A stretch of DNA of 64,000 nt. Origin: an uncultured Clostridia bacterium (GTDB taxonomy: Bacteria > Bacillota > Clostridia > Oscillospirales > Ruminococcaceae). This document shows, in pieces, positions 1 to 64,000 of the stretch. The stretch is from the NCBI GenBank assembly GCA_947629785.1, contig CANRFB010000005.1, positions 1 through 64,000 of the forward strand, in the 5' to 3' direction. The notes beneath the pieces were generated by a model. It searched no databases and was not told the origin of the DNA. It worked only from the letters and a program-made list of their open reading frames with translations. Numbering within the stretch: position 1 is the first letter of the stretch; the number at the start of each line of letters is the position of its first letter. Both the position numbers and the translations under genes were made by a program.

Positions 1-9
1 AGGGGGTAG

Positions 10-873
10 GGAGAAATTTTTCCGGCATTTCAAAAAGTAAATAAATTATGAATTTAATTTTGCGAATAAGTTGATTAGATAGTAAAAATCTTATTATTTA
101 ATTCGACGTACGAGGGGCAAGACCAAAAAAGGAAGGGGGAAACCAGTGAAACGGATGGAACGCGGTGGATTTCCCCCTTCCTTTTATGGTCTTTCCCCTC
201 GCGCTCCCCTTGTCCTTTATTCTTACCCCCTTCGCCCAAGCTCGTAAGGGTTTACATATAATCAAAGTATCATAAATTTTATGAATTGCTTTACAAACTC
301 TGCATAATTTCTTTAAACTTTCATTTATAGAATGGACTATATTAAGTTGTGTCCGCAACGCGCGTAAGACTTTGTAAAGTTTACTAAACGCTTAAATTTT
401 GAGTAACTTTACGGAGAGTACATTGAACTCAAAGCGTAAATATACTTTACAAACCCTGTTTTGATGGTTCAACTTTATATTTAAGAACGGATTATTTAAG
501 CTTTGCTTTGATAGGTTCTCAAAGTCCTGTAAAGTTTATAAAAATATTCAAACCAGATTTTTTAGGTTAGACTCTTGGTAGCTTGGGCGAAAGGGGATAG
601 GTTTAAGGAGAGAGAAATGCACGAAAACCAACGCAAAGCGTTGGTTGGGAGAACCTAAAAGGGAAGAAACAACCGCGAAGCGGTTTGTTTTGAAATCACG
701 CCGCGTCCCTATCAAGTTTCCGGTTTCCCCCTTCCCTTTTTGGTGCTTCCCCTCGTTTATCGAATAACTAAGGAGTTATTACTATTATGGTGGATTTTGT
801 ATAATTGTTATTTAAAAGCAATAAACTATTAAATAAATTTTAACTCATTGAAATACCGTGGAGAAATTTTTCC
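10..873. repeat. Non-coding composite repeat region: two homologous inverted modules (~109-240 and ~579-757) flank an AT-rich core; 14-bp exact repeat GGAGAAATTTTTCC at 10-23 and 860-873
   Basis: Arms 111-142 and 170-201 form a 32-bp inverted repeat with 2 mismatches; a related arm occurs at 724-755; cccccttcgcccaagct (~222-240) is inverted at ~579-600; no convincing ORF. Confidence 0.6.
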
Positions 874-1039
874 AAATCATTTTTCGGACACGAAAACAGT
901 GTGTGATTTTGCAGGAAAAGCAATATCACATTTCAGAACATCGGGAAACGCATTTTATGTACAGAATATCCATACACGATATAAGGATAACAAAAATCCG
1001 CCAATACCCGTAGGATATTGACGGAAGAACCTAAAGAAT

Positions 1040-1855
1040 CTAAAGATTGCTTGCTTCGCGGAGATTCTGACTTTTGAGCTTGTATTTCAAACGCAGATCA
1101 TCGGTGATCAGCGCAATAAATTCCGAGTTGGTAGGCTTGCCTTTTCCCACGCTTACGGTGTAGCCGAACATTCCGTTGAGAATGTCCACATCGCCCCTGT
1201 CCCAAGCCGTTTCAATGGCGTGACGGATAGCCCGTTCCACCCGTGAAGAAGTTGTGGAGAATTTCTCCGCCACGGTGGGGTAAAGCAGTTTAGTAATGCT
1301 TTCCAGCATTTCGGGGTCATTTATGGAAAGAATGATCGCTTCCCTCAGATAATGGTAGCCCTTTATGTGGGCAGGTATCCCTATCTGATGTATAATGTCG
1401 GTAACAATTGTTTCCAGACGTGCACTGTAATCTTCCGAATAACCTGTGGTAAGTTCCACCAGATCTTCGGGTGAAATATGGGTTATAGCCCTTACGAACG
1501 TAGCGGATTCAAAGGGTTTGATCATGATATAAGCGTTCCGCATAGCCATGATCTCTTTTTCGATGTAGGTGTTCTTGTAGGAGGAAGTGATTATGAAAAA
1601 CGGCTTGTTCTCCATATTCTTGGTCTTTTCGATAACGTCGAGAGCGCCGCCTCCGGGCATTATGGCACTGCACATGACGAAATCGGGCATAAAGCTTTCC
1701 AGTTCGGCAAAAACAGCCGTTCCCTCCGCGGGACACAATTTAACTATGTACCCCGCATCTTCCGCGGCAGCCGCGCACTGCTTGGCAAACTCGGTATTTT
1801 CCTCGCCTATAAGGACTTTAAGTGACGTTGGGTTGGGTTTAACGTTTGCAGTCAT
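1040..1855 (-). CDS. spo0A: Sporulation transcription factor Spo0A homologue with atypical receiver domain
   Basis: C-terminal [17 protein letters not shown]...[18 protein letters not shown]...[21 protein letters not shown] is Spo0A-like; start at MTANVK with AGGAGGT upstream; the longer ORF start at 1948 lacks support. Confidence 0.9.
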
Positions 1856-1940
1856 TGATAATAGACCTCCTGAAAAATTTATCTTTATCCATATATTACC
1901 ATAAAACTCATTATAGTTTAATAGTAAATTTTCCCATTTA

Positions 1941-1947
1941 TTCGACA
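1941..1947 (-). promoter_or_regulatory. Putative 0A box (TTTGTCGAA on minus strand) upstream of spo0A
   Basis: ttcgacaaa on plus = TTTGTCGAA on minus, ~86 bp upstream of the spo0A start. Confidence 0.45.
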
Positions 1948-2443
1948 AACAAGGTTATGCGGTGACATAACAGCCGAAAAAATTTCTGTGGCAATATAGG
2001 GAAAACCTTAAAAAATCCGTAAAAGCAGCCTTTGTTGTCAATATGACAGTCAGATTGACTTTCAGCCAGACAGCCGCACCGGAAATTTTCACATAATGTA
2101 TAATATAAAAAATATACACACGCAAAACGCGTACAACGATATTTTGTTTGCCTTGTATTTTGTAAAAAACAAGGCATAGAACCAACTGTTTAAATTATGT
2201 ATTAATTTATAATAATACAAAACTCACGTTTTGTCAACAAATTTAACGATAATATTCAAAATTCGTTGTATATGTCAAAAATATCCTTGCTATTCTGTAC
2301 GAAATGTATAATAAATAGTGCGTGAAACCTTATTTTTATATGTGAAAGGAATGACAGATATGAAATTTGTTGCTGAAATGCTGTAAAAACAAGGCAATTT
2401 GTTCCGTAATTCCGTTTAAAATAACGGATTTTATGTAATTTGC

Positions 2444-2472
2444 TTGACGATAGCGTTATTTTTTGGTATAAT
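2444..2472 (+). promoter_or_regulatory. Sigma-A type promoter upstream of the pseudokinase gene
   Basis: TTGACG - 17 bp - TATAAT. Confidence 0.7.
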
Positions 2473-2610
2473 TAAAGCTGTGTAAACAGAATCCCAAAGG
2501 TTACAAAACGATTACAATTCGGCTACAATTCGGTTACAGATATTGACAAAATGCAGGCTTGCTGATATTATTAATATAAAGCAGGTAAAGCAGAGGAGGA
2601 ATTTTTCAAA

Positions 2611-4419
2611 TTGGAACGCTTGAATCTTTGCTACGGCTGCATGGAGCCAATAGATGAAAACGCCGAGGTATGTCCGGAATGCGGATACCATATGGGCGCG
2701 CCCCATCTTCCGGCTTATCTTAAACCGGGTACAATGCTTAATGAACGCTACATGGTGGGAAAACTCCTTACCTATAACGGCGAAAGCGCATCATATATCG
2801 CTTTCGATACCATCACCGAGTCAAAAGTCATGATAAGGGAATATATGCCCGATTCCCTCTGTACAAGAGAAAAGGGCAGTTCCGTGATAAACGTAAATCC
2901 CGACAGCGTTGCGGGTTATAAGACCCTGCTTTCCGAATTTGTGGAACTTAACAAAGTGCTTTCAAAAATGCGCACCCTTAACCATATAAACGCCGCCATT
3001 GATATGTTCGGCGACAACAATACCGCATACGCGGTTTTCGACTGGATAGGCGGAAAGACCCTTGGCGAATACCTTAAAGAACACGGCGGAAAGCTCTCAT
3101 GGGAGGAAGTCAAAAAGCTTTTCCCGCCCATATTCACGACACTTTCCCTTGTTCATAACGCAGGACTTGTTCACAGGGGCATTTCCCCCGAAAATATCGT
3201 TATCGGCGAAAAGGGCGAGCTGAAAATAATAGGCTTCTGTATTGCCGACGCCCGCACCGCAAACACCGAACTCGTTCCCGAAATGTACAACGGCTATGCC
3301 GCGCCGGAACAGTACGGTTCCAACAACTGGCAGGGAACATGGACGGACGTTTACGGAATATCCGCTCTTTTGTACAGAATACTGACGGGAGTCGTTCCAA
3401 CCGACGCGGTAAGCAGGATTTCCAACGACGAACTGGAAGAACCCGTAAAGCTTGACAAGAATATCCCGCGGAACGTTTCAAGAGTTATCATGGACGGTCT
3501 TTGCGTAAACAGCGAAATGCGCGTGCAGACAATTACCGAACTGGTAACAAGGCTTTTTGAACAGCCGGAAAACGGCACACGGCTGTCCTCCTCCAGCACA
3601 CAGACAATAACCATTCCAAGACAAAGCAGCAGCGGAAACCGCCGCAAGAAGAATTCCGCACCCAGCAGGCACGGGCTTTTCATAATGGTAATAGCGATAA
3701 TACTCTGCATAGGAATGTTCTTTCTGGTAATGGTGCTCATACTTTCGGTGGACGACAACAGCAGCGGCTTTGCAACCGGCGACACGGGGCTTTCTTCCAT
3801 AACCGACAGCAGCGGATTTGAAACAACAACGGAAATTACCCTTGAACCGGTAGTTGAAACAACGACCACCACAATTGTTTCCACTGCACAGAATAACGTC
3901 ATGGTCTATGTAATGAACGACCTGACGGGCAAATTCTTCGATGTAATAAGCAAATCCGACAGCTACAGCAGTCTTGTTTTCAAGGCCGAATACGAATACA
4001 ACGATATATTCTCAAAAGGGCAGATATTTGAGCAGTCCATTCCCAAAAACGAAACCTACGAGGAGGGCGCGGAAATTACCGTAAAGGTAAGCCTCGGGCC
4101 TAAGTATATAACCGTTCCGGAATATCTTTCACTGAGCAAGAAAGACTATTTTGCAAAGCTCGACAGCCTCGGAATAAAGTACGAGGAACAGGAAGAACTT
4201 ACGGAGGACGTTCTGGAGGGCTACGTTTACAAGACAAGCAAGGAAGCGGGCGAACAGATAGACGTTGAAAAGGGCGAAACACTTATTGTATATGTGGCAA
4301 AGAACCCGCCCAAAACCGAAACTTCCACCGAACCCCATTCCACGGACGAACCCGATAAAACGTCTGAAACAGGCTATGTCACCGAAGAACCGGACGTTAT
4401 TATAACTATATTCGATTAA
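2611..4419 (+). CDS. Zinc-ribbon Ser/Thr protein kinase-like protein with TM segment and PASTA-like C-terminus; catalytic motifs degenerate (predicted pseudokinase)
   Basis: N-terminal CYGCM...CPECG; kinase fold landmarks with HRG, GFC and VMIR motifs; TM HGLFIMVIAIILCIGMFFLVMVLIL; PASTA-like repeats; TTG start after GAGGAGG. Confidence 0.8.
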   Translation: MERLNLCYGCMEPIDENAEVCPECGYHMGAPHLPAYLKPGTMLNERYMVGKLLTYNGESASYIAFDTITESKVMIREYMPDSLCTREKGSSVINVNPDSVAGYKTLLSEFVELNKVLSKMRTLNHINAAIDMFGDNNTAYAVFDWIGGKTLGEYLKEHGGKLSWEEVKKLFPPIFTTLSLVHNAGLVHRGISPENIVIGEKGELKIIGFCIADARTANTELVPEMYNGYAAPEQYGSNNWQGTWTDVYGISALLYRILTGVVPTDAVSRISNDELEEPVKLDKNIPRNVSRVIMDGLCVNSEMRVQTITELVTRLFEQPENGTRLSSSSTQTITIPRQSSSGNRRKKNSAPSRHGLFIMVIAIILCIGMFFLVMVLILSVDDNSSGFATGDTGLSSITDSSGFETTTEITLEPVVETTTTTIVSTAQNNVMVYVMNDLTGKFFDVISKSDSYSSLVFKAEYEYNDIFSKGQIFEQSIPKNETYEEGAEITVKVSLGPKYITVPEYLSLSKKDYFAKLDSLGIKYEEQEELTEDVLEGYVYKTSKEAGEQIDVEKGETLIVYVAKNPPKTETSTEPHSTDEPDKTSETGYVTEEPDVIITIFD

Positions 4420-4430
4420 ACTGATCCGAA

Positions 4431-4458
4431 AGCTGCCGTTCCATGACGGCGGCTTTTT
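4431..4458 (+). terminator. Rho-independent terminator
   Basis: GCTGCCGT-tccatg-ACGGCGGC followed by TTTTTG. Confidence 0.6.
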
Positions 4459-4489
4459 GATTAAATCCGTTCCGAAAGGAGGGGAAGCC

Positions 4490-6115
4490 ATGACCTGCGG
4501 CAGCTGCGGCGGAACGGTAAGAGATACGGCAAAATTCTGCCCGTGGTGCGGAGTGAGACTCACGGCAGTTCCCGAACCGCAAGAAACGGAAACCGAAACC
4601 GCAAAAACGGAAATAACAGCGGAAATAATTCCGGAAACGGCGGCAGAAATTCCGCAAAAAGCGGAAATTTCCGACAAAGAAACAGAAAATAAGTCGGAAC
4701 TGGGACTGAAATTCGACAGTGGGAAACAGCTTTTCGTGCCGGATATGTCTGAAAAACCGGAAATTTCCAAAAAGGACCGCAAACAGCGGCAAAAAAGCGA
4801 ACGCACAGTGAGATTTTCTCCGAAAATAGGAAAATCCCTGCTTATTGCGGCATTTGCGGCGGCGGTCTGTATCGGCACAGTGTTCGTAATTCCCGCCTAT
4901 GGAACGCCGTTTTTTAAGTATACAAACGCCGTAAGGCTTTTCCGCGGCGGAGAATATGAAGCCGCCATGGATATTTTTACCGAACTCGGGGATTATAAGG
5001 ACAGCGCGGAAAATGTTATGAAGTGCCGCTACGGAATGGCGGAAATTCTCGCAAATAAGGAAAATTATGACGCGGCGGCAAAAGCATTTGCAGCTTTGAA
5101 CGGCTATTCCGATTCGGACGAAAAAGCCGCGGAATGTCTTATCCGTTCCGCGGATATACTTGCGGAAAAGGGCGAACTTGACACGGCGATGTCCGCATAC
5201 CGTTCGGCGGGAAGAGCCGACCTTGCGGAAAACGCCGCAAGATCACAGGCTGCAAAACTTGCGGAAACGGGAGATTTCTTTGCCGCGGCGGAAATTGCGG
5301 AGAAATATTCCCATGACGCGGCTCTGGAATATATTTACACGGGTTCCCTTACGGCAAAGGACAGTGGCGACTTGGAAACAGCCGCGGCGGGATTCCTGAA
5401 ACTCGGGAATTATAAGGATTCCGCGAGGCTTTTCGGGGAATGTACATATCAGACCTGCGCTGCGGAATACCACAGCGGGAAGTTTTCCTCCGAAACGGTG
5501 CGGAAATTCTACGAAATGGGGAATTACAGGGATTCCGCCGCGCTTTTCACTGAATCCGCATACGAAAACGGCGTGAAACTTCTTGAAAGCGGCGACTACT
5601 ACCAAGCCTCGCTGATGTTCAGGAATTCGGGAACGTATAAGGATTCCTACGCGCAGCTTCACAAGGCATTGTATCAGCTGGGAATGTCCCTGAAAGACAC
5701 CGACAGCGCGTCTGCGTATTCGATTTTCGCCATGCTGGGGAATTATTCGGACAGCGCGGCTATGAAAAAGGCGTCCGCAAACGGTTCGGCATGGTACGCG
5801 GACGGCTACACGGCGGCTGACGGCTTCTGCACATCGGAATTTTATACAGACGACAGGATAAACGTCACCTGCGCCATGGGAACGGATTCCCCCTCCGCGC
5901 CCGTAACATTGGTGCTTTCCCTTACCGACAGCGGTGGAAATATTCTTTCCGCCGAGTGCGAAAACGTCCGCAACAGCAGTTCTTTCAGCGCTGAGATACC
6001 CTTGGACGGCGTGTCCGCAGGCAAAGCGGAAATAACGGTTTCCCTGAAAGACGGCGGAGACGTGCTGAGAAGATTTGAGGTAAACATTTATGACCGCAAC
6101 GCCGCTTCAGGCTGA
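4490..6115 (+). CDS. Zinc-ribbon membrane protein with TPR-like (GxYKDS) repeats
   Basis: CGSCGGTVRDTAKFCPWCG zinc ribbon; TM LLIAAFAAAVCIGTVFVIPAY; repeated GDYKDSAE/GNYKDSAR/GNYRDSAA units; AAAGGAGG upstream of ATG 4490. Confidence 0.7.
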   Translation: MTCGSCGGTVRDTAKFCPWCGVRLTAVPEPQETETETAKTEITAEIIPETAAEIPQKAEISDKETENKSELGLKFDSGKQLFVPDMSEKPEISKKDRKQRQKSERTVRFSPKIGKSLLIAAFAAAVCIGTVFVIPAYGTPFFKYTNAVRLFRGGEYEAAMDIFTELGDYKDSAENVMKCRYGMAEILANKENYDAAAKAFAALNGYSDSDEKAAECLIRSADILAEKGELDTAMSAYRSAGRADLAENAARSQAAKLAETGDFFAAAEIAEKYSHDAALEYIYTGSLTAKDSGDLETAAAGFLKLGNYKDSARLFGECTYQTCAAEYHSGKFSSETVRKFYEMGNYRDSAALFTESAYENGVKLLESGDYYQASLMFRNSGTYKDSYAQLHKALYQLGMSLKDTDSASAYSIFAMLGNYSDSAAMKKASANGSAWYADGYTAADGFCTSEFYTDDRINVTCAMGTDSPSAPVTLVLSLTDSGGNILSAECENVRNSSSFSAEIPLDGVSAGKAEITVSLKDGGDVLRRFEVNIYDRNAASG

Positions 6116-6152
6116 TATTTTAAATTATCCTGAAAGCTTGTTTCAAAAAATA

Positions 6153-6181
6153 TTGACAAATCGGGAATAATGCGGTATAAT
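6153..6181 (+). promoter_or_regulatory. Sigma-A type promoter for secA
   Basis: TTGACA - 17 bp - TATAAT. Confidence 0.75.
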
Positions 6182-6241
6182 TATAATGTATGCTAAAAGA
6201 AGTATAAAGAACATTCATAACACAAAGGTGGAATTTTAAAA

Positions 6242-8986
6242 ATGGGTATTTTTGACGGACTTTTCGGAAATTACAGTAAGCGCGAACTTGCTAAGATAGA
6301 ACCTATCAAAAACCGCGTTCTTGACCTTGAAGACCAGTATGCCGCTATGTCGGAGGAAGTCCTTAAAGGTCAGACCAAAATACTGAAAAAACGCCTCGAG
6401 GACGGCGAAACTCTGGACGATATTCTTCCGCAGGCACTGGCTACAGTCCGCGAAGCGGCTTGGCGTGTTCTGGGAAAGAAGCCGTTCCCCGTACAGATAA
6501 TCGGCGCTATCGTTCTTAATCAGGGACGTATCGCAGAAATGAAAACAGGTGAGGGTAAAACTCTCGTTGCCTGCTGCGCTTCCTACCTCTGCGCCTTGGA
6601 GGGAAAAGGCGTTCACGTTGTTACCGTAAACGACTACCTTGCCAAGTTCCAGTCGGAGGAAATGGGAAAAGTTTACCGCTATCTGGGACTTACCATAGGC
6701 TGTATCCTCCACGATATGAACAACGACCAGCGCCGCGAAGCCTACAACTGCGATATTACCTACGGCACAAACAACGAATTCGGCTTTGACTATCTCCGTG
6801 ACAACATGGTCATTTACAAAAGCGAAAAGGTTCAGCGCGAACACCATTTCGCCATTGTGGACGAGGTGGACTCTATCCTCATAGATGAAGCAAGAACTCC
6901 GCTTATCATTTCAGGCAAAGGCGACAAGTCCACGGAACTTTACACCATGGCGGATAAATTTGCCAAAACTCTGAAACCCTACATCGTTGTTGAAATGGAC
7001 AACAAGGTGGATCAGGAAGAAGCTTCCGAGAACTGCGACTACATCATTGACGAAAAGGCAAAGACCGCCACAATCACCCGTCAGGGCGTTAAAAAAGCGG
7101 AGAAATACTTCAATGTGGTAAATCTGTTCGACGCGGACAACTCCACGCTTCTCCACCACATAAATCAGGCTCTGAAAGCAAACGGCGTTATGAAAGCCGA
7201 CATCGATTACGTTGTCAAGGACGGCGAAGTCATTATCGTTGACGAATTTACGGGACGTCTTATGATGGGACGGCGTTTCAACGACGGTCTGCATCAGGCT
7301 ATCGAAGCCAAAGAGGGCGTTAAAGTCGCTCACGAATCCAAAACACTGGCAAGCATTACTTTCCAGAACTACTTCCGCCTGTACAAAAGGCTTTCGGGTA
7401 TGACAGGTACGGCTATGACCGAAGAGGAAGAGTTCAAGGAAATTTACAAACTGGACGTTATCGAAATACCCACGAACCGTCCCGTTCAGCGTATAGACCA
7501 CTCGGATGTGGTTTTCAAGACCGAACACGGCAAGTTCCTTGCGGCTATAAGAAAAATTGAGGAATGTCACGAAAAGGGACAGCCTGTTCTGGTGGGTACT
7601 GTTTCCATTGAAAAATCGGAAATACTTTCCAAAATGCTTTCCAAAAAGGGCATAAAGCACAATGTCCTGAACGCAAAACAGCATGAAAAAGAAGCGGAGA
7701 TCGTTGCTCAGGCAGGTAAGTACGGAGCCGTTACAATTGCCACAAACATGGCAGGACGCGGTACCGACATTATCCTCGGCGGTAACGCCGAATTCAAAGC
7801 TAAAGCCGAAATGAAGAAAATGGGCATGGAGGACGACCTTATCAACGAAGCCATAAGCTTTGCGGAAACCGACGACGAGGCGATCCTCGAAGCCAGAAAG
7901 ACCTACCGCGATCTTTACGACAAGTATAACGCCGAAGTCAAGGAAAAGGCGGAAAAGGTAAAGGAAGCAGGCGGATTGTTCATTTTGGGTACGGAAAGAC
8001 ACGAGTCCCGCCGTATCGACAACCAGCTCCGCGGACGTGCAGGACGTCAGGGAGACGTGGGCGAAAGCCAGTTCTTCCTGTCCCTTGAGGACGATCTTAT
8101 GCGGCTTTTCGGCGGCGACCGTATTACGGGAATGATGGAGGCTCTCAATGTTGAGGAGGATATGCCTATCGAGGCTAAACTTCTTACCAAAGTAATTGAA
8201 TCTTCCCAGAAAAAGGTAGAGGGCAGGAACTTTGCTATCCGTAAAAACGTCCTTAACTACGACGATGTTATGTCCGCCCAGAGGCAGATCATTTACAGCC
8301 AGAGGGCAAAAGTCCTTGACGGCGAGGACATTCACGAATATATCCTGAAAATGATACAGGATATGATCTCCGAAACGGTGGATCAGTACCTTTTGGACGA
8401 CAATGTAAAGGACGACTGGAACCTTGCGGGTCTCCGCGACAGATTCATGGGTCTGTTCACGGTGAACGAAGATTTCCGCTATACCACTGCGGAACTGGAG
8501 GAAGTTTCCAAGCAGGACATTGTTGACAAGCTTGTGAACCGCGCACTTGATTTCTACAAGCAGAAAGAAGAACGCGTGGGCTCGGAAGTTCTACGTGAAC
8601 TGGAAAGAGTTATCCTGTTAAAGATAGTAGACATCAAGTGGATGGCGCATATCGACGATATGGAAGAACTTAAGCGCGGTATCGGACTCCGTTCCTACGG
8701 TCAGAAGAACCCCGTTGTAGAATACCGTTTCGAGGGCTTTGAAATGTTCGACGCCATGGTGGAATCTATTCGTGAAGAAACTATCCGCCTGCTGTTTACC
8801 ATTCAGGTACAGCAGAACGGCGCCGCTCCCAAGCGCGAAAGAGTCATGAAACCCGTTGACACCGGCAGTGACGGAACGGTCACAAGCGCTCCCAGAAAGG
8901 TCGGCGCAAAAGTCGGCAGAAACGATCCCTGCCCCTGCGGCAGCGGCAAAAAGTACAAGAAATGCTGCGGAATGGACCTCAAATAA
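6242..8986 (+). CDS. secA: Preprotein translocase subunit SecA
   Basis: [41 protein letters not shown] and C-terminal [13 protein letters not shown]. Confidence 0.98.
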
Positions 8987-9097
8987 AGTTGCAGGCTGAG
9001 CCTGCACCCTTATAGAGTCGAGAATTAAGATAAAATATGTAATATTTGCAGATAATTTGCAGAATTATTTTTGAATATTTATGAAAGGGTTTGTGCT

Positions 9098-10363
9098 ATG
9101 GCTGAAATAAAGGCGTTCAAGGGAATGAGATACACCGCAAAGGACAAGAATTCTCTGGTTTGTCCGCCCTATGACATCATTTCCGACAAGCAGAGGGAAC
9201 AGTATATTTCCAACGATCCCCACAATATAATTCGGCTGGAACTGCCAAAGGGCGGAGACGAACGTTATACGGAAGCGGGAAAGACTCTGCGGAAATGGCT
9301 GGATGAGGGCGTTCTTGCCTGCGATGAAAAGGACAGCATTTACGTCTATGAAATGCAGTTCTCCGCAAACGGAAAGCGCAAAAGCCTGAAAGGCTTTGTT
9401 TCCCTTGTGAAGCTCGAAGAATTTTCCAAAGGCGTGGTGCTTCCCCACGAGGAAACTCTTTCCAAGGCAAAAGCGGACAGGTTCAGCCTGATGAGCGAAA
9501 CTTTCTGCAATTTCAGTCAGATATATTCCCTTTACATGGACGAGGACGGTTCGGTCTATTCGCTGATAGACGGCTGTTCCAAAGGACTTCCCGACATGGA
9601 AGTTACCGACCCCGACGGCACTGTTCACAGAATGTGGTGTATTTCCGATGAGAATATTATTTCCAAGGTGACGGCGGCATTTGCGGACAAGAAATTATAT
9701 ATTGCGGACGGACACCACCGTTACGAAACTGCTCTGAATTTCCACAAACATCTTATTGAAAACGGAAAGGACGTTCCCGGAAGCGGTTATATTTCCATGA
9801 TGCTTGTGAACATGGAAAATGACGGCTTGGTGGTTTTCCCCACACACCGAATCGTAAAAGAACTGGAAAATTTTGATATTGGCCGTGTTCTTGAAGAAAG
9901 CGGAAAATATTTTGATATTTCCGAAGCGCCCGGGGAAATTCGTATGCAGGCGGCTCTGAACACAGGCTATGACGACGGCAAAAAGGTCTTTGCCCTTTAT
10001 GCAGGCGCGGGAAAATGCTATGTTCTCACCCTGAAAGACGAGACCGCCGTTAAGAAACTTCTGCCTGATATGTCCGACGCATACTGCGGGCTGGACGTTT
10101 CGGTGCTGCATACCCTTATTTTAGAGAGAATTCTCGGCATTGACAAGGAAAATATGGCAAATCAGAAGAACCTGACCTACACCCGTTCCCGTCAGGAAGC
10201 CCTTGAAGCCGTTGACCTTGAGGACGCCAACTGCGCGTTTATCCTGAATCCCACAAAGGTAACGGAGATCCGCGACGTTGCTCTTGCTTCGGAGAAAATG
10301 CCTCAGAAGTCCACATATTTCTATCCGAAACTTATTACAGGTCTTGTAATGAATAAATTCTGA
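9098..10363 (+). CDS. DUF1015 family protein
   Basis: MAEIKAFKGMRYTAKD...VCPPYDIIS...IADGHHRYETAL is characteristic. Confidence 0.85.
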   Translation: MAEIKAFKGMRYTAKDKNSLVCPPYDIISDKQREQYISNDPHNIIRLELPKGGDERYTEAGKTLRKWLDEGVLACDEKDSIYVYEMQFSANGKRKSLKGFVSLVKLEEFSKGVVLPHEETLSKAKADRFSLMSETFCNFSQIYSLYMDEDGSVYSLIDGCSKGLPDMEVTDPDGTVHRMWCISDENIISKVTAAFADKKLYIADGHHRYETALNFHKHLIENGKDVPGSGYISMMLVNMENDGLVVFPTHRIVKELENFDIGRVLEESGKYFDISEAPGEIRMQAALNTGYDDGKKVFALYAGAGKCYVLTLKDETAVKKLLPDMSDAYCGLDVSVLHTLILERILGIDKENMANQKNLTYTRSRQEALEAVDLEDANCAFILNPTKVTEIRDVALASEKMPQKSTYFYPKLITGLVMNKF

Positions 10364-10377
10364 AAGAGGTAATCTAT

Positions 10378-11550
10378 ATGGCTGTTCTTGTAAACGAATG
10401 CAAAAAGGAACTCACCGAGCGGATACTTCCGTTCTGGAATAAGCTGAGAGACGATGAAAACGGAGGCTTTTACGGGTTTATGAACAATAACTTGGAAGTC
10501 GATAAAAAGGCGGATAAGGGAGTAATTCTCCATTCCCGCATACTCTGGTTCTATTCTTCCTGCTACCGTGTTTTCAAGGAGGAATATCTTCTTGATAATG
10601 CAAAACACGCTTACGAGTTCCTGAAAAAGTGCGTTGACAAGAAGCAGGGCGGCGTTTACTGGATGATGACCTATGACGGAAAACCCGCCGATACCATGAA
10701 ACATACATACAATCAGGCATTTGCCATATATGCGCTTTCCACATACTACCTTGCTTCTCAGGACGAATCGGCTCTGAAACTTGCGTTTGAGCTTTTCGAT
10801 ACCGTTGAGGAGAAATGCACGGACGATATTGCGTATATGGAAGCATTTTCAAAGGACTGGAAGCTTGTCCCCAATGACGCGCTTTCGGAAAACGGACTTA
10901 TGGCTGACAAGACCATGAACACCGTTCTGCATCTGATAGAAGCGTATACCGTTCTTTTTGAAGCAAGCAGGGATCACAGGGTGGAAGAAAGACTGCTGTT
11001 CCTGTTGGAAATTACCAGAACCAAGATATTCAACAGTGACAAGAACTGCCTGAGAGTTTTCTTTGACAGGGAACTGAACGAGATAGGCGACATTCATTCC
11101 TACGGTCACGATATTGAAGCTTCGTGGCTTATCGACCGCGCCTGCGAAGTCCTCGGAAACACCCGCGTTCAGGCGGAATGGAGATTTATCGATCTGCGGA
11201 TCGCAAGAAATATTTACGAAATTGCCTTTGAAAACGGTGCTGTCAACAACGAGCGTGAAAACGACAAGATCGACAAGAAACGCATCTGGTGGGTCCAAGC
11301 CGAAAGCGTTGTGGGCTTCATAAACGCTTTCCAGAACGATGGCGACACCAAGTATCTTGATGCGGCAAAGACCGTTTTCAACTGGATAGTTACCAAACAG
11401 GCTGATTCCAGAAAAAATTCCGAGTGGTGGGGCGAAGTCACATTTGAGGGCGAACCCATGCAGACCGTTGCAATGGTAAATCCTTGGAAATGCCCTTACC
11501 ACAACGGCAGAATGTGTATAGAAGTGATAAACAGAAGCGTTTCCCTATAA
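10378..11550 (+). CDS. AGE family epimerase, probable cellobiose 2-epimerase
   Basis: ILPFWNKLRDDENGGFYG, AKHAYEFLKKCVDKKQGGVYWMMTYDGKP, HTYNQAFAIYALS, YGHDIEASWL. Confidence 0.88.
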   Translation: MAVLVNECKKELTERILPFWNKLRDDENGGFYGFMNNNLEVDKKADKGVILHSRILWFYSSCYRVFKEEYLLDNAKHAYEFLKKCVDKKQGGVYWMMTYDGKPADTMKHTYNQAFAIYALSTYYLASQDESALKLAFELFDTVEEKCTDDIAYMEAFSKDWKLVPNDALSENGLMADKTMNTVLHLIEAYTVLFEASRDHRVEERLLFLLEITRTKIFNSDKNCLRVFFDRELNEIGDIHSYGHDIEASWLIDRACEVLGNTRVQAEWRFIDLRIARNIYEIAFENGAVNNERENDKIDKKRIWWVQAESVVGFINAFQNDGDTKYLDAAKTVFNWIVTKQADSRKNSEWWGEVTFEGEPMQTVAMVNPWKCPYHNGRMCIEVINRSVSL

Positions 11551-11670
11551 AATGCGGACGGCGGATCCGAACGGAAATTTCCGCATCGCGGGAACGAGGA
11601 TCCGTTAAATATAAAATTAACGTCAATGTTCGGGGCGGCGTTTTAATTCAACGGAAAGGAATGCGGTATA

Positions 11671-11934
11671 ATGGCTGTTATCAATGTGATGGAGGATATA
11701 GTGCGGGAACGGCTTGATATTTTTCTGTCGGGAATGGACTGCTGTCAGTGCGAAATCTGCAAGGGCGATATGATGGCAATGGCACTGAATATGCTTAAAC
11801 CCAAGTATGTCAATTCCCACAAAGGAGAACTGTTCAGCAGGATAGATTCCAGCAAATATCAGAATACTGTGGACATAGATATAGCCGTTACAAAAGCAAT
11901 AGCCACGGTAAGTTCTTCCCCTCACAGGTCATAA
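11671..11934 (+). CDS. ComFB-like late competence protein family
   Basis: CQCEICKGDMMAMALNMLKPKYVNSHKGELFSR. Confidence 0.75.
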   Translation: MAVINVMEDIVRERLDIFLSGMDCCQCEICKGDMMAMALNMLKPKYVNSHKGELFSRIDSSKYQNTVDIDIAVTKAIATVSSSPHRS

Positions 11935-12001
11935 ACCCTGCGGGTATTTGCTTTGCGACGGTCTTACTATGACAGAAACGCTTTGAGAAAGGAGCTTTTT
12001 T

Positions 12002-13741
12002 ATGGAAAATACCGTGGGCTTTGCGGTTCGCGATAACAATAATTTTTATAAGATAGATATTTCTAAAACGCTTCTGTATTTTACCGAGTATGATTTTACC
12101 TATTTCTGGGAACAGTGCATAGACGCGGGACGTACTGCAAGAAAGACAGGCAGACTGCCGCAGAATTCGGTCACAAACGCAAAAGCCATTATAAGCAAGG
12201 CTCACCCGTATATTGAAGCCTGTATGTCCACCGACTATTCGGAAATAGTTACAGACTGCATTATAGAATATATCTGCCACAGTGAAAGAATAGGGCTTGA
12301 GGAGCTGTGGGCAAGGTGCATTTCTCCGAAAAATATGTACGAATCGGCTATTTTCCGCCGCATTTCAGAATATAAGACCAACCGCGCCATGAACCGCTGG
12401 TCAAGCATTGTCCGCTTGCAGGAATATGCGCGGAACAAGATAGATTTCATCTTCGGACCCGAAAACGGCGTAACCGTTCTCAACGACGACGTGGTAAGAG
12501 TCCGCAAGGAATACTTCGACCTTGCGCTTTCGGTCGCCGCAAATGAATTGGGCTGTCCTGCCGAAGCGCTTCCGTCGGTAAAATTATGCAGCCCCGCCAC
12601 TATCCCCAGTGCGGCATTTGCCGTGGGAAAAGTTTCAAAAGCAATTTACAGGCGTTTTTCCGAAGCATTGGCGCAGGGACGGGATATGTCCGTTCTTGAC
12701 GGAAAGAACTGTTCCAAGATACACGATCAGGCGGCAATGGAAGCTTACGCTTACGTCAAGAACATGACCCGCCCGGGCGAACTTGACATGAAATTCGCCC
12801 TCGAAACCATAAAGGGCAACCCCGCGGAACTGTATCTTCCCGACAGCCTGAAAGCAATTATAGACCTTGAATTTGAGCTTATGTACAAGCGCGGGATATA
12901 TCTTCGCAAATGTGAAAACTGCGGGAAATACTTCACGGTAGATATTACTTCCGCCGACGAACCTCGCTGCGACCGCGTAAACAGTTCAGGGAAAACCTGT
13001 CGGCAGCAATATGAGGAACTCTGCGAGACAATCGCCGTAAAAGCCCGCGAGACCGCGGAGGAAGAAAAGCGTTCCGCTGCCGTTGAAACGGCAGCCATAG
13101 ACGAACAGCCCGAAATTCCTGCTGCGTCTGTTCACGCTACGCCCGTTCCCGCAGCGGCTGTTCCCGCTTCCGTACCCGATGTTCCCAAGCAGGAAATAAA
13201 AGTTCCCAAGGAACTTGAAAAGCGCGGGCAGAAGCTTTACAATGCGCTTTACAAACGCGTTGACCGCGGCATTGACGAAAACGAGTTCCGCGAGTGGTCC
13301 CAGTATCTTTCAAACATGAAACGCAACATCAAGATAGGCGAAGCCACAATAAGCCAGTTTGAAGAATTCCTTGACTATTCCGACAAGCTTTGCGAGGAAG
13401 TGAAGCTCGCCGCCAAGAACAAGACCGTTCACGCCCCCGTGGAAAAGACTTACGAACACAAGCACAAAGCCGCAGACGCGCAGCAGCCCGTGCAGCTTGA
13501 ACTTTCGGAAATAAATGAAACAGCCGCGGTAATTCCCGCAAGCGAAAAGGTGGAAGTCAAGCCGTTTGTGCCGCAGACATTTGACAGCCTTTTTGACGCG
13601 TTCATGGCGGGTTATGCCAAGGAAAACGAAAATGACGAAGTTGCTCCCGAAAAGCACGAAAAGAAACAGGTCGAAGTCAGACTTCCCCAATGGGAACACC
13701 TTACCCGCGAGGACGCCTACGGGAAAAAGGACAATGATTGA
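12002..13741 (+). CDS. Hypothetical protein with central zinc-finger-like CENCGKYF...C...C segment
   Basis: Long ORF with RBS; LRKCENCGKYFTVDITSADEPRCDRVNSSGKTCRQQYEE. Confidence 0.75.
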   Translation: MENTVGFAVRDNNNFYKIDISKTLLYFTEYDFTYFWEQCIDAGRTARKTGRLPQNSVTNAKAIISKAHPYIEACMSTDYSEIVTDCIIEYICHSERIGLEELWARCISPKNMYESAIFRRISEYKTNRAMNRWSSIVRLQEYARNKIDFIFGPENGVTVLNDDVVRVRKEYFDLALSVAANELGCPAEALPSVKLCSPATIPSAAFAVGKVSKAIYRRFSEALAQGRDMSVLDGKNCSKIHDQAAMEAYAYVKNMTRPGELDMKFALETIKGNPAELYLPDSLKAIIDLEFELMYKRGIYLRKCENCGKYFTVDITSADEPRCDRVNSSGKTCRQQYEELCETIAVKARETAEEEKRSAAVETAAIDEQPEIPAASVHATPVPAAAVPASVPDVPKQEIKVPKELEKRGQKLYNALYKRVDRGIDENEFREWSQYLSNMKRNIKIGEATISQFEEFLDYSDKLCEEVKLAAKNKTVHAPVEKTYEHKHKAADAQQPVQLELSEINETAAVIPASEKVEVKPFVPQTFDSLFDAFMAGYAKENENDEVAPEKHEKKQVEVRLPQWEHLTREDAYGKKDND

Positions 13742-13765
13742 GGAGATAAAAGGAGAAACTTGTAA

Positions 13766-14413
13766 ATGGTTTTTATCAACGAAGCCGCCGCTCTTAACGG
13801 TCTTGCGGACACAATAATAAAAGGCGGCGTAAGTCTTTACAATGCGATAAAATACATCTATTCCATCGCCGAAAAGGATTTCTACAACGTAAGCATAAAG
13901 GACACATTCAAGGTAGTCCTGAATAATATAACCGACACCGATTCATTACAGGCGCTGGGACTCCGTATAGACGACATTACCTGTAAGGAAATGCAGAACG
14001 AGGAATACAACCACGTTCTGCCAATGATAGTTTATTCATTGGCAGTAAGGATCCCTACGCTGAAAAGCGTCCGCTATGACGACGATACCATGTCGGACGA
14101 TCAGCTTTATCGGCTTTACACCATGGTAATGGACAAGGGCGCGGATAATTACAAAGATATGATCTCGGAAACATTTCTTGAGACCAAGTATCTTGTCCGC
14201 AAGGGGAAACGTCTGCCGCCGTTTACGGCGGACTGGTTCAAAACCTATCTTTACACCAATGTTCCGTCATTAGCGGAGATCACTAACAAGAATATGTTTT
14301 TGCTGGGATTTTCCGATGTGTTATTTGCGATGTTCTATTCCTGCCTTGAGGAAGAACTAAAAAACAAGATCCTTGAATATACAGCGGATATTCCCGAAGA
14401 TGAAACGGAATAG
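13766..14413 (+). CDS. Hypothetical protein, probably cotranscribed with 12002-13741
   Basis: ORF with start just downstream of aaaggagaaacttgtaa; short gap to neighbours. Confidence 0.7.
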   Translation: MVFINEAAALNGLADTIIKGGVSLYNAIKYIYSIAEKDFYNVSIKDTFKVVLNNITDTDSLQALGLRIDDITCKEMQNEEYNHVLPMIVYSLAVRIPTLKSVRYDDDTMSDDQLYRLYTMVMDKGADNYKDMISETFLETKYLVRKGKRLPPFTADWFKTYLYTNVPSLAEITNKNMFLLGFSDVLFAMFYSCLEEELKNKILEYTADIPEDETE

Positions 14414-14427
14414 AAAGGGGAAAAATT

Positions 14428-14922
14428 ATGAGATCGGTTTATCTTTGCGGGTTTATGGGGTGCGGAAAAACCACTGTCGGCAAGCTTTTAGCCGAAAAGC
14501 TCGGCTGCAGATTCTACGACATGGACGAATATATCGTGGAACGTGAGAAAATGAAAATTCCTCAGATATTTGCGGAAAAAGGGGAAAGATATTTCCGCGA
14601 GACCGAAACAGCGGTAATAAAAGAACTTGCCGCAAGCAGCGGGGTAATTGCCTGCGGCGGCGGCGCAATGCTTAAAAAGGAAAACGCGGCGATGGCGGAA
14701 TCTGCAAACGGGATCATAGTTTACATTGATGTGCCTTTTGAGAAATGCTATGACAGGATCTCGGGCGACAGCAACCGCCCGATAGTAATGAGCAACACAA
14801 AGGAAGAATTAGAGTTCATATACGACAGCCGCGCGCCGATATATAGAGAAAATTCCACCATTACCGTTTCGGGCGACGGCTCGGCGGAAGAGATTGCCGA
14901 CAGGATAATAAAGGAAATATAA
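14428..14922 (+). CDS. aroK: Shikimate kinase
   Basis: GFMGCGKTTVGKLLAEKLG, FYDMDEYI, GERYFRETE, ACGGGAML. Confidence 0.95.
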   Translation: MRSVYLCGFMGCGKTTVGKLLAEKLGCRFYDMDEYIVEREKMKIPQIFAEKGERYFRETETAVIKELAASSGVIACGGGAMLKKENAAMAESANGIIVYIDVPFEKCYDRISGDSNRPIVMSNTKEELEFIYDSRAPIYRENSTITVSGDGSAEEIADRIIKEI

Positions 14923-14971
14923 AAAAGACCGCGTTTGCAATCTTCAGTTTGCGAAAACATATTTTAAGCTT

Positions 14972-15003
14972 GTTTTGAAACAGTCCACCGGACTGTTTCA
15001 AAA
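14972..15003 (+). terminator. Hairpin downstream of aroK
   Basis: TTTTGAAACAGTCC-acc-GGACTGTTTCAAAA. Confidence 0.6.
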
Positions 15004-15029
15004 GGCAAAAAATAAATAACTTGCTTATT

Positions 15030-15235
15030 TCAAGGGGGCGCCCTCTACGTAGGGCAGCCCCCTCTTGCCGCCTGCGGCGGCAATTCACCCCTTGCGGAGC
15101 TTTTAACGTATAGGGGAGTTCCGCCGTCTGCGGACGGCGGCGGGGGCTCCGCCCCTCGACCCCGCAGCCTTGGAAGGCTGGCGAACTTTTCATGAATTTT
15201 GCGCTTCGCGCAAAATTATAATACTTTTTCAACAG
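15030..15235. repeat. GC-rich multi-hairpin intergenic repeat element
   Basis: Successive palindromes: gccctctacgtagggc, ccgcctgcggcgg, ccgccgtctgcggacggcgg, gggctccgcccc, cagccttggaaggctg, ttttgcgcttcgcgcaaaa. Confidence 0.65.
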
Positions 15236-15237
15236 AC

Positions 15238-15266
15238 TGAAAAGACCGCATCTGCGGTCTTTTCTT
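15238..15266. terminator. Bidirectional terminator between aroK and galK
   Basis: GAAAAGACCGCATCTGCGGTCTTTTC. Confidence 0.8.
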
Positions 15267-15281
15267 GTTTATACGGGAATA

Positions 15282-16526
15282 TTACTGCACTCTTGTGCCG
15301 CCTACGGGGCGGATATACAGATTATAGCAGCTGCCCTTTCCGAAAAGGTGTTCCATCTTTTCAGTGAATTCGTCCAGCAGGTCATTGGGAACGAAAGCCT
15401 GTATCGTTCCCGCGAATCCTCCGCCATGAACGCGGCAGGCGCCCCGTCCTTTGAGAATGTTCTCCGCGGTGTAAAGCCCCAGAACAACGCCTTGCTCGCG
15501 GGGGGCAGTGACAGCAAATATATTCTGCAAGTATTTGAAAGAACTGTTCCCGCTTTCCGAAACGACTTTCAGGAATTCTTCAAAATTCCCTTTCCGCAGT
15601 GCTTCCGCTTCACGGTCGGCGCGGTCGTTCTCGTCAAAGAAATGGAACGCTCGTGAAACGGCTCTGTCGCCGCAGGCTTTGCGGACTTCCGCGATATTTT
15701 CCCAAAGCATTTCCTTTGAAATATCCCGAAGCTCGCTCTTGCCGAAGAATTTCGCCACAGACTTCATTTCCGCAGGAATAGCGGCATATTCGGGGGTAAG
15801 ATCCGCATGATTTCCCTTTGTGTCCACAATGCAAAGGCTGTGTCCCGATTTTGCAAAATCGTAGCTTATGGAATCTATAACAGGATTTTCCGTGTCGCCG
15901 AAGTCAATTTCAATAAATCCGCCCACGGAGGAAGCCATCTGATCCATAAGCCCGCTTGGCTTTCCGAAGTGAACATTCTCGGCATATTGGGCGATCTGGG
16001 CGATCTTTACCGCGCTGACATTCCCGCCGTTGTAGATGTGGGAAAGTATGGTTCCGATAAGCACTTCAAAAGCCGCAGAGGAAGATATTCCGCTGCCCTT
16101 TAAAACATTGGAAGTCGTATACGCTTTGAACCCGCCTATTTTGAAGCCGTCCTTTTTCAGACCGTCCGCCACTCCGCGGATAAGTGCCGCCGAGGTGTTT
16201 TTATCGGCTTCCTTAACGGAAAGATCCGAAATATCCACAATATCCTGCGGGAAGCCCTCGGATTTCACGGTAATAATTCCGTCGTCGGCGGGAATTACAA
16301 AGGCTATAACATCAAGGCTTACCGCCGCCGCAAGAACTTTTCCGCGGTTGTGGTCGGTGTGGTTCCCGCCCACTTCCGTTCTGCCCGAAGCGGAAAATAT
16401 CATAGCGTTTTCCGCGCTTCCGAAAAGTTCCTCAAAGGCTTTTTCCGCCTTGGAATAACGCTCTTTCTGGGCGGGAACTGCCTTTTCCCCGTAAAGCTTT
16501 GCAAGTGTGCTGTCGTTGTTTTTCAT
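15282..16526 (-). CDS. galK: Galactokinase family (GHMP kinase)
   Basis: GRTEVGGNHTDHNRGKVLAAA, SNVLKGSGISSSAAFE, CRVHGGGFAGTIQ; AAAGGAG upstream. Confidence 0.88.
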   Translation of the reverse strand: MKNNDSTLAKLYGEKAVPAQKERYSKAEKAFEELFGSAENAMIFSASGRTEVGGNHTDHNRGKVLAAAVSLDVIAFVIPADDGIITVKSEGFPQDIVDISDLSVKEADKNTSAALIRGVADGLKKDGFKIGGFKAYTTSNVLKGSGISSSAAFEVLIGTILSHIYNGGNVSAVKIAQIAQYAENVHFGKPSGLMDQMASSVGGFIEIDFGDTENPVIDSISYDFAKSGHSLCIVDTKGNHADLTPEYAAIPAEMKSVAKFFGKSELRDISKEMLWENIAEVRKACGDRAVSRAFHFFDENDRADREAEALRKGNFEEFLKVVSESGNSSFKYLQNIFAVTAPREQGVVLGLYTAENILKGRGACRVHGGGFAGTIQAFVPNDLLDEFTEKMEHLFGKGSCYNLYIRPVGGTRVQ

Positions 16527-16549
16527 TCTGAACTCTCCTTTAAAATGAT

Positions 16550-17704
16550 TTATCCCGCATCATAGAACATACGGTATTTTTTCTCGGAATGTGAATATGT
16601 GCTCATTACCAAGCCGATGCTTATAAACATACTTACCATGCTCGAACCGCCCTGACTCATGAACGGCAGCGGCAGACCGATAACGGGCATTACCCCAAGG
16701 ACCATTCCCAGATTGAGAACGCAGTGTACGAACATCATGGCGAAAACGCCTATGCAGATGTATTTTCCCAGAGGATCTTTTGCAATACGGCTGTCGGCTA
16801 CTATCTTCATGCAGATATAGGCAAGGACTGCCACAAGTATCACGCAGCCTATAAATCCGAAACACTGTCCCACATAAGTAAAAATAAAATCGTTCTGCAC
16901 ATATGGAACGTGAACATATTCCTCCGCAAATATGCCTTTTCCGAAAACCTGTCCCGACCCGAGGGCAAGTTTCCCCCAGTATTGCTGATATGCAATAGTC
17001 GCAAAATCGGGATTGCTCATGGGATCTTCTTCAAAAAGCACAAGAAAACGCATTTTCTGATGGGGCAGCATTATTTTGTTCCATAGCACCCATACTGCCG
17101 CAGGAGCGGCAATTACGCAGGGGAGTATATATTTCCACGAAAGTCCCGCCGCGAACATCATACACACGAACATGAAGAAAAATACAACAGCCGTTCCGTC
17201 GTCGCCCTGCGCCACAACGATAAGCGTGGGAATTGCCCCGTGCAGGCAGAGAAGCGCGACATTTCCGATATGATTGAGTTTTTCGCCGACTTTTGAAAGA
17301 TGCAGCGCAAAGGACATTATAAATGCAATTTTCAGGAATTCCGACGGCTGCACAGTTGTGAAGCCGAGGTCGAGCCAAGCGGCGTCGTCTGCGCTTTCGT
17401 CGGGCTTATAGACAAGTGAAGTAAACGTCAGCAGAGTAAGCCCCACAGCCCCGGGAACATACAGAAACCACAATTTTGTAAATTTGTGATAATCCAGAGC
17501 GGACATTACAAGCGCAATTGCCGCCCCCGCACACATACAAACGAACTGTATCTTGTACATTGAGGGTTTCCCCGCAACGTCATTGTGCACCATTGAATAG
17601 AGCATAAGCACCGAAAACGCTGAAACACCGCACACGGAAATAAAAAGCGGCTTATCAAGTTTACGCAGATACTGCACGATCAGTTTCAGCAGCTTTTTGA
17701 ACAT
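16550..17704 (-). CDS. rodA: FtsW/RodA/SpoVE family peptidoglycan glycosyltransferase
   Basis: Polytopic protein; TVQPSEFLKIAFI, GLPLPFMSQGGSSM; GAAAGGAG upstream of MFKK. Confidence 0.85.
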   Translation of the reverse strand: MFKKLLKLIVQYLRKLDKPLFISVCGVSAFSVLMLYSMVHNDVAGKPSMYKIQFVCMCAGAAIALVMSALDYHKFTKLWFLYVPGAVGLTLLTFTSLVYKPDESADDAAWLDLGFTTVQPSEFLKIAFIMSFALHLSKVGEKLNHIGNVALLCLHGAIPTLIVVAQGDDGTAVVFFFMFVCMMFAAGLSWKYILPCVIAAPAAVWVLWNKIMLPHQKMRFLVLFEEDPMSNPDFATIAYQQYWGKLALGSGQVFGKGIFAEEYVHVPYVQNDFIFTYVGQCFGFIGCVILVAVLAYICMKIVADSRIAKDPLGKYICIGVFAMMFVHCVLNLGMVLGVMPVIGLPLPFMSQGGSSMVSMFISIGLVMSTYSHSEKKYRMFYDAG

Positions 17705-17781
17705 TCGGCGCACTCCTTTCAATTTTTATGACACAAATATATTATATATCAATTCCGTAACTTTTTCAAGGCTTTTTTCCA

Positions 17782-18249
17782 ATGTTTCAGAACTGTAATG
17801 CTCATTTCCATGGTCAATGTACCTATGAACTTGCGCACATGGAGATGATATCCGCGATCCTCTATCAGCTTACAAAGGGACTGACGCCGGAGGAGATAAA
17901 GGCAAGCGGGTTTGACACCTACTTCGTTGACCACACAACGGGAATTTATCCTGTTGCGGCTTCAGGAGTTCCGTTCACCGCCTCATACTTCCAGTCAAAA
18001 GGCGATATTATCACCGATTTAACGGAGGATCTCGCTGCGGAACAGAAAGCCCGCACGACCTATGACAATATTATCAGACTGACCGATGATCCCGATGTGC
18101 TTGACCCCATAAAGTTCCTGAGAGAGCGTGAGATCGTACACTTCCAGCGTTTCGGCGAGGGCTTGCGTATCGCGCAGGATAATCTCAATTCAAAGAACTT
18201 CTACGCGTTCAACCCCGAATTTGACACCAACTGCAAAGCCCGAGGCTGA
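17782..18249 (+). pseudogene. 5'-truncated spore-coat CotJC / manganese catalase family gene remnant
   Basis: TYELAHMEMISAILYQLTKGLTPEEIKASGFDTYFVDHTTGIYPVAASGVPFTASYFQSKGDIITDL...FLREREIVHFQRFGEGLR...NFYAFNPEFD; no upstream in-frame coding, TAA at 17758-17760. Confidence 0.75.
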
Positions 18250-18454
18250 GCCTCGACCCATTCAGACATTATTTGGTAATTTTCAAATTAATGCCTGCCG
18301 TGAGGTAAAGTAAAGCGCAGTCTGTAACCTTATTTACAAAATCCCCGTTTTAAAAGCGGGGATTTTTGTAAATTCAGCTTCACTTAATGCACGGTATACA
18401 TACGCGGAAAATCACAAAATAAAGCCTGAAAGGGTCAAGGCTCAGCCTTTCTCT
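18240..18454 (-). repeat. MITE-like intergenic repeat, copy A (full length)
   Basis: Palindromic ends GGCTGAGCC / GGCTCAGCC, inner imperfect TIRs and central hairpin ATCCCCG..CGGGGAT; inverted relative to copy B. Confidence 0.7.
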
Positions 18455-18464
18455 CAACTCTATT

Positions 18465-20987
18465 CTAACGGTTTTCTGCAATGTAGTTTGAAACGCGGTT
18501 CTGGATAATGCCCGCAACGTCCTTGGCGGATTTCTGTCCTTCAAAGAACGCTCCCGCTTCCTCGCTGATGATCTCCATAGCCTGCTGATCGTAACGTCCC
18601 GAAACGTTTACCGACTTGATGAAATCGATCATTCTCTGATTTTCCTCATCGGTATTAACGGGGATCGTTATCTGCTGATCGCCGATCCAGTAGTTGTAGT
18701 CATATTCCTCCTTGGTTCCGTCCTCGTTCGTCCAGTAAGGTCTTTCCTTGGCTGCCGCAGCCTGCTTTTCAAGTGAGGAAATCTTTACGGGGAACTCGTA
18801 AGAGTTGGGCGTTGCATACTGATCCTGATATTCGTCAGAGTAGAAATATTTTACAAAATCCCATGCGCCGTCTGCATTCTTCGCTTTGGAAGTTATCGCC
18901 AATGTAGTGTACGAATTGATGACCGAGCCGTTGCCCTCATTTGTGGGATAGCCCTTTACGGTTATGGGTTCGCCGAACGCGCCCAGTTCGTTTTCCTTAA
19001 AGAACCGGAAATTATTTACATATGCCTGACTGAGCAGTGCTCTGTCCTCTCTGTAACGGCTTTCATATTCCTGCCCGTAGTTGTTGTCCATATCATATGC
19101 CGAATCGTCATATTCCTTGGGGAACTTGTTGCAGAATTCAAGCAGGTTGATAAACTCGTCAGTGTTGAACTTGCACTCGCCTGTTTCCTTGTTGATAAAG
19201 CTTGAGCTGTTGTAGTAAAGCATATTGCTGAGCATTGAAGATTTTGTTCCCCATCTGTCGCCGAATATCTGATCCGCGGATTCGGTGTTCTCATCGCAGA
19301 ATTTGATAAATTCGTCCATTGTCCAGCCCGACTCTGCGCCGACTCTGGAAGTCTTTCCGATAAGTGTGTTTATGGTGAATGACGGAACAACTTCATAGAG
19401 TTTGCCGTTGTTTTCATAGGCTTGGAAAACATTCTGCAGGTAATCATCGCGGTTGAAAGTTTCGTCCTTATCCATAAATTCATACAGATCTGCAAGCAAA
19501 CCCTTTGAAATATAGCTGTCAACGGGAAGCTGACTGTCGATAACAAGAATGTCGGGGAGATTTCCCGCGATCATGTCGTTATTGAGTTTTGTAACGGCAT
19601 CGTCATAGCTGTTTACGGCATAATCCTGATAGGAAGTGAGTTCTATCTCATATTCCATGCTGTTCTTGTTGTATTCAAGTATCTGACGTTTGATGCCTAT
19701 GTCAAGATAAATTGCATAAAGCTTTATAAGCTTCTTGTCGGGGAGAGTTGCGGGATCGATCTCGGTAAGGATATTGACTACCTGATCTTCGCTGCTCCAG
19801 CTGTAACCGCCGCCGCCGTTATAGTCATAATTATAGGTAATGCAGAAAATTCTTCCGTCCGGCAGAACGCTTATGCCTGTTGATGTGTCCATCGCCGTGG
19901 TGTCAATGCCGGATTTCAGCCAGTCAACGATAGTCTCAGCGGTGTTGGTTTCAATATCGTAACCCGCAAGACCGGAATCCCTTGTTATAAGCAGATCATA
20001 TTTATCCGTGCCGTTCATAAAAGAACCGTTTATGGTGCAAGGGTACTCCGTGCCGAACTTCTTGCCGGCTATATCGACCTCTGTAAGCTTGGATTCGGAA
20101 GTATACACATCGCCCTCCATCTTGCTTGTAGTGATCATTGTGAATATCCTGCCGTCGCCTGCTTTGTAAACGCCGTTCATCCATGAATTCTCGTCAAAGG
20201 AATCGTTCTTGATCTCGCCGAGCAGTTCGCCCTTTTCGTTTGTAAGGTAGATCGTTCCGTCACCGTTGCCGGGGAGCAGTATGGTTCCGTCAGCCGCTTC
20301 TGCCATGCTGTTGAAATATACATAGTTATCGTCTTTGGAAGCGGCGTCATAAACAGCTTTCATATCCGACTCTGAAATTTTGCTGCCGTCCTCGCCGCTG
20401 TATTTTACAAGATAGTAATGCTCCTCGGATTCGCCTGTTGTTTCGTCCCATTTGTATGTGTTTTCGATGGAAAGCAGATCGCCGCTGCTTAAAACTATCA
20501 TGTTTGCGATATTGCGGTTTTCGTTATTATTCTGATCGCTGGAAGAAATGACAGTTTCCTTGATAAGAGTACCATTCATGTCAACGACCTGCATTTTGAG
20601 TTCACTGTGCCATTCGGTCACATCTGCTGCCTGTTCCGGCTCGTCCGAAACTTCGTCCGCTGTAATGTCCTCCTCTGCCGCGTCCGTATCTTCTTGGACT
20701 GAAATTGTCGTTTCCACAGACATGGCAAGAGGAACTGTGTCAGCTTCGATATTTGTGGTGCTGCCGTCGGCGGTTTCTTCCCAGCTGTTTTCGCCGAGGA
20801 TAAACAGTTTGTCGTTGCTGTAAAGGACTTTCTGTCTGTAACTCATGCCGTCGGGCAGTTCGATTATCTGTGACGAGTAGACGTGTTCCTTTGAGGCGAT
20901 AACGTCCCCGCCCTTTCCGCCGCAGGAGCAAAGCCCCACGGCAATTGCCGCAGCCATGACCGCGGCTGTTATTTTTGACTTGTTCAT
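18465..20987 (-). CDS. Large lipoprotein, extracellular solute-binding protein family 1 with N-terminal extra domain
   Basis: Lipobox VGLCSCGG; C-terminal half with DDAVTKLNNDMIAGNLPDILVI..., GLLADLYEFMDKD, WDFVKYFYSDEYQ. Confidence 0.8.
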   Translation of the reverse strand: MNKSKITAAVMAAAIAVGLCSCGGKGGDVIASKEHVYSSQIIELPDGMSYRQKVLYSNDKLFILGENSWEETADGSTTNIEADTVPLAMSVETTISVQEDTDAAEEDITADEVSDEPEQAADVTEWHSELKMQVVDMNGTLIKETVISSSDQNNNENRNIANMIVLSSGDLLSIENTYKWDETTGESEEHYYLVKYSGEDGSKISESDMKAVYDAASKDDNYVYFNSMAEAADGTILLPGNGDGTIYLTNEKGELLGEIKNDSFDENSWMNGVYKAGDGRIFTMITTSKMEGDVYTSESKLTEVDIAGKKFGTEYPCTINGSFMNGTDKYDLLITRDSGLAGYDIETNTAETIVDWLKSGIDTTAMDTSTGISVLPDGRIFCITYNYDYNGGGGYSWSSEDQVVNILTEIDPATLPDKKLIKLYAIYLDIGIKRQILEYNKNSMEYEIELTSYQDYAVNSYDDAVTKLNNDMIAGNLPDILVIDSQLPVDSYISKGLLADLYEFMDKDETFNRDDYLQNVFQAYENNGKLYEVVPSFTINTLIGKTSRVGAESGWTMDEFIKFCDENTESADQIFGDRWGTKSSMLSNMLYYNSSSFINKETGECKFNTDEFINLLEFCNKFPKEYDDSAYDMDNNYGQEYESRYREDRALLSQAYVNNFRFFKENELGAFGEPITVKGYPTNEGNGSVINSYTTLAITSKAKNADGAWDFVKYFYSDEYQDQYATPNSYEFPVKISSLEKQAAAAKERPYWTNEDGTKEEYDYNYWIGDQQITIPVNTDEENQRMIDFIKSVNVSGRYDQQAMEIISEEAGAFFEGQKSAKDVAGIIQNRVSNYIAENR

Positions 20988-21082
20988 TAAAATAACCATC
21001 CCTTCTTTAGTACTATATAGTATAAACTATTATTTTTTAAATGTCAAGCGCAAAGTTCAGCTTTGCTCTGCAAATCGTTCTT

Positions 21083-21108
21083 TAAGAGTTGAGAGTTAAG
21101 AGTTGAGA
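21083..21108. repeat. Heptamer short tandem repeat (GAGTTGA/GAGTTAA)
   Basis: aagagttgagagttaagagttgaga. Confidence 0.7.
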
Positions 21109-21206
21109 TGTTGACATAAACTGTCAGTGTTCTTTTCACAACTTATTTTTGCTTTATAATTTTATAGCTATTAAAATTGAAAAACAGAAATATAAGCGTT
21201 AAATAT

Positions 21207-21260
21207 CTCAACTCTCAACTCTCCACTCTCAACTCTACTAAAGGCTCTCAACTCTATTCT
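21207..21260. repeat. Heptamer short tandem repeat (CTCAACT)
   Basis: ctcaactctcaactctccactctcaactctactaaaggctctcaactctatt. Confidence 0.7.
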
Positions 21261-23493
21261 AACGGTTCTCTGCGATATAGTTTGCCGCTCTGTTCTGAAT
21301 TATTTCAGAAACGTCCTCGGCGGTTTTCTGCCCCGAAAAGTACGCCCCCGCTTCTTCCCTTACTATGTCGTAAATGTAACTGTTATAAGCGCGGACTTCC
21401 GTCAAAGAGTTTATAAACTCCATCATTCGCGCGTTGTCCTCGTCGGTGTTTGGGTCGGCGGCGGGGAATACGTTTTCCCTGCCCGAATTTGTCTTTGCAT
21501 TCGCCGCGGCGCGTTCCAAAGCGGAAATTTTTACCGGAAAATCATAACTCTGCGCCCCGATGTACTTGGATTGGTATTCGTCAGACCAGAAATATTTTAC
21601 AAATTCCCACGCGCCGTCAGGGTCTGCCGCCTTGGAAGTTATCGCAAGGGAAAAATCCTCCGAGATAAACGAACCGTTCCCGCCGCAGGGGTAACCTTTG
21701 AAAGTCACTCTTTCGCCGAAATTTACCTGTTCAAGAGTCTTTATGTCACGGAAATTCCCGACAGTTGCCGTCATAAGCAAAGTCCTGTCCTCGCGGTAAG
21801 CGTCCTGCTCGGCGGAAAAGTCGATTTTGTCCTTGCTTACGGTCTTTTCGGGGAAACGTCCGCAAAATTCCAGAAGCTTTATAAAATCATCGCCGTCAAA
21901 GTAACATTCCCCCGCTTTTTCATTCATGTAGCTGCCGAAGTTAAAGGACATGAACGTCAGAAGCATATTCATTTCCGAGCAGGAAGTGGATTCAAAAAGC
22001 CCCTGCCACGACCCGTCCGAAGCGTTCCTGTCCGCAAAATCTATAAACTCGTCCATTGTCCAGCCTTGGGTATCGCCGACTTTTGAAGTTTTTCCCGCAA
22101 GGGTTTGTATGCTGAACCCCGGCACGGCTTCGTAAAGTTTCCCGTCAGTCTCGTAAGCGGTGAAGATGTTCTGCAAATAGTCCTCTCTGCGGAAGTCGGG
22201 GTCATTTTCCATGAAATCGTAGAGGTTAGCAAGCAGACCCTTTGAAGCGTAACTTTCCACGGGCATGGCGCCGCTTACGGCGATAATGTCGGGAATGTTT
22301 CCCGCAGTCATTTCGCTGTTCATACGCGAAAGCTTGTCCGCGTAATCACCGCCCACGTCGTAAAAATCCGTGAGTTCTATGTAATATTCGCCGCTGTTTT
22401 TGTTGAAATCGGTTATCGCCCGCTTCACATCTGAATTTACAGCCAGCGCATAAATTTTTATAACATTCCTGTCAGGAATTTCATCGGGAGAAATTACTGA
22501 TAGTATATAAATTGAAAGGTTTAATTCCGAGTAGAAACCGCCGTCAAGCAGGTTTTTTACAGTGAGAATTACCCTGCCGTCAGGGAGAACTGCTATTCCC
22601 TTTTCCGCGGAAACCGATTCCGCGTCTATCCCCGAAGCGGAAAGGTCAATGAAAGTTGAAGTTTCCCCCGTTTCGATGTCGTAAGCGAAAATTTTCGTGC
22701 TTCCGAGGACGAACATATCGTATTCCCCGAAGCCGCTTAATAAATTCCCCGTAAAGTCAACGGGAAACTCCGTCAGCAAGCCCGAATCGCCCACTTCCGC
22801 AAGAGTTCTGTTCCCGCTGGGGTCGGAATATTCCGCAAATATCCTGCCGCCGCCTGTCCTTATGACCTTTTCAAAATACCTGTCCGCGCCGCCCGAAATT
22901 TTTCCCGAGAGTTTATCATTTACAAAATATAACCCTCCGTATTGTGTCAGAAACAGCGTTCCGTCATCGGAAACAGCCGCGGAAGTTATGTATATCCGCT
23001 CTCCCGTTTCGTTCACGATATTTTCAAGGCTTGTCTCGGAAAGTTTATTGCCCTCATTGTCGTATTTCACCATACAGGAAAATCCTTCCGAGTTTTCCAC
23101 CGTCAGGAAACCGTCCCCCCAAGCCGCCGCAAATTCAAGAAAACGCTGTTCCTCGGTCGGGAAAATATCCATAGTGCTTTCAAGCGTGCCGTCAGGGGAA
23201 TATGTAAGAATTTTCCCGCCCACAGCGGTGTAAATCTTTTCACCTTTACAGAAAACGCCGCTGACAGACTGCGTTCCACCCGAAATATTTATGCTTTCCG
23301 CGGAAAAAATATGCTCCTTTGAAGCTATCTCCCCGCTTTTCCTGTTTTCGTCTTTGCTTTTTGAAACGTCCTTTCCCTCGCTGACTGCGCTGCCGTTTTC
23401 GGGAAAACTTCCGCTCTCCGTTTTTTGACAGGAAGCAAAACCCGCCGCCATTACCATGGCAAGAATTACCGCCGCTGCTTTTGAAATTTTCAT
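21259..23493 (-). CDS. Large lipoprotein, extracellular solute-binding protein family 1 (paralogue of 18465-20987)
   Basis: Lipobox AGFASCQ; MTAGNIPDIIAVSGAMPVESYASKGLLANLYDFMENDPDFRREDYLQNIF closely parallels the neighbour; GGAGG upstream of MKISK. Confidence 0.8.
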   Translation of the reverse strand: MKISKAAAVILAMVMAAGFASCQKTESGSFPENGSAVSEGKDVSKSKDENRKSGEIASKEHIFSAESINISGGTQSVSGVFCKGEKIYTAVGGKILTYSPDGTLESTMDIFPTEEQRFLEFAAAWGDGFLTVENSEGFSCMVKYDNEGNKLSETSLENIVNETGERIYITSAAVSDDGTLFLTQYGGLYFVNDKLSGKISGGADRYFEKVIRTGGGRIFAEYSDPSGNRTLAEVGDSGLLTEFPVDFTGNLLSGFGEYDMFVLGSTKIFAYDIETGETSTFIDLSASGIDAESVSAEKGIAVLPDGRVILTVKNLLDGGFYSELNLSIYILSVISPDEIPDRNVIKIYALAVNSDVKRAITDFNKNSGEYYIELTDFYDVGGDYADKLSRMNSEMTAGNIPDIIAVSGAMPVESYASKGLLANLYDFMENDPDFRREDYLQNIFTAYETDGKLYEAVPGFSIQTLAGKTSKVGDTQGWTMDEFIDFADRNASDGSWQGLFESTSCSEMNMLLTFMSFNFGSYMNEKAGECYFDGDDFIKLLEFCGRFPEKTVSKDKIDFSAEQDAYREDRTLLMTATVGNFRDIKTLEQVNFGERVTFKGYPCGGNGSFISEDFSLAITSKAADPDGAWEFVKYFWSDEYQSKYIGAQSYDFPVKISALERAAANAKTNSGRENVFPAADPNTDEDNARMMEFINSLTEVRAYNSYIYDIVREEAGAYFSGQKTAEDVSEIIQNRAANYIAENR

Positions 23494-23574
23494 AGAAAAA
23501 CCTCCGTTTTTTCGTTTACGGACAAAAGCGTCCAATTTATAAGACGAAAAATCACGGCAATTCTTACAAAATTT

Positions 23575-24633
23575 TCATACAGCCGCTTCCTTTTTTTCGC
23601 GGCTCCTGCTGCGGATATTTTCGGCACTATCGGAAATTTTCCCTTTAAGTTTGCCGAATATCCTGCTGCGGTTCTTTATAAACAGCCTGAACAGGTAAAA
23701 AACGGTAAAAACAGGTATTACCAGTCCTGTTATCTGCATTACAAGCAGGGAGACCGACCTGTCCTCGGTCATACGCGCGGCGTTTTCCCAGTAAGGGTAG
23801 ACCACGGGTCTGTCCACCACCGAACGTATACTGTTGTCCGCAAGAAGTGCAAAGCGGTTTTTCAGACCATACCTTGCAGAATTTTCCACCGTTACGCGGT
23901 TTTCCTCGCCTACGCCTACCGATTCGGAAATTATCTGCAAGCCCAGTCCCGTTACCGGATCGGGCAGACAGGCTTCATAGCAGGAAAACCTCGCCCCGCC
24001 CTCCGAAATAAGGGAATATCCCTGATAGGGCATGAACAGTCTCGGCTTTTCGCCGTAAACTTTTTCCATATCCTTGTTTTCGCTGCGCCTGTAAACTCCT
24101 GCCACATAGAAATATTTCCCATTTATTGTAACGGGCATTCCCACCACGTCCGAAGCGCCGAAAAGCTGCCACGAAAGCACATCATCAATGACGATCCTGT
24201 CGTACATGGTGTCATTATCGGAATAGTAGTACCCGCTTATCATATCCTGCGGGTGGAACAGGAAAAAGTCTCCGCCCGTGATAATCGCAGCCGCTTCCGC
24301 GCTTGCCCTGTCGGAACTTACCGACATAGGCATCTGATAGGAAGAAAACGCGTCCGCCCATATCCTTGCGTCCTCTTTTTCGGAGGAAATGGAATTTTCC
24401 GTAAGCTTTTTCTCAACATTAACGCGGGTCATGAAAATGCTGTCAATTACCATTTCGTTTTCATAATCGGTAAAAACGCTTACCTGCGAATACCGCACGT
24501 CGTTTCCCCACCGTTCCGCAGCTTGTTGGTCGGGAAGCGAACCCGCAAGAACGGCGGCTATTATCGAAGTGCATATCAGGAACACTACCGAAGCGGCGTT
24601 CAGTATAAGCAAAACTATATGTTTAGGTTTCAT
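23575..24633 (-). CDS. MacB-like periplasmic-core membrane protein
   Basis: N-terminal TM, large extracytoplasmic region with DDVLSWQLFGASDVVGMPVTINGKYFYVAGV, C-terminal TM. Confidence 0.6.
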   Translation of the reverse strand: MKPKHIVLLILNAASVVFLICTSIIAAVLAGSLPDQQAAERWGNDVRYSQVSVFTDYENEMVIDSIFMTRVNVEKKLTENSISSEKEDARIWADAFSSYQMPMSVSSDRASAEAAAIITGGDFFLFHPQDMISGYYYSDNDTMYDRIVIDDVLSWQLFGASDVVGMPVTINGKYFYVAGVYRRSENKDMEKVYGEKPRLFMPYQGYSLISEGGARFSCYEACLPDPVTGLGLQIISESVGVGEENRVTVENSARYGLKNRFALLADNSIRSVVDRPVVYPYWENAARMTEDRSVSLLVMQITGLVIPVFTVFYLFRLFIKNRSRIFGKLKGKISDSAENIRSRSREKKEAAV

Positions 24634-24645
24634 ATCGTGTTCCCC

Positions 24646-26643
24646 TTATTCTACGAGCCGAACCTGCATACCCGGCTCGATAGGCTTTGTGGAGGTGGAA
24701 ATTATGAATTCGCCGCCCAAGAAACCGCCTGAAACTGCCGATTGCGTATCGTCCGAAGCAAGAACATCAACATCTACACGTTCTGCAATATATCTGTTTC
24801 CAAGGGGGCTGCTCTTTGCCGTCACCACAAGCACGAACTTTCCGTTTGAATCCTCTCTTACCGAACTGTTGGGAACTATGTAGTCATACCTCTGCCCCTT
24901 TGAACCCATGGCAAGCTGCAAATTCTGCCCCGGAGTAACATCGCCCGTAATGGAAAATTTAAGTATTTTTGTCTGCGCAGGATTTGTCTTATCGGGGGAA
25001 ATCGAATCAAGCACAGCCTTTGCATCGCCGTACCAGAAATATTGTATTTCCGCTTCGTCGCCCACTTTGACTTTCCGCGACTGCTCAATTGTAACGGGCA
25101 TTTCAAGAGTGTAGCCCTTTTCGGTCATTTCGATAGTGGCAATTGTTGAACCCATTTCCGCGTCCTCGCCTGCCACTACGGACAAAGCCGTTATCATTCC
25201 GCCGACTTTAGCTTTGATCTCCGCGCCGACAGATTTTGACTTATACTTTTCAACTTCCGCTTCCGCGTCGTCCACTGCCGCCGCAAGTTCGCCGATATTC
25301 AGCGCGTCCCTGCTTGCGGAAAGCGCGTCGTCGCTTTTCTGCTTGGAAAGGGCTATTCTTGCCTTTTTAAGGTTATTTTCCGCTTCTTTTATCTTATCCT
25401 GCTGTTCGTCCTCCGAAACGGAAGCTTTCTCCTTGGCTTCCGCTTCTTCCGCCTGAGCGTCCTCAAGGCGTTCTTTTGCGTCGTCAAGCTTGTCGCTGAC
25501 ATCGCCCGAACTCTTATTTGCGCCTTGTTTCATAGATGCTATCGCATCGTCAAAATTCTTCTTGGCGTTATCGTAGCTTTTTGTCAATTTATCAAGAAGC
25601 TGCTTTTCCGCGTTAAGTTTCTGGACTGTCAGGCTGTAATTGGACGATTGGGAAAGCAGCACGCTGTAGTCCTCCTGCAAATAAACAAGTTCGCGATTTG
25701 CCTTGGTAAGTGATTCTTCCAGCGCGCTGTGCTGACTTTTATACTCGCTGTATGATAATTTTCCCGAATTGTCAGCAAAAGCGCTGCCGCCTTCTCCCTC
25801 GGTTTCGTTTTCTTCCACATTAACGTTCTCTGAATATCCGTCGCTTTCAAGCTTAAATATTTTGCTCTGAATGTCGTTTATTTCATTCTGTTTTTCCTCA
25901 ACTTCGCGCCTTTTTGCGGTAATTGCAGACTGGTCGCCGCCTGCGGCTATCTCGTCCTCATATTCTTTTACGCGGGCTTCGCAGTCGGTCTTTTGCTTTT
26001 CCGCATTGTCAAGTCTGGTTTTTGCGCTCTTTATTTTGTTGTAATTTGCAGTTCCCAGAGATGTGTAATCCTCGGCGGCAATTGCGGCGAGAATATCCGA
26101 ATACTCCTTGTTTTCCTTTTCGAGGGCTTTTACCTCTTCCTCTATCTTCTCGGTCTTTGCTTTTGCTTTTTCGTAAGCTTTCTGATATTCGGAAATATTT
26201 TTCAGCTCGTCTTTAAGCTTTTCTATATTTTCTTCTTGTATCTGAATATCCAGTTCCTCCGCGCTGTAGTCAAATCCCGCTGTCAGCAGGGCTTCGTTAT
26301 AAGCTTTCTGCGCGCTTCTGAGGTTTTTCTCCGCGGCGTCAAGTTCCGCGCTTTCGCTGTCCTCCAATCTGAAAAGCACATCATCTTTCTTCACTTCGTC
26401 GCCGACTTTGACTTCCACTGCTGAAATTGTACGAGTCTCGTCCATTTTCACCTCGTAAGTCTGATTTGCTTCCACCGTGCCGCTTCCCCGTATCTGTTCG
26501 GAAAGCGTTCCGCTTGAAACATACTGCGCCGAAACTTCGGGAAGTGAGTAATTCATTATGGTATTTGAGAAAAACGTCAGCAGCAGCATTATTATCAGGA
26601 AGATTATCGCCGCGTTTTTCACCCATTCTCTTTTCTTGTTCAT
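24646..26643 (-). CDS. HlyD/RND-type efflux periplasmic adaptor protein
   Basis: N-terminal TM, GSGTVEANQTYEVKMDETRTISAVEVKVGDEVKKDDVLFRLED lipoyl-like half, long coiled coil, GGMITALSVVAGEDAEMGSTIATI. Confidence 0.82.
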   Translation of the reverse strand: MNKKREWVKNAAIIFLIIMLLLTFFSNTIMNYSLPEVSAQYVSSGTLSEQIRGSGTVEANQTYEVKMDETRTISAVEVKVGDEVKKDDVLFRLEDSESAELDAAEKNLRSAQKAYNEALLTAGFDYSAEELDIQIQEENIEKLKDELKNISEYQKAYEKAKAKTEKIEEEVKALEKENKEYSDILAAIAAEDYTSLGTANYNKIKSAKTRLDNAEKQKTDCEARVKEYEDEIAAGGDQSAITAKRREVEEKQNEINDIQSKIFKLESDGYSENVNVEENETEGEGGSAFADNSGKLSYSEYKSQHSALEESLTKANRELVYLQEDYSVLLSQSSNYSLTVQKLNAEKQLLDKLTKSYDNAKKNFDDAIASMKQGANKSSGDVSDKLDDAKERLEDAQAEEAEAKEKASVSEDEQQDKIKEAENNLKKARIALSKQKSDDALSASRDALNIGELAAAVDDAEAEVEKYKSKSVGAEIKAKVGGMITALSVVAGEDAEMGSTIATIEMTEKGYTLEMPVTIEQSRKVKVGDEAEIQYFWYGDAKAVLDSISPDKTNPAQTKILKFSITGDVTPGQNLQLAMGSKGQRYDYIVPNSSVREDSNGKFVLVVTAKSSPLGNRYIAERVDVDVLASDDTQSAVSGGFLGGEFIISTSTKPIEPGMQVRLVE

Positions 26644-26665
26644 ATCTGTTCGCTCCTTAAATTAA

Positions 26666-27634
26666 TTAGCCCTTGATGCCGCCCGAGTAAGCAATTCCCT
26701 CTACAAGATAATCCTCACCGTAAAGGAACATCAGCAGCGTTGGTATCATGTAAATTGTCGCAACTGCAAAAGCAAGTCCTATTTCTCCGCTGTTTATCTG
26801 AGAAAGGAACACCGACAGCGGGTATAAATTGGTGTCCGAAAGAAGAACCAGCGGCTGTTCCACCATGTTCCAGTAGTCTATGAAAACCAGTATCGCCACC
26901 GAGAAAAGCGCACTTTTGCAAAGCGGCATACATATATGTGCAAATATCTGAAGTTCCCCCGCGCCGTCAAGCTGCGCCGCTTCTATCAGCGAAACGGGAA
27001 TTCTCCGCATTATCTTTGAAAGAATGAACACCGCAAAGGGCGTGAAAATTCCCGGAAGTATTATTGCCGCCCGTGTGTCGAGGATCCCTAACCAATCGGA
27101 AATGAGATAGTTCGGCACAAGCGTTACCTGATAAGGCATGAGCATTACCACTATGTAAACGAAGAATATTACTTCTTTTAGTCGCCCTTTCAGCCTTGCG
27201 AAGGAATACGCCGCCAGCGAAGCCGTCACAAGCTGGAATATCACTATCGGAACTACCAGTATCACCGAATTCCAGAATTTCAGCAGATAGTCGGGACTTT
27301 TGAAAAGCACCGTGTAATACTGACTGAAACTTACCATATCGGGAATGAATTTCAGGTTTATCTTTTCGGCGATATATTCCTTGCCGCCGTCCTCGCTTTC
27401 GGAAAAGATAAGCCCGTAATTTGCGTTTATCTCCGACGCGCTCATAAACGAGTTTGCTATTGTCAGCACCGTTGGCATCAGGAATATTACCGCCGCAACA
27501 GCCGCAAACAGCGTAAGTATCGCCATTATAAGCTTTTGCTTTTTCTTTGAAAGCCGCACTTTCAGCGGAACTTTCGGCTTTGGCTTGGAAATCGCGGCTT
27601 CGGTTTCCGAAATAATGTTTACCGACTTGCTCAA
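26666..27634 (-). CDS. Carbohydrate ABC transporter permease (MalG-like)
   Basis: EAAQLDGAGELQIFAHICMPLCKSAL inner-membrane EAA motif; TTG start overlapping upstream stop. Confidence 0.88.
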   Translation of the reverse strand: MSKSVNIISETEAAISKPKPKVPLKVRLSKKKQKLIMAILTLFAAVAAVIFLMPTVLTIANSFMSASEINANYGLIFSESEDGGKEYIAEKINLKFIPDMVSFSQYYTVLFKSPDYLLKFWNSVILVVPIVIFQLVTASLAAYSFARLKGRLKEVIFFVYIVVMLMPYQVTLVPNYLISDWLGILDTRAAIILPGIFTPFAVFILSKIMRRIPVSLIEAAQLDGAGELQIFAHICMPLCKSALFSVAILVFIDYWNMVEQPLVLLSDTNLYPLSVFLSQINSGEIGLAFAVATIYMIPTLLMFLYGEDYLVEGIAYSGGIKG

Positions 27635-28566
27635 TCTTCCACGTCCTCTCCGAATTTATTTTCGGCAATAAACAGCGCGCCTATGATAATTACCATAACT
27701 ATCGCCATCAGTATAGCCGCCGAAGAAAGTTTCTGATAGTCGATGTTGCGGAATGTGTTATTCATAAAATGCTGTAACATATACAGGCTGTCAAAGGGAT
27801 AATCTCCCGTCAGCAGGTAAATTTCGCGGAAAACCTTAAATGAATTTATCAGCGAAAGTATTGCCACAAACAGTATGGTCGGCGAAAGATACCGCAGCTT
27901 TATGCGGAAGAATTTATAGAAGCCCCCTGCGCCCTCAAGCGTTGCGACTTCGATTATGTCCTTTGGGATATTGTTTAACGCCGACAGGAAAAGTATCATA
28001 TTATACCCCAAGTTTTTCCATAGGAACAGTACAACTATCACTATCTGTCCTTTTGTGGATTTTAGCCAGTCGATTTTCTCAATGCCGAAATTTGACAGAA
28101 AATCGTTCAGCGCGCCGTTGTAGTGGAAAATTACCTGCCATATAAGGACTATCGACGCCACGGGAACCATCATGGGGCATAGGAAACTCGTCCTGAACTG
28201 ACTTACAAAGGGAATTTTGCAGTCCAGAAGCATAGCTAACAGCATTGAAAGCACCACCGCCAGCGGCACGGATATTGCCGAAAACGTCAGTGTATTCAGC
28301 GCCGCCCGCTTGAACGCGGTATTTTTCAGAACGCTTATGTAATTATCCAGAAATACAAATTCCTTATTGATAGGATTATCTACCATAGAGTAGAAAATTA
28401 TTACAAAAAACGGAACGATAAAGAACACCATTACCCCCGCAAGGCTCGGTATAAGGCACAAGTACGGGAAAGCCGCGTCGCTTTTCAGGAATTTCTTTAC
28501 GGAACGTTTCTTCTTCGCCTTTTCCTTTACCTTGGGAACTTTAGGCTTTTTTTGCTTTATTTTCAT
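27631..28566 (-). CDS. Sugar ABC transporter permease (MalF-like)
   Basis: EVATLEGAGGFYKFFRIKLRYLSPTILF EAA motif; six-TM type profile. Confidence 0.88.
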   Translation of the reverse strand: MKIKQKKPKVPKVKEKAKKKRSVKKFLKSDAAFPYLCLIPSLAGVMVFFIVPFFVIIFYSMVDNPINKEFVFLDNYISVLKNTAFKRAALNTLTFSAISVPLAVVLSMLLAMLLDCKIPFVSQFRTSFLCPMMVPVASIVLIWQVIFHYNGALNDFLSNFGIEKIDWLKSTKGQIVIVVLFLWKNLGYNMILFLSALNNIPKDIIEVATLEGAGGFYKFFRIKLRYLSPTILFVAILSLINSFKVFREIYLLTGDYPFDSLYMLQHFMNNTFRNIDYQKLSSAAILMAIVMVIIIGALFIAENKFGEDVED

Positions 28567-28824
28567 AACTATACCTCTGAAATACAAATATTTCCATAAT
28601 TAAACTGTAAAAGAGTTTACTATACTATTATAGCACATAATAAAAAAATTTCTATAGGAAAACGAAAACTGTAATCAAATTTTAACCTTTTTGGTTTTGG
28701 GGAAAATTGCTTTTCCCGCCGTTAATGCCGAAAATACGCGGTTTGCGGGATATTCCCCCGAAATTATACAGAACAAAAGGTTACAAAACAGTAACAAAAT
28801 GCTGTTCCTGCCGTCGGGCAAAAG

Positions 28825-28857
28825 AAAAGAGTTGAGACGACCTGTCCCAACTCTTGA
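28825..28857. terminator. Hairpin with heptamer-like stem
   Basis: aagagttg-agacgacctgtc-ccaactctt. Confidence 0.5.
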
Positions 28858-28862
28858 AAACC

Positions 28863-29336
28863 TTATTCTTCAATGTAAACGCGCTTCATTTTCTGTTCGG
28901 TAACGGGTCTGTCGCCGTAACTTGTTTTTGTCGCTGCAATTTCGTCAACAACGTCCATGCCCTCAACGACTTTCCCGAATGCGGCATATTCTCCATCAAG
29001 GTGCGGAGCGTCTTGGTGCATGATAAAGAACTGCGAACCTGCGCTGTCTTTCATCATGGAACGCGCCATTGAAATTACCCCGCGGGTGTGTTTCAGGTCG
29101 TTCTTAACGCCGTTTGAAGCGAATTCGCCCTTGATGTGGTGTCCCGGACCGCCCATGCCCGTGCCTTCGGGACAGCCGCCCTGTATCATGAAGCCCTCAA
29201 TTACCCTATGGAATATCAATCCGTCGTAAAAGCCCTGTTTTACGAGGTTTTCAAAGTTTTCCACGGTTATGGGGGCAACTTCGGGGTAAAGTTCCAGCTT
29301 TATCTTCTTGCCGTTTTCCATTTCAATAACTACCAT
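28863..29336 (-). CDS. Peptidyl-prolyl cis-trans isomerase, cyclophilin type
   Basis: GLIFHRVIEGFMIQGGCPEGTGMGGPGHHIKGEF, SAGSQFFIMHQDAPHLDGEYAAFGKV. Confidence 0.96.
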   Translation of the reverse strand: MVVIEMENGKKIKLELYPEVAPITVENFENLVKQGFYDGLIFHRVIEGFMIQGGCPEGTGMGGPGHHIKGEFASNGVKNDLKHTRGVISMARSMMKDSAGSQFFIMHQDAPHLDGEYAAFGKVVEGMDVVDEIAATKTSYGDRPVTEQKMKRVYIEE

Positions 29337-29372
29337 ACTATAAATTCCTTTCTGCTGCCTGAAATGAAGCCG

Positions 29373-30899
29373 TTACTTTACTATAAGGGACTTGCCCGTC
29401 ATTTCCTTAGGCTGGGGAAGTCCTAATATTTCAAGCATTGTGGGGCAGATGTCCGCTAAAACGCCGCCCTCGCGGAGTCTGAAGTCCGTACCGTACCCCA
29501 CAACAATAAGCGGAACGGGGTTTGTGGTGTGTGCTGTAAAGGGCGAACCGTCCGCTTCCATGAGCTTGTCAGCGTTTCCGTGGTCGGCTGTGATAATAGC
29601 CGCGCCGCCCTTTTCAAGAATAGCGGAAACCATTCTTCCCACGCATTCGTCAACGGCTTCAACGGCTTTCTTTGCCGCGTTAAAAACGCCTGTGTGTCCT
29701 ACCATGTCGCAGTTTGCATAGTTCAGAATGATAACATCGTATTTATCGGAAGCAATTGCCTTTTCAACCGCATCGGTAACTTCGTAAGCGCTCATTTCGG
29801 GCTTCATGTCGAATGTGGCAACTTTCGGAGAATCTATAAGAATACGATCCTCGCCCTCGAATGTGGTCTCCTCGCCGCCGTTGAAGAAGAATGTAACGTG
29901 TGCATACTTCTGTGTTTCGGCAATACGAAGTTGTGTCATTCCCTGCTTGCTGATATATTCGCCCATGGTCATTACAAGCTGTTCCGGCGGGAACGCAACG
30001 GAAACGTTGGGCATTTCCGCGTCATACTGCGCCATGCAGACAAACTTCACGGGGAAGAAGCCTTTCTTTCTCTCAAAACCCTTGAAATCGGGGTCAACAA
30101 AGGAACGGGTTATCTGTCTTGCTCTGTCGGGGCGGAAGTTAAAGAACACAACGCTGTCGTTTTCCTTTATCATACCATTCTTATCCACAACTGTAGGTAT
30201 CATGAACTCGTCGGTAACTTCGTTTTTATAGGAATTTTCAATAGCCTCAACAGGGTCTGTTTCCATAATGCCCTCGCCGTAAACAAGCGCGCTGTATGCT
30301 TTTTCCACACGGTCCCAGCAATTGTCACGGTCCATGGCATAGAAACGTCCCGCAATGGTCGCAACTGAACCTACGCCTATTTTCTTTATCTCCGCAACAA
30401 GTTCTTTCATATACTCGGAAGCGGAGGAGGGGGGAACGTCACGTCCGTCAAGGAACGCATGAACGTAAACTTTGTCCAGACCGTTTCTCTTAGCCATTTC
30501 GAGAAGTCCGTAAAGGTGTTCCGAATGACTGTGCACGCCGCCGGGGGAAACAAGTCCCATAAGGTGGAGCGCGCTTCCCTTAGCCTTGCAGTTTTCCATA
30601 GCGGAAACAAGCGCGGGGTTCTTGAAGAAGTCCCCGTCCTTAATGGACTTGGAAATTTTAACAAGCATCTGATAAACTATACGTCCTGCGCCGATATTTG
30701 TATGACCGACTTCGGAATTTCCCATCTGACCGTCGGGAAGTCCCACGTCCAGACCCGAAGCGCCTATAATGGTATTGGGATATTCCTTGAAATACCTGTC
30801 AAGATTGGGTTTATTTGCGGCGGCGATAGCATTTCCGTAGGTGTCTTTGTTGATGCCGTAGCCGTCCATTATTATCAAAGCAAGAGGCTTTTTGCTCAT
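29373..30899 (-). CDS. gpmI: 2,3-bisphosphoglycerate-independent phosphoglycerate mutase
   Basis: LIIMDGYGIN, GQMGNSEVGHTNIGAGR, FFNFRPDRARQ, ITADHGNADKL. Confidence 0.97.
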   Translation of the reverse strand: MSKKPLALIIMDGYGINKDTYGNAIAAANKPNLDRYFKEYPNTIIGASGLDVGLPDGQMGNSEVGHTNIGAGRIVYQMLVKISKSIKDGDFFKNPALVSAMENCKAKGSALHLMGLVSPGGVHSHSEHLYGLLEMAKRNGLDKVYVHAFLDGRDVPPSSASEYMKELVAEIKKIGVGSVATIAGRFYAMDRDNCWDRVEKAYSALVYGEGIMETDPVEAIENSYKNEVTDEFMIPTVVDKNGMIKENDSVVFFNFRPDRARQITRSFVDPDFKGFERKKGFFPVKFVCMAQYDAEMPNVSVAFPPEQLVMTMGEYISKQGMTQLRIAETQKYAHVTFFFNGGEETTFEGEDRILIDSPKVATFDMKPEMSAYEVTDAVEKAIASDKYDVIILNYANCDMVGHTGVFNAAKKAVEAVDECVGRMVSAILEKGGAAIITADHGNADKLMEADGSPFTAHTTNPVPLIVVGYGTDFRLREGGVLADICPTMLEILGLPQPKEMTGKSLIVK

Positions 30900-30968
30900 G
30901 TTATTTCTTCCTTTCATTGGAAAATACACGGTAGCTGCGGAAACGCTGTCCGCAGCCCGTGCCGAGAT

Positions 30969-31289
30969 TCATATGCTGAAATTTTTCGGGATAAACCAGA
31001 ATCCCACATAATATTCCGTTTCACGGTCAAAGGGGTCATAGTCTTTCCAGACTTTGTAGAACAGACCGTAATAATCCTCGCTGCCGTTTTCGTATTTTAT
31101 AACGGGAACGCAGAACAGCGGCGGAAGTTCTTTCTGTTTTGCGCGGATCAGATCCACCGTAAAAAGCACGAACGCTATGCCGATCACAACGCCGCAAACG
31201 GCTGCAATTCTTTTCCGTGCGGAAACGGACAGCGCGGCGTTCCGCCTTTTCTCCTCCCGCCTTGCACGTTTAAGTTTGGAAACTTCCAT
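30969..31289 (-). CDS. Hypothetical single-TM protein
   Basis: Basic N-terminus, one TM, between gpmI and tpiA on same strand. Confidence 0.6.
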   Translation of the reverse strand: MEVSKLKRARREEKRRNAALSVSARKRIAAVCGVVIGIAFVLFTVDLIRAKQKELPPLFCVPVIKYENGSEDYYGLFYKVWKDYDPFDRETEYYVGFWFIPKNFSI

Positions 31290-31304
31290 TCAGCCGCCGT
31301 AAGA

Positions 31305-32081
31305 TCAGCCGTTAACGGCAGCCTGAACGATAGTGTTGAAGTCGTTGGCTTTCAGTGAAGCGCCGCCGATAAGACCGCCGTCAACATCGGGTTTGGAAAG
31401 GAGTTCCGCCGCGTTGCCCGCGTTCATTGAACCGCCGTACTGGATAGTAACAGCGTCCGCAGTCGCCTTATCGTAAAGATTTGCAAGAGCAGCGCGGATA
31501 AATGCGCATACTTCCTGAGCCTGATCCGCAGTGGCGGTCTTTCCCGTGCCGATAGCCCATACAGGCTCGTAAGCGATAACGGTTTTCTTTACGTCCTCGG
31601 CGGAAACACCGAAAAGATCAAGCTTTATCTGACGTCCGATAACTTCTTCTGTAATGCCGCACTCACGCTCCCAGAGCAGTTCGCCTACGCAGACGATAGG
31701 TTTCAGACCTGCGGCAAGAGCAGCCTTTGTTCTCTTGTTTACCGTTTCGTCGGTTTCGCCGAAATACTGACGTCTTTCGGAGTGACCGATAACAACATAT
31801 TCAACGCCGATCTCGGTAAGCATATCGGCGGAAATTTCACCTGTAAAAGCGCCGCTCTTTTCAAAGTGAACGTTCTCCGCGCCTACTTTTACATTGGAGC
31901 CTGCCGTGGTATTTACGGCAGTTTCAAGGTTGGTGTAAGGAACGCAGGCGATAACTTCGACATTGCCGTTTGCGTTTGCAACAAGGGGCTTGATGGCTTC
32001 AAGGAGTTCCTTGGCTTCGGGGCGGGTCTTGTTCATTTTCCAGTTTCCTGCAATGATAGCTTTTCTCAATGACTTATTCAT
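31305..32081 (-). CDS. tpiA: Triosephosphate isomerase
   Basis: AGNWKMN, GHSERR, AYEPVWAIGTGKTA, YGGSMN. Confidence 0.98.
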   Translation of the reverse strand: MNKSLRKAIIAGNWKMNKTRPEAKELLEAIKPLVANANGNVEVIACVPYTNLETAVNTTAGSNVKVGAENVHFEKSGAFTGEISADMLTEIGVEYVVIGHSERRQYFGETDETVNKRTKAALAAGLKPIVCVGELLWERECGITEEVIGRQIKLDLFGVSAEDVKKTVIAYEPVWAIGTGKTATADQAQEVCAFIRAALANLYDKATADAVTIQYGGSMNAGNAAELLSKPDVDGGLIGGASLKANDFNTIVQAAVNG

Positions 32082-32209
32082 GGTGATTACTCTCCTTTTT
32101 ATTATAGTGTGGAAATTTCACACAAAAATTCAATATACATTATACCATATATTTTGCAAAAATATATTACTTTTTTGTGAATAACCGAATTTTCTCCCAA
32201 AAATTTGCC

Positions 32210-32983
32210 TCAGTCCTCCCAGACCTTGGCAAGTCTTTTCATATATGCCCGTACATCGGTTTCAAAGACCTCGTTCAGCTTATCCGAACGGAGTACCTGC
32301 TTCGGTTCGCCGCAAAGAACGGCTTTCCCGTCCTGCATAAGGACTATCCTGTCCGAAACTGCCGCCGCAAGGCTCAGATCATGGAAAACGCCTATTACCG
32401 ATTTCCCGCTGTCCGTCCATTTGCGGATAAGTCCGTAAAGTTCCGTCTGGTGTTTCAGATCGAGATGATTTGCAGGTTCGTCCAGAAAGATAATATCCGG
32501 TTCCTGCGCGAAAGCCCTTGCAAGGAACACCCTTTGCAGCTGACCGCCCGAAAGTTCGGTTATAAGCCGTTCTTCCAGACCCGAAAGCCCCGCTTCTGAA
32601 ATACATCTTTCCACGGCTTCATTGTCCTCCGCGGAGGCTTCCGAGAAAAGCCCGCCCGTGTGCCGTGCGTAACGTCCCATCATCACCGTATCGAAAACGG
32701 TATATTCCGAATAGTCCCCGCCCGCGCCTGTCTGGGAAAGCAGCGCCGTCCGCTTTGCCCGCTCTTTTACGGGCATTGACGAAACAGCAGCGCCGTCTAT
32801 GTACGCGCCGCCCGACATTATGGGAATAAGTCCGCAGGCGGCTTTGAGAAGCGTGGTCTTTCCGCAGCCGTTCGCCCCCGCAAGGGAAACGGTTTCTCCC
32901 GCATTCACCGTCAGGGAAACGCCTTTTATTATCTCCCTGCTTCCGTACCCGCAATGGAGGTTTTTTATTTCAAAAAGTGACAT
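32210..32983 (-). CDS. ABC transporter ATP-binding protein (FecE/BtuD-like)
   Basis: GANGCGKTTLL, ELSGGQLQRVFLARAFAQEPDIIFLDEPANHLDL. Confidence 0.92.
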   Translation of the reverse strand: MSLFEIKNLHCGYGSREIIKGVSLTVNAGETVSLAGANGCGKTTLLKAACGLIPIMSGGAYIDGAAVSSMPVKERAKRTALLSQTGAGGDYSEYTVFDTVMMGRYARHTGGLFSEASAEDNEAVERCISEAGLSGLEERLITELSGGQLQRVFLARAFAQEPDIIFLDEPANHLDLKHQTELYGLIRKWTDSGKSVIGVFHDLSLAAAVSDRIVLMQDGKAVLCGEPKQVLRSDKLNEVFETDVRAYMKRLAKVWED

Positions 32984-33011
32984 GATGTATCTTCCTTTGT
33001 TTGCCGGCAGA

Positions 33012-33881
33012 TCAAAGAGTTTTTGCCAGTTCTTTTATATATTCCCTGAGTTCCCCGCCGATGTCCTCCCGTGAAAGACCTGTTTCAATTCCTGCTTTTA
33101 ACGCGCTTAACTTGTTTCCCATATCGTACCGTGTTCCTGTGAAATCAACGCCTGTCATTCCCTTTGAAACTGCAAGCTGTTTCATGGCGTCGGTAAGCTG
33201 TAGTTCGTTATTCCTGCCGTAAGGGGTATTTTCCAGAATGGCAAATATTTCGGGCGGAAGAACGCACCGGCCAAGAATGGCATAATTTGAGAACATCTGC
33301 TCTCTTGATGGCTTTTCTATCATGTCGGTTATTTCAAAATACCCATCAGGCATTTTTGTCAGCTTCATTGAGGAATATTTCATTACGTCCTCTGTGGGAA
33401 CTTCCCTTATTCCCGCGGCGCCCTTGCCGTATTTTTCATAGGCTCTGCAAAGCTGCGCAATAGCGGGATCTTCGCCGATAATCACATCGTCTCCGTAAAG
33501 GACCGCTATGGGGTCGTTCCCCGCGAAACTTTTAGCGCAAAGAACGGCGTGTCCCAGTCCCAGCTGTTCCGCCTGACGCACATATGAGATATTCGCCATG
33601 GAAGCAATACGCTTTATCTCGTTGCAAAGTTCCGTTTTGCCGCCTGCTTCAAGCTGACGTTCCAGATCGGGCATTCTGTCAAAATGGTCCTCCACAACGT
33701 GCTTGCCTCTGGAAAGAATTATCAGTATGTCGGTTATCCCCGCCCTTACACATTCTTCCACAATGTACTGAATAGCGGGTTTGTCAAGAATAGGAAGCAT
33801 TTCCTTTGGCATAGCCTTAGTTGCAGGCAGCATTCTTGTGCCGTACCCCGCCGCCGTGATCACTGCTTTTTTTACTTTCAT
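33012..33881 (-). CDS. galU: UTP-glucose-1-phosphate uridylyltransferase
   Basis: KAVITAAGYGTRMLPATKAMPKEMLPI, EQLGLGHAVLCAK. Confidence 0.97.
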   Translation of the reverse strand: MKVKKAVITAAGYGTRMLPATKAMPKEMLPILDKPAIQYIVEECVRAGITDILIILSRGKHVVEDHFDRMPDLERQLEAGGKTELCNEIKRIASMANISYVRQAEQLGLGHAVLCAKSFAGNDPIAVLYGDDVIIGEDPAIAQLCRAYEKYGKGAAGIREVPTEDVMKYSSMKLTKMPDGYFEITDMIEKPSREQMFSNYAILGRCVLPPEIFAILENTPYGRNNELQLTDAMKQLAVSKGMTGVDFTGTRYDMGNKLSALKAGIETGLSREDIGGELREYIKELAKTL

Positions 33882-33914
33882 TTTTTAAAACTCCTTTTTA
33901 CCCGTCAATAATCG

Positions 33915-34916
33915 TTATTTTCCGAGAAATTCTGCAAACTGCATGAAATACATTGCCAGATACGGTATTGCCGAAAGGCATATGAAAAGCGTCAGCCAAA
34001 GCGCGGAAGTACCGCCTCTGTGTGAAATTTCATACCTGTAATGTTCGCCGAAAACTTCCTTTATATTCCGTATCCGTTTAAGAACATTGTCATAGTATAT
34101 CCTGTTCCCGAAGAATCCGAAAGTGAACATCAGCACATAATATATAGCCGTTCCTATGAACATGACTCCGCTGAAAGCTGAGCCCCTGACATCAAACCTT
34201 GACGCGAACTCGGATAACATTCCGTAGCCTTTGGTTTCCGCAAAAAGATATATGAACTGCGGAATTCTCGAAAAAAGCCGCAGTATGAACGCTCCCAGCG
34301 CAATTAGCGGCATTTTCCGGTAAGCAAAGTAAAATTCCGGAAAAAGCATGGCGCTCAGGTTCAGGCTGAACTTCCTGCCCCACTCCTTGAACTGCTTGAA
34401 CAGCGGCAGGTAGTAATGGGTATTCGTTCCCACAAAATCGCCTATTTCCGACATTTTCACGCCGTCAAAATCCTCGTCCGGACTGAATCCGCAAAGCGGG
34501 TCGGAAAAATTTACAAAAAACGGATCCATCATCAGTCCGCCGTTGGCGTTGCGGTTGTAAGCGTTCGGGTCGTCGTTGATATTCACGCCGCCGTAACGCT
34601 GTTCCGGAATGTTTTCATCGTTGTTTATTCCCGGGATCGGCATACCGCACCTGCGGCAGAAAAGCGTCAGCGGCGGGTTCGTATACCCGCAGAACGTGCA
34701 GACTGTTTCCCTGCCTGCGGCTTCTCCCGCTCCCACGTCATAGGAGGGTTTCCACTCGCCGCCGCTCTGATGGAGAACGGTATTCACGCACTTTCCGCTC
34801 TTTTCGTAACACGCTCTGTGGTAGGGTGTGCCGCATTCGGGGCAAATGACAACATCGTCCTCCGATGTGAATTTCTCACTGCAAACCATACATCTTGTTC
34901 CCACATAACCTGACAT
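33915..34916 (-). CDS. Membrane protein with N-terminal prokaryotic RING-finger-like zinc module and second zinc ribbon
   Basis: CMVCSEKFTSEDDVVICPECGTPYHRACYEKSGKC, CTFCGYTNPPLTLFCRRCG, C-terminal TMs. Confidence 0.7.
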   Translation of the reverse strand: MSGYVGTRCMVCSEKFTSEDDVVICPECGTPYHRACYEKSGKCVNTVLHQSGGEWKPSYDVGAGEAAGRETVCTFCGYTNPPLTLFCRRCGMPIPGINNDENIPEQRYGGVNINDDPNAYNRNANGGLMMDPFFVNFSDPLCGFSPDEDFDGVKMSEIGDFVGTNTHYYLPLFKQFKEWGRKFSLNLSAMLFPEFYFAYRKMPLIALGAFILRLFSRIPQFIYLFAETKGYGMLSEFASRFDVRGSAFSGVMFIGTAIYYVLMFTFGFFGNRIYYDNVLKRIRNIKEVFGEHYRYEISHRGGTSALWLTLFICLSAIPYLAMYFMQFAEFLGK

Positions 34917-35183
34917 TAACGTGTATGCTCCTTTCATTGAACGGGCGCCCGTCCAAATTCATGCCTGCAAAATTTTTGCATATAAATATCCATATTTAAG
35001 TATACCACAAAATCTCACAAATAACAATATGATTTTTAATTTTTCATCATATTGTCACACATTAAGCCTTTAAAATTACTTGACATTATACAAATTAAGG
35101 TTTACAATGTATTTATAGATAAATTTTTATGCTGTTATTTGTATAAAATAGTCAAAAAGCATTTTTTAAGGAATAGGATATTA

Positions 35184-36740
35184 ATGAACAAAAAAACCAA
35201 GAGAAAACTTAAAAGCCTTGTAAGGATAATTTTCGGAAGAACGCTGATAGTCGTTCTGGGACTTGCCCTGCAAGTGGCATTTGTGCTGACGGCGCTGATA
35301 TATTTCAGCAGTCACTATGTATTTTTCAGTGCGGCAATGTCGGTAATGTCCCTGATAGCGCTGGTCTGCATTATAAATGACAAGACGAATCCCTACTACA
35401 AGCTTGCGTGGGTAGTTCCGGTAATGCTTGTGCCGATTTTCGGAACGGTGCTGTATATTTTCGTGCGTCTGGAACTGGGTACACGGATAATGAACAAGCG
35501 TATCATAGAACTTATCGGAAAGACCGCGCCTTTTATCCCGCAGGACGAAAATGTCCTTGCCGAACTGGAAACGGTCAGCGCCAAGGAGAAAAACCTCGCG
35601 GTCTACATGAAAAAATATGCGGGTTTCCCTGTTTTCCGCAGCACCGGCGCGGAATATTTCCCCCTCGGCGAGGACGCTTTCCACGCCATAGTCCGCGAAC
35701 TGGAAAAAGCCGAGAAATTCATTTTTCTGGAGTTTTTCATTGTAGAACACGGGGAAATGTGGGACGCGATACTTGAAATTCTCGAGCGAAAATCCAAGCA
35801 GGGCGTAGACGTCCGCTTCATGTATGACGGAATGAGCAGTCTTGTGCTTGTTCCCTACAATTACCCCAAAAAACTCGCCGCCCGCGGCATAAAATGCAAG
35901 GTATTCTCGCCCATAAAGCCCGTTCTCACCACCATACAGAACAACCGCGACCACCGCAAGATACTTGTTATCGACGGGCACACGGCATTTACCGGAGGAA
36001 TAAACCTTGCGGACGAATATATCAACAAGTTTGAACGCTTCGGACACTGGAAAGATACTGCCGTCATGGTAAAGGGCGACGCGGCGAAAAGCTTTACCGC
36101 CATGTTCCTGCAGAACTGGAACATTTCAGAAAAAAGCGAGGACGATTACGCCGTTTACACCACACACATCAGGCATGATTTCCCCCTTGAGGAGGGCTTC
36201 GTACTTCCTTACGGCGACAGCCCTCTTGACAACGAAAATGTGGGAAAGAACGTATATCTGGACATTCTTGACCGTGCGGAACGGTACGTTCATATAATGA
36301 CGCCCTACCTGATCCTTGACGAGGAAATGAGCCGTGCGCTGACATTTGCGGCAAAGCGCGGGGTGGACGTTTCCATAATAATGCCCCACATACCGGACAA
36401 GCAATACGCGTATATCCTTGCCCGCTCCTATTACGGGGAACTCATTTCCGCGGGTGTGAAAATTTACGAATACACTCCGGGATTTATCCACGCAAAGGAA
36501 TTTGTCAGCGATGATGTAACGGCAGTTGTAGGCTCGATAAATCTTGATTACCGCAGTCTGTTCCTGCATTTTGAATGTGCCTGCCGATTCTACCGCTGCG
36601 AAGTCGTCCGCGATGTTGAGGCGGATATGCTGGCAACCATGAAAAAGTGCTGTCTCATAACCCTTGACGACTGCAGGAAATACAACATTTTCAAAAAACT
36701 TATCGGACGTATACTGAGAGTTTTTGCGCCGCTTATGTAA
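35184..36740 (+). CDS. cls: Cardiolipin synthase (paralogue 1)
   Basis: Two HxK phospholipase-D motifs: DHRKILVIDGHTAFTGGINLADEYIN and HAKEFVSDDVTAVVGSINLDYRS; N-terminal TMs. Confidence 0.92.
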   Translation: MNKKTKRKLKSLVRIIFGRTLIVVLGLALQVAFVLTALIYFSSHYVFFSAAMSVMSLIALVCIINDKTNPYYKLAWVVPVMLVPIFGTVLYIFVRLELGTRIMNKRIIELIGKTAPFIPQDENVLAELETVSAKEKNLAVYMKKYAGFPVFRSTGAEYFPLGEDAFHAIVRELEKAEKFIFLEFFIVEHGEMWDAILEILERKSKQGVDVRFMYDGMSSLVLVPYNYPKKLAARGIKCKVFSPIKPVLTTIQNNRDHRKILVIDGHTAFTGGINLADEYINKFERFGHWKDTAVMVKGDAAKSFTAMFLQNWNISEKSEDDYAVYTTHIRHDFPLEEGFVLPYGDSPLDNENVGKNVYLDILDRAERYVHIMTPYLILDEEMSRALTFAAKRGVDVSIIMPHIPDKQYAYILARSYYGELISAGVKIYEYTPGFIHAKEFVSDDVTAVVGSINLDYRSLFLHFECACRFYRCEVVRDVEADMLATMKKCCLITLDDCRKYNIFKKLIGRILRVFAPLM

Positions 36741-36765
36741 TAAGCCGCTTATGTAATGACAGGAG

Positions 36766-37452
36766 ATGAATATTTTGACAAAAAAACGCTTTACCGAACT
36801 TCTGAAACGCATAATACAGATAGCGCCCATAATAATGGTCGGGTTATGCGTACTGATATACTTTAAATTTTTCCGCGGGGTGACTATCGAGCATATCCTT
36901 GAATTCACGCCCGAGAACCTATGGCTTGCGGCGCTTGTGATGATAGGGCTTTTCGGATTGAAATCCCTGTCGATGTTCTTCCCCATGCTGATACTGATAG
37001 CCGCTTCGGGGAGCATTTTCCCGAATTACTTTGCCGCGCTTCTGGTAAACGTCTGCGGCGTTCTTATGATGCTTGCCCTGCCCTATCTTATCGGGCGGTT
37101 TGCGGAGCGGGAATTTGTGGAAAGGCTCATAAGCAAAAACAAGAACGCTGACAAACTCCGTGAATTCCAGTCGGAAAACGAGTTCTTCATAGCGTTCTTC
37201 CTGCGGGTAATAAACATTCTGCCCTGCGACATTGTGAGTATGTTTCTCGGCTCGGCGGGATTTTCGCCCATAAAATACTTTGCGGGTTCGTTTCTGGGAA
37301 TACTTCCGGGGCTTATAACCACCACGCTTATGGGTTCAAGCGTTGACGACCCCAAGTCCCCGAAATTCTGGGTCTCCATCATCTGCGAAGTTGTATTCGC
37401 GGCAGGGTCGAGCATTGCATATTACATTTATAAAAAGCGCAAACAAGGCTGA
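36766..37452 (+). CDS. TVP38/TMEM64 (VTT domain) family membrane protein
   Basis: RVINILPCDIVSMFLGSAGFSPIKYFAGSFLGILPGLI. Confidence 0.82.
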   Translation: MNILTKKRFTELLKRIIQIAPIIMVGLCVLIYFKFFRGVTIEHILEFTPENLWLAALVMIGLFGLKSLSMFFPMLILIAASGSIFPNYFAALLVNVCGVLMMLALPYLIGRFAEREFVERLISKNKNADKLREFQSENEFFIAFFLRVINILPCDIVSMFLGSAGFSPIKYFAGSFLGILPGLITTTLMGSSVDDPKSPKFWVSIICEVVFAAGSSIAYYIYKKRKQG

Positions 37453-37536
37453 GGCGGGGGAGCCCCCGCGGGCATAATCAGGCATTATTTTGTTATTTCC
37501 CGCTTTGTGCCTGCCGTGAGATAAAGTAAAGCAGAT
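37446..37536 (-). repeat. MITE-like intergenic repeat, copy C (partial)
   Basis: ggctgagg...tcaggcattattttgttatttcccgctttgtgcctgccgtgagataaagtaaag matches one end of copies A/B. Confidence 0.6.
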
Positions 37537-37655
37537 TTTTCGCCTTTGCACACAAGATATACAATGATGCGGTGGCTTTTTTAGTTAAAAAGACAATTGA
37601 TTATTAAAGCTGCTGTATGTTATAATACAAATAGTAAAGCATATATTGCTTGCTT

Positions 37656-37759
37656 AATAGGGGTTGCGAATCCGTCTAAAATCGTTTTAATAGGGGTTGC
37701 GAATCCGTCTAAAATCGTTTTAATAGGGGTTGCGAATCCGTCTAAAATCGTTTTAATAG
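37656..37759. repeat. 33-bp perfect tandem repeat, 3 full copies plus 5 bp
   Basis: (aataggggttgcgaatccgtctaaaatcgtttt)x3 + aatag. Confidence 0.97.
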
Positions 37760-37795
37760 CAAGAAAAGACCGCCATAAAACGGTCTTTTCTTATA
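37760..37795. terminator. Terminator hairpin downstream of tandem repeat
   Basis: aagaaaagaccg-ccataaaa-cggtcttttctt. Confidence 0.75.
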
Positions 37796-37843
37796 CACAA
37801 GGAAGTTATTTATATGGCGGGGGAGCCCCCGCGGGCATAATCA

Positions 37844-38057
37844 GGGCAGGCTGCAGCCTGCACCCGGTCAGGCTTTATTTAGCTATTTCCCGCCTAAGTA
37901 TACCGTACATTAAGCAATGCTGAATCTACAAAAAATTTTCCCGCCCATATGATATGGACGGGAAATCTATTTACAGATTTAACTTTACTTTACCTCACGG
38001 CAGGCACAAAACGGAAAATCACTGAATAAAGCCTGAAAGGGTCAAGGCTCAGCCTTG
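37844..38057 (+). repeat. MITE-like intergenic repeat, copy B (full length)
   Basis: ggcaggctgcagcctgcacccggtcaggctttatt ... ttcccgcccatatgatatggacgggaaa ... acctcacggcaggca ... gaataaagcctgaaagggtcaaggctcagcc. Confidence 0.7.
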
Positions 38058-38066
38058 CTTATCTGC

Positions 38067-38098
38067 AATTACGCATTACGAATTACGCATTACGAATT
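38067..38098. repeat. Heptamer short tandem repeat (ATTACGC/ATTACGA)
   Basis: aattacgcattacgaattacgcattacgaatt. Confidence 0.8.
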
Positions 38099-38160
38099 GT
38101 CAAAAGTGGCGGTGTGTGCATAGAATATATCGAGAAAACTGCACATAAGGAGTGATTCTT

Positions 38161-40281
38161 TTGGGTCTTACCGCCGATTCCGTAGGGAAAAGTGCCTGCG
38201 GCGGAAGCTTTATTCTTGATATAAAAAACGGCGAGAAAGTCGTTGCTCTTGCGGGTAATCCCAATGTAGGGAAATCCACCGTTTTCAACGCACTTACAGG
38301 TATGAAACAGCACACCGGCAACTGGACGGGTAAAACCGTTCAGAACGCGCAGGGACACTGTTCCGTTGGCGAAAATAATTACCTCATGGTGGATATTCCC
38401 GGAACGTATTCCCTGCTTGCACATTCAGCCGAGGAGGAGGTTGCGCGGGATTTTATCTGCTTCGGCGGAACGGACGCGGTAATTGTCGTTTGTGACGCTT
38501 CCTGCCTTGAACGCAACCTGAACCTCGTTTTGCAGACAATTGAAATTACAGAACATACCCTTGTCTGCGTTAATCTTCTGGACGAGGCGAAAAAGAAGAA
38601 AATTTCCGTTGACCTCGAAAAACTTTCGGAAAAATTAGGCGTTCCCGTCTGCGGAACTTCCGCAAGAAGCGGCGCGGGCGTTTCCGAGATGATGGAAAAG
38701 CTTCCGCAAGCGTTCTCCGCGGAAAAAAGGAATTCCCCGCCCGTAATTTACCCCGAAAAGATTGAAAACGCCATACGCATTATTGAACCCGTTCTGGAAA
38801 ATAAAATCCCCCTTTCACCGCGTTGGACGGCAATAAGGCTTCTTGACCGCGACGAGAAATTAAACGCTTCCATAAGCGGATTTGCGGGCTTTGACATTGA
38901 AACCGACGCGGAAATTTCCCGCGCCATTTCGGAAGCGAAAAAATACCTCGCCGGAAACGGCATTTCCGAAGCGGAATTCAAAGATATTATCGTAACGTCA
39001 ATAGTCCGCCGCGCGGAAGAACTTGCAGCGGAGTGCGTAGACCTTGAAAAGCCCGATTATTACGAGCGCGACAGGAAAATTGACCGTATACTTACCCACA
39101 GGATATGGGGCGTTCCCATAATGGCGGCAATGCTTCTGCTTATCTTCTGGATAACCATAGAGGGCGCGAATTACCCCTCGGAACTGCTTTTCGGGGCGCT
39201 GTTCTCACTTGGCGGCAAGCTTTCCCTGCTGCTTTCCGAATGTAATGCCCCCGAATGGTTAAACAGTATGCTTATTGACGGAGTTTACCGTGTTCTTGCA
39301 TGGGTAACGGCGGTAATGCTGCCGCCCATGGCGATATTTTTCCCGCTGTTCACGCTTCTTGAAGATGTGGGGTATCTGCCGCGGGTGGCGTTCAACCTTG
39401 ACAGGTATTTTAAAATTTCCAACGCCTGCGGAAAGCAAGCGCTTACCATGATGATGGGCTTCGGCTGCAACGCCGCGGGGGTAACGGGCTGCCGCATAAT
39501 TGATTCGCCCCGGGAACGGCTCATAGCCATTCTGACAAACAGTTTCGTGCCGTGCAACGGACGTTTCCCCACGCTTATTGCGGTGATAACCATGTTCCTG
39601 ACCGCAGGAACGGCGGGGTTCGGGCAAAGTTTCCTGTCGGTGCTTATACTTACGGGCGTGATAATTCTCGGCGTTCTGCTGACGTTTGTCATGTCAAAAC
39701 TGCTTTCCTCCACCGTTCTGAAAGGCGTGCCCTCGTCCTTTGCGCTGGAACTTCCGCCGTACCGTATGCCCCAGATAGGGAAAGTCATAGTCCGCTCCAT
39801 ATTTGACAGGACGATATTCGTTCTGGGCAGGGCGGCTTCCGTTGCAGCGCCTGCGGGGCTGCTTATCTGGCTTCTGGGAAATATCCATACCGCGGACGGT
39901 TCGCTTCTTGCCGTATGTGCGGAATTCCTTGACCCGTTTGCGCGGTTCATAGGACTTGACGGAGTAATACTTTTAGCGTTCGTATTGGGATTTCCCGCAA
40001 ATGAAATAGTAGTTCCCATAATGCTTATGATGTATCTTTCCACGGGAAAGATAGTGGAATACGAGAACCTCGATTCCCTGAAAAGCATACTTATCGACAA
40101 CGGCTGGAACATCAGAACAGCCCTTTGCATGATGATATTCATGCTGTGCCATTTTCCCTGTTCCACCACCTGCATGACCATAAAAAAGGAAACGGGTAGC
40201 ATTAAGTGGACGCTTTTAGCTTTCTTTCTGCCAACAGCCGTAGGAATTATACTTTGTGCTATGATCGCACAATTTGATTAA
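38161..40281 (+). CDS. FeoB-like ferrous iron transporter (G-domain membrane protein), variant without adjacent FeoA
   Basis: LAGNPNVGKSTVFNALTG, HTGNWTGKTV, VDIPGTYSL, C-terminal polytopic FeoB-like core; TTG start after AAGGAG. Confidence 0.85.
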   Translation: MGLTADSVGKSACGGSFILDIKNGEKVVALAGNPNVGKSTVFNALTGMKQHTGNWTGKTVQNAQGHCSVGENNYLMVDIPGTYSLLAHSAEEEVARDFICFGGTDAVIVVCDASCLERNLNLVLQTIEITEHTLVCVNLLDEAKKKKISVDLEKLSEKLGVPVCGTSARSGAGVSEMMEKLPQAFSAEKRNSPPVIYPEKIENAIRIIEPVLENKIPLSPRWTAIRLLDRDEKLNASISGFAGFDIETDAEISRAISEAKKYLAGNGISEAEFKDIIVTSIVRRAEELAAECVDLEKPDYYERDRKIDRILTHRIWGVPIMAAMLLLIFWITIEGANYPSELLFGALFSLGGKLSLLLSECNAPEWLNSMLIDGVYRVLAWVTAVMLPPMAIFFPLFTLLEDVGYLPRVAFNLDRYFKISNACGKQALTMMMGFGCNAAGVTGCRIIDSPRERLIAILTNSFVPCNGRFPTLIAVITMFLTAGTAGFGQSFLSVLILTGVIILGVLLTFVMSKLLSSTVLKGVPSSFALELPPYRMPQIGKVIVRSIFDRTIFVLGRAASVAAPAGLLIWLLGNIHTADGSLLAVCAEFLDPFARFIGLDGVILLAFVLGFPANEIVVPIMLMMYLSTGKIVEYENLDSLKSILIDNGWNIRTALCMMIFMLCHFPCSTTCMTIKKETGSIKWTLLAFFLPTAVGIILCAMIAQFD

Positions 40282-40289
40282 GTTTTGAG

Positions 40290-40324
40290 AGTTAAGAGTT
40301 AAGAGTTGAGAGGCAGGCTGTAGC
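40290..40324 (+). repeat. Left 35-bp imperfect inverted repeat bounding the small-peptide locus
   Basis: AGTTAAGAGTTAAGAGTTGAGAGGCAGGCTGTAGC; 3 mismatches to reverse complement of 40854-40888. Confidence 0.7.
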
Positions 40325-40440
40325 CTGCACCCAGTCAGGCTTTATTTTGTGATTTCTAACTTAAATATACCGTGCATGGCACAAAGCTAAATCTACAAAG
40401 AAAATTCCCGTTCATATGATATATGAACGGGAAAATTTGT
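40308..40440 (+). repeat. MITE-like intergenic repeat, copy D (half copy)
   Basis: aggcaggctgtagcctgcacccagtcaggctttattttgtgattt...ataccgtgcatg...ttcccgttcatatgatatatgaacgggaaa. Confidence 0.65.
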
Positions 40441-40449
40441 TTTTACATA

Positions 40450-40478
40450 TTGACTTACTTCGACAAATGTGTTATAAT
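40450..40478 (+). promoter_or_regulatory. Sigma-A type promoter for small peptide transcript, containing TTCGACAAA (0A-box-like) in the spacer
   Basis: TTGACT - 17 bp - TATAAT; 40459-40467 = TTCGACAAA. Confidence 0.75.
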
Positions 40479-40510
40479 TTCAATCGGAATACACTAAACG
40501 GTGACGAAAC

Positions 40511-40537
40511 AAAAAAACCGGCTATGCCGGTTTTTTT
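40511..40537. terminator. Symmetric terminator-like hairpin in the 5' UTR
   Basis: AAAAAAACCGGC-tat-GCCGGTTTTTTT. Confidence 0.8.
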
Positions 40538-40573
40538 GTTTTATGCTCACCTAAAAAGGAGGTGACGTTTCAC

Positions 40574-40660
40574 ATGATGGTCTTGGGAGTTGTTCTCCAG
40601 ATAATATCTATCATCATTGATATTGTCGCGTTGCTGACGTCTGGAAACAGAAAGAAGTAA
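40574..40660 (+). CDS. 28-aa hydrophobic small protein, candidate type I toxin
   Basis: MMVLGVVLQIISIIIDIVALLTSGNRKK*; strong SD AAGGAGGTG; absent from the ORF track because of its size. Confidence 0.65.
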   Translation: MMVLGVVLQIISIIIDIVALLTSGNRKK

Positions 40661-40694
40661 CCATATTTTTGCTTGTTAGTCGCACATACCCTTA

Positions 40695-40794
40695 CTTGCT
40701 TGTAAAAATTAACCGCCTAAACTCCACAAATTGACGATTGATTTTTACATTTTATAGATAATTTGGGAGCATGCCGTCACTGGTGTGTTCCTTT
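40695..40794 (-). ncRNA. Candidate antisense small RNA convergent with the small-peptide mRNA
   Basis: Minus-strand TTGACA-17-TATAAT at 40829-40801; RNA would contain a 16-bp stem (40748-40733 / 40717-40702) that pairs better on the minus strand. Confidence 0.5.
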
Positions 40795-40799
40795 TTATT
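40767..40799 (+). terminator. Putative terminator of small-peptide mRNA
   Basis: GGAGCATGCC-gtcact-GGTGTGTTCC followed by TTTTTATTTATT. Confidence 0.5.
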
Positions 40800-40800
40800 T

Positions 40801-40829
40801 ATTATAACCTACAAACTTTTATTTGTCAA
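40801..40829 (-). promoter_or_regulatory. Consensus sigma-A promoter on minus strand for antisense RNA
   Basis: rc: TTGACA - 17 bp - TATAAT. Confidence 0.75.
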
Positions 40830-40853
40830 TAGTTTTTATAATTTTTAATTTAA

Positions 40854-40888
40854 GCTTCAGCCTGCCTCTTAACTCTTAAATCTTAACT
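40854..40888 (-). repeat. Right 35-bp imperfect inverted repeat
   Basis: rc AGTTAAGATTTAAGAGTTAAGAGGCAGGCTGAAGC. Confidence 0.7.
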
Positions 40889-40891
40889 CTA

Positions 40892-42109
40892 TTAAGAGTT
40901 TGCCTTGACCTTATGATAAATTTTCTTGCCCTTTTTGATAATGACTTCCGTTTCGATTTTTATAAGCGCGTTGGGGTCGGTGACCTTAGCATCATCAACG
41001 GAAATCCCCCCCTGCTGAACAAGGCGGCGGGCTTCGCTCTTGGAGGGCGCAAGCGCGGTCTTTACAAGCAGATCAAGAACGTTTATCCCATCAGCGGGAA
41101 TTTCCGAAGCGGGTATTTCGGTGGAGGGCATATCGTCCGTGTTACCCTTGCCGCCGAAAAGCGCTTTCGCACCGTTCTGCGCCTTTATCGCTTCTTCCTC
41201 GCCGTGAACGAGCTTTGTAAGCTCAAAGGCAAGAATTTCCTTTGCCTTGTTAAGCTGACTGCCCTCCCAACCGGACATGGCTTCAATTTCTTCCATGGGC
41301 AGGAATGTCAGCATACGGATACATTTCATAACGTCCGCGTCCGCAACGTTCCGCCAGTATTGGTAGAAATCAAAGGGCGTGGTCTTTTCGGGGTCGAGCC
41401 ATACCGCGCCTTTCTCGGTCTTGCCCATCTTCTTCCCCTCGGAATTAAGGAGCAGGGTAATTGTCATGGCGTGGGCGTCCTTGCCAAGCTTTTTGCGGAT
41501 AAGTTCCGTGCCGCCCAGCATATTAGCCCATTGGTCGTCGCCGCCGAACTGCATATTGCAGCCGTATTTCTTGAACAGCATATAGAAATCGTAACTCTGC
41601 ATTATCATGTAATTGAATTCAAGGAAAGTCAGTCCCCGCTCCATTCTCTGCTTGTAGCACTCGAATGTGAGCATTTTGTTTACCGAAAAGCAAGCGCCTA
41701 CTTCCCGCAGAACGTCGATATAGTTCAGATCCATAAGCCAGTCGGCGTTGTTCACCATGATAGCCTTGCCGTCCGAAAAGTCGATGAAACGGCTCATCTG
41801 CTTCTTGAAACATTCAATATTGTGGTCAATATCCTCTTTGGTAAGCATCTTCCGCATATCGGATTTTCCCGAGGGATCGCCGATCATGCCTGTTCCGCCG
41901 CCAAGCAGTGCAATAGGACGGTTTCCCGCCATCTGCAAACGCTTCATAAGGCAAAGCGCCATGAAATGTCCTACATGGAGGCTGTCCGCCGTGGGGTCAA
42001 ATCCGATGTAGAATGTGGCTTTCCCCTCGTTGATCATTTTTTTGATTTCTTCCTCGTTGGTCACTTGGGCAATAAGCCCTCTTGCAACCAGTTCATCATA
42101 TAAAGTCAT
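40892..42109 (-). CDS. tyrS: Tyrosyl-tRNA synthetase
   Basis: [45 protein letters not shown]. Confidence 0.97.
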
Positions 42110-42224
42110 ATACATTCTCCTATTTTTTGTTTTAAATTATTATTTCCGGAATTTTAATAGTCCATGAAATCATGTAATGATCCCACTTATATCACGACCT
42201 TTCAATGAATTTCACCGTAAAATA

Positions 42225-42457
42225 AAAAAACGCCCTGCTTGTAAGCAGAGGGCGAAATTACCGCGGTACCACCTCAATTTTATCGGGAAGATCCCGACCT
42301 TGGAACGCTTTAACGGGCGCACCCGCATACCGCTACTAAGATTCACGGTACAAGCTCCATGATGTATTCGCCGAAAATTCCGTTATCCTTTTTCACCTGC
42401 CAAGGACTCTCTGAAACGGTTTAAAAACGGCTACTTCTTCACTTCACAGCATTTGGT
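42225..42457 (-). promoter_or_regulatory. T-box leader upstream of tyrS (tyrosine specifier)
   Basis: rc contains GAGGTGGTACCGCGG, terminator CGCCCTCTGCTTACAAGCAGGGCGTTTTTTT, candidate specifier GAATACATC (UAC) and promoter TTGACA-17-TAAAAT. Confidence 0.9.
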
Positions 42458-42654
42458 ATGAAATTATTTTACCATACATGAAGCCTTTTGTCAAGGGGGA
42501 GAACAGCATTTTTTTGCCCGCTGCGGAAAAGCGGAAAATTATCCTCAAAATGCCTTTATCAAACAAATATTGCCATAATACACTATTGCTTGACATTACA
42601 TGACTTTGGGTGTATAATTGGTATGAAATTATATTCAAGGGGGAATTTTCTGTA

Positions 42655-44217
42655 ATGGACGCGGAACTCAATCTTCTCAAAAAGCATAAAAAAGGTCTGC
42701 TGAGAATAGTATTCAGCAGGACGGGAATCGTTATCCTGCTTCTGCTGCTGGGAGTCGCCTGCTTTATAACGGCGGAAACATTCTTTGCGGGAATTATCGC
42801 ACATATCCTCGGCGGCGTGGGAGTTTTCAACTTCTTTGTAATAGCCGCTATCGTAAACAGCGATATGGATTCCTCCGCAAAACTTACTTGGATAATGGTG
42901 GTTTCCCTTACGTCGATTTTCGGAACGCTTTTCTACCTGTACACCAAAAACAATATAGGCAGCCGTGCGGTCGGAGCGGGCTATAACTATCTTATAAAAA
43001 CACACAAAGACGACATCAAGCAGGACGAAAATGTTCTTTCCGAAATACGAAAGGAAAGCCCCGAGACTGCCGAATTAGTCCATTATTTAAATAAAAGCAG
43101 CACTTTCCCCATAACCGACAAGAACAGGATAACCTACTACCCCTTGGGCGAGGAAAAGTGGACTGCTATGCTTGAAGCACTGAAAAGCGCGGAAAAGTTC
43201 ATTTTTATGGAGTATTTCATTGTGGAAGAGGGCAGAATGTGGGGAACTATCCTGAACATTCTGGCGCAGAAAGCCGCCGAGGGCGTGGAAGTCCGCGTCA
43301 TGTATGACGGGACCTGCGCTATCGCGCTCCTGCCCTATAATTACCCCGAAATGCTTGCAAAATACGGCATAAAATGCAAGATGTTCTCGCCTATAAGACC
43401 CTTTGTTTCCACTCACTACAACTACCGCGACCACAGGAAAATACTTGTGGTGGACGGAAAAGTCGGTTTCAACGGCGGCGTGAACCTTGCGGACGAGTAT
43501 ATCAACCATAAAAAAGTTTTCGGACACTGGAAAGATACCGCCGTGAAGATAGAGGGCGAAGCGGTCAGAAATCTTACTCTGATGTTCCTGAATATGTGGT
43601 GCCTTGGCGAGAAAGACCCCGATTACAGAACTTACCTTGACGCGCCCGCGGAAAGCTTCCCGAACGAAAAGGGCTATGCCGTTCCCTACGGCTTCAATCC
43701 CTTTGATTCGGACAAGGTGGGGGAGAAAGTCTATATGGACATTCTCAACAGGGCAAATAGTTACGTTCACATAATGACTCCCTATCTTATCCTTGACGAC
43801 GCGCTGCTTAATTCACTGAAATATTCCGCGGAAAGAGGCATTGACACAAAACTCATTCTCCCGGGAATTCCCGATAAAAAGCCTGTCTATGCCCTTGCAA
43901 AGACATATTTTAAAACGCTTCTTGACTCGGGCGTGGAAATTTACCTCTACACCCCGGGATTCGTCCATGCGAAAATGTTCATTTCCGACGATAAAAAAGC
44001 GGTAGTGGGAACTATCAACCTTGACTACAGAAGTCTTTATCACCACTTTGAATGCGGAACGTACATCTACGGCGCGGACGTTGTTCACGACATTGAAAAC
44101 GACTTTTCCGAAACTCTGAAAAAGTGCGAAAAAGTCACATACGAAAGCATTAAGAACGAAAAGGCAATTACAAAGTTAACAGGCGGCTTTATGCGCTTTA
44201 TCGCGCCGCTGCTTTAA
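42655..44217 (+). CDS. cls: Cardiolipin synthase (paralogue 2)
   Basis: DHRKILVVDGKVGFNGGVNLADEYIN and HAKMFISDDKKAVVGTINLDYRS. Confidence 0.92.
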   Translation: MDAELNLLKKHKKGLLRIVFSRTGIVILLLLLGVACFITAETFFAGIIAHILGGVGVFNFFVIAAIVNSDMDSSAKLTWIMVVSLTSIFGTLFYLYTKNNIGSRAVGAGYNYLIKTHKDDIKQDENVLSEIRKESPETAELVHYLNKSSTFPITDKNRITYYPLGEEKWTAMLEALKSAEKFIFMEYFIVEEGRMWGTILNILAQKAAEGVEVRVMYDGTCAIALLPYNYPEMLAKYGIKCKMFSPIRPFVSTHYNYRDHRKILVVDGKVGFNGGVNLADEYINHKKVFGHWKDTAVKIEGEAVRNLTLMFLNMWCLGEKDPDYRTYLDAPAESFPNEKGYAVPYGFNPFDSDKVGEKVYMDILNRANSYVHIMTPYLILDDALLNSLKYSAERGIDTKLILPGIPDKKPVYALAKTYFKTLLDSGVEIYLYTPGFVHAKMFISDDKKAVVGTINLDYRSLYHHFECGTYIYGADVVHDIENDFSETLKKCEKVTYESIKNEKAITKLTGGFMRFIAPLL

Positions 44218-44240
44218 TATAAAAGTGAGATGTTTTTAAT

Positions 44241-44483
44241 ATGACTCTTGGAGAACTTAAAACAGGTCAGTCTGCCGTAATAACCGAAGTTGGCGGCGAG
44301 GGCGCGCTCCGTTGCAGACTGCTTGACATGGGACTTATTCCCAAAACAAAGGTAATGGTCCGGAAAGTTGCGCCTATGGGCGACCCCATAGAACTTTTCC
44401 TGCGGGGGTATGAACTTACCATACGTCTTGAGGACGCGGAGAAAATTACCATAATTCCCGAGAAAGCAGGTGCTGAAAAATGA
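44241..44483 (+). CDS. feoA: Ferrous iron transport protein A
   Basis: 80 aa FeoA-like: GEGALRCRLLDMGLIPKTKVMVRKVAPMGDPIELFLRGYELTIR; overlaps feoB. Confidence 0.93.
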   Translation: MTLGELKTGQSAVITEVGGEGALRCRLLDMGLIPKTKVMVRKVAPMGDPIELFLRGYELTIRLEDAEKITIIPEKAGAEK

Positions 44484-46486
44484 TATTTGCTCTTGCGGGA
44501 AACCAGAACTGCGGAAAGACCACGCTTTTCAATCAGCTTACCGGTTCAAATCAGCACGTGGGGAACTTCCCCGGCGTTACGGTGGAGGGAAAATCAGGCG
44601 ATGTCCGCGGTCTGAAAAATTGTCAGGTTGTAGACCTGCCGGGCATATATTCCATACGCCCCTATACGGGCGAAGAACGGGTAACGCGGGATTTTCTCAT
44701 TGACGGGAAGCCCGACGCCATTATAAATATTGCCGACGCCACAAATATCGAAAGGAATCTCTACCTTACGCTTCAGCTTATTGAAATGAATATCCCCATG
44801 GTTCTTGCCCTGAACATGATGGACGAAGTCCGCAACAACGGCGGAACGGTGGACGTAAAGGGGCTTTCGGAACGTCTGGGAATACCCGTTCTTCCCATAA
44901 GCGCGGCGAAGAACGAGGGCATAGACGAACTTATCGCCAAGACCGAGGAAATAGCTTCAAAGCAGAAAAAGCCAAAGCGGACGGATTTCTGTTCGGGCGC
45001 GGTACATAGATGTATACACGCTGTTTCCCATATGGTGGAGGACCATGCCCAACTGGCGGGAACTTCCTCAAAATTTGCCGCCACAAAGCTTGTTGAGGGC
45101 GACCCCGACATTAACGGCAAGCTGAAACTCAACGAAAACGAACTTGAAATGATTGAACACAGCGTTACCGAAATGGAACAGGAACTTGGCATGGACAGGA
45201 ACGCCGCCCTTGCGGATATGCGCTACACTTTCATTGAGGAAGTCTGCCGCGACACCGTTGTAAAATGCCACGAAAGCAAGGAACACGCCCGAAGCGTGAA
45301 GATAGACAACATTCTTACCAATAAATACCTTGCGATACCGCTTTTCCTTTGCATAATGCTTTTTGTGTTCTGGATAACATTCGGGTCGGTAGGCGCATGG
45401 CTGGGAGATGCGTTTTCATATGTAATCGACAACGCTTCCGAGTACGCCGACAAAGTTCTTACGGCTTACGGGCTCAATCCCGTGGTGAAAAGCCTTATAA
45501 TAGACGGAGTTTTTGCGGGAGTGGGAAGTGTTCTCAGCTTTCTGCCCACCATAATAACGCTGTTCTTCTGCCTTTCAATTCTGGAGGACAGCGGTTACAT
45601 GGCACGTGTGGCGTTTGTAATGGATAAGCTTCTGCGTAAAATAGGGCTTTCGGGACGGTCATTCGTACCGATGCTGATAGGCTTCGGGTGCAGCGTTCCC
45701 GCAATTATGGCAACAAGGACTCTTGCTTCCGACCGCGACAGGCGAATGACCATATTCCTTACGCCGTTTATGAGCTGCAGTGCAAAACTTCCCATTTATG
45801 CGGTGTTCACGGCGGCATTTTTCCCGAAATACAAGGCGCTTGTAATGCTTCTGCTGTATGTTTCGGGAATGCTTGTGGGAATTATCTGCGGAGTTATAAT
45901 GAACCACACCCGTTTCAAAGGCAAGCCCGTGCCATTCGTAATGGAACTTCCCAACTACCGTATGCCCTCGGCGAAAAGCGTTGTGCTTCTCATGTGGGAC
46001 AAGGCAAAGGACTTTATAGAACGGGCATTTACGGTAATTTTCTTTGCGTCCATAGCAATATGGTTCTTACAGAGTTTTGACACGCGCCTGAATATTGCGG
46101 CGGACAGTTCGGAAAGCCTCCTTGCAAAATTAGGTGCGGCAATTGCTCCTGTATTTGCGCCTCTCGGCTTCGGCGACTGGAAAGCCGCCACCGCGCTGAT
46201 AACGGGATTCACCGCAAAGGAAGCGGTAGTTTCCACGCTGGCAGTGCTGACGGGTTCGGACACAAATTCGCTGAATACCGTACTTTCGGGAATGTTCACG
46301 CCTCTTTCCGCGGCAAGCTTCCTGATATTCACGCTGCTTTACACGCCCTGCGTTGCTGCAATTGCGGCTGTCCGCCGTGAAATGAACAGCAGGCTTTCCG
46401 CGCTCTGGATGGTAATTATCCAGTGCGTGACCGCGTGGCTGACGGCGTTCGTGGTATTCCAGATAGGCGGACTGTTTGTAAAATAA
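44480..46486 (+). CDS. feoB: Ferrous iron transport protein B
   Basis: LAGNQNCGKTTLFNQLTG, NFPGVTVE, VDLPGIYS, C-terminal gate domains. Confidence 0.96.
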   Translation: MIFALAGNQNCGKTTLFNQLTGSNQHVGNFPGVTVEGKSGDVRGLKNCQVVDLPGIYSIRPYTGEERVTRDFLIDGKPDAIINIADATNIERNLYLTLQLIEMNIPMVLALNMMDEVRNNGGTVDVKGLSERLGIPVLPISAAKNEGIDELIAKTEEIASKQKKPKRTDFCSGAVHRCIHAVSHMVEDHAQLAGTSSKFAATKLVEGDPDINGKLKLNENELEMIEHSVTEMEQELGMDRNAALADMRYTFIEEVCRDTVVKCHESKEHARSVKIDNILTNKYLAIPLFLCIMLFVFWITFGSVGAWLGDAFSYVIDNASEYADKVLTAYGLNPVVKSLIIDGVFAGVGSVLSFLPTIITLFFCLSILEDSGYMARVAFVMDKLLRKIGLSGRSFVPMLIGFGCSVPAIMATRTLASDRDRRMTIFLTPFMSCSAKLPIYAVFTAAFFPKYKALVMLLLYVSGMLVGIICGVIMNHTRFKGKPVPFVMELPNYRMPSAKSVVLLMWDKAKDFIERAFTVIFFASIAIWFLQSFDTRLNIAADSSESLLAKLGAAIAPVFAPLGFGDWKAATALITGFTAKEAVVSTLAVLTGSDTNSLNTVLSGMFTPLSAASFLIFTLLYTPCVAAIAAVRREMNSRLSALWMVIIQCVTAWLTAFVVFQIGGLFVK

Positions 46487-46636
46487 TTCCTAAAGTGAAA
46501 ATCATGTGATGAATTCAGAAAAAATTCATAATAATTTACTCTTTTCTGTTGCAAAATCATTGATTATGTGGGATAATATATCAGGTGCGGTCATGCTCAC
46601 CGCTCATCAATGACTATTTAAGGCAGGTGAACGGCG

Positions 46637-47746
46637 TTGCCTCTTTTCCCTATTCTGAAAAATATTTACGAAAAGTCCGATATGCCCACGGCTATAGCAG
46701 ACGCTGAGGGCTGTATCATCTGGAAAAACAAACTTCCTGCGCCGGGACTGAACGAGGGCGGCAGGTTAGCTTTGCTTATCGATGAAAAACCTCTGAATAC
46801 GGGAATATACAGCGTTATGCGGAATGATGAGCTTATTTCCTATAACATCATAAAAACAGAGTCCGCAGAGGAATGTTACTATATTGTCGAATTGGTGCGT
46901 TCGGAAAGAATGTCAGATATAATGAATACCCCTGCTATACGGAGTTACATGACATACCTCAGTTCAAAGATACGGAATATGGCAGGAGTGGTGACCAATA
47001 CCACGGACGAACTTTACGACTCGGTCTCCTGCGGGATATTTGACAGACAGACCATAACCGAGCGGCTCAATTCCATTGACAAAAGCATGATGTCCATAAC
47101 AAAGGAAGTCATTCAGCCCGACCAGTTCTATGCGCTGCTTGACATGGACAAGCGGAGATCAACGCTTTCCATGGAAAACGAACTGCGCAGGATAGTTTCC
47201 GAAGCCGAAGCTGTTCTTGGCAGAAAAGTCAGGATAGAACTGAAATGCAAAGACGATATATTTTTCCGAATGGACAGAGATACATTTGAAACCGTTATCG
47301 GCGGAATGACCGCCATGTGCTGCGGCTGCCGTTCCAATCCCGAAAAGCTGATATTTTCCGCCAAAAAGATAAACGGCAGCAGAGCGGAAATATCCGTTGC
47401 AAGCATACGAAACAAGTCGGACAAGTCCAACGGCACAAGCACGGAGAACAATATGTTTTTCCATTACACCTGCGACCTGCTCTGCAAAACCATGGGTGCG
47501 GTATTCACCAGAACCGAAAAAGCCAACGGCTGTACCGTAAAAGTGGAATTTGACATCATCTCCAAAGGCGACGCCCGCGTGGAATTATCAAGCGTGGAAT
47601 ATTCCGTGGACAAGGGGCATTTTGAAACCGTTTCACTTATGCTTGCCGACGCCGATACCGAAGAAAGGTATGTCCTTTACGATATTGACGATGAAGACAA
47701 GGAGGCAAGAGAGAAAAATATAGTAATGTCAGGTTCATCAATTTAA
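46637..47746 (+). CDS. PAS/HATPase-like protein, degenerate sensor-kinase-like
   Basis: N-terminal PAS-like MPTAIADAEGCIIWKN; HK-like helical region and HATPase-like C-terminus without recognisable H-box or G-boxes; TTG start. Confidence 0.5.
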   Translation: MPLFPILKNIYEKSDMPTAIADAEGCIIWKNKLPAPGLNEGGRLALLIDEKPLNTGIYSVMRNDELISYNIIKTESAEECYYIVELVRSERMSDIMNTPAIRSYMTYLSSKIRNMAGVVTNTTDELYDSVSCGIFDRQTITERLNSIDKSMMSITKEVIQPDQFYALLDMDKRRSTLSMENELRRIVSEAEAVLGRKVRIELKCKDDIFFRMDRDTFETVIGGMTAMCCGCRSNPEKLIFSAKKINGSRAEISVASIRNKSDKSNGTSTENNMFFHYTCDLLCKTMGAVFTRTEKANGCTVKVEFDIISKGDARVELSSVEYSVDKGHFETVSLMLADADTEERYVLYDIDDEDKEAREKNIVMSGSSI

Positions 47747-47767
47747 TAGAACAGAAAGGAAATTAAA

Positions 47768-48508
47768 ATGAAAAGAACAAAAATTTTTGCGCTTTTATGT
47801 GCGGCTTCAATATCGGCGGCAGTATTTACCGGCTGCGGAAATCCCGAAGGAAATACTCAGACCGAAAGTACATCTTCCGCTTCGGAAACAGCGGAACAGG
47901 ATCCCGCTCAGACCACCGCTCCCGATGAGGACGTGGACTTAATGAGCAGCATATACGAGGAAGTGAATTCCACACGTCCTCTTGAAGAAGGCGACGATTA
48001 CGCCATAAACAAGATAAACCCCAAGTCTCCGGAGGGCGAATTCAAGGGCGGATATACCCTTGCAAGCTATGACGAAGTAAATCAGGGTAAACTTTATGTA
48101 AATGACAAGTCAAAAATCGTTATCCGCGCATATAATTATAAAGATGATCTCCACGACATGGCGGCATGGGCTGACCAAGCCTGCGGCGTTATAAGAATAA
48201 ATAATGTTATTACCGCCGCCTGCGACACGGTTTTTGAAAAACCCGAGGACGCCAAGGTCTGCGGTTTTGACGCCATCAAATATGATTATCAGATAATCCA
48301 GAACGAGTTTGTTGATAACCCCGACGATCCCGACGGCGAACAGATCAAGCAGGAAATGTACCGTTTCAATGCAAGGGTATACTATTTTTATTCCGAACAG
48401 GACGCATATGTTATAATGTTCGATACCCTTGAGGACGACTGGGAAGAACAGTCAAAGAATTTCGAGGATTTCGTTGCTGATCTTGAAATTACCAAGACAG
48501 AATATTAA
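47768..48508 (+). CDS. Hypothetical lipoprotein
   Basis: Lipobox AAVFTGCGN and Ser/Thr/Glu-rich linker. Confidence 0.75.
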   Translation: MKRTKIFALLCAASISAAVFTGCGNPEGNTQTESTSSASETAEQDPAQTTAPDEDVDLMSSIYEEVNSTRPLEEGDDYAINKINPKSPEGEFKGGYTLASYDEVNQGKLYVNDKSKIVIRAYNYKDDLHDMAAWADQACGVIRINNVITAACDTVFEKPEDAKVCGFDAIKYDYQIIQNEFVDNPDDPDGEQIKQEMYRFNARVYYFYSEQDAYVIMFDTLEDDWEEQSKNFEDFVADLEITKTEY

Positions 48509-48549
48509 TAAAATTTCTGTTGCAATTTTTTTGGAAATGTGGTATAATG

Positions 48550-48793
48550 TTTCCGTAATATTTTAAAGACATATCGGGCAAGAGTAACTTTTCCGCTTTT
48601 TTCAGAGAGCGTCGGGGCGGTGGAACGGCGCAGGGCGGTAAAGCGAAGTGCGGTCCGACAGTCCGGACGGGGAAAGGGTTTTCCCTGCGTATACGTCCGC
48701 GTTCCCCGCGTTAAGGGATAATGAGCAAAGAATTGAAGTGGAACCGCGGTCATGCCGCCTTCAAGGGTAATTCCCATGGAGGCGGCTTTTTTG
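48550..48793 (+). promoter_or_regulatory. T-box leader upstream of cysE-cysS (probable cysteine specifier)
   Basis: GAAGTGGAACCGCGGTCATGCCGCC...GGCGGCTTTTTT; upstream TTGCAA-17-TATAAT; candidate UGC in ccctgcgta. Confidence 0.88.
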
Positions 48794-48820
48794 ATATTTT
48801 TAAAAGGAGCTGTTCGGAAA

Positions 48821-49519
48821 ATGCACAAAGCACACACAATTTCCCACACCATAGAGCATATAAAATCGGATATCGAGTCGGTGAAAAGACGCGACCCCGC
48901 AGCAAGAAGCACACTTGAAATTCTCCTGACATATTCGGGACTTCATGCGGTGCTGATGTACAGAGTCGCACATTTCTTTTACACAAAAAGACTTTACACT
49001 ATTGCAAGGTGTATTTCCCAGTTTGCAAGACTGCTTACGGGAATTGAAATTCACCCCGGCGCAAAGATAGGAAAGGGATTTTTCATCGACCACGGTTCGG
49101 GAGTGGTTATCGGCGAAACTGCTGAAATAGGCGATAACTGCCTTGTCTATCAGGGCGTTACCCTCGGCGGTACCGGAAAGGAAAAAGGCAAGCGTCACCC
49201 GACCCTCGGGAATAACGTCATGGTTGGCGCAGGGGCAAGAGTCCTCGGACCTTTCAAAGTAGGTGACAATGTTAAAATCGCCGCAAACGCCGTGGTTCTG
49301 GAGGAAGTTCCCCCCAACTGCACGGCGGTAGGCGTTCCTGCAAGAATTGTCCGCCGCAACGGCAAAAAAGTTGTAAACGATCTGGATCAGGTTCATATCC
49401 CAGACCCCGTTTCGCAGGAACTCTGCGCATACCGTATTCGTCTGGAAAAGCTTGAAAAGCAGATGAACAGGCTGGAAATCGCCGAAATAGGAAAGAAATT
49501 AAATAACGGAAAGCAGTGA
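48821..49519 (+). CDS. cysE: Serine O-acetyltransferase
   Basis: IEIHPGAKIGKGFFIDHGSGVVIGETAEIGDNCLVYQGVTLGGTG. Confidence 0.96.
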   Translation: MHKAHTISHTIEHIKSDIESVKRRDPAARSTLEILLTYSGLHAVLMYRVAHFFYTKRLYTIARCISQFARLLTGIEIHPGAKIGKGFFIDHGSGVVIGETAEIGDNCLVYQGVTLGGTGKEKGKRHPTLGNNVMVGAGARVLGPFKVGDNVKIAANAVVLEEVPPNCTAVGVPARIVRRNGKKVVNDLDQVHIPDPVSQELCAYRIRLEKLEKQMNRLEIAEIGKKLNNGKQ

Positions 49520-49524
49520 TCTTT

Positions 49525-50943
49525 ATGAAATTATACAATACTCTTACAAGAAAAAAGGACGACTTTATCCCCCGCTTTAAGGGAAAAGTAAGTATGTACA
49601 CCTGCGGTCCTACGGTGTACCATTACGCGCATATCGGAAACCTCCGCAGCTATATCATGGAGGACGTTCTGGAAAAATATTTCCGCTATTCGGGATATGA
49701 TGTGAAGCGCGTTATGAACATCACCGACGTGGGACATCTTTCAAGCGACGGTGACACCGGCGACGACAAAATGTTAAAGGGCGCAAAGCGTGAACACAAG
49801 ACCGTTATGGAAATTGCGGATTTTTACACGAAAGCGTTCTTTGACGACTGCAAAAAACTGAACATCAAAACTCCCGACGTAGTGGTTCCCGCAACGTCCT
49901 ATATTGACGAATTTATCCGCGTGATAACCGTTCTTATCGAAAAGGGGTACGCTTACGAGGCGGGCGGAAATATCTATTTCGACACTTCAAAACTTGATAA
50001 ATACTACGTTTTCAATGATTTTAAAGAAGAGGATCTTGAAGTGGGCGTTCGTGAGGGCGTTGAGGAGGATTCCAACAAGCGCAATAAGGCGGATTTCGTG
50101 CTGTGGTTCACAAAGTCAAAATTTGAGGATCAGGAACTTAAATGGGAAAGCCCGTGGGGGCTTGGCTATCCCGGCTGGCACATCGAATGTTCCTGCATAA
50201 GCATGAAAAATCTGGGAGAATACCTTGACATTCACTGCGGAGGAATTGACAATGCATTCCCGCACCACACCAACGAAATTGCCCAGAGTGAAGCTTATCT
50301 CGGGCATGAATGGTGCAGACACTGGTTCCACGTTTACCACCTGAATACGGATAACGGAAAGATGAGTAAATCTTCGGGAGAATTCCTTACCGTTTCCCTG
50401 CTTGAAGAAAAGGGTTACGACCCGCTTGTATACAGATTTTTCTGCTTGCAGTCGCATTACAGGAAATCTCTTGTTTTCAACTACGAAAACCTTGACAACG
50501 CGGCGGCGGCTTATGAGAAATTAGCGGCAAAAATTTCTGGTATTCTTGACGGAAGCGGCGAAATTGACAAGGCAAAATCCGACGAATTAAAGAAGAATTT
50601 CACCGACGCCATGGATAACGATTTAAATACCGCCCTTGCAGTAACGGCGGTTTACGACGTTCTGAAAGCCGACACAAACAACGCCACAAAACTTGCGTTA
50701 ATAAAGGACTTTGACTATGTGCTTTCGCTGAATTTAATTGAAGCGGCAAAGAAAGTTTCCGAGGGAAAATCGGGCGGCGATGAGGAAATTCCCGCAGAGA
50801 TACTGGAACTTTCGGAACAGCGGAAAGCCGCCCGCAAGGAAAAGAACTTCGCTCTTGCGGACGAGATACGGGATAAGATTTCCGCCCTCGGCTATATTGT
50901 CACCGAAACGCGGGAGGGCACAAAAATCACTAAAAATCAATGA
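49525..50943 (+). CDS. cysS: Cysteinyl-tRNA synthetase
   Basis: YTCGPTVYHYAHIGNLRSY, WHIECSCIS, DIHCGGIDNAFPHHTNEIAQSEA, KMSKSSGEF. Confidence 0.97.
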   Translation: MKLYNTLTRKKDDFIPRFKGKVSMYTCGPTVYHYAHIGNLRSYIMEDVLEKYFRYSGYDVKRVMNITDVGHLSSDGDTGDDKMLKGAKREHKTVMEIADFYTKAFFDDCKKLNIKTPDVVVPATSYIDEFIRVITVLIEKGYAYEAGGNIYFDTSKLDKYYVFNDFKEEDLEVGVREGVEEDSNKRNKADFVLWFTKSKFEDQELKWESPWGLGYPGWHIECSCISMKNLGEYLDIHCGGIDNAFPHHTNEIAQSEAYLGHEWCRHWFHVYHLNTDNGKMSKSSGEFLTVSLLEEKGYDPLVYRFFCLQSHYRKSLVFNYENLDNAAAAYEKLAAKISGILDGSGEIDKAKSDELKKNFTDAMDNDLNTALAVTAVYDVLKADTNNATKLALIKDFDYVLSLNLIEAAKKVSEGKSGGDEEIPAEILELSEQRKAARKEKNFALADEIRDKISALGYIVTETREGTKITKNQ

Positions 50944-50965
50944 TTTCCGGAAGGAGAAGAAGTTT

Positions 50966-51913
50966 ATGAAAATTGCCATGCTGGAAGCGCGGACCGTTTC
51001 CAAAGGCGATGTTTCCTTTGAGGAGATATACAAACTGGGCGAAGTAAGGGAATTCCCCCTTACGCCCCTTGAAAAAATAACCGAAAACGTGGGGGACGCG
51101 GAAGCCGTTCTCTGCAACAAAACGCCCTTCACAAGGGAAGTTCTGAAAGCTTGTCCCAACCTGAAATATATAGGGCTCTGCGCTACGGGGTATAATAATA
51201 TCGACCTTGACACCTGTAAAGAACTGGGCATAACCGTTTCAAACGTCCCCGCCTATTCCACAGCGGCGGTGGCACAGCAGGTTTTCTCGTTTATACTGTA
51301 TTTCGCGGGAAAAACTTCAAAATACGCGGAATTTGTGCAAAACGGCGGCTGGATCCGCTCGGAGACCTTTTCCGACTTTGTTTTTCCCATAACCGAACTG
51401 GCGGGGAAAACCATAGGCATTATCGGTTACGGTTCTATAGGCAGGAAAGTTGCGGCAATAGCGCAGGCATTTGACATGAAAGTTATCGTAAACACCCGCA
51501 CGGCAAAACAGGACAGTTCGGTGAAGTTCGTTGACCTGACAGAACTTTTCCGCGAATCGGATTTCATAACGGCACATTGTCCGCTTACGGAAATTACTAA
51601 CGGCATGATAAACAAAAGCGTTCTTGACCTTTGCAAACCGTCCTGCATTATCATAAACACCAGCAGAGGCGCAGTGGTGAACGAAGCAGACCTTGCAGAC
51701 GCTCTGAACAGCGGGAAAATCGCAGGTGCGGCACTGGACGTTCTCTGCGAAGAACCCATGTCTGAAAATACTCCGCTCCGCGATGCAAAGAACTGCATTA
51801 TCACTCCCCATATCGCATGGGCGGCTCTGGAGACCCGCAGACGTCTTGTGAAAACCGTTGCGGAAAACCTGAAAGCATTCATTGACGGAAAGCCTATAAA
51901 TACCGTTATATAG
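50966..51913 (+). CDS. D-2-hydroxyacid dehydrogenase
   Basis: GKTIGIIGYGSIGRKVA, INTSRGAVVNEADLADAL; GGAGAAG upstream of ATG. Confidence 0.92.
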   Translation: MKIAMLEARTVSKGDVSFEEIYKLGEVREFPLTPLEKITENVGDAEAVLCNKTPFTREVLKACPNLKYIGLCATGYNNIDLDTCKELGITVSNVPAYSTAAVAQQVFSFILYFAGKTSKYAEFVQNGGWIRSETFSDFVFPITELAGKTIGIIGYGSIGRKVAAIAQAFDMKVIVNTRTAKQDSSVKFVDLTELFRESDFITAHCPLTEITNGMINKSVLDLCKPSCIIINTSRGAVVNEADLADALNSGKIAGAALDVLCEEPMSENTPLRDAKNCIITPHIAWAALETRRRLVKTVAENLKAFIDGKPINTVI

Positions 51914-51936
51914 AATTATAATGAAAGGAAATTTAT

Positions 51937-52725
51937 ATGTTTGATATAAACGAAAAAAAGAGGATAGTCGTAAAGGTGGGAACTTCCACGCTTACGCATA
52001 AAACGGGCAGGCTCAATATCCGCCGCGTTGAAAAGCTTGTAAAAGTTCTTGCGGATATTCACAACAGCGGAAAGGATATAATACTTGTTTCTTCGGGAGC
52101 CATAGGCTTGGGAATGTCCAAAATGAGCCTTACCGAACGTCCCAAAGACACGCCTATGAAACAAGCCTGCGCCGCGGTGGGACAGTGCGAACTTATGTAT
52201 ATGTACGACAAGCTTTTCGGGGAACACAACATCACCGTTGCACAGATACTTCTTACAAGGTACATTCTTGATACTCCCCGCAAAAACAATGTTGTAAACA
52301 CTTTTGAGAAACTTCTTGACCATAATGTCATTCCCGTTGTAAACGAGAACGACACCGTTGCCATTGACGAACTGGAACTTGAACTGGGCGAGAACGACAG
52401 CCTTGCGGCGCACGTGGGAATAATCAGCCGTGCGGATATGCTTATAATCCTTTCGGATATTGACGGCTTCTACAACGGAAACCCCAACGAGAATCCCGAC
52501 GCGGAAGTCATTCCCGTTATAAACAAAGTTGACGACCATATACGTTCCCTTGCAGGCGGCGCAGGTTCAAAACTCGGAACGGGCGGAATGGTGACAAAAC
52601 TCAACGCCGCCGAACTTGCCATGAGCGCGGGCATGGATATGGCTATTCTCAACGGAAGAAACCCGTATATTCTCTATGAATTTTTTGACGGCAAACAGGT
52701 AGGCACGGTATTTACCGATAAGTGA
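51937..52725 (+). CDS. proB: Glutamate 5-kinase
   Basis: VVKVGTSTLTHKTGRLN, VSSGAIGLGM, PVVNENDTVAIDEL, GTGGMVTKLNAAELA. Confidence 0.96.
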   Translation: MFDINEKKRIVVKVGTSTLTHKTGRLNIRRVEKLVKVLADIHNSGKDIILVSSGAIGLGMSKMSLTERPKDTPMKQACAAVGQCELMYMYDKLFGEHNITVAQILLTRYILDTPRKNNVVNTFEKLLDHNVIPVVNENDTVAIDELELELGENDSLAAHVGIISRADMLIILSDIDGFYNGNPNENPDAEVIPVINKVDDHIRSLAGGAGSKLGTGGMVTKLNAAELAMSAGMDMAILNGRNPYILYEFFDGKQVGTVFTDK

Positions 52726-52739
52726 ACGGAGGAACTTAT

Positions 52740-53987
52740 ATGACTTATATCGAAACTTTAGGCGCAAACGCCAAGGCTTCCGAAAAGGCTTTGCGCTGCG
52801 CTTCCACGTCCGGAAAGGACAAGGCTCTTTCCGCAATTGCGGAAGCCCTTGAAAACAGGACGGAAGAAATACTTTCCGCCAACGGAAAGGACCTTGCGGC
52901 GGCTGAGAAAAACGGAATGTCCGCAGCTATGCAGGATCGTCTCCGCCTTACAAAAGAGCGCATAAAAGGCATTTCGGACGGTGTCCGCGACGTTATCAAA
53001 CTTGACGACCCCATCGGTTCGGCGGATTCGGGGTCTGTTCGCCCCAACGGTATGCGGATAACGAAAGTACGCGTTCCCCTTGGGGTAATAGGCATAATTT
53101 TTGAATCCCGCCCAAACGTTACCGTTGACGCGGCTGTTCTCTGCCTGAAAGCGGGAAATGTTGTCATTCTCCGCGGCGGAAAAGAGGCGTACAATTCCAA
53201 CAAGACCCTTTGCAATATAATGCGCGAAGCCATAACTTCCTGCGGATTCCCCGCCGACGCCATACAGTTCGTTGACGACACCACCCGCGAAGTTACCGCT
53301 CAGCTTATGAAATGCAACCGTTACCTTGACGTGCTTATCCCGAGGGGCGGCGCGGGACTTATCCGAGCTGTAAAGGAAAATGCTTCCGTTCCTGTAATTG
53401 AAACAGGGGTTGGAAACTGCCATGTATTTGTGGACGAGACTGCCGACCTTGAAATGGCTGTCAACATCGTTGACAACGGCAAGACTCAGCGCCCCTCCGT
53501 CTGCAACGCCGTAGAATCCCTGCTTGTTCACGAAAAAATTGCGGACAAGGCTTTGCCGCTTATCAAGAAACGCCTTGACGAGCATAATGTGGAATTCCGC
53601 GGCTGCGAAAAGACCGCCGCTATCCTCGGAGAATGTGTTGTTCCCGCCGCGGAGGAGGACTATGCAACGGAATTTCTGGACTATATAATTTCGGTAAAGG
53701 TGGTTTCGGGAATTGACGAGGCAATCGAGCATATTTCAAAATATTCCACGGGTCACAGCGAGTGCATTGTGACAAATTCCCTTGCAAACGCCGAGAAATT
53801 CAAGAACGAAATCGACGCGGCGGCGGTCTATGTGAACGCTTCCACACGTTTCACCGACGGAGGAATGTTCGGATTCGGCGCAGAAATAGGCATTTCCACG
53901 CAGAAACTCCACGCCCGCGGTCCTATGGGACTGAGAGAACTTACTTCCATGAAGTACCTTATTGACGGAAACGGTCAGATACGCTGA
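52740..53987 (+). CDS. proA: Glutamate-5-semialdehyde dehydrogenase (gamma-glutamyl phosphate reductase)
   Basis: PLGVIGIIFESRPNVTVDAAVLCLKAGNVVILRGGKEA, LIPRGGAGLI, ASTRFTDGGMFGFGAEIGIST. Confidence 0.97.
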   Translation: MTYIETLGANAKASEKALRCASTSGKDKALSAIAEALENRTEEILSANGKDLAAAEKNGMSAAMQDRLRLTKERIKGISDGVRDVIKLDDPIGSADSGSVRPNGMRITKVRVPLGVIGIIFESRPNVTVDAAVLCLKAGNVVILRGGKEAYNSNKTLCNIMREAITSCGFPADAIQFVDDTTREVTAQLMKCNRYLDVLIPRGGAGLIRAVKENASVPVIETGVGNCHVFVDETADLEMAVNIVDNGKTQRPSVCNAVESLLVHEKIADKALPLIKKRLDEHNVEFRGCEKTAAILGECVVPAAEEDYATEFLDYIISVKVVSGIDEAIEHISKYSTGHSECIVTNSLANAEKFKNEIDAAAVYVNASTRFTDGGMFGFGAEIGISTQKLHARGPMGLRELTSMKYLIDGNGQIR

Positions 53988-54006
53988 TTACAGGAGCTGT
54001 TTAATT

Positions 54007-54966
54007 ATGAACGATGATAAAAAGGACATTTTCGATTATGAGACCTATATCAAGGGCGAAATCGGAAAGGTAAGGAAAATCGACCGAAAACCAAAGCCCA
54101 AGCCGACCCCGAAACCACAGCAGAAGCCCGCAAAATTCTCCTCTCTTGACCTTCCCGAAAAGCAGAAAAAGAAACAGTTGGAGAAAGAGGAATCCATTGA
54201 AAATATCCGCCGTATGTTCGGCGAAGCTCTGGACGAGTCCAAAGAGGAACTTGCGGAGTTCGCCGACGAACAGGTGGTGGATATGCCCGAAACAAACCCC
54301 GAGGGCGTTCGGAGAAAGCTGTATTTCCTTTTCGGGATAGTAATATCCGTTCTTGCGGTGATAGGGCTTATTTCCACAATAAATTTCACGGCGGACAAGA
54401 TAAAGGCTTTTGCGGACAACACACAGCAGAAAACCGAATTTGCGCGGTTTGTCTACCCCATTGTGATATGCGACCCCGCGCCGTTCAACCAGACGGTGAA
54501 ACTCCGCAACGATACCATGATAACCGCGGCTATATGGGATATTATCCTTTACGAGGACAAATCCAAGTATGAAGCGGATTTTGACATGATAATAGTTCCC
54601 GAACTGGACGTTGAACAGCACGGCACGAAACTTTTCGGGGCGGGGCTTAGTTTTGAACATCAGTCCATTCTCGGCGCGGACGTGCAGTTCTATTATGACG
54701 AAAGCATAAAGTCCTACCGTGTTCCCTCAAACCCGAAGTATTTTACCTATTCGCCGTATATTGAAAATATTTCCCGGGTCGGCGAGCGTTACACCCTTAC
54801 CGTGGGATATGTTTCGCCTACTCCCGCATGGCTCACCCTTACTTCCGAGGAAGAACCCGAACCCGAAAAGTATGTTGAATATGTGGTTTCCAAGCGCGGC
54901 GATGAAATGACCCTTGTTTCCATTCAGGAATCGGACATCAAAGTGGATTCTCCCCACGGACTCTGA
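54007..54966 (+). CDS. Hypothetical single-TM protein
   Basis: Basic/proline-rich N-terminus, TM YFLFGIVISVLAVIGLISTI. Confidence 0.75.
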   Translation: MNDDKKDIFDYETYIKGEIGKVRKIDRKPKPKPTPKPQQKPAKFSSLDLPEKQKKKQLEKEESIENIRRMFGEALDESKEELAEFADEQVVDMPETNPEGVRRKLYFLFGIVISVLAVIGLISTINFTADKIKAFADNTQQKTEFARFVYPIVICDPAPFNQTVKLRNDTMITAAIWDIILYEDKSKYEADFDMIIVPELDVEQHGTKLFGAGLSFEHQSILGADVQFYYDESIKSYRVPSNPKYFTYSPYIENISRVGERYTLTVGYVSPTPAWLTLTSEEEPEPEKYVEYVVSKRGDEMTLVSIQESDIKVDSPHGL

Positions 54967-54980
54967 TAAGGGGGCGCAAT

Positions 54981-55451
54981 ATGAACAGGACAAACGCGAT
55001 GCGGCTTTTAGACGCCGCGGGCATAGTTTTTGAAACGTCGGAGTACGAAGTGGACGAAAGCGACCTTTCGGGAACTCACGCGGCGGAAATGTTAGGGTTT
55101 GACCCGGATATTGTTTTCAAGACCCTTGTTTTAAAGGGCGACAAAACGGGGTATTTTGTCTGCTGTATTCCCGTAAACAAGGAACTTGACCTTAAAAAAG
55201 CGGCGAAAGTTTCGGGCAACAAGAAGTGCGAAATGCTTCATGTAAAAGACCTGCCCGGCGTAACGGGATATATCCGCGGGGGCTGTTCTCCCATAGGAAT
55301 GAAGAAGAAATTCCCCACCTATATAGATATTTCGGCGGAGGATAAGGAGAAATTTTCCGTAAGCGCAGGAGTCCGCGGCGCGCAGATAATTACTTCTCCC
55401 ACGCGGCTCTGCGAATATCTCGGCGCGGAATTCAAAGACATTACTGCATGA
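54981..55451 (+). CDS. ybaK: Cys-tRNA(Pro) deacylase (YbaK family)
   Basis: VFKTLVLKGDKTGYFVCCIPVNKELDLKKAAKVSGNKKCEM, GYIRGGCSPIGMKKKFPTYID. Confidence 0.92.
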   Translation: MNRTNAMRLLDAAGIVFETSEYEVDESDLSGTHAAEMLGFDPDIVFKTLVLKGDKTGYFVCCIPVNKELDLKKAAKVSGNKKCEMLHVKDLPGVTGYIRGGCSPIGMKKKFPTYIDISAEDKEKFSVSAGVRGAQIITSPTRLCEYLGAEFKDITA

Positions 55452-55466
55452 AAGGAATGATTTACT

Positions 55467-56711
55467 ATGAAAAGTGAGATACGGAACGCCGACCTCTGGG
55501 AAAGCGGCGAAATAAAAATTCAGTGGGTAAAAGGAAATATGCCGCTTCTGCGGGGTATTGAAGAAGAATTTGCCAAGGAAAAGCCGTTCAAGGGCATAAA
55601 AATTGCGCTTTCGGTACATCTTGAAGCGAAAACGGCATACTTGTGCCGCGTTTTAGCGGCAGGCGGCGCGGAAATGTACATTACGGGCAGCAATCCGCTT
55701 TCCACACAGGACGATGTGGCGGCGGCGCTTGTACACGGCGGCTTGAACGTTTTTGCATGGTACAATGCCACTCCCGAAGAATACCACCGCCACACTTCCG
55801 CGGTCATAGAAGCGGGTCCGAATATCATAATAGACGACGGCGGCGACCTTGTAAATCTTATCCATAACGAATATCCCGAAAAGATAGCGGACGTCATAGG
55901 CGGCTGCGAGGAGACCACCACGGGAATTATCCGCCTTATTGCCATGGCAAAGGAAAACAGGCTGAAATTTCCAATGGTTCTGGTAAACAACGCCGACTGC
56001 AAGCATCTTTTCGATAACCGTTATGGCACGGGGCAATCCGTCTGGGACGGCATAAACCGCACAACTAACCTTATTGTAGCAGGAAAAAACGTTGTAGTCG
56101 CGGGTTACGGCTGGTGCGGAAAGGGTGTTTCAATGCGTGCAAAAGGCTTGGGCGCGGAAGTTATCGTTACGGAAATTGACCCCATAAAGGCTATGGAAGC
56201 GGTAATGGACGGTTTCAAAGTAATGAAAATGACCGAAGCCGCGAAGATAGGGGATTTCTTCATAACTGTAACAGGCTGTCGGGACGTTATCACCGAGGAA
56301 AGTTTCCGCGTTATGAAAGACGGGGCTATCTGCTGCAACGCGGGGCATTTTGACGTGGAAGTTGACGTTGCCACATTAAAGAAAATCGCCGTTGAGACCA
56401 AGACCGCCCGGAATAACATTCAGGGCTATAAGCTTGACAACGGCAAGTGGATATATGTTATTGCCGAGGGACGTCTTGTGAACCTTGCGGCGGGCGACGG
56501 ACACCCCGCGGAAATAATGGATATGAGTTTTGCCATACAGGCGCTGTCCGCGCTTCATCTTGTGAAGAACAGAGGACAGCTTGACGAAAAGATAATTGAA
56601 GTTCCCAAGTACATTGACCGTCAGGTTGCAGAGCGCAAAATACGTTCATGGGGAATGGAGATAGACAAGCTTACGGACGTTCAGGAGAAATACCTTAACA
56701 GTTCCTTATAA
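55467..56711 (+). CDS. ahcY: Adenosylhomocysteinase
   Basis: SVHLEAKTAYLCRVLAAGGAEMYITGSNPLSTQDDVAAAL, VVAGYGWCGKGVSMRAKGLGAEVIVTEIDP. Confidence 0.97.
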   Translation: MKSEIRNADLWESGEIKIQWVKGNMPLLRGIEEEFAKEKPFKGIKIALSVHLEAKTAYLCRVLAAGGAEMYITGSNPLSTQDDVAAALVHGGLNVFAWYNATPEEYHRHTSAVIEAGPNIIIDDGGDLVNLIHNEYPEKIADVIGGCEETTTGIIRLIAMAKENRLKFPMVLVNNADCKHLFDNRYGTGQSVWDGINRTTNLIVAGKNVVVAGYGWCGKGVSMRAKGLGAEVIVTEIDPIKAMEAVMDGFKVMKMTEAAKIGDFFITVTGCRDVITEESFRVMKDGAICCNAGHFDVEVDVATLKKIAVETKTARNNIQGYKLDNGKWIYVIAEGRLVNLAAGDGHPAEIMDMSFAIQALSALHLVKNRGQLDEKIIEVPKYIDRQVAERKIRSWGMEIDKLTDVQEKYLNSSL

Positions 56712-56818
56712 AATACTAATCCCTCATTAAAGTGTAGACAAAAAATCTGCGCAAAAACACATATATTCAAGTTTTTGCTTGATTTTTTGTACACTTTATA
56801 ATCGGGATAAGTATAAAA

Positions 56819-56848
56819 TCTGCGGCGGCTTTTTAAGCCGCCGTTTTC
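56819..56848. terminator. Terminator hairpin between convergent genes
   Basis: GCGGCGGCTTTTTAAGCCGCCGTTTT. Confidence 0.7.
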
Positions 56849-58025
56849 ATGTTTGTTTATAAATATTTTCGTTAAGGTTTTCCGCAAGGGAATATATTAT
56901 TTCCGCGGAGGAAAAGCCCGTGTCCTTGCTCTGTTCCGAGGGGGCGGCGGTACAGAATACCGTCAGCGCAGTCTCGCCGCATATCCGCAGAAGTTCCTCG
57001 GTAAAGGCTTTGCCGTCGTCCTTGGAAACAGCCAACACCCGCGAACAGCCTTTCCTCAGTATGTCCGAAAGCCCGCGTATGCAGCTTTCGTCGGTAACGC
57101 GTTTCCCGAAAGATACCGTTCCGCCGCACATTTCCGTAAACGCCGCGGCAAAATCTTCACTTTCCGTAATATGCGCCGTGAAAAGCGTTCCGTCCTCGGC
57201 AGGGGCGGCAATTATATGAGCGGAATGAAGTTTCACAAGGAACGCCGAAAGCGTGGCGGCAATATCAAGCATTGCGTCAAAATCATCACAGTTCCCGCAG
57301 GAACCCGTATCGCATAGGATAAGAACTCTGTCGGCAGCGGGCAGGGAAAGTTCCTTTACTATGAATTCCTCGCCGCGGCTGCTTAATTTCCAGTGAATAC
57401 GGTTCATGCTGTCGCCGGAACGGTATTCCCGCAACTCAAATATTTCGGACGGGTCGTCGCCCGGGGAAACTGCGGAAAACTTGTCGCTTTCGCTGTAAAC
57501 GGAAGAATTCTTTTCGGAATTCGGGTAAAACTCATAGGTTGACGGCATGACGGTTATTCTGTCGCTTAGCCTGAATTTTCGGGGAATTGCCGTAAGCCCC
57601 AGCAGGTCGCCGATAACGGCGTATTTTACCGAAATATCCACATACCCGCAGTGAACGGGCGTGAACCCAACCGTAAGGGTTTCCTTGGAACGGGGACTTA
57701 CCGGCGCTGAAACGATATATTTTTCCGCTTTGGGCTTGTCCGGCGGGAAACAGCTTATATACCTGAATTTCAGCTTTACCGACGCCACAGGCAGGAACGA
57801 ACGGTTTTCAACGGTTATTCTCAGAAGTTCCCGTTTCCCCCGCCCTGCCGCTCCCGAAATGTCCGCCGCCGAGATTTTCAGGAAAAACGACTGCACTGTC
57901 AGCATTACGAAAAGCGCAAGCGGCAGCACAAGCAAAAATACAAGGAGTATAAACGACAGGTCGCCTTTATACAGAGCGTGAAAAACACACATTAAGAACG
58001 TAAGTACGATATATATAATGCGCAA
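56847..58025 (-). CDS. DUF58 domain-containing protein
   Basis: FELREYRSGDSMNRIHWKLSSRGEEFIVKEL; TTG start after AAAGGAGG. Confidence 0.85.
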   Translation of the reverse strand: MRIIYIVLTFLMCVFHALYKGDLSFILLVFLLVLPLALFVMLTVQSFFLKISAADISGAAGRGKRELLRITVENRSFLPVASVKLKFRYISCFPPDKPKAEKYIVSAPVSPRSKETLTVGFTPVHCGYVDISVKYAVIGDLLGLTAIPRKFRLSDRITVMPSTYEFYPNSEKNSSVYSESDKFSAVSPGDDPSEIFELREYRSGDSMNRIHWKLSSRGEEFIVKELSLPAADRVLILCDTGSCGNCDDFDAMLDIAATLSAFLVKLHSAHIIAAPAEDGTLFTAHITESEDFAAAFTEMCGGTVSFGKRVTDESCIRGLSDILRKGCSRVLAVSKDDGKAFTEELLRICGETALTVFCTAAPSEQSKDTGFSSAEIIYSLAENLNENIYKQT

Positions 58026-58050
58026 AACGCGCCCGCCTCCTTTCGGAAAG

Positions 58051-59007
58051 TCATATTTTCGGAGCGGGAGTCCGCGCGCTAATGTCGTTGAGAACGTCGC
58101 GGACGGCAACGCCTGCGGCTTTGGCTTTCGGGGTAAGGAGTATGCGGTGTTCCGCCACATCGTTAAGTACGAACTTCACATCTTCGGGAATGACGTATCC
58201 GCGCCCGCTAAGAAGCGCCGCCGCTTTTGACATCATGGAAAGGGCAATTGCTCCGCGGGGGCTTAAACCGAGCCGCACCTGCGAATGTGCGCGGCTTGCG
58301 GCGGCTATCGAAGCGATATATCTGTAAATTTTATCGTCGGCAAAAATCTCCTCCGCCGCTTTCTGCATGGCAATAATATCTTCGGCAGCGGCTGCGGGAA
58401 CAATGCTTTCAGTGCGGTCGGAACTTTCCTTTGATTTCAGAATTGCAATTTCGCTGTCAAGGTCGGGATAGCCCATTGAAAGCCGCACGATAAATCTGTC
58501 AAGCTGGGATTCGGGAAGCATCTGCGTTCCCACCGAACCGATAGGATTCTGGGTAGCGATAACGATAAACGGCTTGGGAAGCTTATGGGTAACGCCGTCC
58601 ACGGTCACCGCGCCCTCCTCCATGGCTTCAAGAAGCGCGCTCTGGGTCTTGCTGGAAGTACGGTTTATCTCGTCCGCAAGGAACAGGCTGCAAATTGCGG
58701 CGCCGGGTTTATAGTCAAACGCCCCTGTCTGTCTGTTGTAAACGGTAAATCCCGTAACATCGGCGGGGAGAACATCGGGAGTAAACTGCATACGTTTATA
58801 GTCAAGGGACATAGCCTTTGAAAAAGCAAGGGCGAGGGTAGTTTTCCCCACGCCGGGGATATCGTCAAGCAGGATATGCCCGCCGGCGATAATGGCAAGC
58901 AGGGATTTTATAATAATATCGTTCTTGCCTATAACGGCTTTCTGCACTTCCTCAATGATATTCTTAGCCATGGGCATTATATGCGTTTTTATGTTCTGTT
59001 CGGTCAT
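58051..59007 (-). CDS. MoxR family AAA+ ATPase
   Basis: GGHILLDDIPGVGKTTLALAFSKAM, FLADEINRTSSKTQSALLEAMEEG, ATQNPIGSVGTQMLPESQLDRF. Confidence 0.95.
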   Translation of the reverse strand: MTEQNIKTHIMPMAKNIIEEVQKAVIGKNDIIIKSLLAIIAGGHILLDDIPGVGKTTLALAFSKAMSLDYKRMQFTPDVLPADVTGFTVYNRQTGAFDYKPGAAICSLFLADEINRTSSKTQSALLEAMEEGAVTVDGVTHKLPKPFIVIATQNPIGSVGTQMLPESQLDRFIVRLSMGYPDLDSEIAILKSKESSDRTESIVPAAAAEDIIAMQKAAEEIFADDKIYRYIASIAAASRAHSQVRLGLSPRGAIALSMMSKAAALLSGRGYVIPEDVKFVLNDVAEHRILLTPKAKAAGVAVRDVLNDISARTPAPKI

Positions 59008-59047
59008 AACTTATGGGTTTGCTCCTTTCGCGGAATTGTTATTGTTA

Positions 59048-59365
59048 TCATGATCCATAAATTACCTTTCTGTCTGTTTCAAGTTCTTCAATAAGTTTTT
59101 TATACCGCGTGTCATTGCGGTTACTATTGATCTGAGATTCTGTCAACAGGTCGATCTTTTTATCAAAAGCGTTTTTCAGTTCTTCATAAAAGCCAAAAAA
59201 TTTCAGACCTTTTAATTGCTCAGCATCAACTATCAGATCGACATCACTTTCCTCAACGGCTTCACCTCTGGCATAAGAACCAAACAAACAAATTCTGCTG
59301 ATTGGATAGTTGTCGGCTATGATTTTAACTTTATCGGTTATTTCTTTAATATTATACACACACAT
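59048..59365 (-). CDS. Nucleotidyltransferase-domain (MNT-like) protein
   Basis: CLFGSYARGEAVEESDVDLIVD. Confidence 0.8.
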   Translation of the reverse strand: MCVYNIKEITDKVKIIADNYPISRICLFGSYARGEAVEESDVDLIVDAEQLKGLKFFGFYEELKNAFDKKIDLLTESQINSNRNDTRYKKLIEELETDRKVIYGS

Positions 59366-59601
59366 AAACACGCCGCCTTATCATTACTTGACTTGATCAA
59401 GTACAATTATACACTAATTTAAAGGCTTTGTCAATTATTTATGATAAAGGCAGCATGGTATTTCAACAAGTTAAAATTTGTTTAATAATTTATGACTTTT
59501 AAATGACGAAAGTACAAAATTCACTATACAATTAATTTATTGAAATTATATTCATAATTTATTCGCTTATTGAACCCTCATGCTTTTTTTGCCAAAAACT
59601 A

Positions 59602-59630
59602 TTGACATTGGCAGAAAAATGCTGTATAAT
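59602..59630 (+). promoter_or_regulatory. Consensus sigma-A promoter with ~240-nt leader upstream of LRR lipoprotein
   Basis: TTGACA - 17 bp - TATAAT. Confidence 0.75.
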
Positions 59631-59879
59631 TAATGTGTATCTTGATTTTTTGTGTATTCGGAGCAATCAAAAAGATGAATGCTGCGGCAATGTCTTTGAT
59701 CTCGGATCGGCATAAGCTCCCCCGCTTCGAGCATAGACTTGATTTTCCATTTTTTGTGTAAAATATTTTGCCGGTACCGGAATGAAAGCTTTGATCCTTT
59801 ACGCGCATTGACTGTCTGCGGCAATTATGTTTGTCACAGGCTTTTTTGTTTGGTTTCCGAGCCGAAAGGAATGTAATTT

Positions 59880-60902
59880 ATGAAAATTTTCAATATACGC
59901 CGCTTTGTTTCCGCAGCCGTTCTTGCGGGAATGGTGTTATCCTTTGCAGCTTGTAAAGACGGCACTTCCGCCGAAGCAGAAACTACCCTTGACGCTTCGG
60001 GTTATGAGTCCCGCATAAGCGAACTGGAAAGTCAGGTGGAATCCCTGCGGGCGGAAACCGTTGCAAATATCAAATTCAAGGACAAGAACGACTATATCAT
60101 GGGCAAGGATAACCCCGCCGTCAGCGAAGCCGCCGCGTTCAAGGAGGAAGCTATGGCTGATATGCCCGAAACCATTACCATCAAAGGCACCGAATACAGC
60201 ACAAAACTTACTTCCCTGACCCTTAATAATATGTCGCTGACGGACGACGACATAAAAGATTTAAAATATATGGTAAATCTTACCGAACTGCATATCTATC
60301 AGAATAAGATCACCGACATTTCGCCCATAAGAGGACTTACCGACTTGCAGACGCTCTCGCTGTTCAATAATCAGATAAGCGACCTTTCACCGCTGGCAGG
60401 GCTTGTTTCTCTTGAATCCCTTTATCTGCGGGCAAATGAAATAACGGATATTTCCCCGCTGGACGGGCTTTACAGGCTGAAATCCCTTGACCTGTCAGAA
60501 AATTCCATAAACGACATTTCCCCGCTTCTGGAACTGCACGAACTTACGCTTCTCAGGCTGAATGATAACAATATTTCCGATATTTCCGCGCTTAGCGGCA
60601 TGAAAAGCATGAGCAGACTGCATTTGCAGGACAACAATATCTCGGATATAACACCCGTTTCAAATATGGAGGACCTTACGGAAATTTACCTGCAAAACAA
60701 CAATGTTTCAGACGTTGAACCGCTTATGTCGCTTACTTCTCTTGGCTGGATAAAATTAGGAAACAACCCCGTTCAGAACCTTACTCCACTTACAAATCTC
60801 GTGGGGCTGAAAAAGCTTTATATTGAGGGTGTGGAGATTTCCGACGAGGAATTACAGGCTTTCGCGGACAAAATGCCCGATACAACGATCGTGACCCGCT
60901 GA
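59880..60902 (+). CDS. Leucine-rich-repeat (internalin-like) lipoprotein
   Basis: Lipobox LSFAACKD; repeated ITDISPLxGLxxLxxLxLxxNxISD units. Confidence 0.88.
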   Translation: MKIFNIRRFVSAAVLAGMVLSFAACKDGTSAEAETTLDASGYESRISELESQVESLRAETVANIKFKDKNDYIMGKDNPAVSEAAAFKEEAMADMPETITIKGTEYSTKLTSLTLNNMSLTDDDIKDLKYMVNLTELHIYQNKITDISPIRGLTDLQTLSLFNNQISDLSPLAGLVSLESLYLRANEITDISPLDGLYRLKSLDLSENSINDISPLLELHELTLLRLNDNNISDISALSGMKSMSRLHLQDNNISDITPVSNMEDLTEIYLQNNNVSDVEPLMSLTSLGWIKLGNNPVQNLTPLTNLVGLKKLYIEGVEISDEELQAFADKMPDTTIVTR

Positions 60903-60954
60903 CGAATATACGGGTTCAGATAAATGCAATTTTTAAATTTCGGAGGAAACAAAA

Positions 60955-61971
60955 ATGATCATTATTCTCAAAAAAGGCGCGCAGTCGGACTCCGTCCGCA
61001 GACTGGAAGATAACCTTAAAGCACAAGGCGTAAGCGTTAACCATATTGAGGGCGCAACTCAGAACATCATCGGTCTGGTGGGAGATACTTCCGCAATAGA
61101 CGTTGAAAATATACTCGCTCAGGACTGCGTTGAAAATATCAGGCGCGTTCAGGAACCTTACAAGAAAGCCAACAGAAAGTTCCACCCCGATGATACCGTT
61201 ATCCCCGTCAAGAATACCGTTATCGGAAACGGCTCTTTGCAGATAATCGCGGGTCCCTGCTCGGTTGAAAGCGAGGAACAGATCATAACCACCGCTATTG
61301 CCGTTAAGGAAGCTGGAGCTACCATGCTCCGCGGCGGCGCGTTCAAGCCGAGAACTTCCCCCTATTCTTTCCAAGGACTGGGGGCAGAGGGCATAAAGCT
61401 TCTCATCAAAGCAAGGAACGAAACGGGACTTCCCATTGTTACCGAGATCATGGACTGCTCTGACATCGACCTTTTTGCAGATGTGGACGTTATTCAGGTA
61501 GGGGCAAGGAATATGCAGAATTTCAGGCTTCTGAAACTTCTGGGTCAGTGCGACAAGCCCATACTTCTTAAAAGAGGTCTTGCCAACACCATGGAGGAGA
61601 CTCTCATGTCCGCCGAATATATCATGGCGGAGGGAAATATGAACGTTATCCTCTGCGAAAGAGGCATACGCACATTTGAAACAATGACAAGGAATACTCT
61701 GGATATTTCCGCCGTTCCTCTTTTCAAGGAAAAATCACATCTTCCCGTATGCGTTGACCCGTCTCACGCAACAGGAATAGTTTCCCTTATAGAACCCATG
61801 TCCCTTGCGGCTGTAGTTGCAGGCGCGGACGCTCTGGAAATCGAAGTCCACAACGACCCCAAGAGCGCACTTTCGGACGGCGGTCAGCAGCTTACTCCCG
61901 CAAGATTTGCGGATATTATGAAGAAGATACAAAGTCTTACTTCCTACCTCGGAAGAACTATCGGAAAGTAA
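60955..61971 (+). CDS. aroF: 3-deoxy-7-phosphoheptulonate synthase
   Basis: IAGPCSVESEEQI, MLRGGAFKPRTSPYSFQGLG, QVGARNMQNF, CVDPSHATG. Confidence 0.95.
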   Translation: MIIILKKGAQSDSVRRLEDNLKAQGVSVNHIEGATQNIIGLVGDTSAIDVENILAQDCVENIRRVQEPYKKANRKFHPDDTVIPVKNTVIGNGSLQIIAGPCSVESEEQIITTAIAVKEAGATMLRGGAFKPRTSPYSFQGLGAEGIKLLIKARNETGLPIVTEIMDCSDIDLFADVDVIQVGARNMQNFRLLKLLGQCDKPILLKRGLANTMEETLMSAEYIMAEGNMNVILCERGIRTFETMTRNTLDISAVPLFKEKSHLPVCVDPSHATGIVSLIEPMSLAAVVAGADALEIEVHNDPKSALSDGGQQLTPARFADIMKKIQSLTSYLGRTIGK

Positions 61972-61995
61972 TTTTTGAAACAGGAGCTGATTTCC

Positions 61996-63069
61996 ATGCC
62001 GCCGAAAAAAATAACCGTAAAAGCTTCGGGAGTCTACGATGTGCTTATCGGCAGCGGACTTCTTGACAACTGCGGAGAACATGTCAGAACCGTTTCAAAG
62101 GCGCAGAAACTTGGTCTGATTTCGGACGATAACGTAAATTCCCTTTACGGGGATAAAGTTACAAAGTCTCTTGAAAACGCGGGCTTTGAGGTTTGCAGAT
62201 ATGTTTTCCCCCACGGCGAAGCCTCGAAGAATTCCGCAACGCTTATAAAAATATGGGATTTTCTCTGCGAAAATCATTTCACCCGTACCGACTGCCTTGT
62301 GGCTTTAGGCGGCGGCGTTACCGGGGATATGGTTGGATTTGCGGCGGCTTCATACCTGCGGGGGATAGATTTTGTACAGATACCCACTTCCCTGCTTGCT
62401 CAAGTGGATTCCTCGGTGGGCGGAAAGACAGGCATTGACCTGCTCGGCGGCAAGAACCTTGTAGGCGCGTTCAAACAGCCCATACTTGTTCTTGCGGACA
62501 TTGACGCCCTTGACACCCTTACGGACGAATTTTTCACCGACGGCATGGGCGAAGTGGTAAAATACGGCATGATAAAATCCGCCCCGCTTTTTGAAAAGCT
62601 GGAAAAGCACACAGGCGCGGAACTCCGTGAAAACAAGGAAGTTCTTTCGGAGATAATCGCGGAATGCGTTTCCATAAAGCGCGACGTTGTGGAAGCGGAC
62701 GAACGCGAAAAAGGCGAAAGAATGTTATTGAATTTCGGACACACTCTGGGACATTCCATAGAACAGTATTACAGCTACACGGGAATTTCCCACGGAATGG
62801 CAGTTGCAAAGGGTATGGAAATGATAACTTCCCTTGCTGAAAAGCAGGGACTTTGCAGCGCGGGGCTTCCGGAAAAATTATCTGCTTGTCTGAAAAAGTA
62901 CGATCTTAAAATAAACGTAAAGCCCATGCCGAGTGAACTTGGCGAAGCCTGTCTCAACGACAAGAAGCGTTCGGGCGGCAGCATAAATGTTGTTATCTGT
63001 TCGGACGTGGGGGAATCTTCCGCGGTAAAGATGACAGTGGAAAAATTCATGGAATTTCTCAGACAGTGA
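61996..63069 (+). CDS. aroB: 3-dehydroquinate synthase
   Basis: ALGGGVTGDMVGFAAASYLRGIDFVQIPTSLLAQVDSSVGGKTGID, NFGHTLGHSIE. Confidence 0.97.
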   Translation: MPPKKITVKASGVYDVLIGSGLLDNCGEHVRTVSKAQKLGLISDDNVNSLYGDKVTKSLENAGFEVCRYVFPHGEASKNSATLIKIWDFLCENHFTRTDCLVALGGGVTGDMVGFAAASYLRGIDFVQIPTSLLAQVDSSVGGKTGIDLLGGKNLVGAFKQPILVLADIDALDTLTDEFFTDGMGEVVKYGMIKSAPLFEKLEKHTGAELRENKEVLSEIIAECVSIKRDVVEADEREKGERMLLNFGHTLGHSIEQYYSYTGISHGMAVAKGMEMITSLAEKQGLCSAGLPEKLSACLKKYDLKINVKPMPSELGEACLNDKKRSGGSINVVICSDVGESSAVKMTVEKFMEFLRQ

Positions 63070-63081
63070 AAGGAACAGCCT

Positions 63082-64000
63082 ATGGATATAAAAATCTATC
63101 CCTCCAAGCTGATAGGAACGGTGAATGCGCCGTCCTCAAAGGCATATTCCCAGCGCATGATAATCGCGGCGGCATTAGCGGAGGGCGTTTCGGAAATATC
63201 AAATATCACCGTTTCAAATGACATAAGCGTTTCGGCGGCGGCTATGGAAGCGCTGGGCGCAAATATTTTTAACGAAAACGGAACTTTCACGGTGAAAGGC
63301 ATAAAAACTCCGCCCCAAAAGGCGGAAATAGACTGCTGCGAAAGCGGCGCGACGCTTCGGTTCGTGATACCCATAGCTGCGGCTCTTGGAACGGAATCCA
63401 CCTTTCTCGGCAGGGCGAAACTTCCCCAGCGACCTATAACCCCATATCTTCGGGAATTTCCCCCAAAGGGCGTTACATTCGAGCCGCAGGGCGGGCTTCC
63501 GTTACACATGACGGGGAAACTCACCGCGGGCGAATACAGAATGGAGGGGGATATTTCCTCCCAGTTCATAACGGGGCTGCTGTACGCGCTTCCCCTTTGC
63601 GACGGGGATTCGGCGGTGAAAATGACTTCCCATTTGCAGTCAAAACCCTATGTTGACATGACGATCTCCGCGCTTGAAAATTTCGGAATTACAATAAAAG
63701 AGACCGAAAAGGACGGACTTCCCGAATATCATGTAAAGGGCGGTCAGAAATACCGTCCCTGCGACATCAGCGTGGAGGGCGACTATTCACAGGCGGCATT
63801 TTTCTATGTTGCGGCGGCGCTTGGTTCGGAAATTGAGATAAAGAACCTCGACCCCAACACGGCGCAGGGAGACAAGGAAATAGTTGACATCATCAATTCC
63901 TGCGGAAGCGAAATGAAACCTTTCACCGCTGACGTGGGAGACATTCCAGACCTTGTTCCCATACTTACCGTTTTAGGCTGTTTTACCAAAGGAACAAGCC
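63082..64000 (+). CDS. aroA: 3-phosphoshikimate 1-carboxyvinyltransferase, partial at window end
   Basis: MDIKIYPSKLIGTVNAPSSKAYSQRMIIAAALAEG, CCESGATLRFVIPIAAALG, EGDISSQFITGLLYALP; my own translation from ATG 63082. Confidence 0.92.
   Translation, partial: MDIKIYPSKLIGTVNAPSSKAYSQRMIIAAALAEGVSEISNITVSNDISVSAAAMEALGANIFNENGTFTVKGIKTPPQKAEIDCCESGATLRFVIPIAAALGTESTFLGRAKLPQRPITPYLREFPPKGVTFEPQGGLPLHMTGKLTAGEYRMEGDISSQFITGLLYALPLCDGDSAVKMTSHLQSKPYVDMTISALENFGITIKETEKDGLPEYHVKGGQKYRPCDISVEGDYSQAAFFYVAAALGSEIEIKNLDPNTAQGDKEIVDIINSCGSEMKPFTADVGDIPDLVPILTVLGCFTKGTS

Follow-up and report, generated by a model that had tools for sequence, protein, structure and literature searches.

Several described type I toxin-antitoxin (TA) systems resemble the locus analysed here. 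In bsrG/SR4 of Bacillus subtilis SPbeta, a small hydrophobic toxin is paired with a convergent antisense RNA at the 3' end of its mRNA; SR4 binds the 3' part of helix P1 of bsrG RNA and the stem that sequesters the Shine-Dalgarno sequence (SD) is lengthened from 4 to 8 bp (PMC6562991, PMC7430163), an experimental precedent for the closing of an SD by binding at the mRNA 3' end (PMC6562991). The txpA/RatA system of the B. subtilis skin element also has convergent promoters, a long 3' overlap and an SD held in a short stem, and RatA is reported to leave the SD structure unchanged (PMC7430163). Convergent promoters are likewise found in par/Fst of pAD1, together with a terminator-like hairpin between the genes, an SD stem-loop and a peptide of about 30 aa, and par is further described as having direct repeats, a single terminator that is shared, and a PXXXG motif in the toxin (PMC7472228). 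In aapA/IsoA of Helicobacter and in hok/Sok, long-distance pairing between the 5' and 3' ends of the toxin mRNA hides the SD (PMC6733600), while the type I modules of C. difficile (CD2517.1-RCd8 and others) are clostridial, multi-copy and convergent, with toxins that end in a Lys-rich tail (PMC6563280).

Here, we examined a locus in a window of 64,000 nucleotides (the whole stretch of DNA analysed) from an uncultured Clostridia bacterium, and each of these systems shares part of its layout. It differs from bsrG/SR4 in taxonomy, in a peptide that, like its relatives in the genus, matches no Hol_Tox model, and in its tandem arrays and MITE-like carriage; SR4, with 180 nt, is about twice as long as the antitoxin predicted here. 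TxpA (59 aa) and RatA (220 nt) both differ in length from the components of our module. Membership of Fst/par was rejected, since the repeated blocks, which we call X and X', are inverted rather than direct and the peptide has no proline and thus no PXXXG; moreover, there are two terminators here, favoured on opposite strands, instead of one. The locus has SD-hiding hairpins and 5'-3' pairing in common with aapA and hok, but its pairing is predicted to hide the anti-SD and not the SD. The C. difficile modules were set apart by their description, the reviewed toxins having 34-53 aa and being mostly prophage- or CRISPR-linked. Judged from sequence and its conservation, the locus is very probably a chromosomal type I TA module, in which an antisense RNA would control a probably toxic membrane peptide of 28 aa.

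Table 1. Features of the candidate TA locus, with positions in the window and the evidence for each.
Feature	Position	Strand	Evidence
Left terminal inverted repeat of the MITE-like palindromic repeat	40288..40324	+	37 nt, 92% complementary; numerous copies of the left end in own genome
Left half of the MITE-like element, 5' of the toxin promoter	40312..40422	+	80% identity over 111 nt to empty copy 37845-38055
Toxin promoter TTGACT-17-TATAAT	40450..40478	+	Consensus 11/12; kept in 25/25 modules
Block X part 1, predicted 5' end of toxin mRNA, CGGAATACACTAAACGGTGACG	40485..40506	+	Pairing with X', duplex -31.9 kcal/mol at window locus
Perfect hairpin (35 nt) and T-run interrupting X, resembling a terminator; possible attenuator	40507..40541	+	Recurs in L028:150-185 and L063 with compensatory changes
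Block X part 2, ATGCTCA, running into the anti-SD	40543..40549	+	Predicted fold: pairs with GAGCAT of X'
SD-sequestering hairpin TCACCT-AAAAAGG-AGGTGA	40547..40565	+	Sequence; almost every family member has an anti-SD hairpin
Shine-Dalgarno AAGGAGGTGA	40556..40565	+	Sequence
Toxin-like ORF, 28 aa, MMVLGVVLQIISIIIDIVALLTSGNRKK	40574..40660	+	Profile family, E-values of 2.5e-15 and lower-scoring homologues (own genome, genus); codon constraint
Candidate antitoxin RNA (~93 nt, from about 40794): X copy at the 5' end and terminator hairpin	40702..40795	-	Covariance model R1
Antitoxin terminator hairpin	40702..40748	-	-11.5 kcal/mol on minus strand vs -9.0 on plus
Block X' and mRNA terminator: hairpin (40765-40792) and T-run, complementary to X	40765..40799	+	-16.0 kcal/mol on plus strand vs -5.4 on minus; covariation with X
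Antitoxin promoter TTGACA-17-TATAAT	40801..40829	-	Consensus 12/12; reverse promoter in 25/25 modules
Right terminal inverted repeat	40854..40890	-	37-nt inverted repeat pair

The original prediction had proposed a type I TA, new or divergent, with the txpA/RatA or bsrG/SR4 layout, and the comparison supports it through conservation of the peptide and of the RNA and through the asymmetry of the terminators. The elements on which it was built are present as it described them: both promoters, the one on the minus strand with perfect consensus; the hydrophobic, basic-tailed ORF behind an SD; the TCACCT/AGGTGA hairpin overlapping that SD; and a terminator-like hairpin with a T-run at the end of the mRNA. 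The stem that it expected to favour the minus-strand RNA is indeed more stable there (Table 1). It had overlooked the 37-nt terminal inverted repeats, the 35-nt perfect hairpin and the X/X' complementarity of the mRNA ends. Counts of sites at the locus exceed those in shuffled sequences for terminator-like sites (6 vs 0.6) and promoter-like sites (6 vs 2.6), but the recurrence of the whole window layout at 24 other loci is much stronger against chance than these counts. As for the surroundings, tyrS (40892-42115, minus strand) has upstream of it a T-box leader (42245-42456, minus strand; Rfam RF00230, 136.9 bits), and reading of the sequence indicates two feoB-like genes in the window (38152-40281 and 44480-46486), with a feoA-like ORF (44241-44483) ahead of the latter.

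The window peptide is small, hydrophobic and charged at its tail, and stands behind an SD, as in type I toxins. Its ORF begins with the first ATG (40574), and its nearest relatives have one ATG only, at the aligned position. Homologues of the peptide and of the locus, which the original prediction had proposed to look for in related genomes, occur in its own genome and in its genus. A DNA search with the whole locus found three more near-full-length copies in the own genome, whose peptides are clear homologues with 46-48% identity to the window peptide, and a peptide profile recovered the 4 copies of the own genome and detected members in 11/21 genus genomes (9/10 of those with high completeness). 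Conservation of the peptide frame, named beforehand as a point on which the prediction could fall, was found: in the aligned core of 18 members, divergence at codon positions 1, 2 and 3 was 0.49, 0.17 and 0.56, with a pN/pS of 0.55, a rough figure since synonymous sites are near saturation. Codon-position divergence and pN/pS therefore indicate selection on the frame at the protein level, chiefly for hydrophobic residues.

In agreement with the statement that the peptide was not recognisable as a known family, Pfam, NCBIfam and PHROGs gave no convincing match to it, and the HMM of the putative holin-like toxin Hol_Tox (PF16935) matched neither the window peptide nor its close relatives in the genus. 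Of 40 peptides encoded on this chassis, 7 do match the HMM at E <= 0.01 (best E 1.1e-7), one of them above the curated Hol_Tox cut-off, while PHROGs gave only single weak matches to chassis peptides. A further peptide type, e.g. MSWNDIFTFALVICNVILIMQNNNNKKK, was seen on the same chassis at four loci (L004, L028:769, L068, L081). No match was obtained in phages and plasmids by tblastn with the peptide of a genus relative.

The RNA side of the module proved to be more widely traceable. The antitoxin RNA, ~90 nt long, was described by a covariance model, R1, which has 90 positions and was built from 16 training sequences of the genus; the window scores 77 bits with R1 (E 1.1e-14), its own copy being in the training set. 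Together with the conserved reverse promoter, R1 points to a putative antisense RNA gene complementary to the toxin mRNA. At the thresholds used, R1 was positive in 19/21 genomes of the genus, 52/199 of the family, 50/297 of the order, 14/392 of the class and 8/399 of the phylum, with up to 15 matches in one genome. About 47 of 61 inspected R1 loci bear an SD-led hydrophobic ORF of 20-37 aa (one of 45 aa), in most cases with Lys/Arg at its C-terminal end, and such ORFs also accompany most of the class- and phylum-level matches. Tandem modules are frequent (e.g. G170:C92); a single 4.5-kb contig (L028:1-4517) was seen to hold at least 4 TA modules with differing peptides.

Rfam 15 gave no match at gathering score for the window locus or for 18 module loci, and at a relaxed threshold the window locus gave below-gathering matches only, mostly of the AT-rich hairpin. 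The named relatives are metagenome-assembled genomes (MAGs) of Oscillospiraceae/Clostridia, several from animal guts. A search of genome contigs with a 20-base motif returned other Oscillospiraceae/Clostridia MAGs and one Devosia record, which is taken as a chance match, and a 14-base motif, too short for the purpose, returned 120 chance-level stretches in viral contigs, with none of 80 fetched matching R1. An RNA arrangement recurring with many peptides in Oscillospiraceae-type gut bacteria is thus apparently a large family, uncatalogued as judged by Rfam 15, and it is this recurrence with many different peptides that upholds the initial guess of a type I TA.

All 25 modules compared have the same succession of parts: toxin promoter, X at the predicted start, anti-SD and SD, ORF, hairpin with T-run, X', T-run and reverse promoter. 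The sequence of X varies widely among subgroups, and each time its own X' is the best or nearly the best partner. The mean X:X' duplex energy was -49.7 kcal/mol for own pairs against -34.1 +/- 1.6 kcal/mol for permuted ones (0 of 10,000 permutations), and -22 kcal/mol when X' was shuffled, although the likeness of X and X' could also be explained by inverted duplication or gene conversion. The antisense strand gives the more stable form of the hairpin adjoining the ORF in 48/61 loci (p 1e-6), and the mRNA strand that of the X' hairpin in 46/62 (p 1e-4), p values across modules overstating independence because the modules are related. This opposite strand bias is expected if the antitoxin RNA terminates at the first hairpin and the toxin mRNA at the second, with a 3' overlap of the txpA/RatA type.

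In predicted folds of the full-length mRNA, X is paired with X'. The SD was predicted to be more accessible with X' than without it in 49/60 modules (mean 0.25 vs 0.12, p 1.7e-8, with the same reservation on independence), and more accessible with the true X' than with a shuffled one in 47/60; the SD opens in these folds because an SD-like GGAG in X' takes the anti-SD CUCC. A change of the SD of the bsrG/SR4 type is therefore predicted in those 49 of 60 family members, but it is absent in the window copy, where predicted accessibility is the same with and without X' (0.41 vs 0.42), so that the switch there may be weak or absent. A lock like that of Hok/aapA would work the other way: the full-length, 5'-3'-paired mRNA would be silent, trimming of its 3' end with removal of X' would turn translation on, and the antisense RNA would mop up the trimmed mRNA. 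Conservation of the long-distance pairing fits such a lock, by which aapA and hok mRNAs do operate (PMC6733600), but we consider it rather unlikely, since in the folds X' takes the anti-SD and not the SD, and its removal makes the SD less accessible in 49/60 modules and leaves it unchanged in the window copy.

We therefore return to a type I module under antisense control and propose that it works as follows. A sigma-70-type promoter would drive an mRNA of ~310 nt for a single-pass membrane peptide of 28 aa, probably toxic, and the convergent perfect-consensus promoter an antisense RNA of ~93 nt with complementarity to the 3' end of that mRNA. Covariation and folding suggest that the 5' block X of the mRNA folds onto its 3' block X'; across the family, this pairing would draw the anti-SD off the SD, so that the SD would be partly exposed. 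Because it is antisense to X', the antitoxin RNA must itself bear a copy of X; this copy, at its 5' end, may capture X', upon which the freed mRNA leader would close over the SD and the duplex of the two RNAs would become a substrate for RNase III. Once the antitoxin RNA was exhausted, the peptide would be made and may act on the membrane. Transcription, toxicity, degradation and the direction of the switch are all inferred here from sequence, conservation, covariation and predicted folds.

In the window copy, the terminator-like hairpin within X probably attenuates transcription of the toxin and might end most toxin transcripts. With this strong hairpin and its T7 only ~55 nt past the predicted start, and with no SD switch predicted, the window copy could be seen as a decayed or attenuated remnant, silenced by the 35-nt terminator hairpin and persisting within the MITE-like repeat. 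Such decay seems quite unlikely, because the ORF, the SD and both promoters are intact in the window and the same hairpin lies within X at two other loci, L028, where the ORF is intact, and L063, with compensatory pairs across the three copies (ACCGGC/GCCGGT, ATCGGC/GCCGAT and GTCGGC/GCCGAC). Recurrence with compensatory changes argues instead for a maintained sub-variant in which the hairpin is probably an attenuator.

The module is also associated with a repeat. Searched against its own genome, the locus gave ~79 matches, mostly to its left end, where the DNA upstream of the module matches a palindromic repeat of ~200 bp present in many copies (dozens of matches). This repeat has the terminal inverted repeats, the many copies and the lack of a transposase inside that characterize MITEs, its ends being blurred by flanking AGAGTTAAGAG runs. 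An empty copy was observed in the window at 37845-38055, just upstream of a feoB-like gene. Among 11 TA loci of the own genome, repeat halves stand on both sides at 5, on one side at 2 (the window copy included) and on neither at 4, and one module of another species (G017) has them on both sides. It is probable that the MITE-like palindromic repeat around the module helped it to spread.

About 10 antitoxin RNAs were found without an intact toxin. At L063, the SD and most of the ORF are gone while the last codons and the complete antitoxin side are kept; at L069, the ORF is apparently frameshifted; and at eight loci (L080, L084, L086, L115, L129, L136, L258 and L259) no toxin ORF is recognisable. 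Two of these (L258 and L259), in other orders of the class, have antitoxin-like RNAs and X'-like blocks that may be relics or serve another function. Among the modules found through the peptide, none was without the antitoxin side, a comparison in which ascertainment differs, orphan antitoxins coming from the RNA search and toxins from the peptide search. With that caveat on the search route, loss of the toxin only would be the bias expected if the peptide were harmful without its RNA. A non-toxin membrane microprotein regulated by antisense RNA, such as a signalling or competence-type peptide, is unlikely given this persistence of the antitoxin RNA, the Hol_Tox peptides on the same chassis and the patchy, multi-copy, tandem distribution typical of TA modules, even though one relative (L039) weakly resembles the competence inhibitor ComI, below cutoff (16.5 bits vs 55).

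With toxins so small and so quick to diverge, type I TA loci are difficult to detect; in this case the conserved handle is the antitoxin RNA and not the toxin, and a single model built from one genus reaches about one sixth of the sampled genomes of the order, including many peptides that escape protein family models. Tentatively, the modules may represent a Clostridia-wide RNA cassette with a constant chassis (X, antitoxin terminator hairpin, X' and two promoters) and exchangeable toxin ORFs, controlled by mimicry of a 5' end, in which the antitoxin RNA copies the mRNA leader and steals its 3' activator, and spread in some species within palindromic MITE-like elements. The modules offer a ready test set for the joint evolution of pairing between mRNA ends (5'-3'), masking of the SD and capture by antisense RNA, and they point to repeat elements as possible carriers of toxin modules in gut Clostridia.
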